From assembly GCF_002008315.2 (NCBI RefSeq), contig NZ_MVDG02000001.1:2418001-2482000 (forward strand): a stretch of 64,000 bases of DNA, written 5' to 3'. Position 1 is the stretch's first letter, and every line of letters starts with the position of its first letter. The notes under the pieces were generated by a model that was given only the letters and a program-made list of their open reading frames with translations, made no database searches and had not been told where the DNA came from. The translations under genes were made by a program, and so were the position numbers. Below, piece after piece: positions 1 through 64,000 of the stretch. The DNA comes from Arthrobacter sp. KBS0703. Its GTDB lineage: Bacteria; Actinomycetota; Actinomycetes; Actinomycetales; Micrococcaceae.

Positions 1-1131
1 GCCCCGTTCATCGAGCAGGACCACCTCGCCGGAGGACGGCAGGAAGTTCCGCTCCGGGACCTCCGCGTATACGCGCGCCTCTGCGGCGTGGCCGTTAAGC
101 ACGACGTCGTCCTGCGCCACGGTGAGCACCTCGCCGGCGGCGATGCGCACCTGCCACTCCACGAGGTCCACCCCGGTGACCATTTCGGTGACCGGATGCT
201 CCACCTGCAGGCGCGTGTTCATCTCCATGAAGAAGAATTCGTCCGGGGCGTTGTCCGAGACCAGGAACTCCACGGTGCCCGCCCCGGTGTAGTGGACGCT
301 CCGGGCCGCCTGGCAGGCGGCCTCGCCGATCCGCGCCCGGGTGGTTCCGCCGTCGGCCAGTGATTCCAGGAGCGGCGACGGCGCTTCTTCAATCACCTTC
401 TGGTGCCTGCGCTGCAGGGAGCATTCGCGCTCCCCCAGGTGGATGACGTTCCCGTGCGTGTCGGCGAGCACCTGCACTTCGATGTGCCGCGGGGCCTTGA
501 CGAGGTGTTCCAGGAAAAGCGTGTCGTCGCCGAAGGCGCTGGCCGCGACGCGACGCGCGGTGGCCAGCGTTGCCGGGAGGTCCTCCGGCCGTTCCACCAC
601 GTGCATGCCCTTGCCTCCGCCGCCCGCGGACGGCTTGATGAGCAGGGGATACCCCACGGCCGCGGCGGCGGCGATCAGGTCGTCGTCGGTCAGCCCCGGT
701 TCGGCGATGCCCGGGATCACCGGGACGCCGTATCCGGCCACGTGGTTCTTGGAGCGGATCTTGTCCCCCATGACGTCCAGGGATTCGACGCCGGGGCCGA
801 TGAAGGCGATGCCGGCGGCCTCCAGGGCGCGGGCGAACTCCACGTTCTCGCTCAGGAAACCGTAGCCGGGGTGCACCGCCTGGGCGCCGGTGTCCTTGCA
901 GGCCCTGATGATCGCCTCGATTTTCAGGTAGCTTTCGGCCGCGGCGGCCGGACCGATCCGCACGGCGAGGTCCGCTTCCCGCACGTGGCGGGCGTCGGCG
1001 TCGGCGTCGCTGTAGACGGCGACCGAACGGATGCCCATGGCGTGCAGCGTCCTGATCACCCGGCAGGCGATTTCGCCGCGGTTGGCCACGAGGACGGTGT
1101 GGAACAGGTTGGGGTCAGCTGGATTGGTCAT
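1..1131 (-). CDS. liuD: Methylcrotonyl-CoA-type acyl-CoA carboxylase, biotin-carboxylase (alpha) subunit, 3' end outside window
   Basis: This is the ATP-dependent biotin carboxylase half of an acyl-CoA carboxylase. The visible 377 residues start with a VANRGEIA motif, typical of the biotin carboxylase N-domain, and include the ATP-grasp glycine loop [12 protein letters not shown] near residues 160-170 and the [14 protein letters not shown] catalytic stretch. No stop codon occurs before the window edge, so the C-terminal part with the biotinylated lysine lies outside. The ATG at 1131 is only 6 bp after the stop of the carboxyltransferase gene, so the two are co-transcribed. The partner is the MCC type, which suggests leucine/isovalerate breakdown. 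A propionyl-CoA-type alpha subunit cannot be excluded from this domain alone. Confidence 0.9.
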
Positions 1132-1137
1132 GGCCGC

Positions 1138-2745
1138 TCACATCCGGAAGAGGCCGAAGGAAGTCTCCGGCAGCGGGGTTCGGGAGACGACGTCGAGCGC
1201 CAGTCCCAGGACAGTGCGGGTGTCCGCGGGGTCGATGACGCCGTCGTCCCAGACACGGGCGGTGGAATAATAGGGACTCCCCTGGTCCTCGTACTGCTGC
1301 TTGATGGGAGCCTTGAAGGCTTCCTCGTCCGCTGCGGACCACTCCTGCCCGGCGGCCTCATACTGGTCGCGCTTCACCGTGGCCAGCACACTGGAAGCCT
1401 GGTTGCCGCCCATCACGGAGATGCGGCTCGCGGGCCACATCCACAGGAAGCGCGGCGAGTAGGCCCGCCCGCACATCGAATAGTTGCCGGCGCCGAAGGA
1501 TCCGCCGATCACGACAGTCAGCTTCGGCACGCGGGCGGTGGCGACGGCCGTCACCATCTTGGCGCCGTTCTTGGCGATGCCGCCCTGTTCGACGTCCTTG
1601 CCCACCATGAAGCCGGAGAGGTTCTGCAGGAAGACCAACGGGATGCCCCGCTGGTCGCAGAGCTCAATAAAGTGGGCGCCTTTGAGCGAGGACTCGCTGA
1701 AGAGCACGCCGTTGTTGGCCACGATGCCCACGGGATGCCCGTGCAGCTTCGCGAAGCCGGTGACCAGGGTGGTGCCGTAGTTCTTCTTGAATTCGTGGAA
1801 CCGGCTGCCGTCCACGAGGCGGGCGATGACCTCACGGACGTCATACTGTGCGTTGACGTCCGTGGGGACGGCTCCGTAGAGCTCCGCGGGGTTCACTACA
1901 GGCTCGACGGCGGTGTCCACGTCCCAGGCGGGCGCGGCTGGCCGCGGCAGGGTGGAGACGATGTCGCGGACGATCTGCAGGGCGTGTTCGTCGTTCTCGG
2001 CCAAGTGGTCCGTGACGCCGGAGATCCGGGAATGGACGTCGCCCCCGCCGAGCTCCTCGGCCGTGACGATCTCGCCGATGGCCGCCTTCACCAGCGGCGG
2101 TCCGCCCAGGAAGATCGTTCCCTGATTGCGGACGATGACCGTCTCGTCGCTCATGGCCGGAACGTACGCGCCGCCGGCGGTGCAGGAGCCCATGACGGAG
2201 GCAATCTGCGGAATCTTGGCCGCGGACATCCTGGCCTGGTTGTAGAAGATCCGGCCGAAGTGCTCCTTATCCGGGAAGACCTCGTCCTGTTTGGGGAGGA
2301 AGGCTCCGCCGGAGTCCACGAGGTAGACGCAGGGCAGCCGGTTTTCCAGCGCGATCTCCTGGGCCCGCAGGTGCTTCTTCACCGTCATGGGGTAGTAGGT
2401 GCCGCCCTTGACGGTGGCGTCGTTGGAGATGACCAGGACCTGGCGCCCGTGGACCAGGCCGATGCCCGTGATCACGCCGGCGCCAGGAGAGTCGTCGTTG
2501 TACATCCCGTTGGCTGCCAGCGGGGCAATCTCAAGGAACGGGCTGCCGTCGTCCAGGAGCTGGTCGATCCGCTCCCTCGGAAGGAGCTTGCCCCGGGCCA
2601 CATGGCGCTCGCGGGATTTCTCCGGCCCGCCCAGGGCGGCCACGGCGAGCCGCTTCCGCAGTTCGCCGGCGAGCGCCTCCTGGGCGACGCTATTGGCCGC
2701 AAAGGCCTCGCTCGTGGCGTCCAGCTTGCTGGCGAGTGTCTCCAT
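1138..2745 (-). CDS. liuB: Methylcrotonyl-CoA carboxylase carboxyltransferase (beta) subunit
   Basis: The 535-residue protein transfers carboxyl from biotin to 3-methylcrotonyl-CoA, the fourth step of leucine degradation. It shows the crotonase-like carboxyltransferase fold in two halves. The C-terminal block [20 protein letters not shown] followed by [12 protein letters not shown] is characteristic of the MCC beta subunit rather than the propionyl-CoA type. Length matches the family. Reading is open well upstream, but the ATG at 2745 (METLASKLD) is chosen because similarity to the family begins there and the upstream stretch covers the promoter and operator region. It is first in an operon with the biotin-carboxylase subunit and is divergent from a TetR gene, which probably regulates it. 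Confidence 0.92.
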
Positions 2746-2799
2746 TGACCGCTTCCATTTCCTTGACCGGCCCGGATTCCCGCGGGCCCGGCTATTTTC

Positions 2800-2844
2800 G
2801 GTTAGTGCCGTGTAACTGAGATTTAGGTTAGTCTCTATTAACTG
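2800..2844. promoter_or_regulatory. Tandem TetR-type operators between liuB and the tetR gene
   Basis: Two copies of GGTTAGT-N6-TAACTG lie at 2800-2818 and 2826-2844, each containing the inverted repeat GTTA-N8-TAAC, with centres 26 bp apart. They sit in the 152-bp divergent intergenic region between the carboxylase operon and the TetR regulator. This is the usual place and symmetry for TetR-family operators. Binding by the neighbouring TetR is inferred. Confidence 0.65.
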
Positions 2845-2897
2845 TGATGTCCAACACACGGATGAGTTGCTAGAGTTTGCAGTTTCGAGGAGGAAAT

Positions 2898-3596
2898 GTG
2901 CAGATCACGGAGCACGGCCAGGTTGCCGAAAGCAGCGATGCCGTCCAGCCCGCCCCGCCGGACCAGGGAACCACGCCCAACCGCGCGACGCAGCGCAGCC
3001 GGGCCAAGGAAACCCGCCGTCAGGCCCTGCTGTCCGCGGCCGCCTCCCTCTTCGCCGCCGACGGTTTCAACCGCGTCTCCCTGGAGGACCTCGGTGCCGC
3101 CGCGGGGGTGAGCGGCCCCGCCGTGTACCGCCACTTCCCGGGGAAGCAGGCCGTGCTGGGGGCCCTGCTCCTGACGGTCAGCCAGGACCTGCTCGACGGC
3201 GGCCGGCTCGTTGTTGCCGACGCCGCGGACCCCCTCGCGGCGCTGGGCCGGCTGGTCCAGTTCCATGTGGACTTTGCGCTCAGCAATCCGGACGTGATTC
3301 GGGTCCAGGACAGGGACTTCAGCAACCTCACCGACGAGGACCAGGCCCATGTCCGGGCGCTGCAGCGCAGCTACGTGGAGCTGTGGGTGGACGTTCTGGC
3401 GGGGATCCACCACGCAACGGACACGGCAGACCTCCGGATGCGCGCCCATGCAACCTTCGGACTGATCAACTCCACGCCGCACTCGGTCCGCAACCACGGG
3501 CGGAGAATGGCCATCAGGTCGGCACGGCCGCTCCTGGAGAACATGGCGCTGGCCGCCCTCACGGCGCCCGGCGGACCCCAAGCCGCCGCTGACTGA
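2898..3596 (+). CDS. TetR-family transcriptional regulator of the MCC operon
   Basis: A 232-residue one-component repressor. After a roughly 35-residue polar N-terminal extension, the helix-turn-helix spans about residues 42-85, with the recognition stretch [14 protein letters not shown] typical of TetR. The rest is a helical ligand-binding domain. The GTG at 2898 is selected because an AGGAGG ribosome-binding site ends 4-5 bp before it. A slightly earlier ATG-frame start would bury that site. It is divergent from the methylcrotonyl-CoA carboxylase genes and shares tandem operators with them, so regulation of leucine/isovalerate catabolism, with an acyl-CoA ligand, is a reasonable inference. 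Its stop codon falls inside a 20-bp tandem repeat. Confidence 0.85.
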
Positions 3597-3692
3597 GCCG
3601 GCGCACCGCTGATTGAGCCCGCCCACCGTTGATTGAGCCCGCCCAGCGCTGATTGAGCCCGCCGAAATCGGTTTCGACAGGCTCAATCAGCA
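3588..3692. repeat. Four 20-bp tandem repeats plus inverted arm between convergent genes
   Basis: Four units of about 20 bp (GCTGATTGAGCCCGCCCACC and variants) run from 3588 to 3667. An inverted copy, GGTTTCGACAGGCTCAATCAGC, follows at 3670-3691. GCTGATTGAGC and GCTCAATCAGC can pair as a hairpin. The array lies between the convergent tetR and bkdC genes, so a terminator role in both directions is possible. The first unit supplies the TGA stop of tetR. The same TTTCGACAGGCTCAA core recurs inside bkdC. Confidence 0.8.
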
Positions 3693-3696
3693 GGCA

Positions 3697-5070
3697 CTAG
3701 ACCATCGCGAGCGCCATGCCCGGATCAGCCAGGAGGGCTCCGAGGTCCGCCAGGAACCGGGATCCCTGCTCGCCGTCCACCAGCCGGTGATCGAAGGACA
3801 GGCTCAGGGTCATGACCTGTCTGAGCGCGACCTCGTCCTGGTACTCCCACGGCATCTTCCGCACCGCGCCCATGGCCAGGATGGCGGCCTCCCCCGGATT
3901 GAGGATGGGCGTCCCGGCATCGATCCCGAATACACCGATGTTGGTGATGGAGATGGTGCCGCCGGAGAGCTCCGCCGGGCTGGTCTTGCCGGCTCGGGCC
4001 GTCTCGGTCAGCCCGGTCAGCGCCGTGGACAGCTCCGCCAGCGTCATCCGGTCCGCGTCCTTGATGTTGGGAACCGTCAGGCCGCGCGGGGTGGCCGCCG
4101 CAATCCCCAGGTTCACGTAGTTGAACTGCACGATCTCCTGGTTGGCCTCATCCCACCGGGAATTGAGGGTTGGACTGCGCCGCAGGGCGATCAGGGCCGC
4201 CTTGGCCACGAGGGTCAGCGGCGTCAGCTTCAACCCGGCAAAGGCCTTGCTCGCCTTCAGCCTGGTCAGGAGCTCCATGGCCGGCGTGACGTCCACGGTC
4301 AGGAACTCCGTGACGTGGGGCGCGGTGAACGCGCTGGAGACCATGGCCGCCGCCGTGAACTTGCGCACCCCCTTGATGGGCGTGCGCATCTCGCGTTCAC
4401 CAGGCCGGGGAGACGGAACGTGTTCCTGCGCCTGGCCGGCTTCGCCCGCCAGCTCCTGGGCCGCGGCCGGAAGGTCACCGCCGCCCACGAAGTTCCGTAC
4501 GTCGTCGCGGGTTATCAGCCCGCCGGGGCCGCTGCCGGTAACATGCTCCAGGTCCACGCCAAGGTCCTTGGCCAGCTTCCGCACCGGCGGCGTGGAGCGG
4601 GGCCGCTCGCCGGTCAACGGTTCGGCGGGCTTGGTTTCGACAGGCTCAACCAGCGGCGCGGCGGTTTCGATATGCTCAACCGGCGCGGCTGCGAAGGTGC
4701 GCGCACTGCGGACAGGGCGGCCGGTATCTTCGAGGACCGCGCCGTACCCCACCAGGTTCGGTTCGCGTTTGGCGGCGGGCGCCTCAGCCGCACCGCCGGC
4801 GGGCTGGCCGGCGGCCTCACCCTCCACCTCGAAGGAGACGATCGGCTTGCCCACCTCCACCACGGTGCCCGGCTGCTCGTGCAGGGCGGTGACCACACCG
4901 GCAAACGGGGAAGGCAGCTCCACGACGGCCTTCGCCGTTTCCACTTCGGCAATGATCTGGTTCAGGGTCACGGTGTCGCCAACATTGACCTTCCAGCTGA
5001 CGATTTCGGACTCGGTCAGGCCTTCGCCGAGATCGGGGAGCCGGAATTCCTTGATCATGGTGGCGGTCAT
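3697..5070 (-). CDS. bkdC: Branched-chain 2-oxoacid dehydrogenase E2 (dihydrolipoyl acyltransferase)
   Basis: This 457-residue E2 core subunit transfers the acyl group from E1 to CoA through a lipoyl arm. It has one lipoyl domain (about residues 7-82) with the lipoylated lysine K47 in the ETAKA motif. A low-complexity linker follows, then a peripheral-subunit-binding domain around 160-200 and the catalytic domain ending with the DHRLVDG active-site motif (H428, D432). The start overlaps the E1-beta stop by 4 bp (ATGA), so translation is coupled. The linker contains two copies of an intergenic repeat (4633-4682), read as VEPVET and VEHIET. No E3 gene is adjacent. Confidence 0.93.
   Translation of the reverse strand: MTATMIKEFRLPDLGEGLTESEIVSWKVNVGDTVTLNQIIAEVETAKAVVELPSPFAGVVTALHEQPGTVVEVGKPIVSFEVEGEAAGQPAGGAAEAPAAKREPNLVGYGAVLEDTGRPVRSARTFAAAPVEHIETAAPLVEPVETKPAEPLTGERPRSTPPVRKLAKDLGVDLEHVTGSGPGGLITRDDVRNFVGGGDLPAAAQELAGEAGQAQEHVPSPRPGEREMRTPIKGVRKFTAAAMVSSAFTAPHVTEFLTVDVTPAMELLTRLKASKAFAGLKLTPLTLVAKAALIALRRSPTLNSRWDEANQEIVQFNYVNLGIAAATPRGLTVPNIKDADRMTLAELSTALTGLTETARAGKTSPAELSGGTISITNIGVFGIDAGTPILNPGEAAILAMGAVRKMPWEYQDEVALRQVMTLSLSFDHRLVDGEQGSRFLADLGALLADPGMALAMV
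4633..4682. repeat. Two intragenic copies of the TTTCGACAGGCTCAA repeat in the bkdC linker
   Basis: GGTTTCGACAGGCTCAACCAGC at 4633-4654 matches the inverted arm of the 3588-3692 array at all but one position. A more diverged copy, GGTTTCGATATGCTCAACCG, lies at 4663-4682. Both are in frame within the flexible linker between the lipoyl and binding domains, where extra residues are likely to be tolerated. Confidence 0.75.
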
Positions 5071-6077
5071 CCTTCCAGCCCGCTCAGCGAGTTCGGCCGG
5101 CCGAGCGCACGGTCAACGCCGTCGAGGATCCTGTCCAGGCTCGGAAGGTGGTGCATCTCCAGCTTGGAATAGGGGTACGGCACATCGAATCCGGTGACGC
5201 GGACGGGAGCAGTCTCCAGGTAGTAGAAGCAGCGCTCGGTGATACTGGCGGCCAGCTCGGCGCCCAGGCCACCCGACTGCCCGGCCTCGTGCGTGATGAC
5301 AAGCCGGCCGGTCTTGCGGACGGATGCCTCCAGCGCCGCATAGTCGACGGGCGCGAGGGAGCGGAGATCAATGACTTCGATGGAAACTCCCTCATCCGCC
5401 GCGGCAATGGCGGCGTCCCGGGCGGTCTTGACCAGCGGGCCGTAAGCCACCAGCGTGACATCCCGTCCGTCCGTGATGACGCGGGCATTCCCCAGCGGCA
5501 GCGCGCTGCCCGGCTCCAGGGTCTCATCGACGTCGCCTTTGTCGTGGTAGCGGCGTTTGGGTTCGAAATACAGCACGGGGTCATCGCAGGAAATGGCCTG
5601 CTGGATCATGGTGTACGCGTCCTGCGGGCTGGACGGGCTCACCACCCGCAGGCCGGAGGTGTGCGTGAAGTACGCCTCCGGAGACTCGGAGTGGTGCTCG
5701 GGTGAACCGATTCCGCCGCCGAACGGGACGCGGACGGTGATGGGCATCTTAACGGCGCCCTGGGTGCGGTAGTGCATCTTGGCGACCTGGCTGACGATCT
5801 GGTCGAACGCCGGGTAGATGAAGCCGTCGAACTGGATCTCCACGACGGGACGGTAGCCGCGGTAGGCAAGGCCCACCGCCGTGCCCATGATGCCGGCCTC
5901 GGCCAGGGGCGTGTCCACAACACGGTGCTTGCCGAAGTCCTTCTGCAGGCCGTCGGTGACTCTGAAGACGCCCCCCAGGGTTCCGATGTCCTCGCCCATA
6001 AGGACTACTTTGGGATCGTTTTCGAGGGATTTGCGCAGGCCCGAATTGATGGCTCGGGCAAAGGTCATCTGTGTCAT
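5067..6077 (-). CDS. bkdB: Branched-chain 2-oxoacid dehydrogenase E1 beta subunit
   Basis: A 336-residue transketolase-like beta subunit that pairs with E1-alpha to decarboxylate branched-chain 2-oxoacids. The start (MTFARAIN), the MGEDIG segment and the DTPLAEAGI and IQFDGFIYPAFDQI motifs are typical of 2-oxoisovalerate or pyruvate E1-beta. The C-terminal transketolase domain carries the LRSLAPVD motif. Its ATG overlaps the E1-alpha stop by one base (TGATG), showing tight operon coupling. Assignment to branched-chain rather than pyruvate oxidation rests on the nearby Lrp regulator and MCC genes. Confidence 0.92.
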   Translation of the reverse strand: MTQMTFARAINSGLRKSLENDPKVVLMGEDIGTLGGVFRVTDGLQKDFGKHRVVDTPLAEAGIMGTAVGLAYRGYRPVVEIQFDGFIYPAFDQIVSQVAKMHYRTQGAVKMPITVRVPFGGGIGSPEHHSESPEAYFTHTSGLRVVSPSSPQDAYTMIQQAISCDDPVLYFEPKRRYHDKGDVDETLEPGSALPLGNARVITDGRDVTLVAYGPLVKTARDAAIAAADEGVSIEVIDLRSLAPVDYAALEASVRKTGRLVITHEAGQSGGLGAELAASITERCFYYLETAPVRVTGFDVPYPYSKLEMHHLPSLDRILDGVDRALGRPNSLSGLEG

Positions 6078-7255
6078 CAGCGTGCACCTTCCTCTGAGTT
6101 GGCTCCTGCGGGATCGCCGAAGGATGCCAGGTAACGGGAGTAGTGGTCCTGCTGGCGGTCCAGCCAGGAGTTCGGCGTGCTGTAGACGTGCTTGAAGATG
6201 TCAAGCGGCTCCGGCTCGGGCATGTTGATGGTGCCGGCCCGGAGTTCCTTGGCCACGGCGTCGGCCTTCGCAGCGACCGCGGCCTCAAGGTCCGCGGTCA
6301 GCAGTCCCTTGCGGTCCAGCAGCGACTTCACCCTGCTGATCGGGTCCTTGGCGGCCCAGTCCTCGAGCTCGTTGGCATCCCGGTACCGGGTGGGGTCATC
6401 CGCCGTCGTATGCGGTCCCATCCGGTAGGTCACGGCCTCGATGAAGGTGGGGCCGCCGCCGCGGCGGGCACGGTCCAAGGCAATGCGGGTCGCCGCCATG
6501 ACGGCGAGGACATCGTTGCCGTCGACCCTGATGCTGGGAATTCCGAAGCCTGAGGCGCGGTCCGCGAGGTGGATGTGGGACTGCAGCCGCACGGGCTCCG
6601 AGATGGCCCAGTGGTTGTTCTGGCAGAAAAACACCACGGGAGCCTGGAAGCTGGCCGCAAACACCATGGCCTCGTTGACGTCGCCCTCGCTCGTGGCGCC
6701 GTCGCCGAAGTAGGCCACGGCGACGCAGTCGGCGCCGTCGTTCTGGATGCCCATGGCATAGCCCGTGGCGTGCAGGCTCTGCGCCCCGATGATGATCTGC
6801 TGCGTGGCGACGTTCACGGTGAACGGGTCCCAGCCGGCGGAGGCGTTGCCCCGCCAGGCTCGGACCAAGTCCTCCGGTCTCACTCCCCTGCAGTAGGCAA
6901 CACCGTTGTCACGGTAGCTGGGGAAAACAAAGTCGTCGTCGCGCAGCGTGCGGGCCGATCCGATCTGGGCTGCTTCCTGGCCGAGCAGCGGCGGCCAGAG
7001 TGCCAGTTCGCCCTGGCGCTGGAGCGCCGTGGCCTCGGCGTCAATCCTGCGGATGACCACCATGTCCTCATAGAGGGAGCCGAGCTGTTCGTCCGAGATG
7101 TCCCGGACCCAGGGGTCGTACTCCGGATGGCTGACACGCTCCCCTTGGGGGGTGATCAGCTGGACCAGGTTCTGGCTGGCCCCTCCTCGATGTCCCGTAC
7201 TGTTGCCCGGGCCGACGGCGGGTGTACCGCCCTGGCCCACTTCGTCTGTCAACAC
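6077..7255 (-). CDS. bkdA: Branched-chain 2-oxoacid dehydrogenase E1 alpha subunit
   Basis: The 392-residue thiamine-diphosphate-binding alpha subunit. The ThDP motif begins at GDG (residues 184-186) and ends at the NN pair near residue 213-214. The phosphorylation-loop-like segment RMGPHTTADDPTRYR is also present. Reading is open further upstream, but that part is proline/cysteine-rich and unlike the family. The GTG at 7255 is preferred because AGAAGG lies 10 bp before it. The in-frame TTG at 7252 is an alternative. First gene of the bkdABC operon, divergent from an Lrp-type regulator with a palindrome between them. Confidence 0.9.
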   Translation of the reverse strand: MLTDEVGQGGTPAVGPGNSTGHRGGASQNLVQLITPQGERVSHPEYDPWVRDISDEQLGSLYEDMVVIRRIDAEATALQRQGELALWPPLLGQEAAQIGSARTLRDDDFVFPSYRDNGVAYCRGVRPEDLVRAWRGNASAGWDPFTVNVATQQIIIGAQSLHATGYAMGIQNDGADCVAVAYFGDGATSEGDVNEAMVFAASFQAPVVFFCQNNHWAISEPVRLQSHIHLADRASGFGIPSIRVDGNDVLAVMAATRIALDRARRGGGPTFIEAVTYRMGPHTTADDPTRYRDANELEDWAAKDPISRVKSLLDRKGLLTADLEAAVAAKADAVAKELRAGTINMPEPEPLDIFKHVYSTPNSWLDRQQDHYSRYLASFGDPAGANSEEGAR

Positions 7256-7348
7256 CGTTGCGCAACCTTCTGACGTCGTGTGACCGCCCCGTGCAAGGAC
7301 TCGTGATCCCGCCGCGCGACAGCCTTCGGGGCACCGTTGCCCCGGATA

Positions 7349-7368
7349 ATTGTGACCATACTCACAAT
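7349..7368. promoter_or_regulatory. Candidate Lrp-type operator in the bkdA/lrp divergent promoter
   Basis: A perfect inverted repeat, ATTGTGA-N6-TCACAAT, lies between the divergent bkdA and Lrp genes. A second, imperfect palindrome, CTTGCGCATTATGCAAG (about 7441-7457), overlaps the Lrp start codon. Lrp-family proteins commonly bind several such sites at their own and neighbouring promoters. The link is inferred. Confidence 0.5.
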
Positions 7369-7450
7369 GCTCAAGGGGTACAACCACCGCCGCGGAAACT
7401 GAGCACAATGCACCATTTGGCCGACCCGGACCGTGCTAGCCTTGCGCATT

Positions 7451-7924
7451 ATGCAAGCTTTGGATGGCACTGACACGCGGCTGCTTTCAGCCTTGGCCCG
7501 GGATCCGCGCAGGACCGTGGTGGCCCTGGCCCAGAAGCTGGGACTGTCCCGGAACACGGTCCAGGCACGGATGGCCCAACTCGAGAAGAAACACGTCTTC
7601 CTCTCCTTCGAACGCCGCATCAATCCGGTGTCGCTCGGCTACCCGCTCATGGCTTTCATCTCGGTGCACGTCCAGCAGCAGAAACTGGGCCGGCTCGCCG
7701 AAGAGCTGGCAAGCGTGCCCGAGATCCTGGAAGGCTACGGCCTGACGGGTTCGGCCGACCTTCTGCTCCGCGTAGTGGCACTTGACGCCGAAGACCTCTT
7801 CCGGATCAACGGAAAAATCCTCGCGTGCGACGGCGTGGACAGGACCGATACAGCCCTGGCCATGGGCGAGCTTATTCCGTTCCGGATCCAGCCCCTGCTG
7901 GACCGTGGCTCCGCAGCCGAGTGA
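7451..7924 (+). CDS. Lrp/AsnC-family regulator, probable regulator of bkd genes
   Basis: A 157-residue feast/famine regulator. The N-terminal helix-turn-helix (about residues 5-55, with LAQKLGLSRNTVQARMAQLE) is followed by a RAM ligand-sensing domain. The ATG at 7451 is used because the family N-terminus (LDGTDTRLLSALA) begins there. No Shine-Dalgarno is visible, so the mRNA may be leaderless. It is divergent from bkdABC. An Lrp-type activator (BkdR) controls the same complex in Pseudomonas, which supports the role here by analogy only. Confidence 0.85.
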   Translation: MQALDGTDTRLLSALARDPRRTVVALAQKLGLSRNTVQARMAQLEKKHVFLSFERRINPVSLGYPLMAFISVHVQQQKLGRLAEELASVPEILEGYGLTGSADLLLRVVALDAEDLFRINGKILACDGVDRTDTALAMGELIPFRIQPLLDRGSAAE

Positions 7925-8068
7925 TGCCGCCGTTCCGCCCGGGGCCGATCCGCCCAGGGGATCGGGCCACAGGATATTGCCACGTAAAATGACTCGAGAC
8001 ATGCCCGGGCGCCGGCAACGGCCCAGTAATCAGGTACGCCCGTGTGGCGGTTGCCGGAAAGGCTCCAG

Positions 8069-8611
8069 TTGAGCAACCCACAGGACCCGTATCAGCCCGG
8101 TCAGCAACCGTACGGCCAGCAGTTCCGCGGCCGCCGGCCGCTCCCTCCCGCGCCCTTCGGGCTGCCGGGCCAGCCTCCGGCGAGGAGCCGCAAGGGCCTG
8201 TGGATCGTCGTGGGGATCGTCGGAGGCGTCCTGCTGCTGGTGGTGGTGGGAGTGCTGCTGCTGCTGAACCTCGTGGGCGGGGCTACGCGGAAGGCCTCTG
8301 ACCTTGCGGACGACTTCACCAAGCTGGTGCTCGCCGGGGAGACGGACAAGGCCTACGACGACTTCATGGACCCGGCGCTCAAGAAACAGCTGACCAAGGA
8401 GGATTTCGCTTCCGGCGTCGAGAGCCTCAAGCTGGACCAGTCCTGCGCCACTGTGTACGACGACCTCAAGATGAGCTCCGAAAGCGGATCCAATATCGCC
8501 GATGTGACCGGAGTCATTAATTGCGACGGCAAGGACATTGCACTCGTATACCGCTTCGCCGGCAAGGACGAGCTGAAGATGGTCAACATCCGGCTCAAGC
8601 CGAAGGGCTGA
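8069..8611 (+). CDS. Membrane-anchored protein with a small extracytoplasmic domain, function unknown
   Basis: A 180-residue protein beginning with a Pro/Gln/Gly-rich cytoplasmic tail (residues 1-40), then one strong transmembrane helix (about 44-68), then a soluble domain of about 110 residues presumably outside the cell. The soluble part (ASDLADDFTKLVLAGETDKAYDDF) resembles NTF2-like/DUF4878 lipoprotein-type domains, but I cannot assign it firmly. TTG at 8069 is preferred because GGAAAGG precedes it by about 7 bp. A GTG at 8042 is in frame. It is followed by two other small membrane proteins on the same strand. Confidence 0.65.
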   Translation: MSNPQDPYQPGQQPYGQQFRGRRPLPPAPFGLPGQPPARSRKGLWIVVGIVGGVLLLVVVGVLLLLNLVGGATRKASDLADDFTKLVLAGETDKAYDDFMDPALKKQLTKEDFASGVESLKLDQSCATVYDDLKMSSESGSNIADVTGVINCDGKDIALVYRFAGKDELKMVNIRLKPKG

Positions 8612-8726
8612 CCGCCGCCCACCCATCCACGGGCCGCCACGGTCCGAATTGCTTCCGAGAGCCCCGCCCGGGGCTCCGCAGTCCGGCCGGGGCAGGCGCC
8701 CCGGCCTAACCGGAAGGATTCGGGCC

Positions 8727-9131
8727 ATGCGCAACTCACCGAACCGCCTTATCGCCACCGTCTTCGGAGCCGTCTACCTGCTCGTGGGACTCGTCGGATT
8801 CGCCGTGACAGCGGGAATCGGCTTCTTCTCCACCGAAGGCGCCAACCTCATCATCTTCGAGGTCAACCCGCTGCACAACGTAATCCACCTCGCCATCGGC
8901 GCCGCACTATTGTCCGCGGGCCTGAAAAACGTCCAGCTGGCCCGCACCGTCAACGCCGGCGTCGGTGCCGTGTACCTGCTGGTGGGCATCCTCGGCCTGT
9001 TCCTGCTCAGCTCGCCGCTGAACATCATTGCCCTCAACGGAGCGGACAACGTGCTCCACCTGGCCAGCGCCGTTCTGCTGCTGGGCGTCGGCCTGTCCAT
9101 GGACAAGGCCCCCGTGGCCGCCCGCGCCTAG
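8727..9131 (+). CDS. DUF4383-type small integral membrane protein
   Basis: A 134-residue protein with four hydrophobic helices and the repeated pattern VYLLVG (residues about 17 and 77) and NVIHL/NVLHLA, as in DUF4383 proteins of actinobacteria. GGAAGG lies about 10 bp before the ATG. Function is unknown. It precedes another membrane protein by 35 bp, so they may be co-transcribed. Confidence 0.75.
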   Translation: MRNSPNRLIATVFGAVYLLVGLVGFAVTAGIGFFSTEGANLIIFEVNPLHNVIHLAIGAALLSAGLKNVQLARTVNAGVGAVYLLVGILGLFLLSSPLNIIALNGADNVLHLASAVLLLGVGLSMDKAPVAARA

Positions 9132-9166
9132 GTGTACTCGGCCAGGGCAGCAGAGAGCCAACCCCC

Positions 9167-9829
9167 ATGCAGCGCGAGGCAGAGCTCCGCAACCGCCGGG
9201 AAGCGGGCTTGATAAGACAAACGCCGACGGCGGATGCCCCGCCGCCGGCGTCGCCCGGGGAGGCAGCCGTCCGGCTGTTCGCAGGCTTCGCGGGTCTCGG
9301 CGCCGCTTCCGTCAATCTGGCAGTCTCTTCCAGCCTGTTCGCTGCGGACGGGACCGGGCCGCCGTGGCAGACCGGCCTGGCCGTGGCTGCCGCCCTGTGG
9401 GGAGCAACCCTGCTCGCCTGGACGGTGGCGGCACTGCGGAACGGCAACTTTCCTTGGGCCCGCACATCCGCAGCGGCGCTCCCGGCAGCCGCGGCGGTCC
9501 ACGTGCTGGCCATCGTCACGGGCGCAGGAGGCGACATGGCCGGCCTCAGCCTCAGCCACCTCGCTGCCTTGCTGCTGACCCTTATGATCATCGCTGCCAA
9601 AGCCTGGCTTGGCCGGCAGCCCGGCGGTGATGACGGCGGCGTTGATGTCGACGGCGGCCGGCCCGCCTCCGGTGGAACGGGTGCCGGGCGGCTCCTCGCC
9701 ACTGCCTTCGCCGGCGCCCTGGCGGTCGCGGCCATCGCGACGCCGGGACTCGCGGGGTCCACGGCCGGCCAGTTCGCCGTCCCGCACGGCAGCCATTCCG
9801 GCGGCGCGGCCGGACACCACGGTCCCTGA
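9167..9829 (+). CDS. Predicted multi-pass membrane protein, unknown function
   Basis: A 220-residue protein with an Arg/Pro-rich N-terminal 33 residues, about four hydrophobic segments (roughly 34-58, 68-88, 100-120, 126-145), a Gly/Asp-rich loop (150-175), a fifth hydrophobic segment, and a His/Gly-rich tail ending in HGSHSGGAAGHHGP. The histidine-rich tail could bind metal, but nothing else supports that. I do not recognise a named family. It follows the DUF4383 gene and precedes a strong terminator. Confidence 0.6.
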   Translation: MQREAELRNRREAGLIRQTPTADAPPPASPGEAAVRLFAGFAGLGAASVNLAVSSSLFAADGTGPPWQTGLAVAAALWGATLLAWTVAALRNGNFPWARTSAAALPAAAAVHVLAIVTGAGGDMAGLSLSHLAALLLTLMIIAAKAWLGRQPGGDDGGVDVDGGRPASGGTGAGRLLATAFAGALAVAAIATPGLAGSTAGQFAVPHGSHSGGAAGHHGP

Positions 9830-9853
9830 AGCAGCACCAGCAGCCAGGCACAC

Positions 9854-9885
9854 AGAAGCCCCCGCGCCTACGCGCGGGGGCTTCT
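9854..9885. terminator. Hairpin terminator after the 9167-9829 gene, bidirectional
   Basis: AGAAGCCCCCGCG and CGCGGGGGCTTCT form a 13-bp stem with a short loop, followed by a T-rich stretch on the plus strand (GTCTTGTT). It lies between convergent genes and could end transcription from both. Confidence 0.8.
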
Positions 9886-9926
9886 GTCTTGTTGGCCGGT
9901 CAGCGGCCCGGAGCTAGATCACGGAA

Positions 9927-11543
9927 TCAGTGATCAGCGGCTTTCTCGGCACCGACGCCGGTCAGGGAGCGGACTTCCATCTCGGCCTGCTTGCTGCGGT
10001 CCTCGCGGTTCTTGTCCAGGACCGTGCCCAGCCAGCCGAGGAGGAAGGCCAGCGGGATGGACACGATGCCCGGGTTGCTCAGCGGGAAGATCGCAAAGCT
10101 GGCTCCCGGAATCATCGACGTCTTGGCCCCTGACACCACCGGTGAGAGCACGATCAGGATGATCGCCGATGCCAGGCCGCCATACATGCTCCATACTGCG
10201 CCCTGGGTGGTGAACCGGCGCCAGAACAGCGAGTAGATGATGGTGGGCAGGTTGGCGGATGCGGCGACGGCGAACGCGAGCGCCACCAGGAAGGCGACGT
10301 TCTGGCCGTTGGCGAAGATGCCGCCCAGGATGGCCATGATGCCGATGACCACCACGGTGCGGCGGGCCACCTTGACTTCAGTGTCGGCGTCGGCCTTTCC
10401 CTTGGCGATGACGCTGGCGTAAATGTCATGGGCGAAGGACGCCGCGGCGGTGATGGTGAGTCCGGCCACCACCGCGAGGATCGTGGCGAAAGCAACCGCG
10501 GAGATGAAGCCCAGGAGCAGCGGTCCGCCCAGGTAGAAGGCCAGCAGCGGGGCGGCGGAGTTGACGCCGCCGGGAGCAGCCTTGATGGTGTCCGCACCGA
10601 CGAGGGCAGCGGCACCGTAACCGAGGACCAGGGTGAACAGGTAGAACAGGCCGATCAGCCAGATGGACCACACCACCGATTTCCGGGCTTCCTTGGCCGT
10701 GGGCACGGTGTAGAAGCGCATCAGCACGTGCGGCAGGGCGGCCGTGCCGAGAACCAGGGCGAGGCCGAGGGACATGAAGTCCAGCTTGGATGTTTCGGTC
10801 TTGCCGTACTGCAGGCCCGGGTTCAGGACGTTGGGGTTGTTGGAGGTCTCCACGGCCGCACCCAGCAGGCTGGACAGGTTGAAGCCGTAGATGGCCAGGA
10901 CCCAGAGCGTCATCACGGCGGCACCGGCAATGAGCAGGATGGCCTTGATGATCTGCACCCAGGTGGTGCCCTTCATGCCGCCGATCAGCACGTAAGTGAT
11001 CATGAGGGCGCCCACGACGATGATCACCAGGGCCTGGCCGCCCCAGTCGCTGATGCCCAGCAGCAGGGAGATCAGGCTGCCCGCACCGGCCATCTGGGCC
11101 AGCAGGTAGAAGAAGCACACTGCCAGGGTGGAGATGGCGGCGGCGATGCGGACCGGACGCTGCCTGAGCCGGAAGGAGAGGACATCGGCCATGGTGAACT
11201 TGCCGGTGTTGCGCAGCAGTTCGGCCACGAGCAGGAGCGCCACGAGCCAGGCGACAAGGAATCCGATGGAGTACATGAAGCCGTCGTAGCCGTTGATGGC
11301 GATGGCACCGGTGATCCCCAGGAAGGATGCCGCGGACAGGTAGTCACCGGCGATGGCGGTGCCGTTCTGGGACCCGGTGAAGGAGCGGCCGGCCGCGTAG
11401 TAGTCGGCCGCGGTCTTGTTGTTCCGGCTCGCCCGCAGGACGATCACCATGGTGACGGCGACGAACAGGGCGAAGATGCCCATGTTCAGGAGCGTGGTGT
11501 CCTTGAGCGCGGCGACGTCGACCGCTGTAGGAATGCTGATCAC
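9927..11543 (-). CDS. Cation/acetate-type symporter (sodium:solute symporter family)
   Basis: A 538-residue SSSF transporter with about 13 membrane helices. Hallmarks include the segment DYYAAGRSFTGSQNGTAIAGDYLSAASFL split over helices 1-2 and GGMKGTTWVQIIKA in the middle, as in ActP/MctC acetate and short-chain monocarboxylate carriers. The GTG start overlaps the stop of the DUF485 gene by 4 bp. This pairing with a DUF485 protein is typical of actP loci. A LytS/LytR two-component system and a second symporter follow divergently. Substrate is inferred as acetate, pyruvate or similar. Confidence 0.88.
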   Translation of the reverse strand: MISIPTAVDVAALKDTTLLNMGIFALFVAVTMVIVLRASRNNKTAADYYAAGRSFTGSQNGTAIAGDYLSAASFLGITGAIAINGYDGFMYSIGFLVAWLVALLLVAELLRNTGKFTMADVLSFRLRQRPVRIAAAISTLAVCFFYLLAQMAGAGSLISLLLGISDWGGQALVIIVVGALMITYVLIGGMKGTTWVQIIKAILLIAGAAVMTLWVLAIYGFNLSSLLGAAVETSNNPNVLNPGLQYGKTETSKLDFMSLGLALVLGTAALPHVLMRFYTVPTAKEARKSVVWSIWLIGLFYLFTLVLGYGAAALVGADTIKAAPGGVNSAAPLLAFYLGGPLLLGFISAVAFATILAVVAGLTITAAASFAHDIYASVIAKGKADADTEVKVARRTVVVIGIMAILGGIFANGQNVAFLVALAFAVAASANLPTIIYSLFWRRFTTQGAVWSMYGGLASAIILIVLSPVVSGAKTSMIPGASFAIFPLSNPGIVSIPLAFLLGWLGTVLDKNREDRSKQAEMEVRSLTGVGAEKAADH

Positions 11544-11920
11544 TTGGATGCTCCACCCATGCGGTTGCCCGCTTTGTCGAATTCGTGGCCCTCAATGCCG
11601 TGGCGGATCTCCGCGGCGATGGGGTCCAGCTTCCGGTTGCAGTAGCTGACGTACCAGCCCGTAATGGCAAAGGTGGTGACGAACTGGAGCAGGCCCATGA
11701 TCAGCCCCACGTTGATGTTCCCCCACACCTTGGTGGACATGAAGTCGACCGCATAGTCGGCCAGCAGGACGTAGGCGAAGTACCACAGCAGGAATGCCAC
11801 GGCCATGGGGAAAACAAAGCTGCGGTGGCGCTTGCGCAGTTTCTGGAACTGCTCGGTGGCTTGGACTTCCTCGAAGTCCGCGGACGCCGCGACGTCCGGA
11901 GTTCGGGCACTGTTACCCAT
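11540..11920 (-). CDS. DUF485 family membrane protein, symporter partner
   Basis: A 126-residue protein with two transmembrane helices (about 36-58 and 70-92) joined by a short loop, matching DUF485 (YjcH-like) proteins encoded before acetate symporters. Its stop overlaps the start of the symporter gene. The C-terminus is hydrophilic (DPIAAEIRHGIEG). Likely an accessory subunit, though the molecular role is not established. Confidence 0.85.
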   Translation of the reverse strand: MGNSARTPDVAASADFEEVQATEQFQKLRKRHRSFVFPMAVAFLLWYFAYVLLADYAVDFMSTKVWGNINVGLIMGLLQFVTTFAITGWYVSYCNRKLDPIAAEIRHGIEGHEFDKAGNRMGGASK

Positions 11921-12084
11921 CGTTCCTCCTCATTGAGACTTTCTCCCACACGGGCTCGCACGCTCCAGGCCAGTGTGACTCCTATCACTGTGCTCCGGTC
12001 TTGGGAAAGGTTCCAGTACCTGCGGAAACCGGTCGCCTAGCGGTCACGATGCTGCGACAAACGGCACGCGCTACGCTGGGCAAC

Positions 12085-13281
12085 ATGCCCGACTCCCCTC
12101 TCTACGCTGTCGCCGCCGTGGCGGTGATCGCCCTGGCGATTGCCGTCGTCGTCGGGGTTGGCCTCAAGGTGCTCCGCTCCTTCCGCGAGCTGGGGACCGA
12201 CGCCGAGCGTGCCACCTACAACACCCTTCATGCGGCGTCGAAGGCCGGCCGGCACCTCCGGACGGGGCTGAACCCGGCCGGTGCTGCGAAGGCCAGCCGG
12301 CAGCTCCGGGCCCTGCTGGGGTGCGACGCCCTGGCCATCACCGACGTGTCCGGGGTGCTGGCCTGGGACGGTCCCGGCGAAGAGCTCCGGCCCCGGCTCA
12401 TGGAGCTCGCCGCCGATGTGCTGTCCAACGGGAGGACGCAGATGTTCAGCGCCGGCGACCTGCAGGTGCCTCCCCGGAAATCCGGTTCGATTGCGTCCGC
12501 CGTCATCGCGCCCATCCGGGCGGGCTCCCGGGTGGTGGGGGTTGTTGCGGCCTTTGCCCCTTCCGCCGGAGCCGGCCTGGTCCGCGCCACCACCGAAGTG
12601 GCCGACTGGGTGGCCGCCCAGGTGGAGCTGGCGGAGCTGGATGCCTCGCGGACCCTCCTGATGGAAGCGGAGGTCCGGGCGCTGCGGGCACAGATCAGCC
12701 CGCATTTCATCTACAACTCGCTCAACGCCATTGCCTCCTTCATCAACACGGACCCGGCGCGGGCCCGCGAACTGGTGGTGGAGTTCGCGGACTTCACCCG
12801 CTACTCGTTCCGGCGGCACGGGGACTTCACCACGCTCGCCGAGGAGCTGCGGTGCATAGACCGGTACCTCCTGCTGGAACGGGCCCGGTTCGGTGACCGG
12901 GTACAGGTGAGCCTGCGGATCGCGCCGGAGGTGTTGAGCACGGTGATACCGTTCCTGAGCCTGCAGCCGCTCGTGGAAAACGCGGTCCGGCACGGCCTCG
13001 AGGCGAAGGAAGGCCCCGGCCACATCACCATCTCCGCCAACGATTCCGGCGCCTTCGCGGAGGTCACCATCGAGGACGACGGCGTGGGGATGGATCCGGT
13101 GCAGCTTCAGTCCATGCTGGCCGGACATCTGGACGGGGAACACGTCGGGCTGCGGAACGTCGACGCACGGCTTCGCCAGGTGTACGGCGACGACCACGGG
13201 CTGGTGATCGAGACGGCCCCCGGCGAGGGGACGCTGATCACCATGCGGGTCCCCAAGTCCCAGCCGGGGCACAACGCCTGA
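12085..13281 (+). CDS. LytS-type sensor histidine kinase
   Basis: A 398-residue kinase with one N-terminal membrane helix (about 6-28), a GAF-like sensory domain (about 60-185) and a His_kinase domain of the LytS/YehU class. H207 in AQISPHFIYNSLN is the phospho-acceptor. A GHKL ATPase follows (PLVENAVRHGLE, DDGVGMD). The ATG at 12085 is preferred over longer readings because it places the membrane helix at the N-terminus. It lacks the multi-helix 5TM sensor of classic LytS. It is followed 36 bp later by its LytTR partner and flanked on both sides by acetate-type symporters. Confidence 0.9.
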   Translation: MPDSPLYAVAAVAVIALAIAVVVGVGLKVLRSFRELGTDAERATYNTLHAASKAGRHLRTGLNPAGAAKASRQLRALLGCDALAITDVSGVLAWDGPGEELRPRLMELAADVLSNGRTQMFSAGDLQVPPRKSGSIASAVIAPIRAGSRVVGVVAAFAPSAGAGLVRATTEVADWVAAQVELAELDASRTLLMEAEVRALRAQISPHFIYNSLNAIASFINTDPARARELVVEFADFTRYSFRRHGDFTTLAEELRCIDRYLLLERARFGDRVQVSLRIAPEVLSTVIPFLSLQPLVENAVRHGLEAKEGPGHITISANDSGAFAEVTIEDDGVGMDPVQLQSMLAGHLDGEHVGLRNVDARLRQVYGDDHGLVIETAPGEGTLITMRVPKSQPGHNA

Positions 13282-13317
13282 GAACCCCGCGGCCCGGCCG
13301 GCAGATAACCTAGAACC

Positions 13318-14040
13318 ATGATTAACGTACTCGTCGCCGACGACGAGCTGCCCGCCATCGAAGAACTCGCCTTCCTGTTGGGCAGGGATGAGAGGATCGG
13401 CACCATTTTCCGCGCGTCCTCCGGCGCCGAGGCGCTGCGGGCCCTCGAAGCCGAAACTGTGGACGCCGTCTTCCTCGACATCCACATGCCGGCAGTGTCC
13501 GGCCTGGAGATCGCGAGGGTCATTTCCCGCAGCAGCCGGCCACCCGCCGTCGTCTTTGTCACCGCGGACGAGGACTGCGCCCTGGAGGCTTTCGAGCTGG
13601 CCGCGGTGGACTACCTGCTGAAGCCCGTCCGGGCGGAGCGGCTGGCCCGCTCCGTGGGCCGGATCAGCGAGCTGATCCGCGACGGCGGCGGCCCCGCCCC
13701 GGAGATGATCACCGTGGACCAGGGCGGCACCACCAGAATGATCCGGCGCGACGACGTCACTTACGTCCAGGCGCAGGGGGACTATGCGCGGCTGCACACG
13801 GCCGATGCCAGCTACCTCATCCGCGTTCCCCTGGCGGACCTTGAACAGCAGTGGGCGGACGCCGGCTTCATCCGCACCCACCGTTCGTATCTCATTGCGC
13901 TCTCGCACGTCACGCACCTGAAGCTCGCCGCGGTCCGTCCCAGCGTCACTGTGGAGGATGCCGAGCTGCCCATCAGCCGCCGTCACCTGCCGGCCGTCCG
14001 GGAGAAGCTCGAGGCCACCCGGATCCGGCCGCAGGCATGA
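13318..14040 (+). CDS. LytR/AlgR-type response regulator with LytTR DNA-binding domain
   Basis: A 240-residue regulator. The receiver domain has acidic residues D8/D9, phospho-acceptor D54 in VFLDIHMP and a K in LLKPVRAE. The LytTR domain covers about residues 130-235 (VTYVQAQGDYARLHT, FIRTHRSYLI). It is partnered with the upstream kinase. Its stop overlaps the start of the next small membrane protein (ATGA), so it shares an operon with the second symporter. By analogy with YehU/YehT-type systems that sense pyruvate, it may tune monocarboxylate uptake. Confidence 0.92.
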   Translation: MINVLVADDELPAIEELAFLLGRDERIGTIFRASSGAEALRALEAETVDAVFLDIHMPAVSGLEIARVISRSSRPPAVVFVTADEDCALEAFELAAVDYLLKPVRAERLARSVGRISELIRDGGGPAPEMITVDQGGTTRMIRRDDVTYVQAQGDYARLHTADASYLIRVPLADLEQQWADAGFIRTHRSYLIALSHVTHLKLAAVRPSVTVEDAELPISRRHLPAVREKLEATRIRPQA

Positions 14041-14390
14041 CACGCGTCAGGGTGACGGCGCCCCGTTCCGCGGCCAGGCCGGCAACCGAGCCGCGGGAGG
14101 CCGCCGAGGAATCGGAAATGGGGCAGGTGTTTGTCCGCTCCCTGATCCGGTCCCAGCTGCGGCTCGCCCTGGTGGTTGCGGGCGGATTCCTGCTGATTCT
14201 CGGCGCGTTTCCCCTGCTGCTCGGTGCCATCCCCGGGCTGGCCGAAACCCGGATTGCGGGAATCCCCTTTGACTGGCTCCTGCTGGGCGCCGGAATCTAT
14301 CCGGTGGCCGGGATCAGCGCGTGGCTGTATATCCGCAGCGCCACGCGCAACGAGGCGCGGTACCGGGACCTCGCCGAGGACAAGCTGTGA
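14037..14390 (+). CDS. Small two-helix membrane protein, symporter partner
   Basis: A 117-residue protein with a hydrophilic N-terminus and two hydrophobic helices (about 42-66 and 78-100). The position directly before a sodium:solute symporter and the topology match DUF485-like partners, although sequence likeness to the 11540 gene is low. It overlaps the response-regulator stop by 4 bp, and its own stop overlaps the GTG of the symporter (GTGA). Three genes are thus translationally coupled. Confidence 0.75.
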   Translation: MTRVRVTAPRSAARPATEPREAAEESEMGQVFVRSLIRSQLRLALVVAGGFLLILGAFPLLLGAIPGLAETRIAGIPFDWLLLGAGIYPVAGISAWLYIRSATRNEARYRDLAEDKL

Positions 14391-15853
14391 GCCCCGCCGT
14401 CGGGATCGCCGCCGTTGCCGCCGTGTCGGTGGCCACCGCGGTGATCGGCTTCTACGGGCTCCGGATCTCCCGGACCACCGGCGACTTCTACGTGGCTTCC
14501 CGCACCGTGCGGCCCTGGTGGAACGCCTCCGCGATCGGCGGCGAGTACCTGTCTGCCGCAAGCTTCCTCGGCGTGGCCGGCCTGATCCTGCTGTCCGGCA
14601 CTGATGCCCTGTGGTATCCCGTGGGGTACACGGCCGGCTACCTGATGCTCCTGCTGTTCGTGGCGGCCCCGCTCCGCCGCTCGGGGGCCTACACGATTCC
14701 GGACTTCACGGAGGCGCGGCTGGACTCCCGCGCCGTGCGGCGGGTGACGAGCCTGGCAGTGGTCATTGTGGGCTGGCTGTACATTGTTCCCCAGCTGCAC
14801 GGCGCCGCCCTGACGATCCGGACCACCACGGGCCTGCCGCCCTGGGTAGGGTCCACCGCGGTGGTTGTGGTGGTGTGCCTGACCGTGGTTGCAGGCGGCA
14901 TGCGTTCGATCACTTTTGTGCAGGCATTCCAGTACTGGCTCAAGCTCACGGCGCTGGCCGTCCCCATCATCTTCATGGTCTTTGTCCTGAGCGGAAACGA
15001 TCTTCCGGCAGAGGCCGCCCCTGCCACCAACCCCACGGGCCAGGTTCCGGCCGGCCCGTACCAAAACATCTCGCTTCTGGTGGCGCTGCTGTTCGGAACC
15101 CTGGGCCTGCCGCATGTCCTGGTCCGCTTCTACACGAATCCGGACGGGCACTCCGCCCGGCGCACCACCCTGATTGTGCTGGGCCTGCTCTCCGTGTTCT
15201 ACCTGTTCCCCACGGCCTTCGGACTGCTGGGTCGCGTCTTCGCACCCGAACTCGCCGACACAGGGCAGGCCGACGCCGTGGTGCTGCTGCTGCCGGGACG
15301 CCTCGTGGGCGGGCCTGCCGGCGAACTGCTGTCGGCCCTCGTGGTGGCCGGAGCCTTCGCCGCCTTCCTGTCCACGACGTCAGGGCTGGTGGTTTCCCTG
15401 GCCGGCGTGATCAGCCAGGACGTGCTCGGGGGCAGCGTCCGCGGCTTCAGGCTGGCCGCGCTGGTTTCAGCCACGGTTCCGCTGGGCCTGGCATTCACGA
15501 CGGACTCGCTGGCCCTCGCCGGCAGCGTGGGCCTGGTCTTCGCCTTCACGGCCTCCACGATCTGCCCGGTGCTGCTGCTGGGAATCTGGTGGCGGGGCCT
15601 GACCGATGCCGGTGCCATTGCGGGCATGGTGACGGGAGGCGTGCTGTGCGGCGGGGCCATGGTGGCCGGAACAGTGCTCGGGGCGGCCGGGACGCCGTCC
15701 TGGCTGGCCCAGCCGGCGGCCTGGACGGTGCCTGCAGCCTTTGCCGTCATGATCCTGACGTCCCGGGCAACCAGTGCACGCGTGCCGCGGACCATCACCA
15801 AGGTCATGACCAGGCTGCACACGCCCGAAAGGCCGCTCGCCACGGAACGCTGA
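14387..15853 (+). CDS. Second sodium:solute symporter (acetate/monocarboxylate type)
   Basis: A 488-residue SSSF carrier with about 13 helices. The family motif WWNASAIGGEYLSAASFLG appears near residue 45, with GLPHVLVRFYTNPD in the middle, both paralogous to the 9927-11543 symporter (GTAALPHVLMRFYTVP). It starts at GTG 14387, overlapping the previous stop. It is co-transcribed with the two-component system. Two paralogous carriers flanking one sensor system suggest high- and low-affinity uptake of a small carboxylate, which is an inference. Confidence 0.88.
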   Translation: MSPAVGIAAVAAVSVATAVIGFYGLRISRTTGDFYVASRTVRPWWNASAIGGEYLSAASFLGVAGLILLSGTDALWYPVGYTAGYLMLLLFVAAPLRRSGAYTIPDFTEARLDSRAVRRVTSLAVVIVGWLYIVPQLHGAALTIRTTTGLPPWVGSTAVVVVVCLTVVAGGMRSITFVQAFQYWLKLTALAVPIIFMVFVLSGNDLPAEAAPATNPTGQVPAGPYQNISLLVALLFGTLGLPHVLVRFYTNPDGHSARRTTLIVLGLLSVFYLFPTAFGLLGRVFAPELADTGQADAVVLLLPGRLVGGPAGELLSALVVAGAFAAFLSTTSGLVVSLAGVISQDVLGGSVRGFRLAALVSATVPLGLAFTTDSLALAGSVGLVFAFTASTICPVLLLGIWWRGLTDAGAIAGMVTGGVLCGGAMVAGTVLGAAGTPSWLAQPAAWTVPAAFAVMILTSRATSARVPRTITKVMTRLHTPERPLATER

Positions 15854-15911
15854 GCGGGCTCCGGCGGCCCCAGCCTACGGAACGCGGACGCTCAGCGGCG
15901 GGTGACGCCGT

Positions 15912-16499
15912 TCAGTCGATCGCGGCCATCAGTTCGACGACGCGGTCCAGGAATGCGTCCACCTGGGTTTCCTCGTAGCCGTCCTTTCCGACGGCCGGAC
16001 GGAACACGGCCCGGCGGACGTTGTCCACGCTGAGCGGCTTGTCCTCCTCAAGGTAGCCGATCAGGTCCTTGCAGAGCCTGTCCACGTCCTTGGTGTTGTA
16101 GCTCCGCGCCTTCTTCTTGACCGGGTGGCGGAACCTCTCGCCGTCGGGCCTGTGCAGGCGGCCCCGAAGCGTTCCGGAAAGCTGCCCGATCTGCCGCAGC
16201 CAGGCATCCTCCCCCTGCACCGCGATGAGTTCGTCGCGTTCGCGGCGGGCGAAGGCGTCTTCGAGCCGATCGAGGGCCGCGTCAACCGCCGTAGCGGAAT
16301 ATCCGCCCTTGACCGGGTCGAAAGACACCGACCGGACGTCGGCGCTCTTGATGGGGTGGACGGCCGCCGCCGGCGTCTCCAGGGATACACGGGCCCGCTG
16401 CAGGAACTGGTCCACCTGCTTGGCGTTGTAGCCGTAGTCGGTCCGCGCCACACGCTCGAAAGACGCGGGGATCTGCCGCTTGCTGTCCACTCTCACCAT
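15912..16499 (-). CDS. DivIVA-domain protein with four short repeats
   Basis: A 195-residue protein built of four degenerate DivIVA-type motifs: YGYNAKQVDQFLQRA, GYSATAVDAALDRLED, SYNTKDVDRLCKDLI and GYEETQVDAFLDRVVE. They have the actinobacterial DivIVA N-domain pattern (Y-x3-VD-x2-L). There is no long coiled coil as in true Wag31/DivIVA. The ATG at 16499 follows GAAGGA by 4-5 bp. Upstream open reading is ignored because it lies in a poorly conserved frame. A role in polar growth or envelope organisation is plausible but unproven. It sits next to cdsA. Confidence 0.8.
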   Translation of the reverse strand: MVRVDSKRQIPASFERVARTDYGYNAKQVDQFLQRARVSLETPAAAVHPIKSADVRSVSFDPVKGGYSATAVDAALDRLEDAFARRERDELIAVQGEDAWLRQIGQLSGTLRGRLHRPDGERFRHPVKKKARSYNTKDVDRLCKDLIGYLEEDKPLSVDNVRRAVFRPAVGKDGYEETQVDAFLDRVVELMAAID

Positions 16500-16629
16500 G
16501 TTTCCTTCAATGCTTTTCAGCTCAGTAGTAACCGCAATATTGTAGGGCGCCGCGCTAGCCGGCGGGGACCCGGCAGAGCCGTGCCCGGCAAACCCGGACC
16601 CCCAGGGCCGGAGCCTCAGGGCCGGAGTG

Positions 16630-17553
16630 TCAGGTGCCGGACACCAGGACGAACAGCATGTACGCCACCGGGGACGCGAACACAATGGAGTCGAGCCGGT
16701 CCATGACCCCGCCATGCCCGGGCAGGATGCTGCTCATGTCCTTGATGCCCAGTTCGCGCTTCACCATGGACTCGGCGAGGTCGCCGGCGGTGGCGGATGC
16801 AACCATGCCGACGGCCAGGACCACGCCCACCCACCACGGCTTGCCCAGCAGGAAGATGCTTGCCAGGACACCGATCAGCATGGCGCCGGCCATGGACCCG
16901 GCAAAGCCTTCCCATGATTTCTTGGGGCTGATCTTGGGAGCCATGGGGTGCTTGCCGAGGGATGCCCCCACGAGGTAACCGAAAGTGTCGTTGGAGACCA
17001 CGAGCAGGAGCAGGATGACGATCTGCCACGCCCCCTCCGGCACCACGCCGCCGGGCCAGGGGCCGATCGGAGTCACACCGCCCGCCACGTGGAGCGGCAG
17101 CGCCGCGAAACTGATCAGGAACGGAACCCAGGCCAGGGTGAAGACGCCGGCGAAGATGCTCCGGGCCGAGCCGGTTGCGCTCTCGACGGACCGCCACAGC
17201 AGCACCGCAACGCTGCTGATCAGCATGGCGAACAGCAGGCTTTCCGGTCCGCCGAAGTAGGCGGAGAACGGCATGGCCACGGTGCCGACCATCACGGGGA
17301 CGATCGGCAGGCGTGTGCCGGTGGCCTCGAGGGCACGGAAGATTTCCCACACGCCGAAAATGGCAAAGGTAGTGGTGACGGCGACGAACCCCAGCGGCAG
17401 GAACAGCAGGCCGCCCAGCACGGCAAAGAGCATGGCCAATCCGACGGCGGTTGCCGCCGGCAGGTTGCGTCCGGCCCCGGGGGTCGGGTTAGGCCTCGGC
17501 TGGCGGGTCCGCGATCGCGCCCGGGCTCCGGGGGCCTGCTGTGCCTGGCCCAT
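16630..17553 (-). CDS. cdsA: Phosphatidate cytidylyltransferase
   Basis: A 307-residue integral membrane enzyme that makes CDP-diacylglycerol from phosphatidate and CTP, the branch point for phospholipids. About eight helices follow a basic/proline-rich 30-residue N-terminus. The C-terminal family signature is complete: SMVKRELGIKDM, then LPGHGGVMDRLD. The start overlaps the frr stop by one base. The order rpsB-tsf-pyrH-frr-cdsA is conserved in bacteria and supports the call. Confidence 0.95.
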   Translation of the reverse strand: MGQAQQAPGARARSRTRQPRPNPTPGAGRNLPAATAVGLAMLFAVLGGLLFLPLGFVAVTTTFAIFGVWEIFRALEATGTRLPIVPVMVGTVAMPFSAYFGGPESLLFAMLISSVAVLLWRSVESATGSARSIFAGVFTLAWVPFLISFAALPLHVAGGVTPIGPWPGGVVPEGAWQIVILLLLVVSNDTFGYLVGASLGKHPMAPKISPKKSWEGFAGSMAGAMLIGVLASIFLLGKPWWVGVVLAVGMVASATAGDLAESMVKRELGIKDMSSILPGHGGVMDRLDSIVFASPVAYMLFVLVSGT

Positions 17554-18110
17554 CAGACTTCGAGCAGCTCAGCTTCCTTGCGCTTGAGCAGTTCGTCGAT
17601 GCCGTCGACGTGCTGCTTGGTCATGGCATCGAGTTCCTTTTCACCGCGGCTGCCTTCGTCCTCCCCTGCTTCGCCGTCCTTGACGAGCCTGTCCAGGGTT
17701 TCCTTGGCCTTGCGCCGGATGTTCCGGATCGAGATCTTGGCGTCCTCACCCTTGGACTTCACGATCTTGACGTACTCCTTGCGGCGTTCCTTCGTGAGCT
17801 CCGGGATGGTGATGCGGATGACGTTGCCGTCGTTGGACGGGTTCGCGCCGACCTCCGAATCGCTGAGGGCCCGTTCGATGTCGCGCAGGGCAGTCTTGTC
17901 GTACGGGGTGATGAGGATGGTGCGGGCATCGGGAACCGCGAAGGAGGCCAGCTGCTGGAGCGGCGTGGGGGTGCCGTAGTACTCCACCATCACCTTGTTG
18001 TACAGGCCCGGGGTTGCCCGGCCGGTCCGGATCGAGGCGAAGTCTTCCTTGGCTACCTCAACCGCCTTGTCCATCTTGTCCCCGGCTTCGAGCAAGGTTT
18101 CTTCGATCAC
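17553..18110 (-). CDS. frr: Ribosome recycling factor
   Basis: At 185 residues this is the normal length. It splits post-termination ribosomes together with EF-G. The N-terminus ([20 protein letters not shown]) and C-terminal helix with [14 protein letters not shown] are diagnostic. It lies about 100 bp after pyrH with a hairpin between, and overlaps cdsA by one base. Confidence 0.97.
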
Positions 18111-18161
18111 GATCTCTCCTCAGAAATTGGTTCCCGGCGGACCGGGGCATTTCACAATCCG

Positions 18162-18184
18162 GGTTCCGCCCGATGGGCGGAACC
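18162..18184. terminator. Hairpin between pyrH and frr
   Basis: GGTTCCGCCC-GAT-GGGCGGAACC is a perfect 10-bp stem with a 3-base loop, about 25 bp after the pyrH stop. No U-tract follows on the minus strand, so it may be an attenuator or RNA-stability hairpin rather than a full terminator. Confidence 0.5.
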
Positions 18185-18208
18185 TTCCTAAAAATATCCT
18201 AGCTGTAA

Positions 18209-18946
18209 CTAGGGGGTGACCAGCGTTCCCAGCTGTTCGCCGCGGATGGCGCGCGTGACGTTGCCTTCGCCTTCCATGCCGAAGACCACCATGGACAGGT
18301 TGTTGTCCTTGCACATGGTCATCGCGGTCTGGTCCATGACCCGGATGTCGCGGCGGAGGGCGTCGTCGTAGCTGAGCTTTTCCAGCTTCTCCGCGCTCGG
18401 GTCCTTCTTCGGATCGGCCGTGTACACGCCGTCCACGCCGCTCTTGGCCATCAGCACCACGTCCGCGTGGACCTCGAGGGCGCGCTGGGCGGCCACGGTG
18501 TCGGTCGAGAAGTAGGGCAGCCCGGCCCCGGCGCCGAAGATCACGACGCGGTTCTTCTCCATGTGGCGGATGGCACGGCGGGGAATGTAGGCCTCGGCGA
18601 CCTGGCCCATGGTGATGGCGCTCTGGACCCGGGTCTCGACGCCGGCCTGCTCCAGGAAGTCCTGCAGGGCGAGGCAGTTCATGACGGTTCCCAGCATGCC
18701 CATGTAGTCGGCACGCGACCGGTCCATGCCGCTCTGGGAGAGTTCGGCTCCGCGGAAGAAGTTTCCGCCACCCACGACAATGGCAACCTCGACGTCGGGA
18801 ACGGCTGCGGCGATCTGCTTGGCGACTCCCCGGACGGTGTCCGGGTCAACGCCCAGCTTGCCTCCTCCGAAGACCTCACCGGACAGCTTCAGGAGGACCC
18901 GGCGCCTGTTCTTCTCTGACTGGACTGAAGTTTTGACGGCTTCCAT
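18209..18946 (-). CDS. pyrH: UMP kinase
   Basis: The 245-residue hexameric enzyme phosphorylates UMP to UDP. It has the amino-acid-kinase fold with [12 protein letters not shown] near the N-terminus, [10 protein letters not shown] and the [12 protein letters not shown] segment near the C-terminus, all typical of bacterial PyrH. It lies between tsf and frr, the conserved order. A terminator separates it from tsf, so it probably has its own promoter in the 125-bp gap. Confidence 0.96.
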
Positions 18947-19028
18947 GGTGCCTTCCCGTTGGTGAACTCTGAGCTAGATTATCGTGCTGCACGGCCAAAG
19001 CTCATATTCCCGCCTGGCCCGTGCATGC

Positions 19029-19061
19029 AAAAGGGGCGGCCACCGAAGTGACCACCCCCTT
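19029..19061 (-). terminator. Rho-independent terminator after tsf
   Basis: On the minus strand GGGGGTGGTCAC-TTCG-GTGGCCGCCCC forms a stable stem with a UUCG tetraloop, followed by TTTTG. It is 11 bp after the tsf stop and ends the rpsB-tsf transcript. Confidence 0.85.
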
Positions 19062-19071
19062 GCGTGTCTGA

Positions 19072-19908
19072 CTAGGAGCCGACGCGGAAACGCGTGAAGG
19101 CGGTTCCCTTGACGCCGGCCTCTTCGAGGACCTGCGCCACAGACTTCTTGGCATCCTTGGCGAAAGCCTGGTCAACCAGGACTTCACCCTTGTAGAAGCC
19201 CGTAACGCGGCCTTCCACGATCTTGGTCATGGCGGCTTCGGGCTTGCCCTCGGCCTTGGCCGTCTCTTCGGCGATGCGGCGCTCGGACTCAACGAGTTCA
19301 GCCGGAACGTCTTCGCGGGAGAGGTAGTTCGGAGCCATGGCTGCGATGTGGACTGCGACGTCGTGGGCGGCCGTTACAGCGGCTTCGCCTTCGCCGTCAA
19401 CAGCGAACAGAACGCCGACCTGGGCCGGGAGGTCTTTGGAGGTCTTGTGCAGGTAAGCGTCGACCGTGGCGCCCTCGATGCGGGAGATGCGGCGGACCAC
19501 TACCTTCTCGCCGAGGACAGCGCCCTCTTCGACAACGACCTCGGACAGCGGCTTGCCGTCCACGTCGGTGGCGAGCAGGGTCTCGAGGTCGGCGGCGCCG
19601 GACTCGACGGCGATGGCGAGGACCTTGTCGGCCAGCTGGATGAACTTGTCAGCCTTGGCGACGAAGTCGGTCTCGCAGTTGACCTCGATCATTACGCCCA
19701 CGCCGCCGTCGACCTTGGCAGCAACCAGGCCTTCAGCAGTGGAGCGGCCTTCGCGCTTGGTAGCGCCCTTCAGGCCCTTGATGCGGATGATCTCGATGGC
19801 CTTCTCGGCGTCGCCGTTGGCTTCGTCGAGAGCCTTCTTGACATCCATCATGCCGGCGCCGGTGCGCTCGCGCAGAGCCTTGATATCAGCGGCAGTGTAG
19901 TTCGCCAT
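19072..19908 (-). CDS. tsf: Elongation factor Ts
   Basis: A 278-residue nucleotide exchange factor for EF-Tu. The N-terminal UBA-like domain (TAADIKALRERTGAGMMDVK) and the TDFVAK motif that contacts EF-Tu are present. It lies about 130 bp after rpsB on the same strand and is followed by a strong terminator. Confidence 0.97.
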   Translation of the reverse strand: MANYTAADIKALRERTGAGMMDVKKALDEANGDAEKAIEIIRIKGLKGATKREGRSTAEGLVAAKVDGGVGVMIEVNCETDFVAKADKFIQLADKVLAIAVESGAADLETLLATDVDGKPLSEVVVEEGAVLGEKVVVRRISRIEGATVDAYLHKTSKDLPAQVGVLFAVDGEGEAAVTAAHDVAVHIAAMAPNYLSREDVPAELVESERRIAEETAKAEGKPEAAMTKIVEGRVTGFYKGEVLVDQAFAKDAKKSVAQVLEEAGVKGTAFTRFRVGS

Positions 19909-20036
19909 GTGAACCCCTCTGTCTAGAAAATTTATGTGGTGTACGGACCGACAGGACGGCAGCTCACCTGGTGAGCCGCCATCCTGTCAGTTACCCCGGC
20001 ACTGCGGACAGAGCCGGGAAATCCCGGTGGAGTTGT

Positions 20037-20921
20037 TTACTTCTCGGCGTCGGTAGCCTCGGCAGCGGCCGGGGCTTCCTCTGCAGCGGCAGCATCTTCA
20101 GCAGGAGCAGCTTCAGCGGCCGGTGCTTCGGCGGCTGCCGGAGCTTCCTCGGACTTGCTGCCCTCGAGGAGTTCGCGCTCCCACTCGGCCAGCGGCTCTT
20201 CCGGGGTCTCGGCAGTGCCGGTTGCGCGCTGGTTGCGGGCGATGAGGCCCTCTGCAACAGCGTCAGCAACAACGCGGGTCAGGAGGTTCACGGAGCGGAT
20301 GGCGTCGTCGTTGCCGGGGATCGGGAAGTCGACTTCGTCCGGGTCGCAGTTGGTGTCCAGGATGGCCACAACGGGGATGTTGAGCTTCTTGGCTTCGTCA
20401 ACGGCCAGGTGTTCCTTCTTGGTGTCCACGATCCAGAGCACGGAGGGTGCCTTGGTCAGGTTGCGGATACCGCCGAGGTTGGACTCAAGCTTGGTGAGTT
20501 CGCGGCGAAGGAGCAGCAGTTCCTTCTTGGTGTAAGCGGAACCGGCGACGTCGTCGAAGTCGATCTCTTCGAGTTCCTTCATGCGCTGGATACGCTTGGC
20601 AACCGTCTGGAAGTTGGTCAGCATACCGCCGAGCCAACGCTGGTTGACGTACGGCTGGCCAACACGGGTGGCCTGCTCGGCAATTGCTTCCTGAGCCTGC
20701 TTCTTGGTGCCGACGAAGAGTACGGTTCCGCCGTGCGCGACGGTGGCCTTCACGAACTCGTAGGCGCGGTCGATGTAGGACAGCGACTGCTGAAGGTCAA
20801 TGATGTAGATGCCGTTGCGCTCCGTGAAGATGAAACGCTTCATCTTCGGGTTCCAACGACGGGTCTGGTGTCCAAAGTGGACGCCGCTGTCAAGCAGCTG
20901 GCGCATAGTTACGACGGGCAT
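20037..20921 (-). CDS. rpsB: 30S ribosomal protein S2
   Basis: A 294-residue S2. The core ([26 protein letters not shown] to about residue 235) is standard. It carries an acidic Ala/Glu-rich tail of about 50 residues ([13 protein letters not shown] repeats), a common feature of actinobacterial S2. A GGAAGGAG ribosome-binding site precedes the ATG by about 6 bp. A long leader of about 300 nt may precede it. Confidence 0.97.
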
Positions 20922-21342
20922 GCCGACGCTCCTTCCGGCAGGTCATTCATGAGAGAGCCCATGGGCCGCTCTTACCCTGCCAATAGTTGACGGTTATTTA
21001 GCTTCGCCCAGGCGGGCCAAGCTCCTGGCATCCATTGCGCTTCTCATCAGGACCGTTGCCGGCCTGACCGCAAGAGGCACAATCCTCCTCGGCGGGAAGC
21101 ATCGGCTTCCGGTTTTGGAGGGCTGGATACGCGTAGTCAGCTGCTGCTCCCCCGCACTCCTGAATGGGGCGTGCTGACGCTACCCCAGAGACTGGAATAC
21201 GTTGAGGGCACAGCAAACTGCTCCACCAAGTGTACTACAGGGGCACGTGGCAAAAGCACCAGTTCCGGGGCCGCCGGCGGCGTTTTCCACATACGCCGAA
21301 GAGGCGGTTCCGGCCGCCGGTCCCGGCGGCGAAGCTGGGTGA
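20922..21342. other. 421-bp intergenic region between divergent rpsB and the M23 peptidase gene
   Basis: No gene is convincing here. On the minus strand a -10-like TACACT (21234-21229) would place the rpsB start site near 21222, giving a leader of about 300 nt. A small perfect hairpin, GGAAGC-CGAT-GCTTCC, lies at about 21097-21112. The part next to the peptidase gene is very G/C-rich. Leader regulation by S2 is possible but not shown. Confidence 0.4.
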
Positions 21343-21891
21343 ATGAAAGCCCCCGCGCTCATCGCCCTCCTGTTCCTCGCGGCTGCCGCAACAGCACCGG
21401 CAACCGTGCCTGCCGCCGGCGCTCCGGCTGCCCCCGTCAGCCTCCGTGCTCCGCTGCCGGCGGCGGGCTCGTGGAGCTGGCCGCTGACTCCCCGGCCGGC
21501 GGTCCTGCGGGCCTTTGACCCGCCGGACAAGCCGTGGCTCAGTGGCCACCGGGGCGTGGACCTGAAGTCCTCGTCCGACGGCGGACCGGTCACCGCGCCG
21601 GAGTCCGGCACCGTGAGCTTTGTGGGCGTCGTGGTGGACCGGCCCGTCATCACCGTGGACCACGGCAACGGCCTGCGCAGCAGCTTCGAACCCGTGGCGA
21701 GCACGCTGGCGAAAGGCGACGCCGTGGCCAAGGGGCAGCTCCTGGGCACGCTTCTTGCCGGGCACTGCGGCCCGACGCCCTGCGTTCACTGGGGCGTGCG
21801 CCGGGGCGACGAGTACGTTAACCCGCTGGAATTCGTCCTGGACCTGCGGCCGTCGGTCCTGCTGCCCCTGGACGGACGGCCTCCCGACTGA
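21343..21891 (+). CDS. Secreted M23-family metallopeptidase (LytM-like)
   Basis: A 182-residue protein with an N-terminal signal sequence (about residues 1-27, ending in an Ala/Pro-rich stretch). The peptidase domain has GHRGVDL (zinc ligands H and D) and HCGPTPCVHWGVR near the C-terminus (catalytic and zinc histidines), so it is probably active on peptidoglycan cross-links. Two cysteines flank the last motif and may form a disulfide. Divergent from rpsB, a placement also seen in other actinobacteria. Confidence 0.85.
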   Translation: MKAPALIALLFLAAAATAPATVPAAGAPAAPVSLRAPLPAAGSWSWPLTPRPAVLRAFDPPDKPWLSGHRGVDLKSSSDGGPVTAPESGTVSFVGVVVDRPVITVDHGNGLRSSFEPVASTLAKGDAVAKGQLLGTLLAGHCGPTPCVHWGVRRGDEYVNPLEFVLDLRPSVLLPLDGRPPD

Positions 21892-21945
21892 CCCTGCGGG
21901 GTCGGGCGGGATCGGGCGGGATTGCGGCCGGGACTACACGTGGGG

Positions 21946-23136
21946 CTAGACGATGGCCGAGATGCCGGTGATGGCACGGCCGGTCACCAGCGTGTTGACC
22001 TCATGGGTGCCCTCGTAGGAGTAGATGGCCTCTGCGTCGGCGAAGATCTTGGCCATCTCAAAGTCGGTCACGATGCCGTTTCCGCCGAGCAGGCTGCGGC
22101 CAATGGCCACGCTCTCGCGCATCCGGGCGGTGGTGAACGCCTTGGCCAGAGCAGACTGCTCATCCTTGGCCTGGCCCGCGTCTTCGAGCTGCGACAACCG
22201 CACCATCATGCCCATGGAGCTGACGGTGTTGCCCAGCATCTGGACCAGCTGGCTCTGCACCAGCTGGAACGACGCGAGGGGGCGTCCGAATTGGTGGCGC
22301 TCCACCGCGTAGCGCCGGGCGACGTCAAAGGCGGCAAGCTGCTGGCCCACGGCCTGCCACGCCACTGCGAGACGGGTGACCTTCAGGACCTTGTTGGTGT
22401 CGCGGAAGCTGTTGGCATGGGCGAGTTTGAAGAACTCCGGAACGGCCACATTCTTGAGCGTGATGTCCGCGTTCTGCACGGTCCGCAGCGATATCTTGTT
22501 CTCGATCTTGGTGGCGCTGAACCCGGGCAGCGTGGTGGCCACGAGGAATGCCTTCACCTGGTTGTCAGCCACGTCTTTGGCGTAGATGACTACCCAATCG
22601 GAGAAGGTCGCGTTCCCGATCCAGCGCTTTGCGCCGTTGAGAATCCACTGGTCACCCTCGCGCCGGGCCGTAGTGCGCGTTCCGCCGGCGACGTCGGAGC
22701 CGCCCAGGGGTTCCGTGAGGCCGAAGGCACCGATCTTCCTGAGTGCGTAGATGTCCGGCAGCCAGGCGTCCTGCTGCTCGCGGGAGGCGAGCGCCTCGAT
22801 GGACCCAGTGAAGAGTCCGTCGTGGACACCCATGAATGTGGCAATGGACGTGTCCGCGCGCGTGACCTCGGCGTGCACGATGCCAGCGAAGAGGTTGGAG
22901 TAGCCCTGGCGGCGCACCGGGCTGACGAGGTCGATCTCGGCGAGCTTCGGGATCAGCTCCATCGGAAACTCGCCCCGGTTCCAGCAGTCCACCGCAATGG
23001 GCTTCACCTCGCGGGCCAGGAAGGAGCGGATCTCGGCCAGCCGGTCCTGTTCTTTGCCGTTGAGCAGCTGCTCGAAGGCGAAGAAGTCGCCGTCGGCGTA
23101 GGGCAGGTCGTTAATGTCGGTCGCAGCTGTGGACAT
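21946..23136 (-). CDS. Acyl-CoA dehydrogenase, glutaryl-CoA dehydrogenase-like
   Basis: A 396-residue flavoenzyme with the three acyl-CoA dehydrogenase domains. The catalytic base is the Glu of IYSYEGTHEVNTLVTGRAITG (written here in overlapping parts: YSYEGTHEV, NTLVTGRAITG), and GAFGLTEPLGGSD is the FAD-site motif. The EGTH context and the GRAITG ending resemble glutaryl-CoA dehydrogenases more than medium-chain enzymes, but substrate cannot be fixed from sequence. It stands alone. A palindrome of the GTTA-N8-TAAC type lies 60 bp upstream. Confidence 0.85.
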   Translation of the reverse strand: MSTAATDINDLPYADGDFFAFEQLLNGKEQDRLAEIRSFLAREVKPIAVDCWNRGEFPMELIPKLAEIDLVSPVRRQGYSNLFAGIVHAEVTRADTSIATFMGVHDGLFTGSIEALASREQQDAWLPDIYALRKIGAFGLTEPLGGSDVAGGTRTTARREGDQWILNGAKRWIGNATFSDWVVIYAKDVADNQVKAFLVATTLPGFSATKIENKISLRTVQNADITLKNVAVPEFFKLAHANSFRDTNKVLKVTRLAVAWQAVGQQLAAFDVARRYAVERHQFGRPLASFQLVQSQLVQMLGNTVSSMGMMVRLSQLEDAGQAKDEQSALAKAFTTARMRESVAIGRSLLGGNGIVTDFEMAKIFADAEAIYSYEGTHEVNTLVTGRAITGISAIV

Positions 23137-23195
23137 GATGTTCCTTCGCGGGTGATCAGCACCGGCCTGACGGCCGCGCCTTGCGTCAGCAGTAT

Positions 23196-23211
23196 GTTAC
23201 TGGTGAGTAAC
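23196..23211. promoter_or_regulatory. GTTA-N8-TAAC palindrome upstream of the acyl-CoA dehydrogenase
   Basis: GTTACTGGTGAGTAAC has 6-bp inverted arms (GTTACT/AGTAAC). It sits 60 bp before the acyl-CoA dehydrogenase start. Read on the minus strand it matches the site at 43856-43871 at 14 of 16 positions and shares GTTA-N8-TAAC with the tetR/liuB operators. A TetR-family operator is the likely meaning. Confidence 0.55.
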
Positions 23212-23276
23212 TTACCGCAGTTGCCCTGGGAAACAAAGCCCGCGGAGCACACCCGCGTGCGGCCACTGGCATGTGA

Positions 23277-23603
23277 CTACTGCAACCTCTTCAGGCCCCG
23301 CCCTTCTTCCTTTCCGAACATGGCCGCGAAAAGCAGCGCCAGGACCGCCACCAGGTAACCGACGCTGACGCCAATGAACCAGCTCACTCCGGCGCTTTCC
23401 AACCCTGTCACCACGATGACCAGGCAAAGAAAGAGGGCAGCCAGGTTCATGATGACTGCCACTTCCCGCCACTTCGACAGCCTTCTCCGCACCTTCCGAC
23501 GAGGCACGTTCGCGGGAGACAACCTGTCTTCAAGGGCCAGGAAGACCAAGAGGGAGGGGATGACTTGGGCGAGCAATCCTGCCGCGTCCGGATCGATATT
23601 CAT
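23277..23603 (-). CDS. Small membrane protein, unknown function
   Basis: A 108-residue protein with three hydrophobic segments (about 8-25, 48-68, 72-95) and a strongly basic loop (PRRKVRRRLSKWR) between the first and second. The C-terminus is basic. No family recognised. Base composition is a little less G/C-rich than its neighbours. Confidence 0.5.
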   Translation of the reverse strand: MNIDPDAAGLLAQVIPSLLVFLALEDRLSPANVPRRKVRRRLSKWREVAVIMNLAALFLCLVIVVTGLESAGVSWFIGVSVGYLVAVLALLFAAMFGKEEGRGLKRLQ

Positions 23604-23718
23604 GGCGCAAGCTTAGGCACCATCTCCGCCGTCCCGACCGGTAACCACCGACGGATCCTCCAACGGAAGAACGGCCGTCGGAACCTCGCCCGACGCTTTC
23701 ACGGGCCGGCATCACAAT

Positions 23719-23762
23719 GAAAGTGCCCCCGAGCCGCGTTTCCGCGGCTCAGGGGCACTTTT
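23719..23762 (-). terminator. Terminator after the CAU tRNA
   Basis: AAAGTGCCCC-GAGCCGCG and CGCGGCTC-GGGGCACTTT pair in a long stem around a TTTC loop, ending with a T-rich stretch on the minus strand. It begins 4 bp after the tRNA 3' end. Confidence 0.85.
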
Positions 23763-23766
23763 CGGG

Positions 23767-23840
23767 TAGGGCTACTCGGACTTGAACCGAGGACCTTAGG
23801 ATTATGAGTCCCGCGCTCTAACCAGCTGAGCTATAGCCCC
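23767..23840 (-). tRNA. tRNA with CAU anticodon (probably tRNA-Ile2, possibly elongator Met)
   Basis: A 74-nt cloverleaf: acceptor GGGGCTA/TAGCCCT, D-arm GCTC..GAGC, anticodon loop CTCATAA and T-arm CTCGG-TTCAAGT-CCGAG, discriminator A. CCA is not encoded. The anticodon CAU fits elongator methionine or the lysidine-modified isoleucine tRNA. The CTCATAA loop occurs in both, so the identity stays open. Position 27:43 is a C-A mismatch. Confidence 0.85.
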
Positions 23841-23934
23841 ACGCCCCGGATGCTGCGGCCCCTCACCGGGGTCCGCCATCTGCAGGGCAAAAACACTCTA
23901 GCAAACTGGCGGCCGGCTCTAGACCACCTTGGCC

Positions 23935-25131
23935 TTAGACCACCTTGTCGTCGTAGCTCGCGCCACGGTACAGGTCCTCGAAGGTCTGAAGGGTCCCCTG
24001 GATGCTGTGGGGCTCCACCATGCAGCGGCTGGCGTGACCCATGGCCTTCCGCTCCTCGGCCGGCAGGCGCAGGATCCGCGTCAGCTTCTCCGCCAGGTCC
24101 GCGCTGTCGTTGGGCGTGAACAGATAGCCGTTCTCACCGTCCCGCACCAGGTGGGGAAGGGCCATGGCGTCGGCCAGGAGCACAGGTGTGGAGGCTGACA
24201 TCGCTTCAAGGGTCACCAGCGACTGCAGCTCCGCGGTTCCCGGCATGCAGAAGATGTCCGCCCTGATGTACGCCTTGCGCAGGTCCTCGTCGCTGGCCAG
24301 GCCCAGGAACCTGACCCGGTCCTGCAGGCCGAGCCGCTCCACGAGCGCCTCAAGCGCAGACCGGACTTCCCCTCCGCCCACGATCTCCAGGTGCACGTTC
24401 AGGTCCGCGGGGCTGGCCGCCACGGCTTTGATCAGCACATCAACGTGCTTCTCTTCCGCCAGCCGGCCCGCAAAAAGGACGGTGGGATGAGCGTGCGGCT
24501 CAATGACCTCGTCCGGCCTGAGCTCGTAGGCAGCGGAGTCGATGCCGTTGGACAGCGGCAGCACCTTGCGCAGGAAGGCGTGCTGGTGCATGGCCTTGGC
24601 GGCCAGCGGGGTAGGCGTGGTCACGACATCCGCCTGGCCCATCACCTTGCCCATGTCCTTCCAGGATATTTTCCCGATGATGTCCTTGAACCACTGCGGG
24701 AACGGCAGGAACGGGTTGAGGTTCTCGGGCATGAAATGGTTGGTGGCCACGATCCGGATACCGCGCTTCGCGGCTTCGTAGAGCACGTGCTCGCCGATCA
24801 TGTAGTGGCTCTGGATGTGCACTACGTCCGGCTGAACCTTGTCGAACAGCAGGCTGATCTCCTTCTTGATCTCCCACGGGAAGCAGATCCGGAAATACTC
24901 GTGCGTGAAGACACCGTGCGAGCGAAGCCGGTGGACGGTGGCTTCCTTGCGGATTTCGGTGAAGCTTTTACCCTTGTCCGGCCGGCAGGCGAGAACGTGG
25001 ACGTTGTGTCCGCGGGCCGTCATTCCCTGGGCCAGCCTGTAGCCGAACTGTGCTGCGCCGTTGACGTGGGGCGGATAGGTGTCCGCCGCAATGAGGACGG
25101 TCAGTGGACGCTGGGCATCGGGCATGGTCAC
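23935..25131 (-). CDS. Glycosyltransferase family 4 protein
   Basis: A 398-residue GT-B transferase that would move sugar from a nucleotide-sugar to a lipid or polysaccharide acceptor at the inner membrane. The N-domain begins VLIAADTYPPHVNGAA. The C-domain has VLFAGRLAEEKHVD and the E-x7-E motif in ELQSLVTLEAM. Closest in look to PimB/diacylglycerol-glucosyltransferase-like enzymes. GTG 25131 is chosen because AGGAG lies 8 bp before it. An ATG two codons later is possible. The transporter and CDP-alcohol transferase that follow upstream suggest an envelope-lipid locus. Confidence 0.82.
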   Translation of the reverse strand: MTMPDAQRPLTVLIAADTYPPHVNGAAQFGYRLAQGMTARGHNVHVLACRPDKGKSFTEIRKEATVHRLRSHGVFTHEYFRICFPWEIKKEISLLFDKVQPDVVHIQSHYMIGEHVLYEAAKRGIRIVATNHFMPENLNPFLPFPQWFKDIIGKISWKDMGKVMGQADVVTTPTPLAAKAMHQHAFLRKVLPLSNGIDSAAYELRPDEVIEPHAHPTVLFAGRLAEEKHVDVLIKAVAASPADLNVHLEIVGGGEVRSALEALVERLGLQDRVRFLGLASDEDLRKAYIRADIFCMPGTAELQSLVTLEAMSASTPVLLADAMALPHLVRDGENGYLFTPNDSADLAEKLTRILRLPAEERKAMGHASRCMVEPHSIQGTLQTFEDLYRGASYDDKVV

Positions 25132-25227
25132 GTGGAGAGCTCCTGATGGTCACGGTGCGGTTGGCTTTGACAGACCGCACCTGGTGGCCGCTGGCGCGTT
25201 GGCGCCTGGCCCGCAGTGAAAAATCGG

Positions 25228-26136
25228 CTAGTGGGATGCCCTGCCTGCAGCCTTCCGAGCGTCTTTCTTGCGCTTGGTGACTTCGGGATGGTGCCTGGAG
25301 AGGGCTATCACTCCCACGATAGCAAGGGATGCGGCCGTACCCATGGCAATCGCCAAGACGGCGTGGACATCCGGACGCAGCTCTCCCAGGATGGCGATGC
25401 CGATCGCGATGCCCACAATGGGATCAATCACCGTCAGCCCGGCAATCACCAGGTCCGGCGGGCCGGTGGAGTAGGCACTCTGCACGAACCAGGACCCCAG
25501 GCCTCCTGCCGCTGCGATGGCAACCACCGAGTACCACTGCACGTTCAGCAGGGCCAAACCGTTCGGATCGATGAGGTGCTTGCCGATGATCCGGGTCAGC
25601 ACCGCCACGAATCCGAACAGGACGCCGGCGCCAAGGATGTAGATGAAGGCGCTCATGCGGTGCTTGAACATGGCCGCCAGCGTGCCGAAGATACTCACGG
25701 CCAGGGCAAGCAGCAGGACAATGGTGAGCTCGTCGGCGGAACTGACGTGGTGGTTTTCCTGCGTAACGAACACGGCCAGGAGAACAAACAGCGCCGAGCC
25801 CGTGACGCAGGCGGTGATCGCCACCACCGTGGCCCGGTTGATGCTCAGCCCCTGGTCCTTGGTGTTCACGATGGTGGTGATGACCAGGGCGATGGCTCCG
25901 ATTGGCTGCACGACGGTCAGCGGGGCCGACACCAGGGCGACGGCGTTCATCGCCATGCCCATGCACAAGAGCAGGAGCCCGAAAACCCACCGGGGATTCC
26001 GCAGCAGGCGCAGGAATCCGTTGGAGCTGAGCGCCAGCCCGCCGGTGTCGGCTTTGACCGCGCTCCCCTGCCGTTGGGCGCCAAAGGCCAGGAAGAATGC
26101 GCCCATGACCGCGAGGAAAACCGCAACCCACACCAT
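25228..26136 (-). CDS. DMT-superfamily transporter
   Basis: A 302-residue protein with about nine or ten helices and two similar halves, matching DMT/NIPA-like permeases (MNAVALVSAPLTVVQPIGAIALV in the first half, LVIAGLTVIDPIVGIAIGI in the second, each quoted in part). The basic C-terminus (HHPEVTKRKKDARKAAG) is cytoplasmic. The start overlaps the stop of the CDP-alcohol phosphatidyltransferase by one base, so they are co-transcribed. Substrate unknown. Confidence 0.75.
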   Translation of the reverse strand: MVWVAVFLAVMGAFFLAFGAQRQGSAVKADTGGLALSSNGFLRLLRNPRWVFGLLLLCMGMAMNAVALVSAPLTVVQPIGAIALVITTIVNTKDQGLSINRATVVAITACVTGSALFVLLAVFVTQENHHVSSADELTIVLLLALAVSIFGTLAAMFKHRMSAFIYILGAGVLFGFVAVLTRIIGKHLIDPNGLALLNVQWYSVVAIAAAGGLGSWFVQSAYSTGPPDLVIAGLTVIDPIVGIAIGIAILGELRPDVHAVLAIAMGTAASLAIVGVIALSRHHPEVTKRKKDARKAAGRASH

Positions 26137-26759
26137 CAGCCGTGCCCGCCGTCGTCAGCAGCAAGCACTTTGCCTTTCCGGCGGATGGCCCAGAAATAGT
26201 TGTAGGCGGCCACCCAGTGGCCGAGCAGCCCCAGGCCGAGCACGATCCACGCCGCAACGAAGTAGGCATCAGCAAAGGGTATGGCCAGTTTCGAAAGCAC
26301 CAGGAGCGGAGTTCCCAGCAGCAGCAGTCCGGTGCGGGCCTTGCCCACCATGCTGACCGGCAGATCCGGATGGCCGTGGAAATAGAACAGCGACATGGTG
26401 AGCAACACGGCATCCGGCACCAGGAGTGCGGCCAGGTACCACCACTGCACCACTTCTGCTATCACCAGTGTGACCGCCACGGCGATGAGCGCCAGCCGGT
26501 CGGCAATGGGGTCCAGGACGCGGCCCAGCTTGGAGGTTTGGTTGAACCGCCGGGCGACGTACCCGTCAACCCAGTCGGTGCCGCCCATGACGGCCAGCAC
26601 CAGAACAGCCAGTCCGTACTCGTGCCGGGAAAGCACCAGCCAGATGAAGAGCGGCACGCCCATGAAGCGCAGAACCGTGAGGAAGTTGGGGATGGTGAAG
26701 ACCAGATCGCGGTCGACGTGCGGCTGGCCGGGCCCGGAACCAGCGCCGGTGAACCTCAT
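26136..26759 (-). CDS. CDP-alcohol phosphatidyltransferase (PgsA/cardiolipin-synthase type)
   Basis: A 207-residue membrane enzyme with the complete CDP-alcohol motif D-G-x2-A-R-x8-G-x3-D-x3-D (DGYVARRFNQTSKLGRVLD then PIAD). It exchanges CMP on CDP-diacylglycerol for an alcohol phosphate. N-terminal IPNFLTVLRFMGVP is typical of phosphatidylglycerophosphate synthase or actinobacterial cardiolipin synthase. The two cannot be separated here. It is first in an apparent operon with the DMT transporter. Confidence 0.85.
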   Translation of the reverse strand: MRFTGAGSGPGQPHVDRDLVFTIPNFLTVLRFMGVPLFIWLVLSRHEYGLAVLVLAVMGGTDWVDGYVARRFNQTSKLGRVLDPIADRLALIAVAVTLVIAEVVQWWYLAALLVPDAVLLTMSLFYFHGHPDLPVSMVGKARTGLLLLGTPLLVLSKLAIPFADAYFVAAWIVLGLGLLGHWVAAYNYFWAIRRKGKVLAADDGGHG

Positions 26760-26814
26760 CCGGTCCCCCTCTCCATGGCGGGCGGCGTCTTCCTGTCAAA
26801 GTTCAGGGCAGCGC

Positions 26815-27696
26815 TCAGCTCTTGAACAGTTTGCGTAGCAGCGCGAGCAGGACCGCGGCGGATGCGGCGAGGGCGAGCAGCGGCTTCCAGCGGGCTTCCA
26901 GCTGCCCCGGCAGGGAGCCCCGGTTTTCTCCGGAGCGGGCCGATGACGACAGTGACGAAAGCTTTTCGGCCGCCCGCTCCGTGCCTTCCCGGAGTTTGTC
27001 CTTGCCGTTGTCCAGGCGGTGCCGGGCAAGAGCAAGGAGGGCCTGGGCCTGGGGTTTGACGTCGATCTCCTCGCCAAGCTCGTCACGGACGCCCTTGAGG
27101 TGTTCACGGCGCTGGTGCAGGCGGCGGCGGAGTTCCGGCTCGGTGGGGGCGGGCAGGTCAACGGCCTCTGCTGCGGCCTTGGCTTCCTTGTCTGTCTTCT
27201 CCTTGGCCTTGGCAGCCTCCTTGGCTTCCTTGGCAGCCTTGGCCTGCGGCGAGTTCGGGTCCAGCACAGCGGGGTCGAAGTCCGAGCCTTCCTTGGCGAT
27301 GCCAAGATCATGCTTAAGGCCGCGGATAGTGTCCTCCGGGACGAGCGGCATTGCCTGCTTGAACTTCCGGAGGCCGACGAGCCCGCCGATGAGGGCAATG
27401 ATGAGGAACACGGCGCATACGATCAGTGCCGCGAGCCAGGCAGGCATGATGGTGGCCAGTCCCATGATGGCGGCGACGATCAGGCCGGTCAGCAGGAAGG
27501 CGGCAAACACGGCGGCCACTCCGAAAAACGCTCCGGCAACGCCCAGCTGCTTGCCCTTGCGCTTGACCTCGACCTTGGCCAGGGCAATCTCGTCGTTGAG
27601 CTGGCGCGGCGCCAACTGGAAGATGAGTTTCAACGTTTTTGGCAGCGCAGTAATACGCAATCCCTGGTTGGCCCGCCCGCTGTGACGCCCGCTCAT
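26815..27696 (-). CDS. Holin-X-like protein fused to a DUF3618-like C-terminal part
   Basis: A 293-residue protein. Residues about 25-125 form an actinobacterial holin-X (Phage_holin_3_6) domain with two helices (about 52-75 and 82-108). A Lys/Ala/Glu-rich region (about 150-180) follows, probably coiled. Residues 185-290 look like DUF3618: RRRLHQRREHLKGVRDELG, then DVKPQAQALLALARHRL, and a final membrane helix with a basic end. In many actinobacteria these two modules are adjacent separate genes. No phage genes are near, so lysis is unlikely. An envelope role is inferred. Confidence 0.7.
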   Translation of the reverse strand: MSGRHSGRANQGLRITALPKTLKLIFQLAPRQLNDEIALAKVEVKRKGKQLGVAGAFFGVAAVFAAFLLTGLIVAAIMGLATIMPAWLAALIVCAVFLIIALIGGLVGLRKFKQAMPLVPEDTIRGLKHDLGIAKEGSDFDPAVLDPNSPQAKAAKEAKEAAKAKEKTDKEAKAAAEAVDLPAPTEPELRRRLHQRREHLKGVRDELGEEIDVKPQAQALLALARHRLDNGKDKLREGTERAAEKLSSLSSSARSGENRGSLPGQLEARWKPLLALAASAAVLLALLRKLFKS

Positions 27697-27877
27697 AGGT
27701 TCCGCCTAACTGGTTCCATAGTTGATTCTTCTTCGGCTTCTCCGGGTCGGACTGTTGCTCAGCGCGTCCCCGGTGACAAAACTATCATTCAGGGTCTTCC
27801 CCAACTTCTGGAAATACTTTCCGGCGAGCCCTCCAACGCTGTAAAAGTATGATCTTTGCACCCTAGGATTGGTCTCT

Positions 27878-29098
27878 GTGACCACCATCAACCCGGGCGA
27901 TGCACTCAGCCGCCGCCAGAAGTTCCTCTACATCCTCCTTCTTGGCGCCCTCACGGCTCTGGGCCCGTTCACCGTGGACCTCTACCTGCCGGCCTTCCCG
28001 GCGCTGGAGGCGAGCCTGGGAGTATCGGAGGCGGCCGTCCAGCTCACCCTGACCGGCACAACACTCGGCTTTGCGCTGGGACAACTGGTGGTTGGGCCGT
28101 TCAGCGACAAGTTCGGCAGGAGGATGCCCCTCATCCTGGCAACGGCCCTGCACATCGCCGCCTCGGTCGGGGCCGCGCTCTCGACGGACATTGCCAGCCT
28201 GGGCCTCTTCCGTGTCCTGATGGGCATTGGCGCAGCGGGCGGCGGCGTCGTGGCCATGGCCATGGTGCGCGACCTCTTCAGCGGCTACGCCATGGTCCGG
28301 ATGTTCTCACGCATGGCCCTGGTCAACGGGCTGGCCCCCATCCTGGCGCCCGTCATCGGATCGCAGCTGCTCCTGGTGATGCCGTGGCCTGGCATCTTCG
28401 TGTTCCTGGCGTGCTACGGCACCGTGGTCATCGTCGCCGCAATGTTCCTGGTCCGCGAGACACTGCCGCGGGAGAAGCGCGGCCAGTCGGGCATGACGGC
28501 GCGGCAGCGCTACCGTGCGCTCTTCTCCGACCGGATCTTCGTTGGCCTGCTGATGCTCGGCGGCATGAACTTCGCCGGGCTGTTCACATACCTCTCCGCG
28601 TCCCCGTTCCTGTTCCAGGACATCTACGGATTCACGCCGCAGCAGTACGGCCTGCTGTTCGGCGTGAACTCCCTCGGCATCGTGGCCGGAGTCCAGACCA
28701 GCTCCAGGCTCATCCGCCGCGTGCCCCCGCAGTGGATCCTCGCCGGCTCCACCGCCTGGATGTTCCTGATGGCCGTCCTGATCGTCATCTTCGACCAGCT
28801 GGGGTTCGGGCTCTGGGGCGTGATGGTGCCGCTGTGGTTCTACATCCTCGGTACGGGCTTCACCTTCCCGAGCGTGCAGGTCCTGGCACTGTCCAGCCAC
28901 GGCGCGCAGGCCGGCACTGCGGCATCGCTGCTGGGCGCCTCCACGTTCATGATGGCCGGCATCATCTCGCCCGTGGTGGGCTGGCTGGGCGGCAGTTCCG
29001 CCACTCCCATGGGCGCCGTCCAGGCCTGCTGCATTTTCCTCGCCGCCGCGGCCCTGTGGCTCGTGGTCCGGCCCAGGACCGTCCCGTCCATCCACTAG
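27878..29098 (+). CDS. Bcr/CflA-type multidrug efflux MFS transporter
   Basis: A 406-residue 12-helix carrier of the DHA1 drug:H+ antiporter class. It has GPFTVDLYLPAFPAL in helix 1, typical of Bcr/CflA, and the motif A region GPFSDKFGRRMPLI. The GTG at 27878 (VTTINPGDAL) is preferred. A TAGGAT -10-like element ends 8 bp before it, so the mRNA may be leaderless. A TTG at 27869 is in frame. It is followed by a small hairpin. Confidence 0.85.
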   Translation: MTTINPGDALSRRQKFLYILLLGALTALGPFTVDLYLPAFPALEASLGVSEAAVQLTLTGTTLGFALGQLVVGPFSDKFGRRMPLILATALHIAASVGAALSTDIASLGLFRVLMGIGAAGGGVVAMAMVRDLFSGYAMVRMFSRMALVNGLAPILAPVIGSQLLLVMPWPGIFVFLACYGTVVIVAAMFLVRETLPREKRGQSGMTARQRYRALFSDRIFVGLLMLGGMNFAGLFTYLSASPFLFQDIYGFTPQQYGLLFGVNSLGIVAGVQTSSRLIRRVPPQWILAGSTAWMFLMAVLIVIFDQLGFGLWGVMVPLWFYILGTGFTFPSVQVLALSSHGAQAGTAASLLGASTFMMAGIISPVVGWLGGSSATPMGAVQACCIFLAAAALWLVVRPRTVPSIH

Positions 29099-29102
29099 GC
29101 CC

Positions 29103-29120
29103 CTGGCTGCACGCAGCCAG
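29103..29120. terminator. Short hairpin after the MFS gene
   Basis: CTGGCTGC-AC-GCAGCCAG is a perfect 8-bp stem just after the stop codon. The loop is only two bases and no T-tract follows, so termination is uncertain. Confidence 0.4.
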
Positions 29121-29132
29121 TAGGCTGGCAGC

Positions 29133-29324
29133 ATGACCCGCAAACCGCACCGCAACCGCCGCGGACTGTTCGTTGGAGCGATCCTCGGAGCAGTGGCAGG
29201 GTACTTCGCCGGCAGGGCCGTGGGGAACCCTGCGATGGGCATCATCCTTGGTGCCGTGGCGGGTTCGGCGCTGCTGTACCGCCTCAATCCGGGGCCATGG
29301 AACCGGCCCTGAGCCGGCTCTGAA
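29133..29324 (+). CDS. Small glycine-zipper membrane protein
   Basis: A 63-residue protein with a basic N-terminus (MTRKPHRNRRG) and two short Gly/Ala-rich hydrophobic stretches, GAILGAVAGYFAG and GIILGAVAGSALL, repeated in pattern. This resembles glycine-zipper membrane proteins. It follows the MFS gene by 34 bp. The coding call rests on the composition and repeat pattern only. No family is recognised. Confidence 0.45.
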
Positions 29325-29433
29325 CCCGCTTTGGGAACCGGCGAGGGACCCGGCACTGAGCGCCCGCTCTCCCTTACGGCCAGCTGCTGCGGCCATCTTT
29401 TCGGCGCGGCCCCGTGCGCGATAAAGTTGTTAC

Positions 29434-29841
29434 GTGCCCCACTGGCAGGATCATCCTCCACTTCCGGCCACGTGGCAGCGCTGCGACGCCGGCATACTGC
29501 CGTTGTGGTGGGACCGGCTGTGCACACAGACCAGTGCGCAGTCGGCAGCTCTCTATGCGGCGGGACTTTTCACTGAAGACCGACGGCGGCCCATAGCCCA
29601 GTGGTTCAACCCGGCATTCAATGCGGCCCTGCTGGTGGCCCCGGAGACGTCCCCGGAATGGCCGGTTCAGCGCTTCGGCATCTTCTACGCCCCGCCCGAC
29701 GGCGGGTTCACACGCGTCCATTCCTCTCCGCACGAATGGCACCCGCGGGAGCCCCGGAAGTCGCCCACAGAAAGGGAGGCCTTCGCCGAGGCCGTGGCCG
29801 AGGCCGAGAGGTTCCTCCAGGTGGAGATGGACTTCGTCTGA
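29434..29841 (+). CDS. Hypothetical soluble protein
   Basis: A 135-residue acidic protein, rich in Trp and Pro in its first half (LPLWWDRLC, QWFNPAFNAA) and ending in a Glu/Ala helix (REAFAEAVAEAERFLQVEM). No signal or membrane segment. The GTG at 29434 has no clear ribosome-binding site, so a leaderless mRNA is possible. A strong terminator follows. Codon use is normal. I do not recognise it. Confidence 0.55.
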   Translation: MPHWQDHPPLPATWQRCDAGILPLWWDRLCTQTSAQSAALYAAGLFTEDRRRPIAQWFNPAFNAALLVAPETSPEWPVQRFGIFYAPPDGGFTRVHSSPHEWHPREPRKSPTEREAFAEAVAEAERFLQVEMDFV

Positions 29842-29856
29842 ATCGCTACTTAAGAC

Positions 29857-29890
29857 AACAGCCCCCGGCCTCATGAGGCCGGGGGCTGTT
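29857..29890. terminator. Strong bidirectional terminator
   Basis: AACAGCCCCCGGCC-TCATGA-GGCCGGGGGCTGTT is a perfect long stem-loop between the 29434 gene (plus) and the first tRNA-Asn (minus), serving both. Confidence 0.85.
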
Positions 29891-29895
29891 ACTTG

Positions 29896-29968
29896 CTCCT
29901 CCTGCTGGACTTGAACCAGCAACCCTTCGATTAACAGTCGAATGCTCTGCCAATTGAGCTAAGGAGGA
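29896..29968 (-). tRNA. tRNA-Asn (GTT), copy 1
   Basis: A 73-nt cloverleaf: acceptor TCCTCCT/AGGAGGA, anticodon loop CTGTTAA, T-arm GCTGG-TTCAAGT-CCAGC, discriminator G, CCA not encoded. It is identical to the copy 198 bp away and followed by a terminator. Confidence 0.97.
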
Positions 29969-30056
29969 ATGAAGCAGGTATGACATTAGCAAAGGTTCCG
30001 CCGCTATGGGAAATCGGCGGAACAGGGCGGCGAAATACCCCGCCCGGGTATGAAAA

Positions 30057-30088
30057 AGTCCCCGTTCCGGAGGCCCGGAACGGGGACT
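30057..30088 (-). terminator. Rho-independent terminator after tRNA-Asn copy 2
   Basis: AGTCCCCGTTCCGG and CCGGAACGGGGACT form a 14-bp stem with a 4-base loop, followed by TTTTT on the minus strand. It lies 6 bp after the tRNA 3' end. Confidence 0.92.
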
Positions 30089-30093
30089 GTGCG

Positions 30094-30166
30094 CTCCTCC
30101 TGCTGGACTTGAACCAGCAACCCTTCGATTAACAGTCGAATGCTCTGCCAATTGAGCTAAGGAGGA
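30094..30166 (-). tRNA. tRNA-Asn (GTT), copy 2
   Basis: Identical in all 73 positions to the copy at 29896-29968, with the short flanks (GCTCCTCC... and ...GAATGAAGC) also shared. It is upstream in the direction of transcription and has its own terminator, so each copy is probably expressed from its own promoter. Confidence 0.97.
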
Positions 30167-30244
30167 ATGAAGCGGGTATAAGCCTAGCAAAGACCCTGCC
30201 GGGAAACGAAATCGGCCCCGGGCCGGGCCTCCTCGCAGGGCGGT

Positions 30245-32122
30245 TTAGGCGTCCGAGCGGAGCGAGCGGCGCTCCATTTCCAGCATCATAAGTTCGCGGT
30301 TCAGCCGCTGGAATTCCTCCGGCTGGGCGCTGGCATCCAGCCGTTGCAGCTGTCCCATCTTTTCCGCCTTCACGCGCGTGATCTGCAGCTCGAAGAGCCT
30401 CGCCAGGATGTCCCGGCAGTATTTGAGCACGCCCTCGGCGGTGTTGGCCGGCAGCGGGACCACGGCGAGCTCGGAGACCAGCGGCTGCAACGGCTCCGGA
30501 ACCTCCTGGCGCAGCTTCTCCACCCACTGCACAGGATCGCCGATGAAGCCGTGCCCCGTGGCACGGATGGCATCGTGGATGGCTTGGTAGGCCGGAGTGG
30601 CGAACCGGACGGCCGCAAACCGCTCCCAGATGCCGCCGCCCAGCATTGCCGGCTCCTGGAGGGCCACCTCCAGCGCCTGGCGCTCCATGGAGGCCACCGG
30701 GTCCCGCGGATCAGGACGGTTGAAGGACGGGAGGACGCCCGACGCCGGGAGCGGGGCAACGCCGGGAGCAGAGTTATGCGGGGCGCCCTGGGCGCCGCGC
30801 TTGGCGGCCGCGGCAACCGCGCCGCCTACGTCCTCGATGGACATTCCCAGCCATCCGGCCAGCTCCCGCGTGTACGCGGGGCGGATGCCGGCGTCGCGGA
30901 TCTGGGCCACCACCGGTGCGGATTCCCGCAGCGCGGCCACGCGGCCTTCCACGGTGTCCAGGTTGTGCCTCTTCAAGGCCGCCCGGATGGCGAATTCAAA
31001 GAGCGGCCGGCGTGTGGCGATCAGTTCGCGGACAGCTGCGTCACCCCGGGTCTGGCGCAGGTCGCAGGGGTCCGCGCCGGTCGGCTCCACGGCAACGTAT
31101 GTCTGGGCGACGAAGCGCTGATCCTCCTCGAAGGCCCGCAGGGCCGCCTTCTGGCCGGCGGCGTCGCCGTCGAAGGTGAAGATGACCTCTCCCCCGGTGC
31201 CGTCGTCGGACAGCAGCCGGCGGGCGATCTTGATGTGGTCGGCGCCGAACGCTGTGCCGCAGGTGGCCACCGCCGTCGGGATCCCCGCGAGGTGGCAGGC
31301 CATGACGTCCGTGTAGCCCTCCACGACCACCAGCTGGCGCTCCTTGGCGATGCTTCGCTTGGCGAGGTCGATGCCGTACAGGACCTGGGACTTCTTGTAC
31401 AGGGTGGTTTCCGGGGTGTTCAGGTATTTGGGGCCCTGGTCATCCTCGTAGAGCTTGCGCGCGCCGAAGCCGATGGTGTCCCCGGCGATGTCCCGGATGG
31501 GCCAGATGAGGCGGCCGCGGAAGCGGTCGTAGATGCCCCGGTTGCCTTCGGAAAACATGCCCGTCAGTTTCAGCTCGGCATCCGTGAAACCGCGGCCGCG
31601 GAGGTGTTTCAGCAGCGCGTCCCAGCCCTGCGGCGCGTAGCCGACGCCGAACTGATCCGCCGCCGCGCGGTCGAATCCCCGGAGCTGCAGGAACTTCCGG
31701 CCCTCGGCGGCGCCCTGGGTCAGCAGCTGCGAGCGGAAGAATTCATCGGCCACCTTGTGGGCGTCCAGGAGCCGCTGGCGCTTGCCCACCTCCTCGCGGT
31801 TCGGGCCGGTGCCGCCGTCCTCGTAGCGCAGCTCGTAGCCGATCCGGGCGGCCAGCTTCTCCACGGCCTCGTGGAAGGAGGTGTGGTCCAGCTTCTGCAC
31901 GAACGCGATGACGTCGCCGTCCTCGCCGCAGCCGAAGCAGTGGTAGCGCCCCACCTGGGGGCGGACGGTGAACGACGGCGAGCGCTCATCGTGGAACGGG
32001 CACAGGCCCTTGAACGAACCCAGCCCGGCACCCTTGAGCGTGACGTACCCGTCGACTACTTCCTTGATGTCCGTGCGCTGGCGTACTTCATCGATATCTT
32101 CACGTTTGATCAGGCCGGCCAC
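30245..32122 (-). CDS. dnaG: DNA primase
   Basis: A 625-residue primase that makes RNA primers at the replication fork. The CHC2 zinc finger uses C41, H44, C62 and C65. The TOPRIM core carries the VVEGYTDVMA motif and FTFDGDAAGQ. The C-terminal part would bind the DnaB helicase. It lies 52 bp after dgt on the same strand. Unlike E. coli, it is not with rpsU and rpoD. Confidence 0.96.
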   Translation of the reverse strand: MAGLIKREDIDEVRQRTDIKEVVDGYVTLKGAGLGSFKGLCPFHDERSPSFTVRPQVGRYHCFGCGEDGDVIAFVQKLDHTSFHEAVEKLAARIGYELRYEDGGTGPNREEVGKRQRLLDAHKVADEFFRSQLLTQGAAEGRKFLQLRGFDRAAADQFGVGYAPQGWDALLKHLRGRGFTDAELKLTGMFSEGNRGIYDRFRGRLIWPIRDIAGDTIGFGARKLYEDDQGPKYLNTPETTLYKKSQVLYGIDLAKRSIAKERQLVVVEGYTDVMACHLAGIPTAVATCGTAFGADHIKIARRLLSDDGTGGEVIFTFDGDAAGQKAALRAFEEDQRFVAQTYVAVEPTGADPCDLRQTRGDAAVRELIATRRPLFEFAIRAALKRHNLDTVEGRVAALRESAPVVAQIRDAGIRPAYTRELAGWLGMSIEDVGGAVAAAAKRGAQGAPHNSAPGVAPLPASGVLPSFNRPDPRDPVASMERQALEVALQEPAMLGGGIWERFAAVRFATPAYQAIHDAIRATGHGFIGDPVQWVEKLRQEVPEPLQPLVSELAVVPLPANTAEGVLKYCRDILARLFELQITRVKAEKMGQLQRLDASAQPEEFQRLNRELMMLEMERRSLRSDA

Positions 32123-32174
32123 GAAGCCATCCTAGTCCCGGGGGCCGACAACGAAGCGCAGACAGTGGCCTCCG

Positions 32175-33494
32175 TCACCACAGGGACGGCAGGCTGCCGA
32201 CCAGCCGTTCGTACATGGCCAGCGCGGAGCCGTCCGTCAGCGACGCCACCTGGTCGATGACCACGCGGAGCCGCGCGCCGTCGTCGGCCGCATCCCGCCA
32301 GTCGGCGGCGAACATCGGTTCCAGGTGCCGGTCCCCGGAGGCGTTTAGGGACGTCACGAGGGCGTGCAGGACCTCACGCTGGCGTTCGTAGATGGGCTGG
32401 CGGTGGTCCGTGGTCATGACGAACGTGGTGGCCAGGCCCTTCATCACGGCGATTTCCATGACGGTCTCGTCCGGGACCATGAGTTCGGCCCGGTAGCGTG
32501 TCAGTCTTTCCGGGCCGTAGACGGCGCGGGTGGTCTCCAGTGCGCTTTGGCAGAACCGGCCGATCAGCTGGCTGGTCATGTCCTTGAGCGCCGCCATGGA
32601 CTTGCGGCTGCCGTCGGCCTCGCGCACCCAGACGTCGGTGGCCTCCAGCCGGGCGAGGGCGGCGTCGATGGCCGCGGGATCGTTGTGGGGCAGGTACCAC
32701 TGCTTGGCGTAGCCCACCACGCGTGCCCGGTGGTCCGGGTTGTCCATCCAGCGCAGCTGGAAATGGCCGGCGACGATGGCGTCCTCGACGTCGTGGACGG
32801 AATAGGAAATGTCGTCGGCGAGGTCCATGACCTGGGCCTCGAGGCACGAGCGGCGCTCCGGCGCCCCCTCCCGGATCCAGTTGAAGATGGGCAGATCGTC
32901 CTCGTAGGCGCCGAACTTGCTAGTGCGCTGGCCATGGATCACCGGGGCGTCCAGGGCGGACCACGGGTACTTGGCCGCTGCATCCAGGCTCGCCCGCGTG
33001 AGGTTCAGGCCGGCCGGCAGGCCGGCCGGGTCCATGACCTTCGGCTCGAGCCGGCTGAGCAGCCTGAGCGTCTGGGCGTTGCCTTCGAAGCCGCCGATTG
33101 CGTGCGCCATCTCGTTCAGCGCCGACTCGCCGTTATGGCCGAACGGCGGGTGTCCGAGGTCGTGGCTGAGGCAGGCGGTGTCCACGACGTCGGGGTCGCA
33201 GCCCAAGGCACGTCCGAGCTCACGGCCCACCTGCGCCACCTCGAGGCTGTGCGTCAGCCGGGTCCGGACAAAGTCGTCCGTGTCCGGCGCCACCACCTGG
33301 GTCTTGGCACCGAGCCGGCGCAGGGCCGAGGAGTGCAGCACGCGGGCCCGGTCACGCTCAAAGTCGGACCGGTAGGTGTTTTTGGGCGGTTCCTCCACCC
33401 AGCGGGCCGAATCGTGGGGCCCGTAGCCGGGCAGGGGCTGGGACGGCCCGCGGGCGGGGACCAACTGGCTCTCGGCGAGCTGGCTTTCACCCAC
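32175..33494 (-). CDS. dgt: Deoxyguanosinetriphosphate triphosphohydrolase-like protein
   Basis: A 439-residue HD-domain phosphohydrolase that splits dNTPs to nucleoside and triphosphate. The HD pair is in the CLSHDLGHPPFGHNGE motif, preceded by RTRLTHSLEVAQVGR. Actinobacterial forms are usually called Dgt-like. The start overlaps the dusB end by 8 bp. The order dusB-dgt-dnaG suggests one operon linking tRNA modification, dNTP control and replication. Confidence 0.93.
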   Translation of the reverse strand: MGESQLAESQLVPARGPSQPLPGYGPHDSARWVEEPPKNTYRSDFERDRARVLHSSALRRLGAKTQVVAPDTDDFVRTRLTHSLEVAQVGRELGRALGCDPDVVDTACLSHDLGHPPFGHNGESALNEMAHAIGGFEGNAQTLRLLSRLEPKVMDPAGLPAGLNLTRASLDAAAKYPWSALDAPVIHGQRTSKFGAYEDDLPIFNWIREGAPERRSCLEAQVMDLADDISYSVHDVEDAIVAGHFQLRWMDNPDHRARVVGYAKQWYLPHNDPAAIDAALARLEATDVWVREADGSRKSMAALKDMTSQLIGRFCQSALETTRAVYGPERLTRYRAELMVPDETVMEIAVMKGLATTFVMTTDHRQPIYERQREVLHALVTSLNASGDRHLEPMFAADWRDAADDGARLRVVIDQVASLTDGSALAMYERLVGSLPSLW

Positions 33495-34668
33495 CGGACA
33501 CGTCCAGTTCCGCGGCGGAGATGTCGCGGGTCTGCTCTGCGTCCATCTGCCGGCTCAGCAGCCAGTCCTTGGGCAGCGCCGGCTTCTTGGGCGAACCGGC
33601 GCGGCCGCGCGGGCCTTCCGAATCGGCGCCCGGGTAGGGCAGGTCCATGTCCAGCTGGTCCAGCAGTTCGCGCAGCACCTCCAGGGTGGGCACGGTGGCC
33701 AGCTTGGCGCGCAGTTCGCCGCCCACGACGTAGCCCTTGAAGTACCAGGCCATGTGCTTTCGGATTTCGCGCAGGGCCTTGTATTCGTCGTTGCCGAAGG
33801 TCTCCACCATGAGTTCGGCGTGGCGGTACACGCCTTCGGCCACCTGGCGCAGGCCCGGGCGGTGCCGCTCATCGCTTCCTTCGAAGGCGGCCTGCAGGTC
33901 GCCGAAGAGCCACGGGCGGCCCTGGCAGCCGCGGCCCACCACTACGCCGTCGACGCCCGTTTCGCGGACCATGCGCACGGCGTCCTCCGCGGACCAGATG
34001 TCGCCGTTGCCCAGCACGGGGATGTCCGGGAGGGCCTCGCGCAGGCGGGCGATCGCTGACCAGTCGGCCTGGCCGGAGTAGAACTGTGCGGCCGTGCGGC
34101 CGTGGAGCGCGACGGCGGCAACCCCGGCATCGCGGGCGATGCGGCCGGCGTCGAGGTACGTCAGGTGGTCGTCGTCGATGCCCTTGCGCATCTTGATGGT
34201 CAGCGGGATGCCGCCCTTGGACGCTTCCTTCACCGCGGTCTGCACGATGGCGGTGAAGAGGTCGATCTTCCACGGCAGGGCCGAGCCGCCGCCGCGCCTG
34301 GTGACCTTGGGCACGGGGCAGCCGAAGTTGAGGTCGATGTGGTCCGCGCGGTCCTCGTCAACGAGCATGCGCACGGCCTGCCCCACCGTGACGGGGTCCA
34401 CGCCGTAGAGCTGCACGGAACGGACTTTCTCGTCGTCGTCGTGCGAAATGATGCGCAGCGACTCCGGCGTGCGTTCCACCAGTGCGCGGGAGGTGACCAT
34501 CTCCGCCACGTACATGCCGCCGCCGTATTCACGGCAGAGCCTGCGGAAGGCGGTGTTGGTGATTCCGGCCATGGGTGCCAGCACCACCGGGGTGTCCACG
34601 GTGATGGGGCCGAGTTTCAGCGGCGGAAGTTCCAGCTTGGGGGCGGGAGGCGTTGCTACAACAGTCAC
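33487..34668 (-). CDS. dusB: tRNA dihydrouridine synthase
   Basis: A 393-residue FMN enzyme that reduces uridines in the tRNA D-loop. The TIM-barrel motifs are LAPMAGITNTAFRRLCREYG near the N-terminus, DLNFGCPVPKVTRRGGGSAL with the catalytic cysteine, and VVVGRGCQGRPWLF for FMN phosphate. A C-terminal helical domain binds tRNA, with a basic/polar tail. DusB-type (COG0042, nifR3) is likely. The gene lies upstream of dgt. Confidence 0.93.
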   Translation of the reverse strand: MTVVATPPAPKLELPPLKLGPITVDTPVVLAPMAGITNTAFRRLCREYGGGMYVAEMVTSRALVERTPESLRIISHDDDEKVRSVQLYGVDPVTVGQAVRMLVDEDRADHIDLNFGCPVPKVTRRGGGSALPWKIDLFTAIVQTAVKEASKGGIPLTIKMRKGIDDDHLTYLDAGRIARDAGVAAVALHGRTAAQFYSGQADWSAIARLREALPDIPVLGNGDIWSAEDAVRMVRETGVDGVVVGRGCQGRPWLFGDLQAAFEGSDERHRPGLRQVAEGVYRHAELMVETFGNDEYKALREIRKHMAWYFKGYVVGGELRAKLATVPTLEVLRELLDQLDMDLPYPGADSEGPRGRAGSPKKPALPKDWLLSRQMDAEQTRDISAAELDVSGG

Positions 34669-34722
34669 CCGTCCATTGTCTCAAAGACGGGCAAATCGAG
34701 CAGGAACCGCCGACGACGGCGT

Positions 34723-34785
34723 TCAGCCGCGCTGGGCGGCCCGCCTGCCGCGCCGGGTCTCGGACGCCGGGCCGAACGCCTCGTC
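34723..34785 (-). CDS. Probable detached C-terminal piece of the YibE/F protein
   Basis: Sixty bases in frame from the adapter scar to a stop read DEAFGPASETRRGRRAAQRG. The segment is polar and basic, like the cytoplasmic tail of a membrane protein. It is on the same strand as the YibE/F gene and ends before dusB. It is therefore a candidate for that protein's real end, out of frame by one after the scar. This is an inference. The junction could also be chimeric. Confidence 0.4.
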   Translation of the reverse strand, partial: DEAFGPASETRRGRRAAQRG

Positions 34786-34804
34786 CTGTCTCTTATACAC
34801 ATCT
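34786..34804. other. Tn5 mosaic end (Nextera adapter) left in the assembly
   Basis: CTGTCTCTTATACACATCT is exactly the 19-bp Tn5 hyperactive transposase mosaic end used in Nextera-type libraries. It has no transposon attached and creates a false stop (TAG) in the YibE/F gene. It is best read as an untrimmed adapter or gap-fill artefact. Sequence across it should not be trusted. Confidence 0.95.
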
Positions 34805-34805
34805 A

Positions 34806-36155
34806 GATCCGGGTTTCCCCGGCGACCGCCGCCGCAGCCGCCAGCGCTCCGGTGTCCTCGACGTCGTCGGGCGTCACGGCAGCCTGGCCGCCGGTGCGGA
34901 TGCCGGTGGCCTTGACCACGAGGACGGCGATGAGCGTGGTGACGGGAATGGCCAGCACCAGGCCGATCGATCCCACCAGGGTGCGGATGACCTCCTCGGA
35001 CAGTTCGGCGCTGGTGAGCGCCTCGCCGAGCGGGCGGTCGTAGAGCATCACGATGATGAGGACGGGCAAGGCCGCGCCGGCGTATGCGAAGGCAATGGTG
35101 TACACGGTGGAGGCGATGTGGTCCCGGCCGATCCTCATCGCGGACGTGAACAGCTTGCGGGCGCTGGTGGCCGGCGCCAGTTCGTACAGTTCCCAGACCG
35201 CCGAGGACTGCGTGATGGTGACGTCGTTCAGGACGCCAAGGCCGGAAATGATGAGCCCGCACAGGATGATGCCGGAAATGGAGATGCTGCCCGAGATATT
35301 GGTCAGCGTGGCGGCATCGTGGTTCCCCACCCCGGCGAGGTTTGCCGCGTCCGTTGCCCAGGCCGCAAGCAGCGCCGTGATGCCCAGCCCGAATATGGTT
35401 CCCAGCAGGGCGGTGGACGTCCGCGCCGAGAAACCGTGCGCGAAGTACAGGACGCCGATCATGATCACCGTGGATCCCACCAGCGCCAGCAGGAGCGGCG
35501 GCTTCCCCTCGACGAGCCCGGGCAGCATGAAGCTCACCAGCACAAAGTAGGCGCCGACGAGGCCGATCAGGGCGCGGAGTCCGCGCCAGCGCGCCACCGC
35601 CACCACCACCAGGGCGTAGAGGACAGCCAGCAGGATGATGGGCATGGTCCGGACAAAGTCCACGAAGATGTAGGCCGGCGAACCCTGGGCAGCGGACGCG
35701 CCCTGGGCGTTGGAGAGGTTGAGGTAGCGGATGTTGTCGCCAACCCGCACGCCGTGGGATTTGGCGATGTCAGGGTTGATCACCACCTTGACCGGGTTGC
35801 CGCCCTTGTCCGGCTCGGTGAAGGCGAACGTGCACTGGGAGCCGCCGCCGTCCTGGGCGCCGCCCTGGGAACCCTGTTGCGGGTTCTGCGCCGTCGCCTG
35901 GCTGCAGCCCTCCGTGACGACCCGCTGGATCCGGCCGGTGTCAAAGCTGACGCCGGGGGCAGCGGCATACGGATTGGCGAGGGTCAGGCCCTCGCGGCTG
36001 CCGGACGGCCACAGCGCCGCCATGGCTGCGAGCGTCAGCAGGGTCAGCGGAATCAGCACCGCAGCCAGAATCCTGTTTGCCTTCCGGCGGGCGGCAATCT
36101 GTTCGGCGGTTGGCTCCGAATGCCCTGTGTGACCGTGGGAGTGACCTGAACCCAT
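34806..36155 (-). CDS. YibE/F-family membrane protein, 3' end broken by adapter
   Basis: A protein of 450 residues as read. The His-rich N-terminus (GHSHGHTGHSEP) is followed by one membrane helix (about 28-48), an extracytoplasmic domain (50-165) with two cysteines, and a YibE/F domain with about seven helices (165-425). The YibE/F domain has SAVWELYELAP and AFAYAGAALPVLIIVML. Reading ends in a TAG made by the adapter at 34786-34804, so the true C-terminus is missing or displaced. Function unknown. It sits upstream of dusB. Divergent from an alpha/beta hydrolase. Confidence 0.8.
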
Positions 36156-36238
36156 CAGCAGTTAGACCTCATGCTTGAACTCTACGGCGGGCACCATAGT
36201 GTTGATAAATAGACCACAGGAAGTCGGAGGACGCAGGA

Positions 36239-37012
36239 GTGAGCCAGCGCAGAACTGACCGGCGCGAGACGGTACCCGCAGCACTGCCGGAGGGAACGCC
36301 GTCGGAAGCTGTCCTGACCGTCCTGCACCCGGCCGGAACCACGCGGGGCGTGGCGCTGGTCCTGCACGGAGGCCGCTCGCACAGCTTCGAGCCGGTCGAG
36401 GCCCGCCATTTGAGCCCGGCCCGGATGGTGCCGTTTGCGCGGCATTTGCACCGGGCGGGGAAGGACCGGGGGCTGGCGGTATGGATCCTGCGGAACCGCG
36501 TGCGCGGCTGGAACGGCGACGAGATGTCACCGCTGAAGGACGCCCGCTGGGCCTTGGCGAAGATCCACGAAGCGCATCCCGGCCTCCCCGTGTACCTGCT
36601 GGGGCACTCGATGGGCGGCCTCACCGCAATCTGCGCGGCGGACGATCCCCAGGTGGACGCCGCGGTGGCACTGGCTCCGTGGCTCGATGACACCACGCCG
36701 GCCACGCCGCTGGCCGGGCGGAAGCTCCTGATCGTGCACGGCGACCAGGACCGCTGGACGAGCCCGGCGGCCTCACTGCGGTTCGCCCGACGCGCTGCCC
36801 AGGAGGCCGGGGTGGTGCAGTACGTGTCGCTCCGGGGCGCCGGGCACTTCATGTTCCGGCGCGTGCGGCTGTGGCACACGCTGGCCACGGGTTTCCTGAT
36901 GAAGGCCTTCACCGACAAGACCGGCGGGGCGGGGGCCAAGCCGTCCGCGCCGGCAGCTGCGCTGGATCGGATGCTGCCGCCCGCCGCCGGAAACGTTCCG
37001 GTGGTGTTGTGA
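36239..37012 (+). CDS. Alpha/beta-hydrolase, lysophospholipase-like
   Basis: A 257-residue serine hydrolase with nucleophile elbow GHSMGG, acid in HGDQDRW and histidine in GAGHFMF, so the triad is complete. GVALVLHGG forms the oxyanion region. The GTG at 36239 follows GGAGG by 8 bp. Its stop overlaps the GTG of the DUF1295 gene (GTGA), indicating co-translation. Substrate unknown. Confidence 0.82.
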   Translation: MSQRRTDRRETVPAALPEGTPSEAVLTVLHPAGTTRGVALVLHGGRSHSFEPVEARHLSPARMVPFARHLHRAGKDRGLAVWILRNRVRGWNGDEMSPLKDARWALAKIHEAHPGLPVYLLGHSMGGLTAICAADDPQVDAAVALAPWLDDTTPATPLAGRKLLIVHGDQDRWTSPAASLRFARRAAQEAGVVQYVSLRGAGHFMFRRVRLWHTLATGFLMKAFTDKTGGAGAKPSAPAAALDRMLPPAAGNVPVVL

Positions 37013-37809
37013 GCCCGTTCCCGCTGGAGGCGTTCCTGGCCGGTCTGCCGTGGACGGCGCTATCCGTCATCGTGGTGCTTGGCGTGACTTTTGCGGTGGC
37101 CGTGGCCCAGGGCCGGCACTCGGTCATGGACGTGGCGTGGGGGCCGGGATTCGTCGCCGTCGCGGCCGTCTCCTTTGCGTTGTCGGCCGGCGCGGGAGAT
37201 GACGCGAGGCGGCTGCTGCTCCTGGTCCTGACGGGGATCTGGGGGAGCCGGCTGGGCACGCATATCGGCCGGCGCGCCCGCGGCGGGCACGAGGATCCGC
37301 GCTATGCCGCTCTTCTGGAAGGCGCGCCCGGGCCGCGGAACGTCTACGCCCTCCGCCGGGTGTACCTGCCGCAGGGCACGGTGATGTTCTTCGTGTCCCT
37401 GACCGTGCAGGTGGGCATGTTCAGCACGGGGCCGCTGGGGGCGCTCGCCGTCGCCGGCGTGCTGTGCTGGCTGATCGGCTTCTTCTTTGAGGCCGTAGGC
37501 GACTGGCAGCTGGCGCGCTTCAAGGCGGACCCGTCCCGGCGTGGAACGGTGCTGGACACGGGGCTGTGGCGCTACACCCGCCACCCGAACTATTTCGGCG
37601 ACGCCGCCGTCTGGGCCGGGCTGTTCCTCATCGCGGCGGATTCCTGGCCGGGAATCCTCACGGTTCTCTCTCCCGCGCTGATGATCTGGACGCTGGCAGG
37701 CAAGACCGGCAAGCCGCTCACCGAAAAAGCCATGTCCGGCCGCCCCGGCTACCGCGAGTACGTGGAGTCCACGAGCGGCTTCATCCCCCGGCCGCCGCGG
37801 CGCCACTGA
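37009..37809 (+). CDS. DUF1295 membrane protein (steroid 5-alpha-reductase-like)
   Basis: A 266-residue protein with about six helices and the C-terminal methyltransferase/reductase-type motif GLWRYTRHPNYFGDA and GRPGYREYVESTSGFIP, typical of DUF1295. It starts at GTG 37009, overlapping the hydrolase stop. Members may act as NADPH-dependent reductases or isoprenyl-cysteine-methyltransferase relatives, but the substrate is not known. Confidence 0.85.
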   Translation: MSPFPLEAFLAGLPWTALSVIVVLGVTFAVAVAQGRHSVMDVAWGPGFVAVAAVSFALSAGAGDDARRLLLLVLTGIWGSRLGTHIGRRARGGHEDPRYAALLEGAPGPRNVYALRRVYLPQGTVMFFVSLTVQVGMFSTGPLGALAVAGVLCWLIGFFFEAVGDWQLARFKADPSRRGTVLDTGLWRYTRHPNYFGDAAVWAGLFLIAADSWPGILTVLSPALMIWTLAGKTGKPLTEKAMSGRPGYREYVESTSGFIPRPPRRH

Positions 37810-37865
37810 CTTCCGGCGCTAGGCTCCATAGGTACGCACACACTCAATGGAGAGGGATCCTTCCT

Positions 37866-39308
37866 GTGGCAGACAGAGTCCTGACAAGAAGTGAGATCGA
37901 CGAACGCGGCCTGGCCCGCCTGGCCCAGCGGCTGGCGGCATGGACGGAAAAGTGGTTCCCGGATGCCTACATCTTCGCGCTGGCCGGGGTGGTCCTCATT
38001 GCCGTGGCCGCCCTCGCCATCGGCGCCTCACCCCAGTCCATCGCCGATTCGTTCGGCAACGGCTTCTGGGACCTCACCGCCTTCACCCTCCAGATGGCCA
38101 TGGTTGTGCTGACCGGCTACGTCGTGGCAACGTCTCCGCCGGTGGCGAAGCTCATCAACAGGCTTGCGCTGGTTCCGTCGACGGCGCGGACCGCCGTGAG
38201 CTTCGTGGCGATGCTCTCCATGTCCGTTTCCTTCCTCAACTGGGGCCTCAGCCTCATCTTTGGCGGACTGCTGGCGCGTGCCATCGCCCGCCGCAAGGAC
38301 CTGTCCGTGGACTACCGGGCGCTCGGCGCGGCCGCCTTCATGGGCCTCGGTGCCGTGTGGGCACTCGGGCTGTCATCCTCGGCCGCGCAGCTGCAGGCCA
38401 CGGCCGCCTCTCTGCCGCCGGCCCTCCTGAAGATCACCGGCGTCCTGGACTTCGGCACCACCATCTTCACGTGGCAGTCGCTGCTCACCCTGGCCATCCT
38501 GATGGCGCTCACCACGGTCATCGCCCATTTCTCGGCGCCGCGCGGCGCCGCCGTGCGCACGGCCGAGGACCTCGGTGTGGACCTCGACGACGATCTCACT
38601 GAACCGGCGCCGCGGTCGCGGCCGGGCGAATGGCTGGAATACAGCATGATCCTGCCGATCCTCGCCGGACTCCTGACCCTGGGCTGGCTGGTGTCGCAGT
38701 TCCTCACCAAGCCGTTCCTGACCGTGGTGAGCAGCCTCAACGGATACCTGCTGGTGTTCCTCATCCTGGGGCTTGTGCTGCACCGCACTCCGCGGAACTT
38801 CCTGCAGGCGGTGACCAAGGCCGTGCCCGCGACGGCCGGCATCCTCGTGCAGTTTCCGCTGTACGCAGCCATGGCGGCCATCCTCACGAAGGCGACCGGC
38901 AACGGCGGCATGTCCCTCTCGGCGCACCTGGCCGAATTCTTCTCGGACATCGGCGGCGGCGGCGCGTTCGCCGTCGTGATTGCCCTCTACACCGCCGTGC
39001 TGGGGCTGTTTGTTCCCTCCGGCGGCGGCAAGTGGCTGGTGGAGGCGCCATACGTCATGCAGGCGGCCACGGATGTGAACATGAACCTGGGCTGGACCGT
39101 CCAGATCTACAACATCGCCGAGGCCCTGCCCAACCTGGTCAACCCGTTCTTCATGCTGCCGCTGCTCGCGGTGCTCAAGCTGCGGGCCCGGGACCTGGTG
39201 GGCTTCACGTTCCTGCAGTTCGTGTTCCACCTGCCCGTGGTGCTCCTGCTCGTGTGGCTGCTGGGAATGACGTTCGGCTTCGTTCCCCCGGTAATCCCGA
39301 GCAAGTAG
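37866..39308 (+). CDS. atoE: Short-chain fatty acid transporter, AtoE family
   Basis: A 480-residue permease with about 12 helices. AtoE features include MSVSFLNWGLSLIFGGLLAR, GLFVPSGGGKWLVEAPYV and PFFMLPLLAVLKL. The GTG at 37866 is preferred, with GAGAGGG about 8 bp upstream. It probably imports acetoacetate, butyrate or similar. No acetoacetate-metabolism genes are adjacent. A terminator follows. Confidence 0.87.
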   Translation: MADRVLTRSEIDERGLARLAQRLAAWTEKWFPDAYIFALAGVVLIAVAALAIGASPQSIADSFGNGFWDLTAFTLQMAMVVLTGYVVATSPPVAKLINRLALVPSTARTAVSFVAMLSMSVSFLNWGLSLIFGGLLARAIARRKDLSVDYRALGAAAFMGLGAVWALGLSSSAAQLQATAASLPPALLKITGVLDFGTTIFTWQSLLTLAILMALTTVIAHFSAPRGAAVRTAEDLGVDLDDDLTEPAPRSRPGEWLEYSMILPILAGLLTLGWLVSQFLTKPFLTVVSSLNGYLLVFLILGLVLHRTPRNFLQAVTKAVPATAGILVQFPLYAAMAAILTKATGNGGMSLSAHLAEFFSDIGGGGAFAVVIALYTAVLGLFVPSGGGKWLVEAPYVMQAATDVNMNLGWTVQIYNIAEALPNLVNPFFMLPLLAVLKLRARDLVGFTFLQFVFHLPVVLLLVWLLGMTFGFVPPVIPSK

Positions 39309-39320
39309 CTGTTAACCAAA

Positions 39321-39367
39321 CTGACCCGCAGCAGCCACCGTTGGAAACGGTCACTACTGCGGGTCAG
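39321..39367. terminator. Two-part hairpin between convergent atoE and GNAT genes
   Basis: Outer arms CTGACCCGCAG and CTGCGGGTCAG enclose an inner hairpin ACCGTT-GGAA-ACGGT. It lies between convergent genes and can stop both. No long T-tract is seen. Confidence 0.7.
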
Positions 39368-39379
39368 CGGGGTTAAGGG

Positions 39380-40348
39380 CTAGGCCGGGTCGGAGACGAC
39401 GAACGTCTCGGACCCCTGGCGACGGGCCTTGCCGGATTCCATCAGGGGTTCGACGACGGCGCGCAGCGCTGTCATGGAGTCGTCCAGTTCCATCAGGACC
39501 GGGTACTGGTATGCGATGAGGGCCAGGAGATCGCGGACCGCGGCCTGGGCCTCGTCCGGGTCCAGCTCCGGCTCATGGCCGAGGAACACATCCGAGGGAT
39601 GGTCCGAGCTGCCTTGCGCATAGCTGACGGCGAACGCCTGCAGCCTGCCCTTCTTCGATGCCGGCACGCCCTGGCCGAAGGCGCTGGCCTTCGGGGCCCG
39701 CAGCACAATCGCGCCGTGGGCGCCGCTGAGGTCGTCCAGGAACAGCCGCTGCACCGTGGCGACGCTCAGGTCGCCCGGGCTGTCCCAGCCGTGCACGGCG
39801 GTGTAGTACCTGCCCACCACGTCGGAGAGCTCCACCGAACCGGTGGCCAGATCCTCGATGCGCTCCGACGCCGCTTCCTCGGAACCGTCCCCGAAGACGG
39901 GGAGCTTCAGCGCGGCCGGCTCCACCACCACGAGCTGCGAGCGCTGGATGGGAGCGAGCCCGGCCGCCTCCGCGAAGGCCGCGCCGGGAGTGCCCGGCTC
40001 CACCTTGCACCGCAGCTTGGAAACGCCCGACGCCGACCCTTCAGCCTCGCGCCGGAGCATGACCAGCAGGGTGGAACCTATGCCGGTGCGGCGGTGGTCC
40101 CGCGCCACCTCGATGTAGGCCCAAAGGCGCTCCGGGTGCAGCGACGCCTCGTGGACCACGCCGGCAGCCACCGGGATGGCGACGCCGTCAACAACGTCCT
40201 CGGCCACGATGCAGCGGCGCCAGGGAGAGTTGCCGGACGGTGCCAGCGTTCCGCGGAACTGTCCGGCCTGGACGGTTTCCGGGTCTCCCCAGACCTCCAG
40301 CAGCGCGAGGTCGTCGCCCTCGCGCCATTCACGGTATTGGATCGCCAC
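39380..40348 (-). CDS. GNAT-family N-acetyltransferase
   Basis: A 322-residue protein. Residues about 1-150 form a GNAT domain with the acetyl-CoA loop RRTGIGSTLL. The C-terminal half looks like a second, degenerate GNAT-type or related domain without that loop. Its ATG is 2 bp after the glyS stop, so it is co-transcribed with glycyl-tRNA synthetase. The acceptor is unknown. Confidence 0.75.
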   Translation of the reverse strand: MAIQYREWREGDDLALLEVWGDPETVQAGQFRGTLAPSGNSPWRRCIVAEDVVDGVAIPVAAGVVHEASLHPERLWAYIEVARDHRRTGIGSTLLVMLRREAEGSASGVSKLRCKVEPGTPGAAFAEAAGLAPIQRSQLVVVEPAALKLPVFGDGSEEAASERIEDLATGSVELSDVVGRYYTAVHGWDSPGDLSVATVQRLFLDDLSGAHGAIVLRAPKASAFGQGVPASKKGRLQAFAVSYAQGSSDHPSDVFLGHEPELDPDEAQAAVRDLLALIAYQYPVLMELDDSMTALRAVVEPLMESGKARRQGSETFVVSDPA

Positions 40349-40350
40349 GC

Positions 40351-41736
40351 CTAGGCGCCGATCAGCCGTGCGGCCAGGTAGCCCTCCACCTTGTCCAGGG
40401 AGACACGCTCCTGGCTCATGGTGTCGCGCTCACGGATGGTGACGGCCTGGTCGTCGAGGGTGTCGAAGTCCACCGTGATGCAGAACGGGGTACCGATTTC
40501 GTCCTGGCGGCGGTAGCGGCGGCCGATCGCGCCGGCGTCGTCGAAATCGATGTTCCAGTTCTTGCGGAGCTGGGTGCCGAGGGCCTTGGCCTTCGGCGAG
40601 AGGTCCTCGTTGCGGCTCAGCGGAAGCACGGCGGCCTTGACCGGTGCGAGCCGCGGGTCCAGCTTGAGCACGGTGCGGACGTCCACGCCGCCCTTGGCGT
40701 TGGGTGCCTCGTCCTCGGTGTACGCATCGATCAGGAAGGCCATGAACGACCGGGTCAGGCCGGCAGCAGGCTCGATCACGTACGGCGTGTAGCGCTCGTT
40801 CGTGGCCTGGTTGAAGTAGCTCAGGTCAGTGCCCGAGGCCTTGGCGTGCGTGGTGAGGTCGAAGTCCGTGCGGTTGGCGATGCCTTCGAGCTCGCCCCAC
40901 TCGGAGCCCTGGAAACCGAAGCGGTACTCGATGTCCGTGGTGCCCTTGGAGTAATGGCTGAGCTTGTCCAGCGGGTGCTCGAAGAAACGGAGGTTGTCCT
41001 CGCGGATGCCCAGGCCGGTGTACCAGTCCATGCGCTCCTTCATCCAGTACTGGTGCCACTGCTCGTCCGTGCCGGGCTCGACGAAGAATTCCATCTCCAT
41101 CTGCTCGAACTCGCGGGTGCGGAAGATGAAGTTTCCGGGCGTGATCTCGTTGCGGAAGGACTTGCCGATCTGGCCGATGCCGAACGGCGGCTTCTTGCGC
41201 GACGTGGTGAGCACGTTGTTGAAGTTCACGAAGATGCCCTGGGCCGTCTCGGGCCGCAGGTAGTGCAGGCCCTCGTCGCTGGCCACGGGGCCGAGGAAGG
41301 TCTTCAGGAGCCCGGAGAACTCCTGCGGTTCGGTCCATTCGCCGCGGGTGCCGCAGTTGGCGCAGGCGATGTCCTTGAGGCCGTTTTCAGCCGGCCGACC
41401 CTTCTTTTCCTCGTACTCTTCCTCGAGGTGGTCGGCGCGGTAGCGCTTGTGGCAGGAGAGGCACTCAACGAGCGGATCGGAGAAGACATCCACGTGGCCG
41501 GATGCTTCCCAGACCTGGCGGGGAAGGATCACGGAGGAATCCAGGCCAACCACGTCCTCGCGGCCGCGCACCACGGACTGCCACCACTGGCGCTTGATGT
41601 TTTCCTTCAGCTCGGCACCGAGGGGGCCGTAGTCCCAGGCGGAACGCGAGCCTCCGTAGATCTCGCCGGCCTGGAATACGAAGCCCCTCCGCTTGGAGAG
41701 GGAGATGACCTGGTCGAGGACGGATTTTGCTGCCAT
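40351..41736 (-). CDS. glyS: Glycine-tRNA ligase (alpha2 type)
   Basis: A 461-residue class II synthetase of the dimeric type used by actinobacteria. Motif 2 is in [16 protein letters not shown] (RTREF). Motif 3 is [14 protein letters not shown]. Anticodon-binding domain is at the C-terminus. Two CxxC pairs near residues 98 and 120 (CLSCHK, CANCGT) suggest a bound zinc. The ATG at 41736 ([12 protein letters not shown]) follows GGAG by 6-7 bp. The longer upstream reading is not conserved in character. Confidence 0.96.
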
Positions 41737-41870
41737 GGGAACTCCAATTTCTACAGGGCCGCTGGGTGCGGTCCGCGGTTTCTGGCCCCGGAACCCCGGC
41801 TGGTTGCCGGGCGGGGGGGTGTGCGAAGGGAAGAATGTGCAGAAAGCTGCGTGTCCTAGCCTACCGGGCG

Positions 41871-42845
41871 CTACCTCCGAAAGGCGCCCCGCGGCCACGG
41901 CAGGGTTGCGACGACGATGGCCGCCAGGGTCAGCAGTGTCCCGAGCACCGTGGGCACTTCCACCACGGTGCCGGGGGCGGGAACCAGCAGATCAAGGCCC
42001 AGCGAGCCCAGGAGCTGGCCGGCGATCATGCCGAGCCCGGTCACTAGCACTCCGAGGCTGCGCACCAGCAGGGCACCGACTCCGATGAAGACGCATCCCA
42101 TGGGGCCGCCGAGGTAATACCACCACTCCCCCGGCAGCGGGTTGCCCGCACCGGCGATCGCCAGCTTCACGAGCAACGCCGTCCACAGCACGAAGCCGCC
42201 GGCGATGAAGTTCACCAGGGTTGCCGCGATCGGCGTGCCGTAGTGCATGGTGGCAGTGCCGTTCATCGCCTGCTGGAAGCTCATGAGGAAGCCGGCCGCC
42301 ACGGGAAGGAACACCAGGAGGATGAGCTGGGCGGGGTCGCTGGCGGCGCCGGAGGCCCCGAAGCGCGGCGACACTGCCCACGCCACAGCCGCGATCGTGA
42401 GGACGCAGCCGATGACGCGGATGCCCGTCACGGCCTTCTTGCCCCCCGGGCCTATTCCCAGCCGGTCCACGAGCAGCCCGCTGACGGTCTGCCCCGTGAC
42501 AGTGGACACGGTGAACAGCGCGACCCCCAGCAGGCCGATCGTGAAGGACTGCGCGAAGACGAAGAAGGCACCGATGCCTCCGGCCAAGGCGTAATACGGC
42601 GGGAAGCGCCGTTCGCGCAGGGCCGGCAGGATCCGGCGGAGGCCGGCCCGTCCGCGCGGCAGGATCAGGGACACAAGGATCATCACGGCCAGGCCGGTGC
42701 TGAAACTGACCACGGCGGCGGCGATGCCGTCTCCGAGGCGGGCACCCAGGGCACCGTTGATCCGTCCCTGGACGGGGATGGCCAGGCCGGCGGCCACGGC
42801 CATTGGAAGGCCCGCGGCAAGCGGAAGCCGGGGTGCATGGGTCAT
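41871..42845 (-). CDS. DMT-family transporter of the YdcZ/DUF606 type
   Basis: A 324-residue protein with about ten helices in two repeated halves, each beginning with a similar segment ([20 protein letters not shown] and [20 protein letters not shown]), as in fused DUF606 transporters. The ATG at 42845 has AAGG 8 bp upstream. A GTG three codons earlier is possible. Substrate unknown. Divergent from the S4-domain gene. Confidence 0.83.
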
Positions 42846-42878
42846 TGGATTCACCTTACGTCAGGCATCATTACTGGT

Positions 42879-43112
42879 ATGAGCAACCAGGAAATCGAAG
42901 AGATCCCCATCCGCGACGCCATGATCCGTCTGGGCCAGCTCCTGAAGCTCGCCAACCTCGTGGAGGACGGCGTGGAGGCCGCGGAGCTGATCAAGAACGG
43001 CCTGGTGAAGGTCAACGGCGAGATCGACGACCGCCGCGGCCGGCAGCTTCACGACGGCGACACGGTCACCGTCAACGGCCAGACCGTCCGGGTCAGTGCG
43101 CCAGCGGCGTAA
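42879..43112 (+). CDS. S4-domain RNA-binding protein
   Basis: A 77-residue protein that is almost entirely an S4 domain: IRLGQLLKLANLVEDG, AAELIKNGLVKVNGEID, RRGRQLHDGDTV. It resembles YbcJ/RluB-leader type proteins that bind structured RNA on the ribosome. No Shine-Dalgarno is visible before the ATG, so it may be leaderless. Confidence 0.88.
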   Translation: MSNQEIEEIPIRDAMIRLGQLLKLANLVEDGVEAAELIKNGLVKVNGEIDDRRGRQLHDGDTVTVNGQTVRVSAPAA

Positions 43113-43189
43113 CGCGGCTGCAGAGGGGGCTGTGTAGGGGGCAAAGCTGGGCCGGCCACGGTGAATGAGGCGCCGTGGCCGGCGCAGGT

Positions 43190-43840
43190 TTACTTGTTCA
43201 GCACCTCATGGGTGAGGAACTCGGACACGTGGCCGATCTCCTGGGCGTTGATGCCGTGCCACATCCCCGTGTAGAGCACCTTGGTCAGCTTCACGTGGTT
43301 CCGGACCCACCCCATCGTGTACTCGATCTTGTCCGGTGTGATGACCGGGTCCTGCTGGTCCCGGCCCCAGAAGAGGGGCACGGTGCCGTCGAGCTCGGCG
43401 TCACGGAACTCGCCGTCGACGCCCGCGTTGACCACAAAGCCTGAAAGCCCGACGACGGCGGCGAAGTCCGCGGGGCGCTGCCGCAGCAGCGTGGTGGCCA
43501 TCGCCATTCCCATGGAGAAGCCGAGGAGCGTCACGGACGGGTGGTTCGCCCTGACGGTGTCGAGCCAGTCGAGGACGTATCCGGAGGCGGCCTTGACCGC
43601 GTCGACGGAGTAGTCGGCCGTGCCGGTCAGCGGGAACCAGGAGAAGCCCGGCCCCATGGCGATGGGCGCGCGGACGGAAGCCACGGCAAACTCGTCCGGG
43701 AGCATGTCCGCCAGGCTGAGCAAGTCCTGCTCGTTCGCTCCGTAGCCGTGCAGCAGGACCAACAGGGGCTTGCCGGCCCGTGCCTCCTCGGGCTCGGACC
43801 ACAGAACGACGGGGGCAGGAAAGGAGTCGGCAAAAGTCAT
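43190..43840 (-). CDS. Phospholipase/carboxylesterase-family alpha/beta hydrolase
   Basis: A 216-residue hydrolase with LLHGYGANEQDLL, nucleophile GFSMGMAMA, acid in RDQQDPVI and histidine near WHGINAQE. The triad is complete. The ATG at 43840 (MTFADSFPA) is used. The longer reading would run through the operator. A GTTA-N8-TAAC palindrome ends 15 bp upstream. Divergent from an SGNH hydrolase. Confidence 0.82.
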   Translation of the reverse strand: MTFADSFPAPVVLWSEPEEARAGKPLLVLLHGYGANEQDLLSLADMLPDEFAVASVRAPIAMGPGFSWFPLTGTADYSVDAVKAASGYVLDWLDTVRANHPSVTLLGFSMGMAMATTLLRQRPADFAAVVGLSGFVVNAGVDGEFRDAELDGTVPLFWGRDQQDPVITPDKIEYTMGWVRNHVKLTKVLYTGMWHGINAQEIGHVSEFLTHEVLNK

Positions 43841-43855
43841 GGCTCCATTCTTGCA

Positions 43856-43871
43856 GTTACCCGCCAGTAAC
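43856..43871. promoter_or_regulatory. GTTA-N8-TAAC palindrome before the esterase gene
   Basis: GTTACCCGCCAGTAAC lies 15-31 bp before the esterase start. It matches the minus-strand form of the site before the acyl-CoA dehydrogenase (GTTACTCACCAGTAAC) at 14 of 16 bases. The same TetR-type regulator may bind both. Confidence 0.55.
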
Positions 43872-43934
43872 AACCTACGGTGGCGTAGCTTGGCAGGGAC
43901 AAGGCAGGATGTGAGGGTGAGCGGAGCCGAATCG

Positions 43935-44786
43935 ATGCAGAATCCCCAAGGACCTCCCGGCCGCCACCCGTGGAGCCGCTATGTCGCCATGGGAGACTCC
44001 TTCACCGAAGGAATCGGTGATCCCGAACCGAGCAGCCCGGGCGGCTACCGGGGGTGGGCCGACCGCGTGGCGGAGGAGCTGGGGCGCGGCCACGACGACT
44101 TTGCGTACGCCAACCTGGCCGTGCGGGGCCGCCTGCTCCAGCAGGTCATCGACCAGCAGCTCGCCCCCTGCCTGGCCCTCAAACCCGATCTCGTGACGCT
44201 CTCCGCCGGAGGCAACGACCTCATCCGCCCTGGCGGGGACCCCGATACCCTGGCCGAACGGCTCGACCCCGTCGTGCAGATCCTGACGATGAGCGGCGCG
44301 ACGGTGGTCCTGTTCAACGGCCCCGACACCGGTTCGTCCGTGCTTGGCCGGATCCGCAGCAAGGTGGCCATCTATAACGAGAACCTCCGCACCATCGCCG
44401 CCCGGCATGACGCCATCATCGCCGACATGTGGTCCCTCCGTCAGCTGAAGGACCCGCAGATGTGGGACGAGGACCGCCTGCACTTTTCGCCACTCGGCCA
44501 CCACACCATTGCGGCAATGGTGCTCGAGGCCCTCAACGTCCAGCACAGTCTTGAGCCGCTGGCCGCCAAGCCGCTGCCCCCGCGCAGCTGGCGTGAGGCC
44601 CGCACCGGAGACCTCGTCTGGGCACGGGAGTACTTTGTGCCCTGGGTGGTCCGGCGCCTGCGCCACCGCTCCTCCGGAGACGGCATCACCCCGAAGCGCC
44701 CCACCCCGGGACCCGTGTTTGGTCCGGGGGTTCCGCTGGGTTCCGGCGAAGGCCCCCTGGGCTCGGAGGACGCGGTCCGGCAGTAG
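43935..44786 (+). CDS. SGNH/GDSL hydrolase
   Basis: A 283-residue lipase/esterase-like enzyme. Block I GDSFTEGIGD carries the serine, block III is SAGGNDLIR, and block V DRLHFSPLGHH carries Asp and His, so it is probably active. No signal peptide. ATG 43935 has GGAG 8 bp before it. GTG at 43917 or 43911 would add a few residues. The C-terminal 40 residues are Pro/Gly-rich and probably disordered. Confidence 0.83.
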   Translation: MQNPQGPPGRHPWSRYVAMGDSFTEGIGDPEPSSPGGYRGWADRVAEELGRGHDDFAYANLAVRGRLLQQVIDQQLAPCLALKPDLVTLSAGGNDLIRPGGDPDTLAERLDPVVQILTMSGATVVLFNGPDTGSSVLGRIRSKVAIYNENLRTIAARHDAIIADMWSLRQLKDPQMWDEDRLHFSPLGHHTIAAMVLEALNVQHSLEPLAAKPLPPRSWREARTGDLVWAREYFVPWVVRRLRHRSSGDGITPKRPTPGPVFGPGVPLGSGEGPLGSEDAVRQ

Positions 44787-44818
44787 CAGCGGGCTGCGCG
44801 TAAGGAGCGACGGCGGAG

Positions 44819-45967
44819 ATGGAACCGGAGGACGTGGTACGGATCCGGCTGGCGAGCCAGCAGCTCCGCGCTCCTGCGGCGGCCACGGCGGACGACGCGC
44901 TGAAAAACCTGCTCGCCGTTCAGGCCCAGGAATTTCCCTATGCCCGCTGGTCCCTGGCGCAGCGGACTGCGGACGCCACCGCGGACGACGTGGAGCAGGC
45001 AGTCGCTGACGGGAGGATCCTCCGGACCCATATCCTGCGGCCCACCTGGCATTTCGTGCACCGGGACGACTTGCCGTGGCTGCGGGCACTGTCCGCTCCG
45101 CGCCTGCACCGGACCAATGCCGGGACGTACCGGAGAACCGGGATCGACTCCGAAACTGCGGCAAAGAGCGCCGCAGTGTTGGCTGCGGCGGTGGCGGACG
45201 GCGCACATCGGACACGGGAGCAGCTGGCAGCGGAACCGCAGCGTGCGGGTTTTGCGGCCACGGGGCTCGGCCTGGCCTACCTGATCATGCATGCCGAAAT
45301 CAGCGGAGTGCTGACGAGCGGGGTGCCCGTGCGCAGTGCGGGCGGCGCCCTCCGGCAGACCTACGCGGCCTTCGACGAACGCGTCCAGGGGGCGCCGCCC
45401 GGCCTTACCGCCTTATCCAAAGAGGAATCCCTGGCCGCGCTGGCGGTGCGGTACTTCCGGAGCCGCGGCCCTGCCACGGTAAAGGACTGCGCCGACTGGT
45501 CCGGCCTGACGATGGCCGACGTTCGGCTGGGGCTGGCGCTCGGGCTGGAAGCCAACCCCGCGGCGCTGGAGACTTCAACGATCGACGGCCTCACGTTCTA
45601 TTTCCGGGCGCCTGACTCTCTATCGCTTGGCCGGCGGCCGCGGATAGACCTCGTGCAGTGCTACGACGAATACATCATGGGGTACTCGGTCTCCCGCCAT
45701 TACCTCGGCGGAAGCGCGCCGGCATATCCGCTTGATGGCGCTCCCCTGCACATGGTTCTCCTGGACGGACGCATGGCCGGTTCATGGCGGCATTCGTTCG
45801 TGCGGAACGGATCCGCCGGGCAGCGCTGCGAACTGGACGTCCGCCTGCCCGGGATGCGCGACGGGCCCGGCGATGAGGCGATGAACCAAGCGCTTCACCG
45901 GAGCATGGCGCAGTACGGGGATTTTCTGGGCATGCCAGCCTCCCTCCGGTCCGGAGACCGCTCCTGA
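44819..45967 (+). CDS. Winged-helix DNA-binding domain protein (HTH_42/AlkX-like)
   Basis: A 382-residue protein of the family annotated as winged helix DNA-binding domain-containing (PF06224 type). It has VVRIRLASQQL at the N-terminus, LLAVQAQEFPYARWSLAQR, then THILRPTWHFVHRDDLPWL and DEYIMGYSVSR near the C-terminus. Relatives include YcaQ-type DNA glycosylases for crosslinks, so DNA repair or regulation are both possible. It begins 32 bp after the SGNH hydrolase. Confidence 0.8.
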   Translation: MEPEDVVRIRLASQQLRAPAAATADDALKNLLAVQAQEFPYARWSLAQRTADATADDVEQAVADGRILRTHILRPTWHFVHRDDLPWLRALSAPRLHRTNAGTYRRTGIDSETAAKSAAVLAAAVADGAHRTREQLAAEPQRAGFAATGLGLAYLIMHAEISGVLTSGVPVRSAGGALRQTYAAFDERVQGAPPGLTALSKEESLAALAVRYFRSRGPATVKDCADWSGLTMADVRLGLALGLEANPAALETSTIDGLTFYFRAPDSLSLGRRPRIDLVQCYDEYIMGYSVSRHYLGGSAPAYPLDGAPLHMVLLDGRMAGSWRHSFVRNGSAGQRCELDVRLPGMRDGPGDEAMNQALHRSMAQYGDFLGMPASLRSGDRS

Positions 45968-46021
45968 ACAGATCATCCGGGAGGACTAAGCTGGAACAAC
46001 ACTCACGAGAGGCCCTCCACT

Positions 46022-46555
46022 GTGAACAATTTGTTTTTCTGGATCATCATTCTGTCGTTCCTCGTTCCCGTGGGAATGCGGATGTACCGGCGGTCCGTAC
46101 AACGCAGGGACCAGGGGCAGGGCTTCTCCGGACAGTTTGATGGCCGGTTCGGTGGCCCTCATCAGGGCCGGCGGGACAACGGGCCCAGGGACGGCTACAC
46201 CCAGCAGGACTACCTCAGCGGTGGCCTTGGACTTCCGCCGGGCGGCCGGCAGGAGCTTCCCCCGCTGGACCAGCCTTACGGATACCCTCCCTACCCGGGA
46301 TCGCCTGGCGCGGGTGCTAACCCCTCAGGAGCGCAGGGGCCCATGCCGTACGAGGACAGCCCCGGGTACCGCGCCAACCCGCAGCAGCAGTCAGGGCCCC
46401 CGCAAGGGGGCGTTGCCCCCTCGGCTCCCCCGCCACCGTCGGCCCCGCAGGGATTCCGCGCCCGGAAACTGGCCGAACTCGACCAGCAGTACAGCAACGG
46501 TGAAATCTCCATGGAGGAGTACATGACCCGCCGCAATGACATCACCAACGGGTAG
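46022..46555 (+). CDS. Membrane-anchored SHOCT-domain protein
   Basis: A 177-residue protein with an N-terminal membrane helix (about 4-20), a long Gly/Pro/Gln-rich linker (35-145) and a C-terminal SHOCT motif (RKLAELDQQYSNGEISMEEY). SHOCT domains are short oligomerisation modules at protein ends. The GTG start fits MNNLFFWIIILSF. Function unknown. Confidence 0.75.
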   Translation: MNNLFFWIIILSFLVPVGMRMYRRSVQRRDQGQGFSGQFDGRFGGPHQGRRDNGPRDGYTQQDYLSGGLGLPPGGRQELPPLDQPYGYPPYPGSPGAGANPSGAQGPMPYEDSPGYRANPQQQSGPPQGGVAPSAPPPPSAPQGFRARKLAELDQQYSNGEISMEEYMTRRNDITNG

Positions 46556-46615
46556 CAGGACCTCAAACTACTGTCTGCCAACGCGCTCTCTCCGGTGCGC
46601 GGCGTCGATTGACTC

Positions 46616-47797
46616 CTAGGCGGCAACCGCGGCTTTGGCCTGCGCGCGTTTGAGGGCTGCGCGTTTGAGGCTTTTGGCGTGGCGCAGAAGCTCGCGCCTG
46701 CGTCGGCGGCTTCCGGACGGCGCGGTGCCGGCCATTAGCGACGCGGCCCGTGAAGTATCACTGAGTGGTGCGCCGGGCAGTGGTGGCGCGGTTGAGTGGT
46801 AGCTGTGGCCGGTGGGGCTGCGGATCTCGAGGGTGTGCCTTCGTCGGCCGGCGCCACGGGCCGGGCATCGGCGGCCCGCGGCGCGGTTTCTGCCCGCCAG
46901 CCGGGGGCTTCTTTGGTGTGGTCGCGGGCCCGGATGAAGCGGCGCAGCCCGGCCGGGAAGAGCCTGGCACGGGAATCCATGGCCGTGAGTTCCCCGGTGC
47001 CCGGGGCGGTGTACAGCCGCCGCAGCCAGACATCCACAGTGGCGTTCCCCGTGGCGGCTTCCGCGCTGAGTGCGCCTTCCGCGATATGTGCGTCTTCCGC
47101 AGCGGCTGGCCGGCCCTCCCTTGCCGCGGCGTCCCGGACGGCAGCCCGGGCCCAGGCGGCGGGGACGATGCCGTAGCCGGGGAGGCGGGCGGGTTCGGAG
47201 TCGCCCTGGAGGAGGGTGCGGTCGGTCATGACGAGCTGGATCTCGATGCCGGTGATCCCGCCCGGCGTGCCGGTGATCCGTTCGACGAGGTCATCGGCCA
47301 TGATCTGCCCGCGGGAGCGGCCGTCTCCCCGTCCCGGCGAGGGTGTCCGCGTGCCGGGTAAGGGCGGCGTGGACGGCGACGCCGGGTGACCGGGAGCAAC
47401 GCGCCTTTCGTTCAGTTCCCCGGCGCTCAGCGCAGCCAGGGTGCGGGGCATCTCCGTCACCAGGGCCCTGGCCAGGCCCAACAGCCGGGACCCGCGGGCC
47501 GGGGATTCGCGCCGGGCCAGCGCGATCTGCGCCCCCACGCCCTTGCCGCGTTCATCCGCCGGGACCCCCGCCTCGGCCTGGGCGCGGCGCTGGCCTGCGT
47601 CGAACCCCACCGCGATCCGGGCCTGCAGCGCGGCCGCGGCGGACTTCAGATCCTCCAGATCCCGCACCTGATCAATCATCCCGGCACCGCCGCCGTGACA
47701 GGGGCGGATGCCGGCCAGGGACGCGATCAGGTCCCGCACACTCGTGCGGGCCCCGCCGCCACTTCTCGATCCTGTCCCGGTTCCCCATGCCTTCCAT
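46616..47797 (-). pseudogene. Decayed DUF222/HNH endonuclease-like (13E12-type) gene
   Basis: Recognisable DUF222/HNH segments occur in order but in different frames. The N-part is DLKSAAAALQARIAVGFDA and MPRTLAALSAGELNERR. In another frame comes AVHAALTRHADTLAGTG, then GITGIEIQLVMTDRTLLQGD and LFPAGLRRFIRARDHT in a third arrangement. The C-tail HTLEIRSPTGHSYHSTAPP runs to a stop at 46616. The step from RARDHT straight to KEAPGWRAE lacks the about 40 residues that hold the HNH catalytic site. At least two deletions and three frameshifts are therefore present. A multicopy family in Arthrobacter genomes, here dead. Confidence 0.8.
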
Positions 47798-47908
47798 ACC
47801 TGAAGTCTGCCGGCGACCACTGACAAAACGGCGGCCACCGGAACTACAAATCCGAACCCTGGATGTTGAGTGGGACTCTGCCGGCAAATCCGCGGCAGAA
47901 ACTGAACG

Positions 47909-47947
47909 GCCCGTGTCCCCGCCGCTTTTGGCGGCGGGGACACGGGC
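47909..47947 (-). terminator. Terminator after mmsA
   Basis: GCCCGTGTCCCCGCCGC and GGCGGCGGGGACACGGGC pair around a TTT loop, a very stable stem about 50 bp after the mmsA stop. It also separates mmsA from the DUF222 pseudogene. Confidence 0.8.
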
Positions 47948-47997
47948 TGTCTTACTGCAGGCCCGGTGTTTGAACGGGCGGACGCTTAGCCGACCAT

Positions 47998-49482
47998 TCA
48001 GTCGACCTGCGGGAACCCGAGGTCAATGACGGACGTGGACGGATCGGGCCAGCGGGTGGTCACGACTTTGCCGCGCGTGTAGAAACGGATGCTGTCCGGC
48101 CCGTACATGTGCGTGTCGCCGAACAGGGAATTCTTCCAGCCGCCGAAGGAGAACGTCCCCACCGGCACCGGGATCGGCACGTTGACGCCCACCATCCCGA
48201 CCTCGACGTCGAACTCGAACTGCCGCGCGGCGCCGCCGTCGCGGGTGAATATGGCCACGCCGTTGCCGAACTCGTTCTCGTTGACCAGCCGCACGGCGTC
48301 GTTGTAGGTGTCAACGCGCACCACTGACAGGACCGGGCCGAAGATTTCGTCGTCGTACACCTTCATGCCGGGCTTGACGTGGTCCACCAGGCTGACGCCG
48401 ATGAAGAAGCCGTCCGAATCGAACTGCTGCGAACGGCCATCCACGACGACGGTGGCACCTTCGTTTTCGGCGCCCGCCACGTAGGACGCAACCTTGTCGC
48501 GGTGGTCAGCGGTGATCAGCGGCCCCATCTGGGAGGACGGGTCAGTGCCTGGGCCGATCTTGAGCGTCACCATGCGGCTGCTGATGGCCGAGACAAGATC
48601 GTCGGCGATGTTCCCGACGGCGACGAGCACGCTGACCGCCATGCAGCGTTCACCGGCCGAGCCGTACGCGGCCGAGATCGCGGCGTCCGCAGCCATGTTC
48701 AGGTCGGCGTCGGGCAGGACCACCATGTGGTTCTTGGCGCCGCCGAGGGCCTGGACGCGCTTGCCGTGGTCGGCTGCCCGCTTGTAGATGGACTGGGCGA
48801 TCGGCGTGGACCCGACGAAGCTGACAGCTTTCACGTCGGGGTGTTCCAGCAGGACGTCCACGGCCTCCTTGTCGCCCTGGACCACGTTCAGCACGCCTGC
48901 CGGCAGTCCCGCTTCGGCGAAGACCTCGGCGATGAACACGGCGGACGAGGGGTCCTTCTCGCTGGGCTTCAGCAGCACGGTGTTGCCGCAGGCCAGCGCG
49001 CTGCCGATCATCCAGAGCGGCACCATGGCCGGGAAGTTGAAGGGCGTGATGCACGCCACCACGCCCACGGGCTGCCGGACGGAGTGAACGTCGACGCCGC
49101 TGGAGACTTGTTCTGACCGCTCGCCTTTGAGCATGTGGGAAAGTCCGGTGGCGAACTCGATGTTCTCGAGGCCGCGGGAGATTTCGCCTTCGGCGTCGGA
49201 GAGGACCTTGCCGTGCTCGCTGGTGAGGATCGCCGCGAGCTCGGGCTTGCGCTGCGTCAGGATTTCGCGGACGCGGAAAAAGATGTTGGTGCGCTTGGCA
49301 AGGCTCGTTGCCCGCCAGGCCGGCAGGGCCGCACGCGCCGCTGCGATGGCCTCCTCGACCCGGGCGGCTGAGGCGAGCGCAACCTGCTTCTCCTGCTCGC
49401 CGGTTGCGGGGTTGAAGACGGGGCCGAAACGGTCGGCGTCGCTGACGCGGTTCCCGTTGATGAAATGCGGAATGGTTTCCAT
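47998..49482 (-). CDS. mmsA: Methylmalonate-semialdehyde dehydrogenase (CoA-acylating)
   Basis: A 494-residue aldehyde dehydrogenase that turns methylmalonate or malonate semialdehyde into propionyl- or acetyl-CoA, the end of valine, inositol and beta-alanine breakdown. It has ITPFNFPAMVPLWM for the cofactor pocket, SFVGSTPIAQSIY and the catalytic cysteine in GSAGERCMAVSV. The MmsA-specific GERCMA context separates it from other ALDHs. It lies after mmsB on the same strand. Confidence 0.94.
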   Translation of the reverse strand: METIPHFINGNRVSDADRFGPVFNPATGEQEKQVALASAARVEEAIAAARAALPAWRATSLAKRTNIFFRVREILTQRKPELAAILTSEHGKVLSDAEGEISRGLENIEFATGLSHMLKGERSEQVSSGVDVHSVRQPVGVVACITPFNFPAMVPLWMIGSALACGNTVLLKPSEKDPSSAVFIAEVFAEAGLPAGVLNVVQGDKEAVDVLLEHPDVKAVSFVGSTPIAQSIYKRAADHGKRVQALGGAKNHMVVLPDADLNMAADAAISAAYGSAGERCMAVSVLVAVGNIADDLVSAISSRMVTLKIGPGTDPSSQMGPLITADHRDKVASYVAGAENEGATVVVDGRSQQFDSDGFFIGVSLVDHVKPGMKVYDDEIFGPVLSVVRVDTYNDAVRLVNENEFGNGVAIFTRDGGAARQFEFDVEVGMVGVNVPIPVPVGTFSFGGWKNSLFGDTHMYGPDSIRFYTRGKVVTTRWPDPSTSVIDLGFPQVD

Positions 49483-49597
49483 GGATGTCTCTTTCTGGCG
49501 GGTCCGGCACGGGCTGTTCCGGACGGGGGCGGGTCGGCGTTGACCGTGGGGTGAATGGAAGCGCGTGAAATGAATCGGGTGAAACGGGAGTGGGCGG

Positions 49598-50500
49598 CTA
49601 CTTGGCGGTGTCCAGCGAACCGTCGACCAGCTTGATGATCATGGAGCAGTCCTTGCCCGACTCGCCGGCGTCGATGAGCTGCTGGAAAAGCTGCTGGACG
49701 TGCCTGCCGATCTCCAGGGGCGTTCCGGTGTCCTCCGCGGCGCTGATGGCCAGGCCGATGTCCTTGTTGGCCAGCTCGGTGGTGAAGGTAGGAGCAAAAT
49801 CGTTGTTCGAGGCGGCGGTGGAAACCACGCCCGGCACGGGGTACCAGGTGCGCAGGGCCCAGCTGTCTCCCGAGGAGACGGACGCGATGTCCCAGAAGAC
49901 CTGCTTGTCGAGCCCGAGGCGATCGGCTAGCACGGCTCCTTCGGCCGTTGATGCGAGGTTGATGAAGAGCATCAGGTTGTTGCAGATCTTGGCGGCCTGC
50001 CCGGTGGTGGCCCCTCCGGTGGGGATGATGTTGGAGGCCATCGGTTCGATGTAGCCGGTGGCGTCGGCCACGGCCGGCGCCTCGCCGCCCACCATGAAGG
50101 TCAGGGTTCCGGCCTTGGCGCCGCTCATGCCGCCCGAGACCGGGGCGTCGACGAAGCGGAAGCCGGCGGCAGCGGCGGCGTCGTGCAGTTCCTGCGCGGA
50201 GGCGATGTCGATAGTGGAGGAGTCCACCAGCAGCGTGCGGGTGTTGGCGTGCGCGAGGACGCCGTCCTGGCCCAGGTAAACAGCCTTGGCGTGCTCGCCC
50301 TTGGGCAGCATGGTGAACACGACGTCGGCGCCGTTAACGGCGTCCGCGATGCTCGCCACCGGCTTTACGCCGCCTGCTTCGGCGGCTGCGACCGCTGCCG
50401 GGTTCAGGTCGAAGCCCCGCACGTCATGCCCGGCCTGCGCCAGGTTTGCCGACATGGAACCACCCATGTTCCCCAGACCGATCCAACCGATTACTGCCAT
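49598..50500 (-). CDS. mmsB: 3-hydroxyisobutyrate dehydrogenase
   Basis: A 300-residue beta-hydroxyacid dehydrogenase giving methylmalonate semialdehyde, the substrate of MmsA. The NAD site is GWIGLGNMGGSMSANL. The substrate loop is DAPVSGGMSGAKAGTL, and the catalytic lysine lies in GQAAKICNNLM. The 115-bp gap to mmsA suggests an operon. Divergent from a LysR gene with an 18-bp palindrome between. Confidence 0.93.
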   Translation of the reverse strand: MAVIGWIGLGNMGGSMSANLAQAGHDVRGFDLNPAAVAAAEAGGVKPVASIADAVNGADVVFTMLPKGEHAKAVYLGQDGVLAHANTRTLLVDSSTIDIASAQELHDAAAAAGFRFVDAPVSGGMSGAKAGTLTFMVGGEAPAVADATGYIEPMASNIIPTGGATTGQAAKICNNLMLFINLASTAEGAVLADRLGLDKQVFWDIASVSSGDSWALRTWYPVPGVVSTAASNNDFAPTFTTELANKDIGLAISAAEDTGTPLEIGRHVQQLFQQLIDAGESGKDCSMIIKLVDGSLDTAK

Positions 50501-50603
50501 GGCGCAAGCTCCTTTGCTTTGGGTCCGGCCGCTGGGGCCGAAGGTTCTGTGTCAACCATCACACCCTGCTACAGTGCAATCAAGGGGAAAAAATACAGAC
50601 GGC

Positions 50604-50621
50604 ATGTGCATTGATGCACAT
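50604..50621. promoter_or_regulatory. 18-bp palindrome between mmsB and lysR
   Basis: ATGTGCAT-TG-ATGCACAT is a perfect inverted repeat of 8-bp arms. It lies 20 bp before the LysR start and about 100 bp before mmsB. A copy with one mismatch lies before the MFS gene at 54367-54384. Confidence 0.65.
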
Positions 50622-50640
50622 ACGAGTGAAAGGCACATCC

Positions 50641-51549
50641 GTGGACTCGCGGCGGCTTCCTAGTCCGGACGACCTGCTCATCCTGCTGACCGTGGCCCGG
50701 CTGGGCCGGTTCAACGCGGTGGCGGAGACGCTGGGCACCACCCACACCACCATCTCCCGAAGGATTCTCGCCCTCGACAAGCAGCTCGGCGGCAGGACTC
50801 TCGAACGCAGCCCGCACGGCTGGGAGCTGACGCAGCTCGGGGCGTCGGCGGTGACCGCAGCCGAAGCCATCGAGGAGACCCTGGGGTCGCTGTCCGGGCT
50901 TATCCGTCAGGATCAGCATGCGCTCTCCGGCCTGGTGCGGATCAGCACGTCGGACGGCTTCGGGTCCGAGTTCGTCACCCCCGCACTGGTCCGGCTCCAG
51001 CGGCAGCACCCTCTGCTGAACGTGGAGATGCTCAGCGCCACGCGGAAGGTCAGCCAGAACCGGTCCGGCGTGGACCTCGAAATAGTGGTGGGCAGGACCG
51101 ACGTCAGCAACGCCCAGACCATCTTCCTGAGCAATTACTACCTCCGCCTCTACGCCAGCCCGGCGTACGCCGACGAATTCGGGCTCCCGGAAACGCTCGA
51201 CGGCGTAGGGCAGCACAGCTTTGTGTCCTACGTGGAATCGGCCCTGCAGGTGGCCGAGCTGGGTCACCGGTGGTCCGCGCAGCTGCCTGTGCCGAAATCC
51301 AGCTTCCAGGCCACCAGCGTCTTCGCCCAGGTGGAGGCCGTGCGCCGGGGCGCCGGAATCGGCCTGCTGCCGAATTTCATGGTGTCGGGGAAGCCGGAGT
51401 TCGTTCCTGTCCTCCCCGGCGACTTCCAGCGCCAGTTACCCATCTGGGCGGTGGCCCGCCCCGAATCGCTCCGGTCAGCCCCGGTGCAGGCCGTGATCGC
51501 ATCCCTCAAGGAGGAAGTGCACACACGCCAGGAGCTGCTGGCCGGCTGA
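50641..51549 (+). CDS. LysR-family regulator, probable controller of mmsBA and MFS-adh
   Basis: A 302-residue LTTR. The N-terminal winged helix (about residues 6-65) has LLTVARLGRFNAVAETLG and TTISRRILALDKQLG. The effector domain follows (about 90-295). GTG at 50641 is preferred, with AAAGG 7 bp upstream. An in-frame ATG at 50614 would place coding sequence over the palindrome. Divergent from mmsB. Convergent with the alcohol dehydrogenase gene. Confidence 0.87.
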   Translation: MDSRRLPSPDDLLILLTVARLGRFNAVAETLGTTHTTISRRILALDKQLGGRTLERSPHGWELTQLGASAVTAAEAIEETLGSLSGLIRQDQHALSGLVRISTSDGFGSEFVTPALVRLQRQHPLLNVEMLSATRKVSQNRSGVDLEIVVGRTDVSNAQTIFLSNYYLRLYASPAYADEFGLPETLDGVGQHSFVSYVESALQVAELGHRWSAQLPVPKSSFQATSVFAQVEAVRRGAGIGLLPNFMVSGKPEFVPVLPGDFQRQLPIWAVARPESLRSAPVQAVIASLKEEVHTRQELLAG

Positions 51550-51615
51550 ACTGTGCTGGCCGGCTGAACAGCGTGACCGGCTGAACAGCAGCACAAGAAC
51601 GACGGCGGGACGGCG

Positions 51616-52734
51616 TCACGCCCGGAACAGCCGCCGGACCACGCGCCCGGAGGCAAGGGCGTCCAGCCCCTCGTTGATTTCGGCCAGCGGCCTGGTGTCC
51701 GTGTGCAGGAGTTCGACCGGCAGCCGGCCGTCGCGCCAGTAGCCCAGATACAGCGGGATGTCCCGCCCGGGAACGGCGTCGCCCATGTAAGAGCCCAGCA
51801 GCCGCTTGCCCGCGCCCGCGAACTGCAGCGCCGGGACGGTCAGCTCGGCGGACGGGTGGGGCAGGCCCACCGAGACCACGGCTCCGCCCCTCGTCACCCG
51901 CTCCAGGCACGATGCGATCACACCGGCCGAACCCACGGCCTCGATGGCAACATCCACGCCGTCGCCGGTGGCCTCCGCTATGAGCCGGGCGGCATCATCG
52001 GGGGTGCCCACCGCCGTCGCGCCGCAGTCGAGGGCCAGCTGGTGTTTGCCGGTGTTGGGGTCGATGGCGATCACTGCGGAGGCCCCGGCGAGCGACGCCG
52101 CCATGACGGCGGAGAGCCCCACGGCACCCAGCCCGAAGACGGCAACCGACTGGCCGGCGTCGACCGCTGCGGTATTGAGGACGGCCCCCATGCCAGTGAG
52201 CACAGCGCAACCGAACATCGCCGCCACGGTGTCCGGGACGTCGTCGTCAATGGCCACCACGGATTCCCGGGCCACGACGGCGTAATCGGCAAACGCGGAG
52301 ACGCCCAGGTGGTGGTTGATCCGCTCGCCAGACGGCGTCCGCAGCAGCGCCTCACCGTGCAGCAGGTCGCCGGAACCGTTGACTTCCGCTGCCCGGTGGC
52401 AGAGGGCGGGGCGGCCGGCCTTGCAGGCCCGGCAGTCACCGCAGCTGGGCACGAAGACCAGCACCACGTGATCCCCGACGGAAATGTCCGCAACGCCCTC
52501 CCCCACGGCCGCGACCCGCCCCACGGCCTCGTGCCCCAGCGCCATGGGGAGGGGCCGGACCCGGGAGCCGTCCACCACGGAGAGGTCCGAGTGGCACAGG
52601 CTGGAGTAGGTGATGTCGATGCCCAGCTCACCGGCCCGGGGCTCGGGCCGGTCCAGGTCCTGCACCACGAGGGGCTGCGCCTCGGCGTACCTGGTTCCGG
52701 ACGGGACGGTTGAATAGAGGATTGCTGCTCGCAT
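51616..52734 (-). CDS. Zinc-dependent alcohol dehydrogenase (class III-like MDR)
   Basis: A 372-residue MDR enzyme. Catalytic zinc ligands are in SSLCHSDL and LGHEAVG. The structural zinc site is the four-cysteine loop CGDCRACKAGRPALC. The NAD site is VAVFGLGAVGLSA. Similar to actinobacterial Rxyl_3153-type and mycothiol-related dehydrogenases, but the substrate is open. It follows the MFS gene by 109 bp on the same strand and probably shares its LysR-linked promoter. Confidence 0.85.
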   Translation of the reverse strand: MRAAILYSTVPSGTRYAEAQPLVVQDLDRPEPRAGELGIDITYSSLCHSDLSVVDGSRVRPLPMALGHEAVGRVAAVGEGVADISVGDHVVLVFVPSCGDCRACKAGRPALCHRAAEVNGSGDLLHGEALLRTPSGERINHHLGVSAFADYAVVARESVVAIDDDVPDTVAAMFGCAVLTGMGAVLNTAAVDAGQSVAVFGLGAVGLSAVMAASLAGASAVIAIDPNTGKHQLALDCGATAVGTPDDAARLIAEATGDGVDVAIEAVGSAGVIASCLERVTRGGAVVSVGLPHPSAELTVPALQFAGAGKRLLGSYMGDAVPGRDIPLYLGYWRDGRLPVELLHTDTRPLAEINEGLDALASGRVVRRLFRA

Positions 52735-52843
52735 GGGGATCCTGCCTTTGCGTGAATGGCTGACACGCAGCTGCCCGGGCCCGCGTTGGCCGCGGGTCCG
52801 GGCAGCTGCCTGGTGATGTTGCCTGTTCCTCTTGCCGGGGCGC

Positions 52844-54226
52844 TTACTTCCTGCCGGCTGCGAGGAGATCGGCCGTTCCCTGGGCATCGGCGGCGTCAAC
52901 GTCGTGGAGCGAGATGCCGCGGGTTTCCTTGAGGAAGTACACCGAGACAGCAGTCACGACGCAGGCTGCCAGCAGGTACAGGGCCACCGGAACAGAGGAC
53001 TTGAAGCTGCCCAGCAGCGCCGTGGCGATGATCGGTGCCAGCGAGCCGGCCACAATGGACGTCACCTGGTAGCCGAGGGAAACGCCGGAGTAGCGCATCC
53101 GGGTGGGGAACATTTCCGCCATGATGGACGGCTGGCCCGCATACATCAGTGCGTGGAACAGCAGGCCGATGGTGATGGCGGCGAGGATGACCATGTCGTT
53201 CTTGGTGTCCATCATCGGGAAGGCGAAGAAGCCCCAGGTTCCGCCAAGGACGGCGCCTGCCATGTACACCGGCTTGCGGCCGAGGGAGTCGGAAAGCTTG
53301 CCGACCATCGGCACGGCGCAGAAGTGGATGAAGTGCGCCACCAGCAGGAGCAACAGGATCCGGGACGTGTCAGTCTGCACCACAACCTTCAGGTAGGTGA
53401 TGGAGAAGGTCACCACGAGGTAGTAGAGGATGTTCTCGGCAAAGCGCAGGCCCATGGCCGTGAAGACGCCGCGGGGGTACCGGCGGAAGACTTCGGCGAC
53501 GCCGTAGCCTTTCTTTTCGACTGTGACTTCCTTGCGCGCCTCGAGGAAGATCGGGGCATCCTGGACCTTGGTCCGGATGTAGTAGCCGATGATGACGATC
53601 ACGGCCGACAGCCAGAAGGCGACGCGCCAGCCCCAGCCGAGGAAGTCGGCCTGCGACAGCGTGGAGGAGAGGGTGAACAGTACGCCGGTGGCGAGCAGGT
53701 TGCCCATCGGGACGGCGGACTGGGGCCAGCTGGACCAGAATCCGCGCGATTTGCTCGGGCTGTGTTCGGCCACGAGCAGGACGGCGCCGCCCCATTCACC
53801 GCCGACGGCGAAGCCCTGGACGAAGCGCAGGAAGACCAGCAAGGCCGGTGCCCAGTAGCCGATCTGTGCGAAGGTCGGCAGGCAGCCCATCAGGAAGGTG
53901 GAGATACCCACCAGGACGATGCTCAGCTGCAGGAGCTGTTTGCGGCCGAACTTGTCGCCGAAGTGGCCAAAGACGATGCCGCCGATCGGGCGCGCCACGA
54001 AGCCGACGGCGTACGTGACGAACGCGGCAATGATGCCGTCCAGCTCCGTGCCGGAGTTGGGGAAGAACATCTTGCCGAACACCAGGGTGGCCGCCGAGGC
54101 ATAGAGAAAGAACTCATACCACTCAACAACGGTGCCCGCCATGGAGGCCGTGACGACTTTTTTCAGGCCGGATGCCTTGACATCGGTTTCCTCTACGCGC
54201 CTTGCGGCGGAGTTTTCCGTACTCAT
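52844..54226 (-). CDS. MFS transporter of the metabolite:H+ symporter type
   Basis: A 460-residue 12-helix carrier of the MHS family (ProP/ShiA-like). It has ASMAGTVVEWYEFFLYASAA in helix 1, GHFGDKFGRKQLL in the first loop and RFVQGFAVGGEWGGA in helix 4. The ATG at 54226 follows AAGGAG by 8 bp. Such carriers import small carboxylates or osmolytes. A palindrome matching the mmsB/lysR site lies 140 bp upstream, suggesting the substrate feeds into MmsB/MmsA. Confidence 0.87.
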   Translation of the reverse strand: MSTENSAARRVEETDVKASGLKKVVTASMAGTVVEWYEFFLYASAATLVFGKMFFPNSGTELDGIIAAFVTYAVGFVARPIGGIVFGHFGDKFGRKQLLQLSIVLVGISTFLMGCLPTFAQIGYWAPALLVFLRFVQGFAVGGEWGGAVLLVAEHSPSKSRGFWSSWPQSAVPMGNLLATGVLFTLSSTLSQADFLGWGWRVAFWLSAVIVIIGYYIRTKVQDAPIFLEARKEVTVEKKGYGVAEVFRRYPRGVFTAMGLRFAENILYYLVVTFSITYLKVVVQTDTSRILLLLLVAHFIHFCAVPMVGKLSDSLGRKPVYMAGAVLGGTWGFFAFPMMDTKNDMVILAAITIGLLFHALMYAGQPSIMAEMFPTRMRYSGVSLGYQVTSIVAGSLAPIIATALLGSFKSSVPVALYLLAACVVTAVSVYFLKETRGISLHDVDAADAQGTADLLAAGRK

Positions 54227-54366
54227 TAGTGAACTCCTTCGGGGTCTTCTTCGACGCCCATGGGACCAGTCAGTGGCGGACGTGTGTGACGCGCACCACG
54301 AACCGCCGGTTCCAACGAGTATGGTCTGCCATTGCTGCAAGCTCAACGCCAAATAGTGCAGAACGC

Positions 54367-54384
54367 ATCTGCATAAATGCACAT
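54367..54384. promoter_or_regulatory. Second copy of the ATGTGCAT palindrome, upstream of the MFS gene
   Basis: ATCTGCAT-AA-ATGCACAT differs from a perfect palindrome at one arm position and matches the 50604-50621 site in both arms otherwise. It lies between the metX stop region and the MFS start, on the side of the MFS promoter. Confidence 0.6.
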
Positions 54385-54420
54385 TCCGGCAGCGCCTGGC
54401 GCCGCCGTGTGCGGCGGCGG

Positions 54421-55533
54421 CTAAGCCAGGAAGTGGTCCCTCAGCTGGGCATTTAGCTGCCCGATGTCTGTGAGGAAGCCGTCGTGGCCGATCGGCGCCT
54501 CGATCACATGGACGTCGACGTCGCCGGGCAGCGCTTCGGCGAGCTCGCGGGACTGGGCCGGGAAGTACAGCCGGTCCGTGTCGACGGCGGCGACGAAAAA
54601 CTCGGCGGTGGTCCTGGACAGCGTTTCCTTCAGGGTTCCGCGCCCGCGGCAGATGTCGTGGCTCATCAGTGTTTCCGTGATGGCGATATAGCTGTTGGCA
54701 TCAAAACGCCGCACAAGCTTGCTGCCCTGGTGGTCCAGGTAGCTTTCCACCTGGTACCGGCCGCGGACCCCCAGGGATTCGGCCTCCAGCGGCGCCTCGG
54801 AGGTCTGGGCGTTCCTGCCGAACCGGAAATCGAATTCGTAGGCGGAACGGTACGTGATGTGCGCGATCCGCCGGGCCAGTGCCAGCCCCGCCTCGGGCAG
54901 CGGGCCGCCGTAGTAGTCCCCGCCGTTGAAGTTGGGGTCCTGCCTGATTGCGAGAGTCTGCGCTTGGGCGAAGGCGATCTGTTCGGCGGTGCTGTTGGCC
55001 CCTACCGCTATAACGCCGCAGCGGCGCACGCGCTCCGGGTAGGTGACGGCCCACTCGAGGGCGCGGGCCCCGCCCATGGAACCGCCCAGCACCGCGAACC
55101 AGCTGCTGATGCCCAGCTGGTCCGCGAGCCGCGCCTCGGCCGCGGTGGAATCCCGCAGCGTCACGAGCGGGAAGCGTGATCCCCACGGCTTGCCGTCCGG
55201 CGCGGCCGACGACGGCCCCGTGGATCCGTAGCAGCCGCCGACGATGTTGATGGACACCACGAAGAACCGGTCCGTATCAGCCGGGGCACCCGGGCCGGCC
55301 AGCTGCTCCCACCAGCCTTCTTCATTTCCGCTCCCCCGCGTGACGTGAGTACTCCCCGTGAGGGCATGCTGGACGAGGATGGCATTGGAGCCGTCCTCGT
55401 TCAGAGTTCCCCAGGTTTCGTAGGCAAGGGTCACGTCCGGAAGGAATCCGCCCGCTTCAAGCTCCAGGCTGCCGATGTTGACGTATTGCACAGTGCCGTC
55501 CGGGACTTCGGTGCGGGTGACGGAAATCGTCAT
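54421..55533 (-). CDS. metX: Homoserine O-acetyltransferase
   Basis: A 370-residue alpha/beta-hydrolase-fold enzyme that activates homoserine for methionine synthesis. It has VLAYETWGTLN-like start (VTLAYETWGTLNEDGSNAIL in part), the nucleophile serine in GGSMGGARALEWA, and Asp/His in DTDRLYFP and IGHDGFLTD. ATG 55533 is used because AGAGG lies 8 bp before it. Longer readings run into the riboswitch. The upstream SAM riboswitch sets methionine-dependent control. The usual partner metY is reduced to a remnant. Confidence 0.93.
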   Translation of the reverse strand: MTISVTRTEVPDGTVQYVNIGSLELEAGGFLPDVTLAYETWGTLNEDGSNAILVQHALTGSTHVTRGSGNEEGWWEQLAGPGAPADTDRFFVVSINIVGGCYGSTGPSSAAPDGKPWGSRFPLVTLRDSTAAEARLADQLGISSWFAVLGGSMGGARALEWAVTYPERVRRCGVIAVGANSTAEQIAFAQAQTLAIRQDPNFNGGDYYGGPLPEAGLALARRIAHITYRSAYEFDFRFGRNAQTSEAPLEAESLGVRGRYQVESYLDHQGSKLVRRFDANSYIAITETLMSHDICRGRGTLKETLSRTTAEFFVAAVDTDRLYFPAQSRELAEALPGDVDVHVIEAPIGHDGFLTDIGQLNAQLRDHFLA

Positions 55534-55569
55534 AGGTAAACCTCTTCTACGCGCTTGCCTGCCGACGAC

Positions 55570-55661
55570 TGACCGGCAGGCCAGGTCTTCACCCGGGGCA
55601 CCCCGCCGCGGAAGGAGGGTTGCCGGCCAGCAAGCCGGGGCTGTTGCTGGCACTCATGACC
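55570..55661 (-). ncRNA. SAM-IV-type riboswitch in the metX leader
   Basis: On the minus strand the conserved SAM-IV elements appear in order: GGTCATGAGTGCCAGC, CCCCGGCTTGCTGGCCGG, CAACCCTCC, GCGGCGGGGTGCCCCGGGTG and AAGACC closing P1. A following hairpin (CCTGCCGG with CCGGCAGG-like arms, about 55560-55582) may be the pseudoknot or expression platform. Binding of S-adenosylmethionine is expected to lower metX expression. Confidence 0.85.
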
Positions 55662-55668
55662 TAGGCCA

Positions 55669-55674
55669 AGTTTA
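55669..55674 (-). promoter_or_regulatory. -10 element of the metX riboswitch transcript
   Basis: TAAACT on the minus strand ends 8 bp before the first paired base of the riboswitch (GGTCATGAG), which fits transcription starting just before P1. No clear -35 is seen. Confidence 0.5.
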
Positions 55675-55717
55675 CGAAACACGTCGCCGCCTGCGCGAAG
55701 ATTGTGACGGTTGTGTG

Positions 55718-55746
55718 ACTCCCGGCCGCGCCGCGGCCTTGGGAGT
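55718..55746 (-). terminator. Hairpin after the metY remnant
   Basis: ACTCCC-GGCCGCG-CC-GCGGCC-TT-GGGAGT forms a stem just after the remnant's stop. It was probably the metY terminator and now stands without its gene. Confidence 0.5.
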
Positions 55747-55753
55747 GCACACC

Positions 55754-55834
55754 TTAGGCGCCCTTGGCCGCCCGGAATCCGGCGTCGAGATCGGCCAGGA
55801 TGTCATCGATGTGCTCGAGGCCGGTTATACGTGC
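55754..55834 (-). pseudogene. C-terminal remnant of metY (O-acetylhomoserine sulfhydrylase)
   Basis: The minus strand reads ITGLEHIDDILADLDAGF then RAAKGA and a stop. This is the near-invariant end of Cys/Met-metabolism PLP enzymes such as MetY (LSVGIEHIDDILADLEAG type). Nothing recognisable precedes it. About 24 residues of a 430-residue enzyme remain, upstream of metX, where metY is found in many relatives. Confidence 0.75.
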
Positions 55835-55982
55835 CGCGGTACAGGCTGGGGCTGGCCACGACGCGGTCAGTACCCACTGAACGCGCCTGGCATTATGACG
55901 AACTTCGTCGAAATCCGGACATCCCACCACGGTTAGGATCCCCTTAGCTGAGAGCCCCGTCACAAAATGCCAAGATGATGGC

Positions 55983-56621
55983 ATGCGCATGGATCACGTC
56001 TCTTACGCCTGTGAACACGATGGCCTGGCTGCCACCACCGAACGTATCTCCTCTGCCCTCGGCGTCGAAGCCGTGAAGGGCGGAGTGCATCCCCGGTTTG
56101 GGACCCGGAACATGATTATCCCGCTCGCGGGGCACAAGTATTTGGAAGTTGTGGAAGTGCTGGACCACCCGGCGTCGGACAAGGCCCCCTTCGGGCAGGC
56201 TGTCCGTGCCCGGTCCGCTGCCGGCGGCGGCTGGATGGGCTGGTGCGTCGAAGTGGACGACCTCGCCCCGTTCGAGACGCGACTGGGGCGGGCCGCCGTC
56301 AACGGCAACCGCAAATTCCCGGACGGCCGCGAGCTGGTATGGAAGCAGATCGGCATCCTCGGACTCATCGCCGATCCGCAGGTTCCGTACATGCTCAAGT
56401 GGGAGGGCGATCCTTCCCTTCACCCGTCCAACGCCTATGACAGCAACGTCAAGATGTCCAGCCTCACCATCGCCGGGTCCGCTGAACGGGTCACCGAGTG
56501 GCTCGGCGAGCCGGTCGAAAAGCCCCTGGAGGATGTCGCCGTCAATTGGGTGGCTCCGCACGGAACGCCGGGGATCCTGTCCGTCACCTTCGAAACCGCA
56601 GCGGGCGCCGTCACCATCTGA
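55983..56621 (+). CDS. Glyoxalase-like (VOC fold) protein
   Basis: A 212-residue protein with the start MRMDHVSYACEHDGLAAT, an early His and later MIIPLAGHKYLEVVEVLD, matching glyoxalase-like domain PF13468. The C-terminal half is a second related module (SSLTIAGSAERVTEWL). Enzymatic activity is not certain. No ribosome-binding site is clear, so it may be leaderless. Confidence 0.78.
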   Translation: MRMDHVSYACEHDGLAATTERISSALGVEAVKGGVHPRFGTRNMIIPLAGHKYLEVVEVLDHPASDKAPFGQAVRARSAAGGGWMGWCVEVDDLAPFETRLGRAAVNGNRKFPDGRELVWKQIGILGLIADPQVPYMLKWEGDPSLHPSNAYDSNVKMSSLTIAGSAERVTEWLGEPVEKPLEDVAVNWVAPHGTPGILSVTFETAAGAVTI

Positions 56622-56751
56622 CGTCCTCTTCACCTCCGGCAGCACGCCGGCTCCGGCAGCGTGGCCGGGCCCGGCAGCATGCTGCCCCTACGCTTCGGCC
56701 GCCATCAGCGGGTGCCAACGACGTCACCCACCGATGGCGGCCGAATTACTT

Positions 56752-57531
56752 TCATCCCAAGCCCACGGCCTTGCCGAAGAGGCTGAATCCGACGAATGCC
56801 ACGATGTCCAGCAGCGCGTGGGCAATGACGAGCGGCATCACCCGGCGGGTTTTGGTGTAGATCCAGGCAAACACCACGCCCATGACGGCATTCCCGATGA
56901 ACGGCCCGAACCCCTGGTACAGGTGGTAGCTGCCGCGGAGCATGGAGCTCGCAAAAATGGCCAGCGGCGTGGACCAGCCGAACTTGCCGAAACGGTCAAG
57001 AAGGTAGCCCACCACAATGACTTCCTCCAGAATGGCGTGGCGCATGGCGGAGAGGATCAGCACGGGGATGGTCCACCAGTAGGCGTCCAGGGCGCTGGGG
57101 ATGATCGCCGTCGTGATGCCCAGGGCCCGCCCCGCTGCATACAGACCCAGCGAGGGGACGCCGATCAGGGCTGCCAGGCCCAGGCCCTGCAGCAGGTCCC
57201 GTCCCGGGCGGGCAAAGTTGAAGCCGAGCTTTTGGAAGGCCGAGCCGGAGTCGTAGCCCACTCCTGCCTTCGTCTGGCGCTGCTCCGTCATGAAGTAGAT
57301 GACGAGCAGGACCGGCACCAGGGCAAAGATGATGTCCAGCAGCTGGTACGTCAGGTCGAAATATTCGCGCGTGCTTTGCGAACGGTTCAGGGTGGACGTG
57401 CCCTGGGCCAGGGGCGCGCGCGTCATCTTGTCCAGCAGCTGGACCACCGAATACACGGCCGACTGCCCCAGGGACAGCCCCAGGACTATCCAGACTTCAA
57501 TGCGCAGCCGACGGCGGGAAGGAACCAACAT
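56752..57531 (-). CDS. CPBP-family intramembrane glutamic protease
   Basis: A 259-residue membrane protein with about seven helices. The CPBP (Abi/Rce1-like) motifs are present in order: the glutamate pair in HAILEEVIVVGYLLDRF, SSMLRGSYHLYQG with its histidine, and VIAHALLDIVAF with the last histidine. In bacteria, members act in bacteriocin immunity or protein maturation, but the target here is unknown. No bacteriocin gene is nearby. Confidence 0.83.
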   Translation of the reverse strand: MLVPSRRRLRIEVWIVLGLSLGQSAVYSVVQLLDKMTRAPLAQGTSTLNRSQSTREYFDLTYQLLDIIFALVPVLLVIYFMTEQRQTKAGVGYDSGSAFQKLGFNFARPGRDLLQGLGLAALIGVPSLGLYAAGRALGITTAIIPSALDAYWWTIPVLILSAMRHAILEEVIVVGYLLDRFGKFGWSTPLAIFASSMLRGSYHLYQGFGPFIGNAVMGVVFAWIYTKTRRVMPLVIAHALLDIVAFVGFSLFGKAVGLG

Positions 57532-57638
57532 GCTCCTATCTTGCCTGCAGTTGCTGGTACTTTCCTGTTTGGGTCCGGCCCCGCCTCATGGGGGGCGGCC
57601 GGCCCTGCGCCGGGAGTCTGGCCCTATGCTGGGGAACT

Positions 57639-58319
57639 ATGAGTGCGCCCGGGAAAATCATCATGATCCGGCACGGCCAGTCCGCCGCCAACGCCGACAC
57701 CTCCATCTACAACCGGGTGCCCGACTACCGGATTCCGCTGACGGACCTGGGCCTGGAGCAGGCCAAGGCCGCCGGCGAGCGCATCCGGCGCGAACTGGAC
57801 GGCCGCGAGGTGAGCGTCTACGTCTCGCCGTACCTGCGGGCGTACCAGACCCTTGAGGCGCTGAACCTGGGGTCCCTCACCGAACGCGTGATCGAAGAGC
57901 CCCGGCTCCGCGAGCAGGACTGGGCCAACTTCCAGATTTCCGGCGACATCGAAGACCAGAAGGAGCTGCGCAACGCCTACGGGCACTTCTTCTACCGGTT
58001 CCGGGAAGGCGAATCCGGTTCGGACGTCTATGACCGCATTTCGTCGTTCATGGAGACGCTCTACCGCCACTGGTCAAAGCCCAGCTACTCCCCCAACACC
58101 CTGTTGGTCACGCACGGGCTGACCATGCGGCTGTTCTGCATGCGCTGGTTCCACTGGTCCGTTGAATACTTCGAGTCGCTGAACAACCCGGAGAACGCGG
58201 AGGTCCGCATGCTGGTCCGCACCGAGCTCGGCAAGTATGAACTGGACAAGCCCTTCACCCAGTGGGTTGAGCGCCGCGTGGACGAGACCGTGCTCGACGC
58301 GCCGCCCGTGGTCTTCTAG
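57639..58319 (+). CDS. Histidine phosphatase (phosphoglycerate-mutase-like)
   Basis: A 226-residue enzyme with IMIRHGQSAAN (catalytic His and Arg), an LREQDWANFQ segment and the second histidine in LVTHGLTMRL. Close to actinobacterial phosphoglycerate-mutase-like phosphatases. ATG 57639 is used. A TATGCT -10-like box just upstream implies a very short leader. Confidence 0.83.
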   Translation: MSAPGKIIMIRHGQSAANADTSIYNRVPDYRIPLTDLGLEQAKAAGERIRRELDGREVSVYVSPYLRAYQTLEALNLGSLTERVIEEPRLREQDWANFQISGDIEDQKELRNAYGHFFYRFREGESGSDVYDRISSFMETLYRHWSKPSYSPNTLLVTHGLTMRLFCMRWFHWSVEYFESLNNPENAEVRMLVRTELGKYELDKPFTQWVERRVDETVLDAPPVVF

Positions 58320-58379
58320 GGGCCGCCGGTCTTAGGGGCCCCCGGTCTTCTGGCGGCCGCCTTCAGCGCTGGCCCGCGG

Positions 58380-59189
58380 TCAGAGCGTCCTGGTCCGCGG
58401 CGTCTCGGGCGCCACGATCACCTCGGTGCCCCGGGCTTCGAAGGCCGCCTTGTCCGCCGCGGAAATGCCGGAATCGGTGATCAGCCGGGTGAACTCGTAG
58501 CCGTCCATGGTGGCGAAGGCGCGGCGGCCCACCTTGGACGAATCCGCGATGACGTAGGACTCGCTGGCACGGCTGGCCAGCAGAGCGTTGACGGAGGCCT
58601 CGCCCTCGCCGGTGTTGGTGGGGCCCACCTCTGCATCAATGCCGTTGACGCCGATGAACGCGATGTCCAGCACCACCTTCTGCATGATGATGTCCGTGTA
58701 CGGCCCCACCAGCTCGTAGGACCGCGGGTTGAGGACGCCGCCGGTCACCATGACCTTGATGTTGGGCCGCACGGCCAGCTGCGAGGCGATGTTGATGGCG
58801 TTGGTGACCACCGTCAGCGTCGGCTGGTTGGACGGCGAGTTGAGGTCCTCCCGGGTTGCCAGGATCTGGGCCAGCGCGGTGCTGGTGGTACCCCCGCAGA
58901 GTCCGATCACCATGCCGGGAGCGATGAGGGCGGAGGCCGCCAGGGCAATCTGCTGTTTGGCTGCCGCGTGGTCGTCCCGGTTGTACCGGCCGGGGAGGTC
59001 GTACGCCAGGGCCCCGGTGGTGGCCCCGCCGCGGGTCCGGCTCAGCAGACGGCGCTCTGCAAGGCTGTCGAGGTCACGCCGGGCGGTGGCCGGAGAGACG
59101 CCGAGCCGGGTGACGATTTCGTCGACCTCCACCTGCCCGGTTTCGGCAAGGAGATCCAGGATTGCCGTCAGTCGGTCGGTGCGGGTCAT
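58380..59189 (-). CDS. DeoR-family transcriptional regulator
   Basis: A 269-residue sugar-type repressor with a DeoR HTH (residues about 3-57, EVDEIVTRLGVSPATARRDL) and a DeoRC sensor domain with the GGTTSTALA phosphate-binding loop and FIGVNGID motif. ATG 59189 follows GGAGAGG. A palindrome 24 bp upstream may be its own operator. The target may be outside the window. Confidence 0.87.
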   Translation of the reverse strand: MTRTDRLTAILDLLAETGQVEVDEIVTRLGVSPATARRDLDSLAERRLLSRTRGGATTGALAYDLPGRYNRDDHAAAKQQIALAASALIAPGMVIGLCGGTTSTALAQILATREDLNSPSNQPTLTVVTNAINIASQLAVRPNIKVMVTGGVLNPRSYELVGPYTDIIMQKVVLDIAFIGVNGIDAEVGPTNTGEGEASVNALLASRASESYVIADSSKVGRRAFATMDGYEFTRLITDSGISAADKAAFEARGTEVIVAPETPRTRTL

Positions 59190-59212
59190 GCTAGCCTCTC
59201 CGGAAACCAAAA

Positions 59213-59228
59213 GTCACTGGAAAGTGAC
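59213..59228. promoter_or_regulatory. Palindrome upstream of the DeoR gene
   Basis: GTCACT-GGAA-AGTGAC is a perfect inverted repeat 24 bp before the DeoR start and before its ribosome-binding site. Autoregulation is plausible. Confidence 0.45.
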
Positions 59229-59302
59229 GTTTCTTGATTCTAACAGATGCCAAACGATCATCTTCCGTCATCCGCGGGCCGGCTTTCGGCCCGCCCGGGT
59301 TC

Positions 59303-59635
59303 CTACCGTACCCGCACTCCGGCACGCCACACGGCATGTGTCAGCGGCATGCCCGGACGGTAGGCCAGGTGCGTGGCCGACGGCGCGTTCAGCAGGTGCA
59401 GGTCCGCGCGGTGCCCGATGGCGATCGACCCCACCGCGCGTTCGCCGTCGACGTCGTTCCCGGACTCACGGCCGAGCGCCAGGGCGCCGCCGTACGTCGC
59501 CGCGCGGACGGCCTCGTGGACGCTCAGATGCATCTGCAGCACGGCGGTGGTGACGCAGAACGCCATGGAGCTGGTGTAGGACGTCCCGGGGTTGCAGTTG
59601 GAGGCGAGCGCGACGGCCACGCCGGCGTCCAGGAG
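59303..59635 (-). CDS. hutI: Imidazolonepropionase, C-terminal part (gene split by adapter)
   Basis: A 110-residue tail that continues hutI: LLDAGVAVALASNCNPGTSY, TSSMAFCVTTAVLQMHL, then AATYGGALALGRE and IGHRADLHLLNA, ending at 59303. It is in the correct strand and order with the N-terminal part beyond the adapter. Together they make about 397 residues plus a few lost at the junction, near the family's usual 400-410. Confidence 0.85.
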   Translation of the reverse strand, partial: LLDAGVAVALASNCNPGTSYTSSMAFCVTTAVLQMHLSVHEAVRAATYGGALALGRESGNDVDGERAVGSIAIGHRADLHLLNAPSATHLAYRPGMPLTHAVWRAGVRVR

Positions 59636-59673
59636 CTGTCTCTTATACACATCTAGATGTGTATAAGAGACAG
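59636..59673. other. Two inverted Tn5 mosaic ends (Nextera adapter) inside hutI
   Basis: CTGTCTCTTATACACATCT at 59636-59654 is followed at once by its exact reverse complement at 59655-59673, a perfect 38-bp palindrome. This is the known untrimmed Nextera junction. In translation it gives the peptides LSLIHI and VSYTHLDVYKRQ, which are familiar contaminants. It breaks the hutI frame. Confidence 0.97.
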
Positions 59674-60534
59674 CGGCTGGCGGGTGGAAAGGTCGCACGC
59701 GGGCAGGCACGTGGCCACGGTTCCCCGCCGCCCCGCGCCGGCGGCGAGATCCCAGCCGGACCAGCTCGCAGCCAACGCGTCGATGTCCTGCCCGGACAGG
59801 TAATTCACGTGGTCCACGCTCGCGGCGCCGAACTCGACGGCGAGCTGCACACCGGATCCGTGGCCCAGCTGGTTGCCGTGGACGCGCAGTCCCAGCCCGG
59901 CATCGCGGCAGGCCTGCAGCACCCGGCGGGACTGCTCCTCGGAAAAGGCGCCGCGCTCACAGAACACGTCGGCCCACGCCACGAAAGGGCGCACGGCATC
60001 CAGCATCGCGCCGCAGACGAGGGCGGTGTAGTCGTCGGCGTCCATTCCCGCGGGGACCAGGTGCGCGCCCAGATAGGTCACTTCGTCGGCCACGCCCGCG
60101 GCGATCCGGGCACTCCTGGCCTCCTGCTCCACGTCCAGGCCGTACCCCGTCTTGGTCTCCACGTAGGTGGTTCCCTGTGAGGCCGCCTCCGCCACTCGGC
60201 CCATCGCGAGCCGGGTGAGGTCGTAATCTCCGGTGCTCCGGGTGGCTCCGTTAGTGACGGCGATGCCGCCGGCGCTGTAGGTCTGCCCTGCCATCCGGGC
60301 TTCAAACTCCGCTGTCCGATCACCCGCAAAAATCAGGTGGGTGTGCGAATCGACCCAGCCGGGCAGCAGAGCCCGGCCGCCGGCGTCCACCGACTCGTCC
60401 GCGGCAGGGGCATCGGACGCCGCCCCGATCCAGGCGATCCGCTCGCCCTCGACCACCACCGCGGCATCCCGGAGGACCCGGTGTTCCTGGTCCTGTGTCA
60501 TGAGCTCGCCGATGTTGGTGATGAGGGTAGTCAT
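59674..60534 (-). CDS. hutI: Imidazolonepropionase, N-terminal part (gene split by adapter)
   Basis: 287 codons of the amidohydrolase that opens imidazolone-5-propionate to N-formimino-glutamate in histidine breakdown. Metal ligands H64 and H66 are in VDSHTHLIFAGDR. HGNQLGHGSG and SVDHVNYL give further ligands. Reading stops at the adapter after TCLPACDLSTRQP. The start is 11 bp after the FAD oxidoreductase stop, so they are co-transcribed. Other hut genes are not in view. Confidence 0.9.
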
Positions 60535-60545
60535 GAACCCATTCT

Positions 60546-61658
60546 TCAGCGCCTGATGGACCAGCGCGTTGCGGCAAGCGCGTCCGCTGTCCGGGATTCC
60601 GGACTGGTGCCCTCAGCCGGTGGATATTGTGACCCGGAGAGGATCTGGGCGGCAGCGAGCTCGGCGATCCCGGACGACGTCTGGAATCCGTAGCCGCCCT
60701 GGCCGGCGAGCCAGAAGAATCCGGGGGCCTCGGCGTCGAACCCCACCACCGGGACGCCGTCGGCGGCCTCGGTGCGCAGGCCGGTCCAGGCCGTGCGGAC
60801 CGCGCCGATGCCGAGCGAAGTCACCGTGTTCAGCCGGGTGATCAGCCGCTCCACGTCGCCGGGGAACGGGCGCGCATCCCCGGCCCCGCTGGGCACGTGT
60901 TCGGACGGGGAAATCAGCACGTCGGCCCCTTCCCTGCGGAAGTAGAAGGAGTCGTCAGCAGCGGCCACCATGGGGCACGCGTCAGGAAGGGAATGTTCGA
61001 CGGCGACTATGGCCGCCGTGCGCCGGTACGGCTGCAGCCCGAGCTTCTCGACGCCGCTGATGACTGCCAGGTCGTCCGCCCAGGCGCCGGCGGCGTTGAC
61101 TACGACGCCGGCCTGAAAGGCTTCCTGACCGGCGCCCAGCTGCCATCCCGTTCCGAGCCGCTGCGCCGAATGGACCCGGGCACCGGTGATGATGTCCACG
61201 CCGGCGGCCTCGGCCCGCGCCCGGTGGTCTTCGAGGAGGACCGGTGCGTTGCAGCCGAAGGAACCCGTGTCCAGGCCGGCAGCGGTGAATGATTCCGGTG
61301 CCAGGACCGGGCACTGCGCGAGGGCCTCCGCATGGCTGATGGTCCGCATGTGGCCGCTGGCTTCCGCCCGCACGGTTTCCTCGTCGCCGATCAGCATGAA
61401 GCTCCGCGGCGTCAGGACGGGTTCCGGAAGCACGGCATCCCTCGCCGCCATCAGTTCCAGCGTGCGGACGGTGAGCTCCTGGACCACCGACGGGCCAAAG
61501 CTGGGGATGAGCTGCCGGGCCGAGCGTCCGGAGGTGTGGTACGCCAGCTGCTGTTCCGCCTCCACCAGCGCCACGCTGCACCGCCCGGCCAGCGCGGAAG
61601 CCAGGGACAGGCCCGCGATCCCGCCGCCGACAATCACCACGTCGTAAGTTGCTGCCAT
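60546..61658 (-). CDS. FAD-dependent amino-acid oxidoreductase (DAO family)
   Basis: A 370-residue flavoprotein of the DadA/glycine-oxidase/sarcosine-oxidase group. The FAD site is DVVIVGGGIAGLSLASAL. HTSGRSARQLIPSFG near residue 41 and the C-terminal WLAGQGGYGFQTSSG complete the pattern. Substrate uncertain. Position between kbl and hutI suggests amino-acid oxidation (glycine or D-amino acids). Confidence 0.82.
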   Translation of the reverse strand: MAATYDVVIVGGGIAGLSLASALAGRCSVALVEAEQQLAYHTSGRSARQLIPSFGPSVVQELTVRTLELMAARDAVLPEPVLTPRSFMLIGDEETVRAEASGHMRTISHAEALAQCPVLAPESFTAAGLDTGSFGCNAPVLLEDHRARAEAAGVDIITGARVHSAQRLGTGWQLGAGQEAFQAGVVVNAAGAWADDLAVISGVEKLGLQPYRRTAAIVAVEHSLPDACPMVAAADDSFYFRREGADVLISPSEHVPSGAGDARPFPGDVERLITRLNTVTSLGIGAVRTAWTGLRTEAADGVPVVGFDAEAPGFFWLAGQGGYGFQTSSGIAELAAAQILSGSQYPPAEGTSPESRTADALAATRWSIRR

Positions 61659-61694
61659 GGCTCCATCCTTGCAGATGTACGGTGGCGGCGAGGG

Positions 61695-62891
61695 CTAGCC
61701 GGCCACCGCGTTCCGGCTCTTGACGAACGCCTGGACGCACGTTTCGACGTCGTCGGCGCTGTGCGCGGCGGACAGCTGGACGCGGATGCGGGCAGCACCG
61801 CGCGGCACCACCGGGAAGCTGAAGGCCGTGACGAAGACCCCGTGCTGAAGCATCTGGTCGGCGATCTTCGCGGCCATCACGGCGTCACCAAACATCACCG
61901 GAACGATCGCGTGTTCGCCGTCGAGCAGTTCGAAGCCTTCCTCGGTCATCCGGCGGCGGAACAGTTCGGCGTTCTGGAACAACCGCGCGCGCAGCTCTGC
62001 GGAGGTCTCCACGAGGTCCAGGGCCTTGATGGTCGCGGCCACGATGGCAGGCGCGAGGGAGTTGGAGAAGAGGTAGGGGCGGGCCTTCTGGCGGAGCATG
62101 GCCACCACCTCGCTGCGGCCCGAAACGTAGCCGCCGGACGCCCCGCCAAGGGCCTTGCCGAACGTTCCGGTGTAGATGTCCACGCGGGAGGACACGCCGG
62201 CGTGTTCCGGGGTTCCGGCCCCGGTGGCGCCCATGAAGCCCACGGCGTGCGAGTCGTCCACCATCACCAGGGCATCGTGCTTGTCGGCGAGGTCGCAAAT
62301 GGCCTCCAGCGGCGCGAGGTAGCCGTCCATGGAGAAGACGCCGTCCGTGACGATGATCTTGCGCCGGGCATCCTTTGCCTCGACGAGTTTGGCCTCGAGG
62401 TCGGCCATGTCCTGGTTGGCATAGCGGAACCGCTGGGCCTTGCAGAGCCGGATGCCGTCGATGATCGAGGCGTGGTTCAGCGCATCGGAGATCACAGCGT
62501 CCTCCGGGCCGAACAGGGACTCGAACACGCCGCCGTTGGCATCGAAGCAGCTGGAGAACAGGATGGTGTCCTCGGTGCCGAGGAACTTCGACACGCGGGC
62601 TTCGAGCTCCAGGTGCAGGTCCTGGGTGCCGCAGATGAAGCGGACGCTGGCCATGCCGAAGCCGCGCTCATCCATGGCGGACTTGGCCGCGGCGATGATG
62701 TCCGGGTGGTCGGCGAGGCCCAGGTAGTTGTTGGCGCAGAAGTTCAGGACGGGCTGGCCGGACTGCCCGATCTGGCCCGCTGTGATGTGGCTTGCCTGCG
62801 GCGAGTCGATGTGGCGCTCGGTCTTGTAGAGGCCTGCGGCGCGGATCTCGTCCAGTTCGCTGCGCAGCTGGTCCTTGATGGCTGAATACAT
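61695..62891 (-). CDS. kbl: Glycine C-acetyltransferase (2-amino-3-ketobutyrate CoA ligase)
   Basis: A 398-residue PLP enzyme splitting 2-amino-3-ketobutyrate with CoA to glycine and acetyl-CoA. The PLP lysine is K246 in [12 protein letters not shown], with [10 protein letters not shown] (D213, H215) stacking the cofactor. The ATG at 62891 is the family start ([10 protein letters not shown]). It follows tdh by 74 bp, and the two make the threonine-to-glycine pathway. Confidence 0.95.
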
Positions 62892-62965
62892 GGGGGGCTC
62901 CTCGGCTGGGAAAGGGTAGGGTTCTTGAGGCTGGGGGTCAGGTGCTGTTTTCGGGCAGGCGCTGG

Positions 62966-64000
62966 CTAGAATCCAGACCAGTCGAGCACAACCTTGCCGC
63001 TGACTCCGGCGCGGGCGATTTCGAAGCCCTTCTCCCACTGTGAGGCCGGCAGCACGTCCGTCACGACGGCGGAGATGCTGGCGCGCAGGACGGGGTTGGA
63101 GGACAGCATGGCGCTCATGGCGTACCAGGTCTCGAACATTTCGCGGCCGTAGATGCCCTTCAGGGTCAGCATGTGCGTGACCACCTTGCCCCAGTCGATC
63201 TCGATGGACTGGCTGGGCAGGCCCAGCATGGCGATCCGGCCCCCGTGGTTCATGTTGTCGATCATTTCCGGCAGTGCCGTGGGGTGCCCGGACATCTCCA
63301 GGCCGATGTCGAAGCCCTCGCGGAGGCCCAGTTCCCGCTGCGCTTCCCGGACCCGTGTCTTGGACACGTCGATGGCCAGGTCCACGCCGAGCTGGCGGGC
63401 CAGCTCCAGACGGGGGGCCGAGACGTCGGTGATGGCGATCTTGCGTGCGCCGGCGTGGCGGGCAACGGCGATGGCCATGAGCCCGATCGGGCCGGCCCCG
63501 GTGATCAGCACGTCCTCGCCCACGAGCGGGAAGCTCAGCGCGGTGTGCACGGCGTTGCCGAAAGGATCGAAGATGGCGCCGAGCTCCGGGGTGACCGAGG
63601 GATCCTGGTGCACCCAGACGTTCGTTTCCGGGATGACCACGTACTCGGCGAACGCCCCGTCCCGCTGCACGCCAACGCTCACAGTGTGGATGCACATCTG
63701 CCGGCGGCCGGCGCGGCAGTTGCGGCAGATGCCGCAGACGATGTGTCCCTCGCCCGAGACGCGGTCCCCCACCTTGACGTCCCGGACGTCTTCGCCGGTC
63801 TCCACAACCTCGCCATAGAACTCGTGGCCGGCGATCAGCGGTGCCTGGATGATCCCCTGGGCCCAGGCATCCCACGACTGGATGTGCAGGTCCGTGCCGC
63901 AGATGCCCGTGGTCATCACGCGGATCTTGACGTCCCCGGGGCCCGCCTCGGGCTCGGGACGGTCGACGAGTTCGAACCCGGCGTGCGCGCCGGCCTTGTA
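62966..64000 (-). CDS. tdh: L-threonine 3-dehydrogenase, 5' end just outside window
   Basis: 345 residues of a zinc MDR enzyme oxidising L-threonine to 2-amino-3-ketobutyrate. It has [10 protein letters not shown] with the catalytic cysteine, AGHEFYGEV, the [15 protein letters not shown] structural zinc loop, [14 protein letters not shown] for NAD, and [12 protein letters not shown] near the C-terminus, typical of Tdh. In-frame coding runs off the window edge. Only a few N-terminal residues are missing. Confidence 0.93.

Follow-up and report, generated by a model that had tools for sequence, protein, structure and literature searches.

A Tn5-derived junction adaptor, very probably left by an untrimmed mate-pair library, splits hutI in an Arthrobacter genome assembly

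The window, that is, the whole stretch of 64,000 nucleotides of Arthrobacter sp. KBS0703 that was analysed, carries at positions 59636-59673 a perfect 38-base palindrome, CTGTCTCTTATACACATCTAGATGTGTATAAGAGACAG, which equals its own reverse complement and separates two parts of the gene hutI. A second, partial copy, absent from the preliminary description, lies elsewhere in the window, beside a YibE/F-like gene. The features concerned are the following.

59674..60534, minus strand: hutI (imidazolonepropionase), 5' part, 287 codons, ending on a codon border at the adaptor; TIGR01224 positions 3-254
59636..59673, no strand assigned: Nextera Mate Pair junction adaptor, 38-base palindrome; exact match, 251 exact copies in the genome, same letters in PMC7357533
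59303..59635, minus strand: hutI, 3' part, 110 codons plus stop, starting on a codon border in another frame; TIGR01224 positions 278-375
59653..60534, minus strand: false ORF of 293 aa, hutI 5' part plus the adaptor-encoded tail LSLIHI and a stop (ORF list, adaptor frames)
59303..59710, minus strand: false ORF of 135 aa, hutI 3' part with a start that runs through the adaptor and reads VSYTHLDVYKRQ (ORF list, adaptor frames)
34786..34808, no strand assigned: second, partial adaptor, a mosaic end (34786-34804) plus four junction-like bases (23 of 38), which could be there by chance
34809..36155, minus strand: YibE/F-like gene (ORF 34803..36155; PF07907, 5.7e-74)

The two halves of hutI flank the palindrome on the same strand and in the same order, and both match the family TIGR01224 (NCBIfam) in order, although the gene is interrupted in this assembly and neither half reached the curated cut-off of 298.15 (217.6 bits for the 5' half and 69.7 bits for the 3' half). 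No match of either half reached the Pfam gathering score. The 5' half ends in STRQP and the 3' half begins with LLDAG. When the two flanks were searched separately against the loci returned for 11 of 18 same-genus relatives, 18 bases (6 codons) were net missing between the halves by comparison with all 11, in each of which the frame is open. The exchange of 18 genomic bases for 38 adaptor bases adds 20, and the frame is therefore lost. The preliminary description had hutI continuing on both sides, in the right order and out of frame, with a few residues lacking between these two motifs; the comparison bore this out and set the number of missing codons at exactly six.

The 5' half found matches in 27 of the 29 genomes searched (the own genome included) and in all 18 other same-genus genomes, with 79-86% identity; the closest named hutI, taken from the plasmid collection only, was that of Arthrobacter sp. 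StoSoilB13 (79.7%). A second intact hutI was not found in the own genome, where two other matches scored 25.4 and 24.2 bits. Taken at face value, the genome would seem to have lost imidazolonepropionase and with it a step of histidine breakdown; in the organism itself, hutI is very probably intact.

The palindrome consists of two exact copies of the 19-base Tn5 mosaic end, joined directly at their inner ends. With up to three mismatches allowed, the 19-mer had no match in any of 100 shuffles, and from base composition about 1.7e-19 exact 38-mers would be expected by chance per 4.86 Mb. The G+C content of the 38-mer is 37%, against 67% for the window. Neither a transposase nor any cargo lies between the two ends, and the sides of them that join target DNA face away from each other towards hutI, which is the arrangement that tagmentation yields. 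Two mosaic ends in a perfect 38-bp palindrome, with no transposon present, had been recognised from the start; their description as "head to head" holds for the inner ends, the target-joining ends facing outward instead.

Two joined mosaic ends are the layout of a mate-pair library. According to the NextClip paper (PMC3928519), the transposase of the Nextera Long Mate Pair protocol puts a 19-base biotinylated adaptor on both fragment ends, circularisation joins the two adaptors, and NextClip searches either for the single 19-base sequence or for the 38-base pair of forward and reverse complement. Tagmentation with biotinylated junction adapters followed by NxTrim trimming is described in PMC6298255. 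Positions 59636-59673 show this layout (19 forward plus 19 reverse complement, 38 in total), and their outward ends abut genomic DNA as in the junction adaptor that NextClip and NxTrim target. The tails of Nextera Read 1 and Read 2, as given in PMC11575248, had no exact match in 404 kb of this genome, which ruled out an ordinary Nextera read adapter. The earlier term "Nextera adapter" can thus be refined: with the tails absent and the layout that of PMC3928519, the element is not the ordinary read adapter but the Mate Pair circularisation junction. The identical 38 letters are also given in PMC7357533, for a circularising ring adapter that was attached by ligation to DNA sheared to about 4 kb; in the present case, the Tn5 preference at the junction borders (see below) argues for tagmentation. 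Judged from titles and abstract openings, which are no proof of absence in print, we recognised no report of this adaptor in finished prokaryote assemblies.

The palindrome in hutI is one of many. The genome assembly (4,860,540 bases in 37 contigs, 99.99% complete) contains 251 exact 38-mers, against none for a control pattern. With up to two mismatches, 386 + 397 = 783 mosaic ends were found genome-wide, again with none for the control, and those among the matches listed were all exact. Up to 281 of these ends lie outside full exact junctions, so that together with the 251 full junctions the adaptor density is about one site per 9 kb. In the 404 kb that we examined closely, full junctions numbered 18 and single-end forms 20. 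The 38-mer was found in the own genome only among 150 genomes of the genus, the 149 others searched being free of it, and in two of 396 sampled genomes of the phylum, the own one and another (G353) with a single copy.

The borders of the junctions were compared with those of junctions from other genomes. Over 146 distinct junctions of the latter (292 flank ends, a few of which contain N), the bases beside the adaptor were strongly biased, the enriched ones including G at position 1 (131 ends, 1.88-fold) as well as C at position 9 (116 ends, 1.66-fold); G at position 1 together with C at position 9 is the target preference of Tn5. In the own genome alone, the enrichment was 1.50-fold for G at position 1 and 1.36-fold for C at position 9, the latter not being significant. 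When the profile built from the 292 ends of other genomes was applied to 88 flank ends from 44 of the 251 own junctions, these outscored 20,000 random positions (mean -0.55 versus -1.74, p about 1e-7). Shifting the reading of these flanks outward by 1 to 40 bases gave values between -1.41 and -1.92, the signal being gone at offset 1. The own borders, over the 44 sampled junctions, thus carry the Tn5 target preference, a likeness to the Mate Pair junction adaptor that adds to its layout. At hutI itself, the left border lay at the 99.6th percentile of random positions on this profile and the right border, at the 60.5th, was not outstanding. A 9-base direct duplication across the junction was seen in none of the 44 own junctions (the two hutI borders differ) and in 1 of the 146 from other genomes.

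The 38 adaptor sites in the 404 kb were then compared with G002, the nearest relative, over a syntenic stretch. Of the full junctions, 12 lie in the first 300 kb, and for these we required that the alignment of both flanks end no more than 60 bases from the border. Eight passed this filter, with net losses of 17, 18, 19, 27, 30, 40, 41, and 907 bases, and if located in a gene six of these eight would change the frame and two would keep it. The four that failed were a doublet (two junctions sharing a loss of 144 bases), one at 15,553 bases, and one that could not be placed. The remaining 6 of the 18 full junctions were placed by one flank (one junction) or by none (five). All 11 placed full junctions keep strand and order. 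As controls, we used 300 random adaptor-free positions, of which 289 were placed and 224 passed the same filter: 202 of these stood at zero, 208 within 3 bases, 9 lost 10 to 100 bases, and 3 gained more than 10. Seven of the 12 junctions thus lose 17-41 bases, versus none lost at 202 of the 224 controls, and the flanks are therefore mostly neighbours rather than mate-pair partners kilobases apart. At most of the full junctions open to this test, the adaptor stands in place of a short stretch between true genomic neighbours.

This adjacency bears on the most direct alternative, in which a single mate-pair molecule was assembled as is, so that the flanks of the palindrome are the two ends of a circularised fragment of several kilobases. 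A molecule of this kind does carry precisely the 38-mer (PMC3928519), and one full junction, whose flanks lie 15.5 kb apart in the relative, may have arisen in this way or reflect a genuine difference. However, the strand and order kept by all placed junctions among the 18 of the 404 kb, the seven junctions whose flanks are only 17-41 bases apart in the relative, and the two halves of hutI, which are parts of a single gene separated by no more than 18 bases, all speak against it. We thus rejected it on flank adjacency versus G002 and consider it very unlikely. Since the flanks of the 251 joins are mostly adjacent where testable, the data point to merged contig ends rather than to one chimeric molecule.

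A real insertion would be a Tn5-type element, an excision scar or a linker that inactivates hutI in the organism. Tn5 / IS50 indeed uses a 19-base mosaic end, and the ends found here are those of Tn5, but the two abut each other and enclose neither transposase nor cargo, the 9-base duplication is missing from all sampled own junctions, and genomic bases have been lost, at hutI and at other junctions. The restriction of 251 palindromes to one genome, with 0/149 in the rest of the genus, and the recurrence of the same 38 letters in unrelated organisms also contradict this explanation, which was rejected as highly improbable. Finally, a native palindromic repeat family of the genus (REP-like or a miniature element) would agree with a palindrome scattered over one genome in hundreds of copies, but we rejected it as practically negligible because the 251 copies are identical and none was found in the other genus genomes searched, besides being poor in G+C relative to the window, spelled with the same letters in other phyla, and accompanied by a loss of genomic bases at the hutI site.

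The adaptor in hutI is therefore not biology but an artefact of a known kind. Our main reading, to which we give a probability of roughly 95%, is that the 38-mer in hutI is an untrimmed Nextera Mate Pair circularisation junction left in the assembly. Neighbouring contigs were probably merged on it there, with a short gap hidden. This reading agrees with the original suspicion of an assembly artefact that mimics a broken gene, now supported by the genome-wide copies, the lost bases, the Tn5 borders, and the lack of duplication. By comparison with a usual Mate Pair junction, the present one stands in a scaffold, has hundreds of copies, and joins mostly genomic neighbours (where testable) instead of fragment ends.

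The course of events may have been as follows. A Mate Pair library would have been made and assembled without prior trimming. In that protocol, the transposase cuts the genomic DNA and equips both ends of every fragment with a 19-base mosaic end; on circularisation the two form the 38-base palindrome, and reads running through it contain adaptor. Because all junction molecules share the same 38 bases, contigs would tend to stop at the 38-mer near a weakly covered spot, and contigs from both sides of that spot would end in the shared 38-mer. Contigs placed as neighbours would then have been merged on these 38 bases, with 18 genomic bases dropped at hutI. We regard this merge step as likely. Four records (the plasmid H2, the viral contigs L207 and L211, and L102 among the genome contigs), in which 0, 6, 8, or 9 bases follow the 38-mer before the sequence ends, agree with the contig-stop course, although they are picked examples; among the matches listed for genome and viral contigs, most junctions lie in the interior of the displayed stretch.

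The single-end sites are less regular. Against G002, 17 of the 20 were placed, all on the same strand, and 13 of the 17 showed a net loss of 0 to 2,486 bases. At the other four, the own sequence was longer than that of the relative (C1:2483543, 2507141, 2528919, and 2557384, by 674, 59, 2, and 36 bases, respectively), which may reflect true divergence or sequence duplicated locally by the assembly. The match to the junction was 19 bases long at 6 sites and 20 to 37 at 14. The simple merge model thus fails to predict the single-end forms in detail. In nine of the 20, the match covers 36 or 37 of the 38 bases, a pattern that the replacement of one or two bases at the border would give. At the partial adaptor of the window (34786-34808), about 9 bases are net missing by comparison with G002, with 51 and 10 adjoining bases unaligned. 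The stop codon that the assembly gives to the YibE/F-like gene overlaps this adaptor, its last codon and TAG lying at 34803-34808, and the gene on the other side is presumably a tRNA-dihydrouridine synthase.

At the observed density of adaptor sites, many of the genes called in this assembly are suspect, and a completeness score of 99.99 is blind to such joins; the value of the case lies in genome quality control and in its scale. The peptides encoded by the adaptor, LSLIHI and VSYTHLDVYKRQ, offer an easy flag for affected genes. The palindrome probably acted as a systematic joiner through which one untrimmed library introduced false joins by the hundreds, mostly with a short gap concealed, while the genome is still rated 99.99% complete; as the 38-mer is present in at least 19 other named organisms and in five plasmid records, adaptor peptides and false pseudogenes may have spread in protein databases.

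A scan of genome contigs returned at least 120 stretches with the 38-mer from at least 19 named organisms (manual count), those listed ranging from cyanobacteria and Enterococcus to Streptomyces and Rhizobium. Many copies were seen in several of the organisms listed, including Enterococcus sp. 10A9_DIV0425 and 8G7_MSG3316, Ideonella MAG2, and Scytonema tolypothrichoides. The 38-mer was also present, among the matches listed, in three records titled chromosomes (CP051244.1, CP017948.1, and NZ_CP051236.1). Phages and complete genomes of E. coli gave no match, and viral contigs gave 7 stretches. In PLSDB, it occurred in 5 plasmid records, at 14 places counting both strands: NZ_KY978628.1, NZ_CP032357.1, NZ_MT039157.1, NZ_MF589339.1, and NZ_MF918372.1. 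The two of these five that we inspected are both titled complete, and in NZ_MT039157.1 the 38-mer forms the very end of the record.
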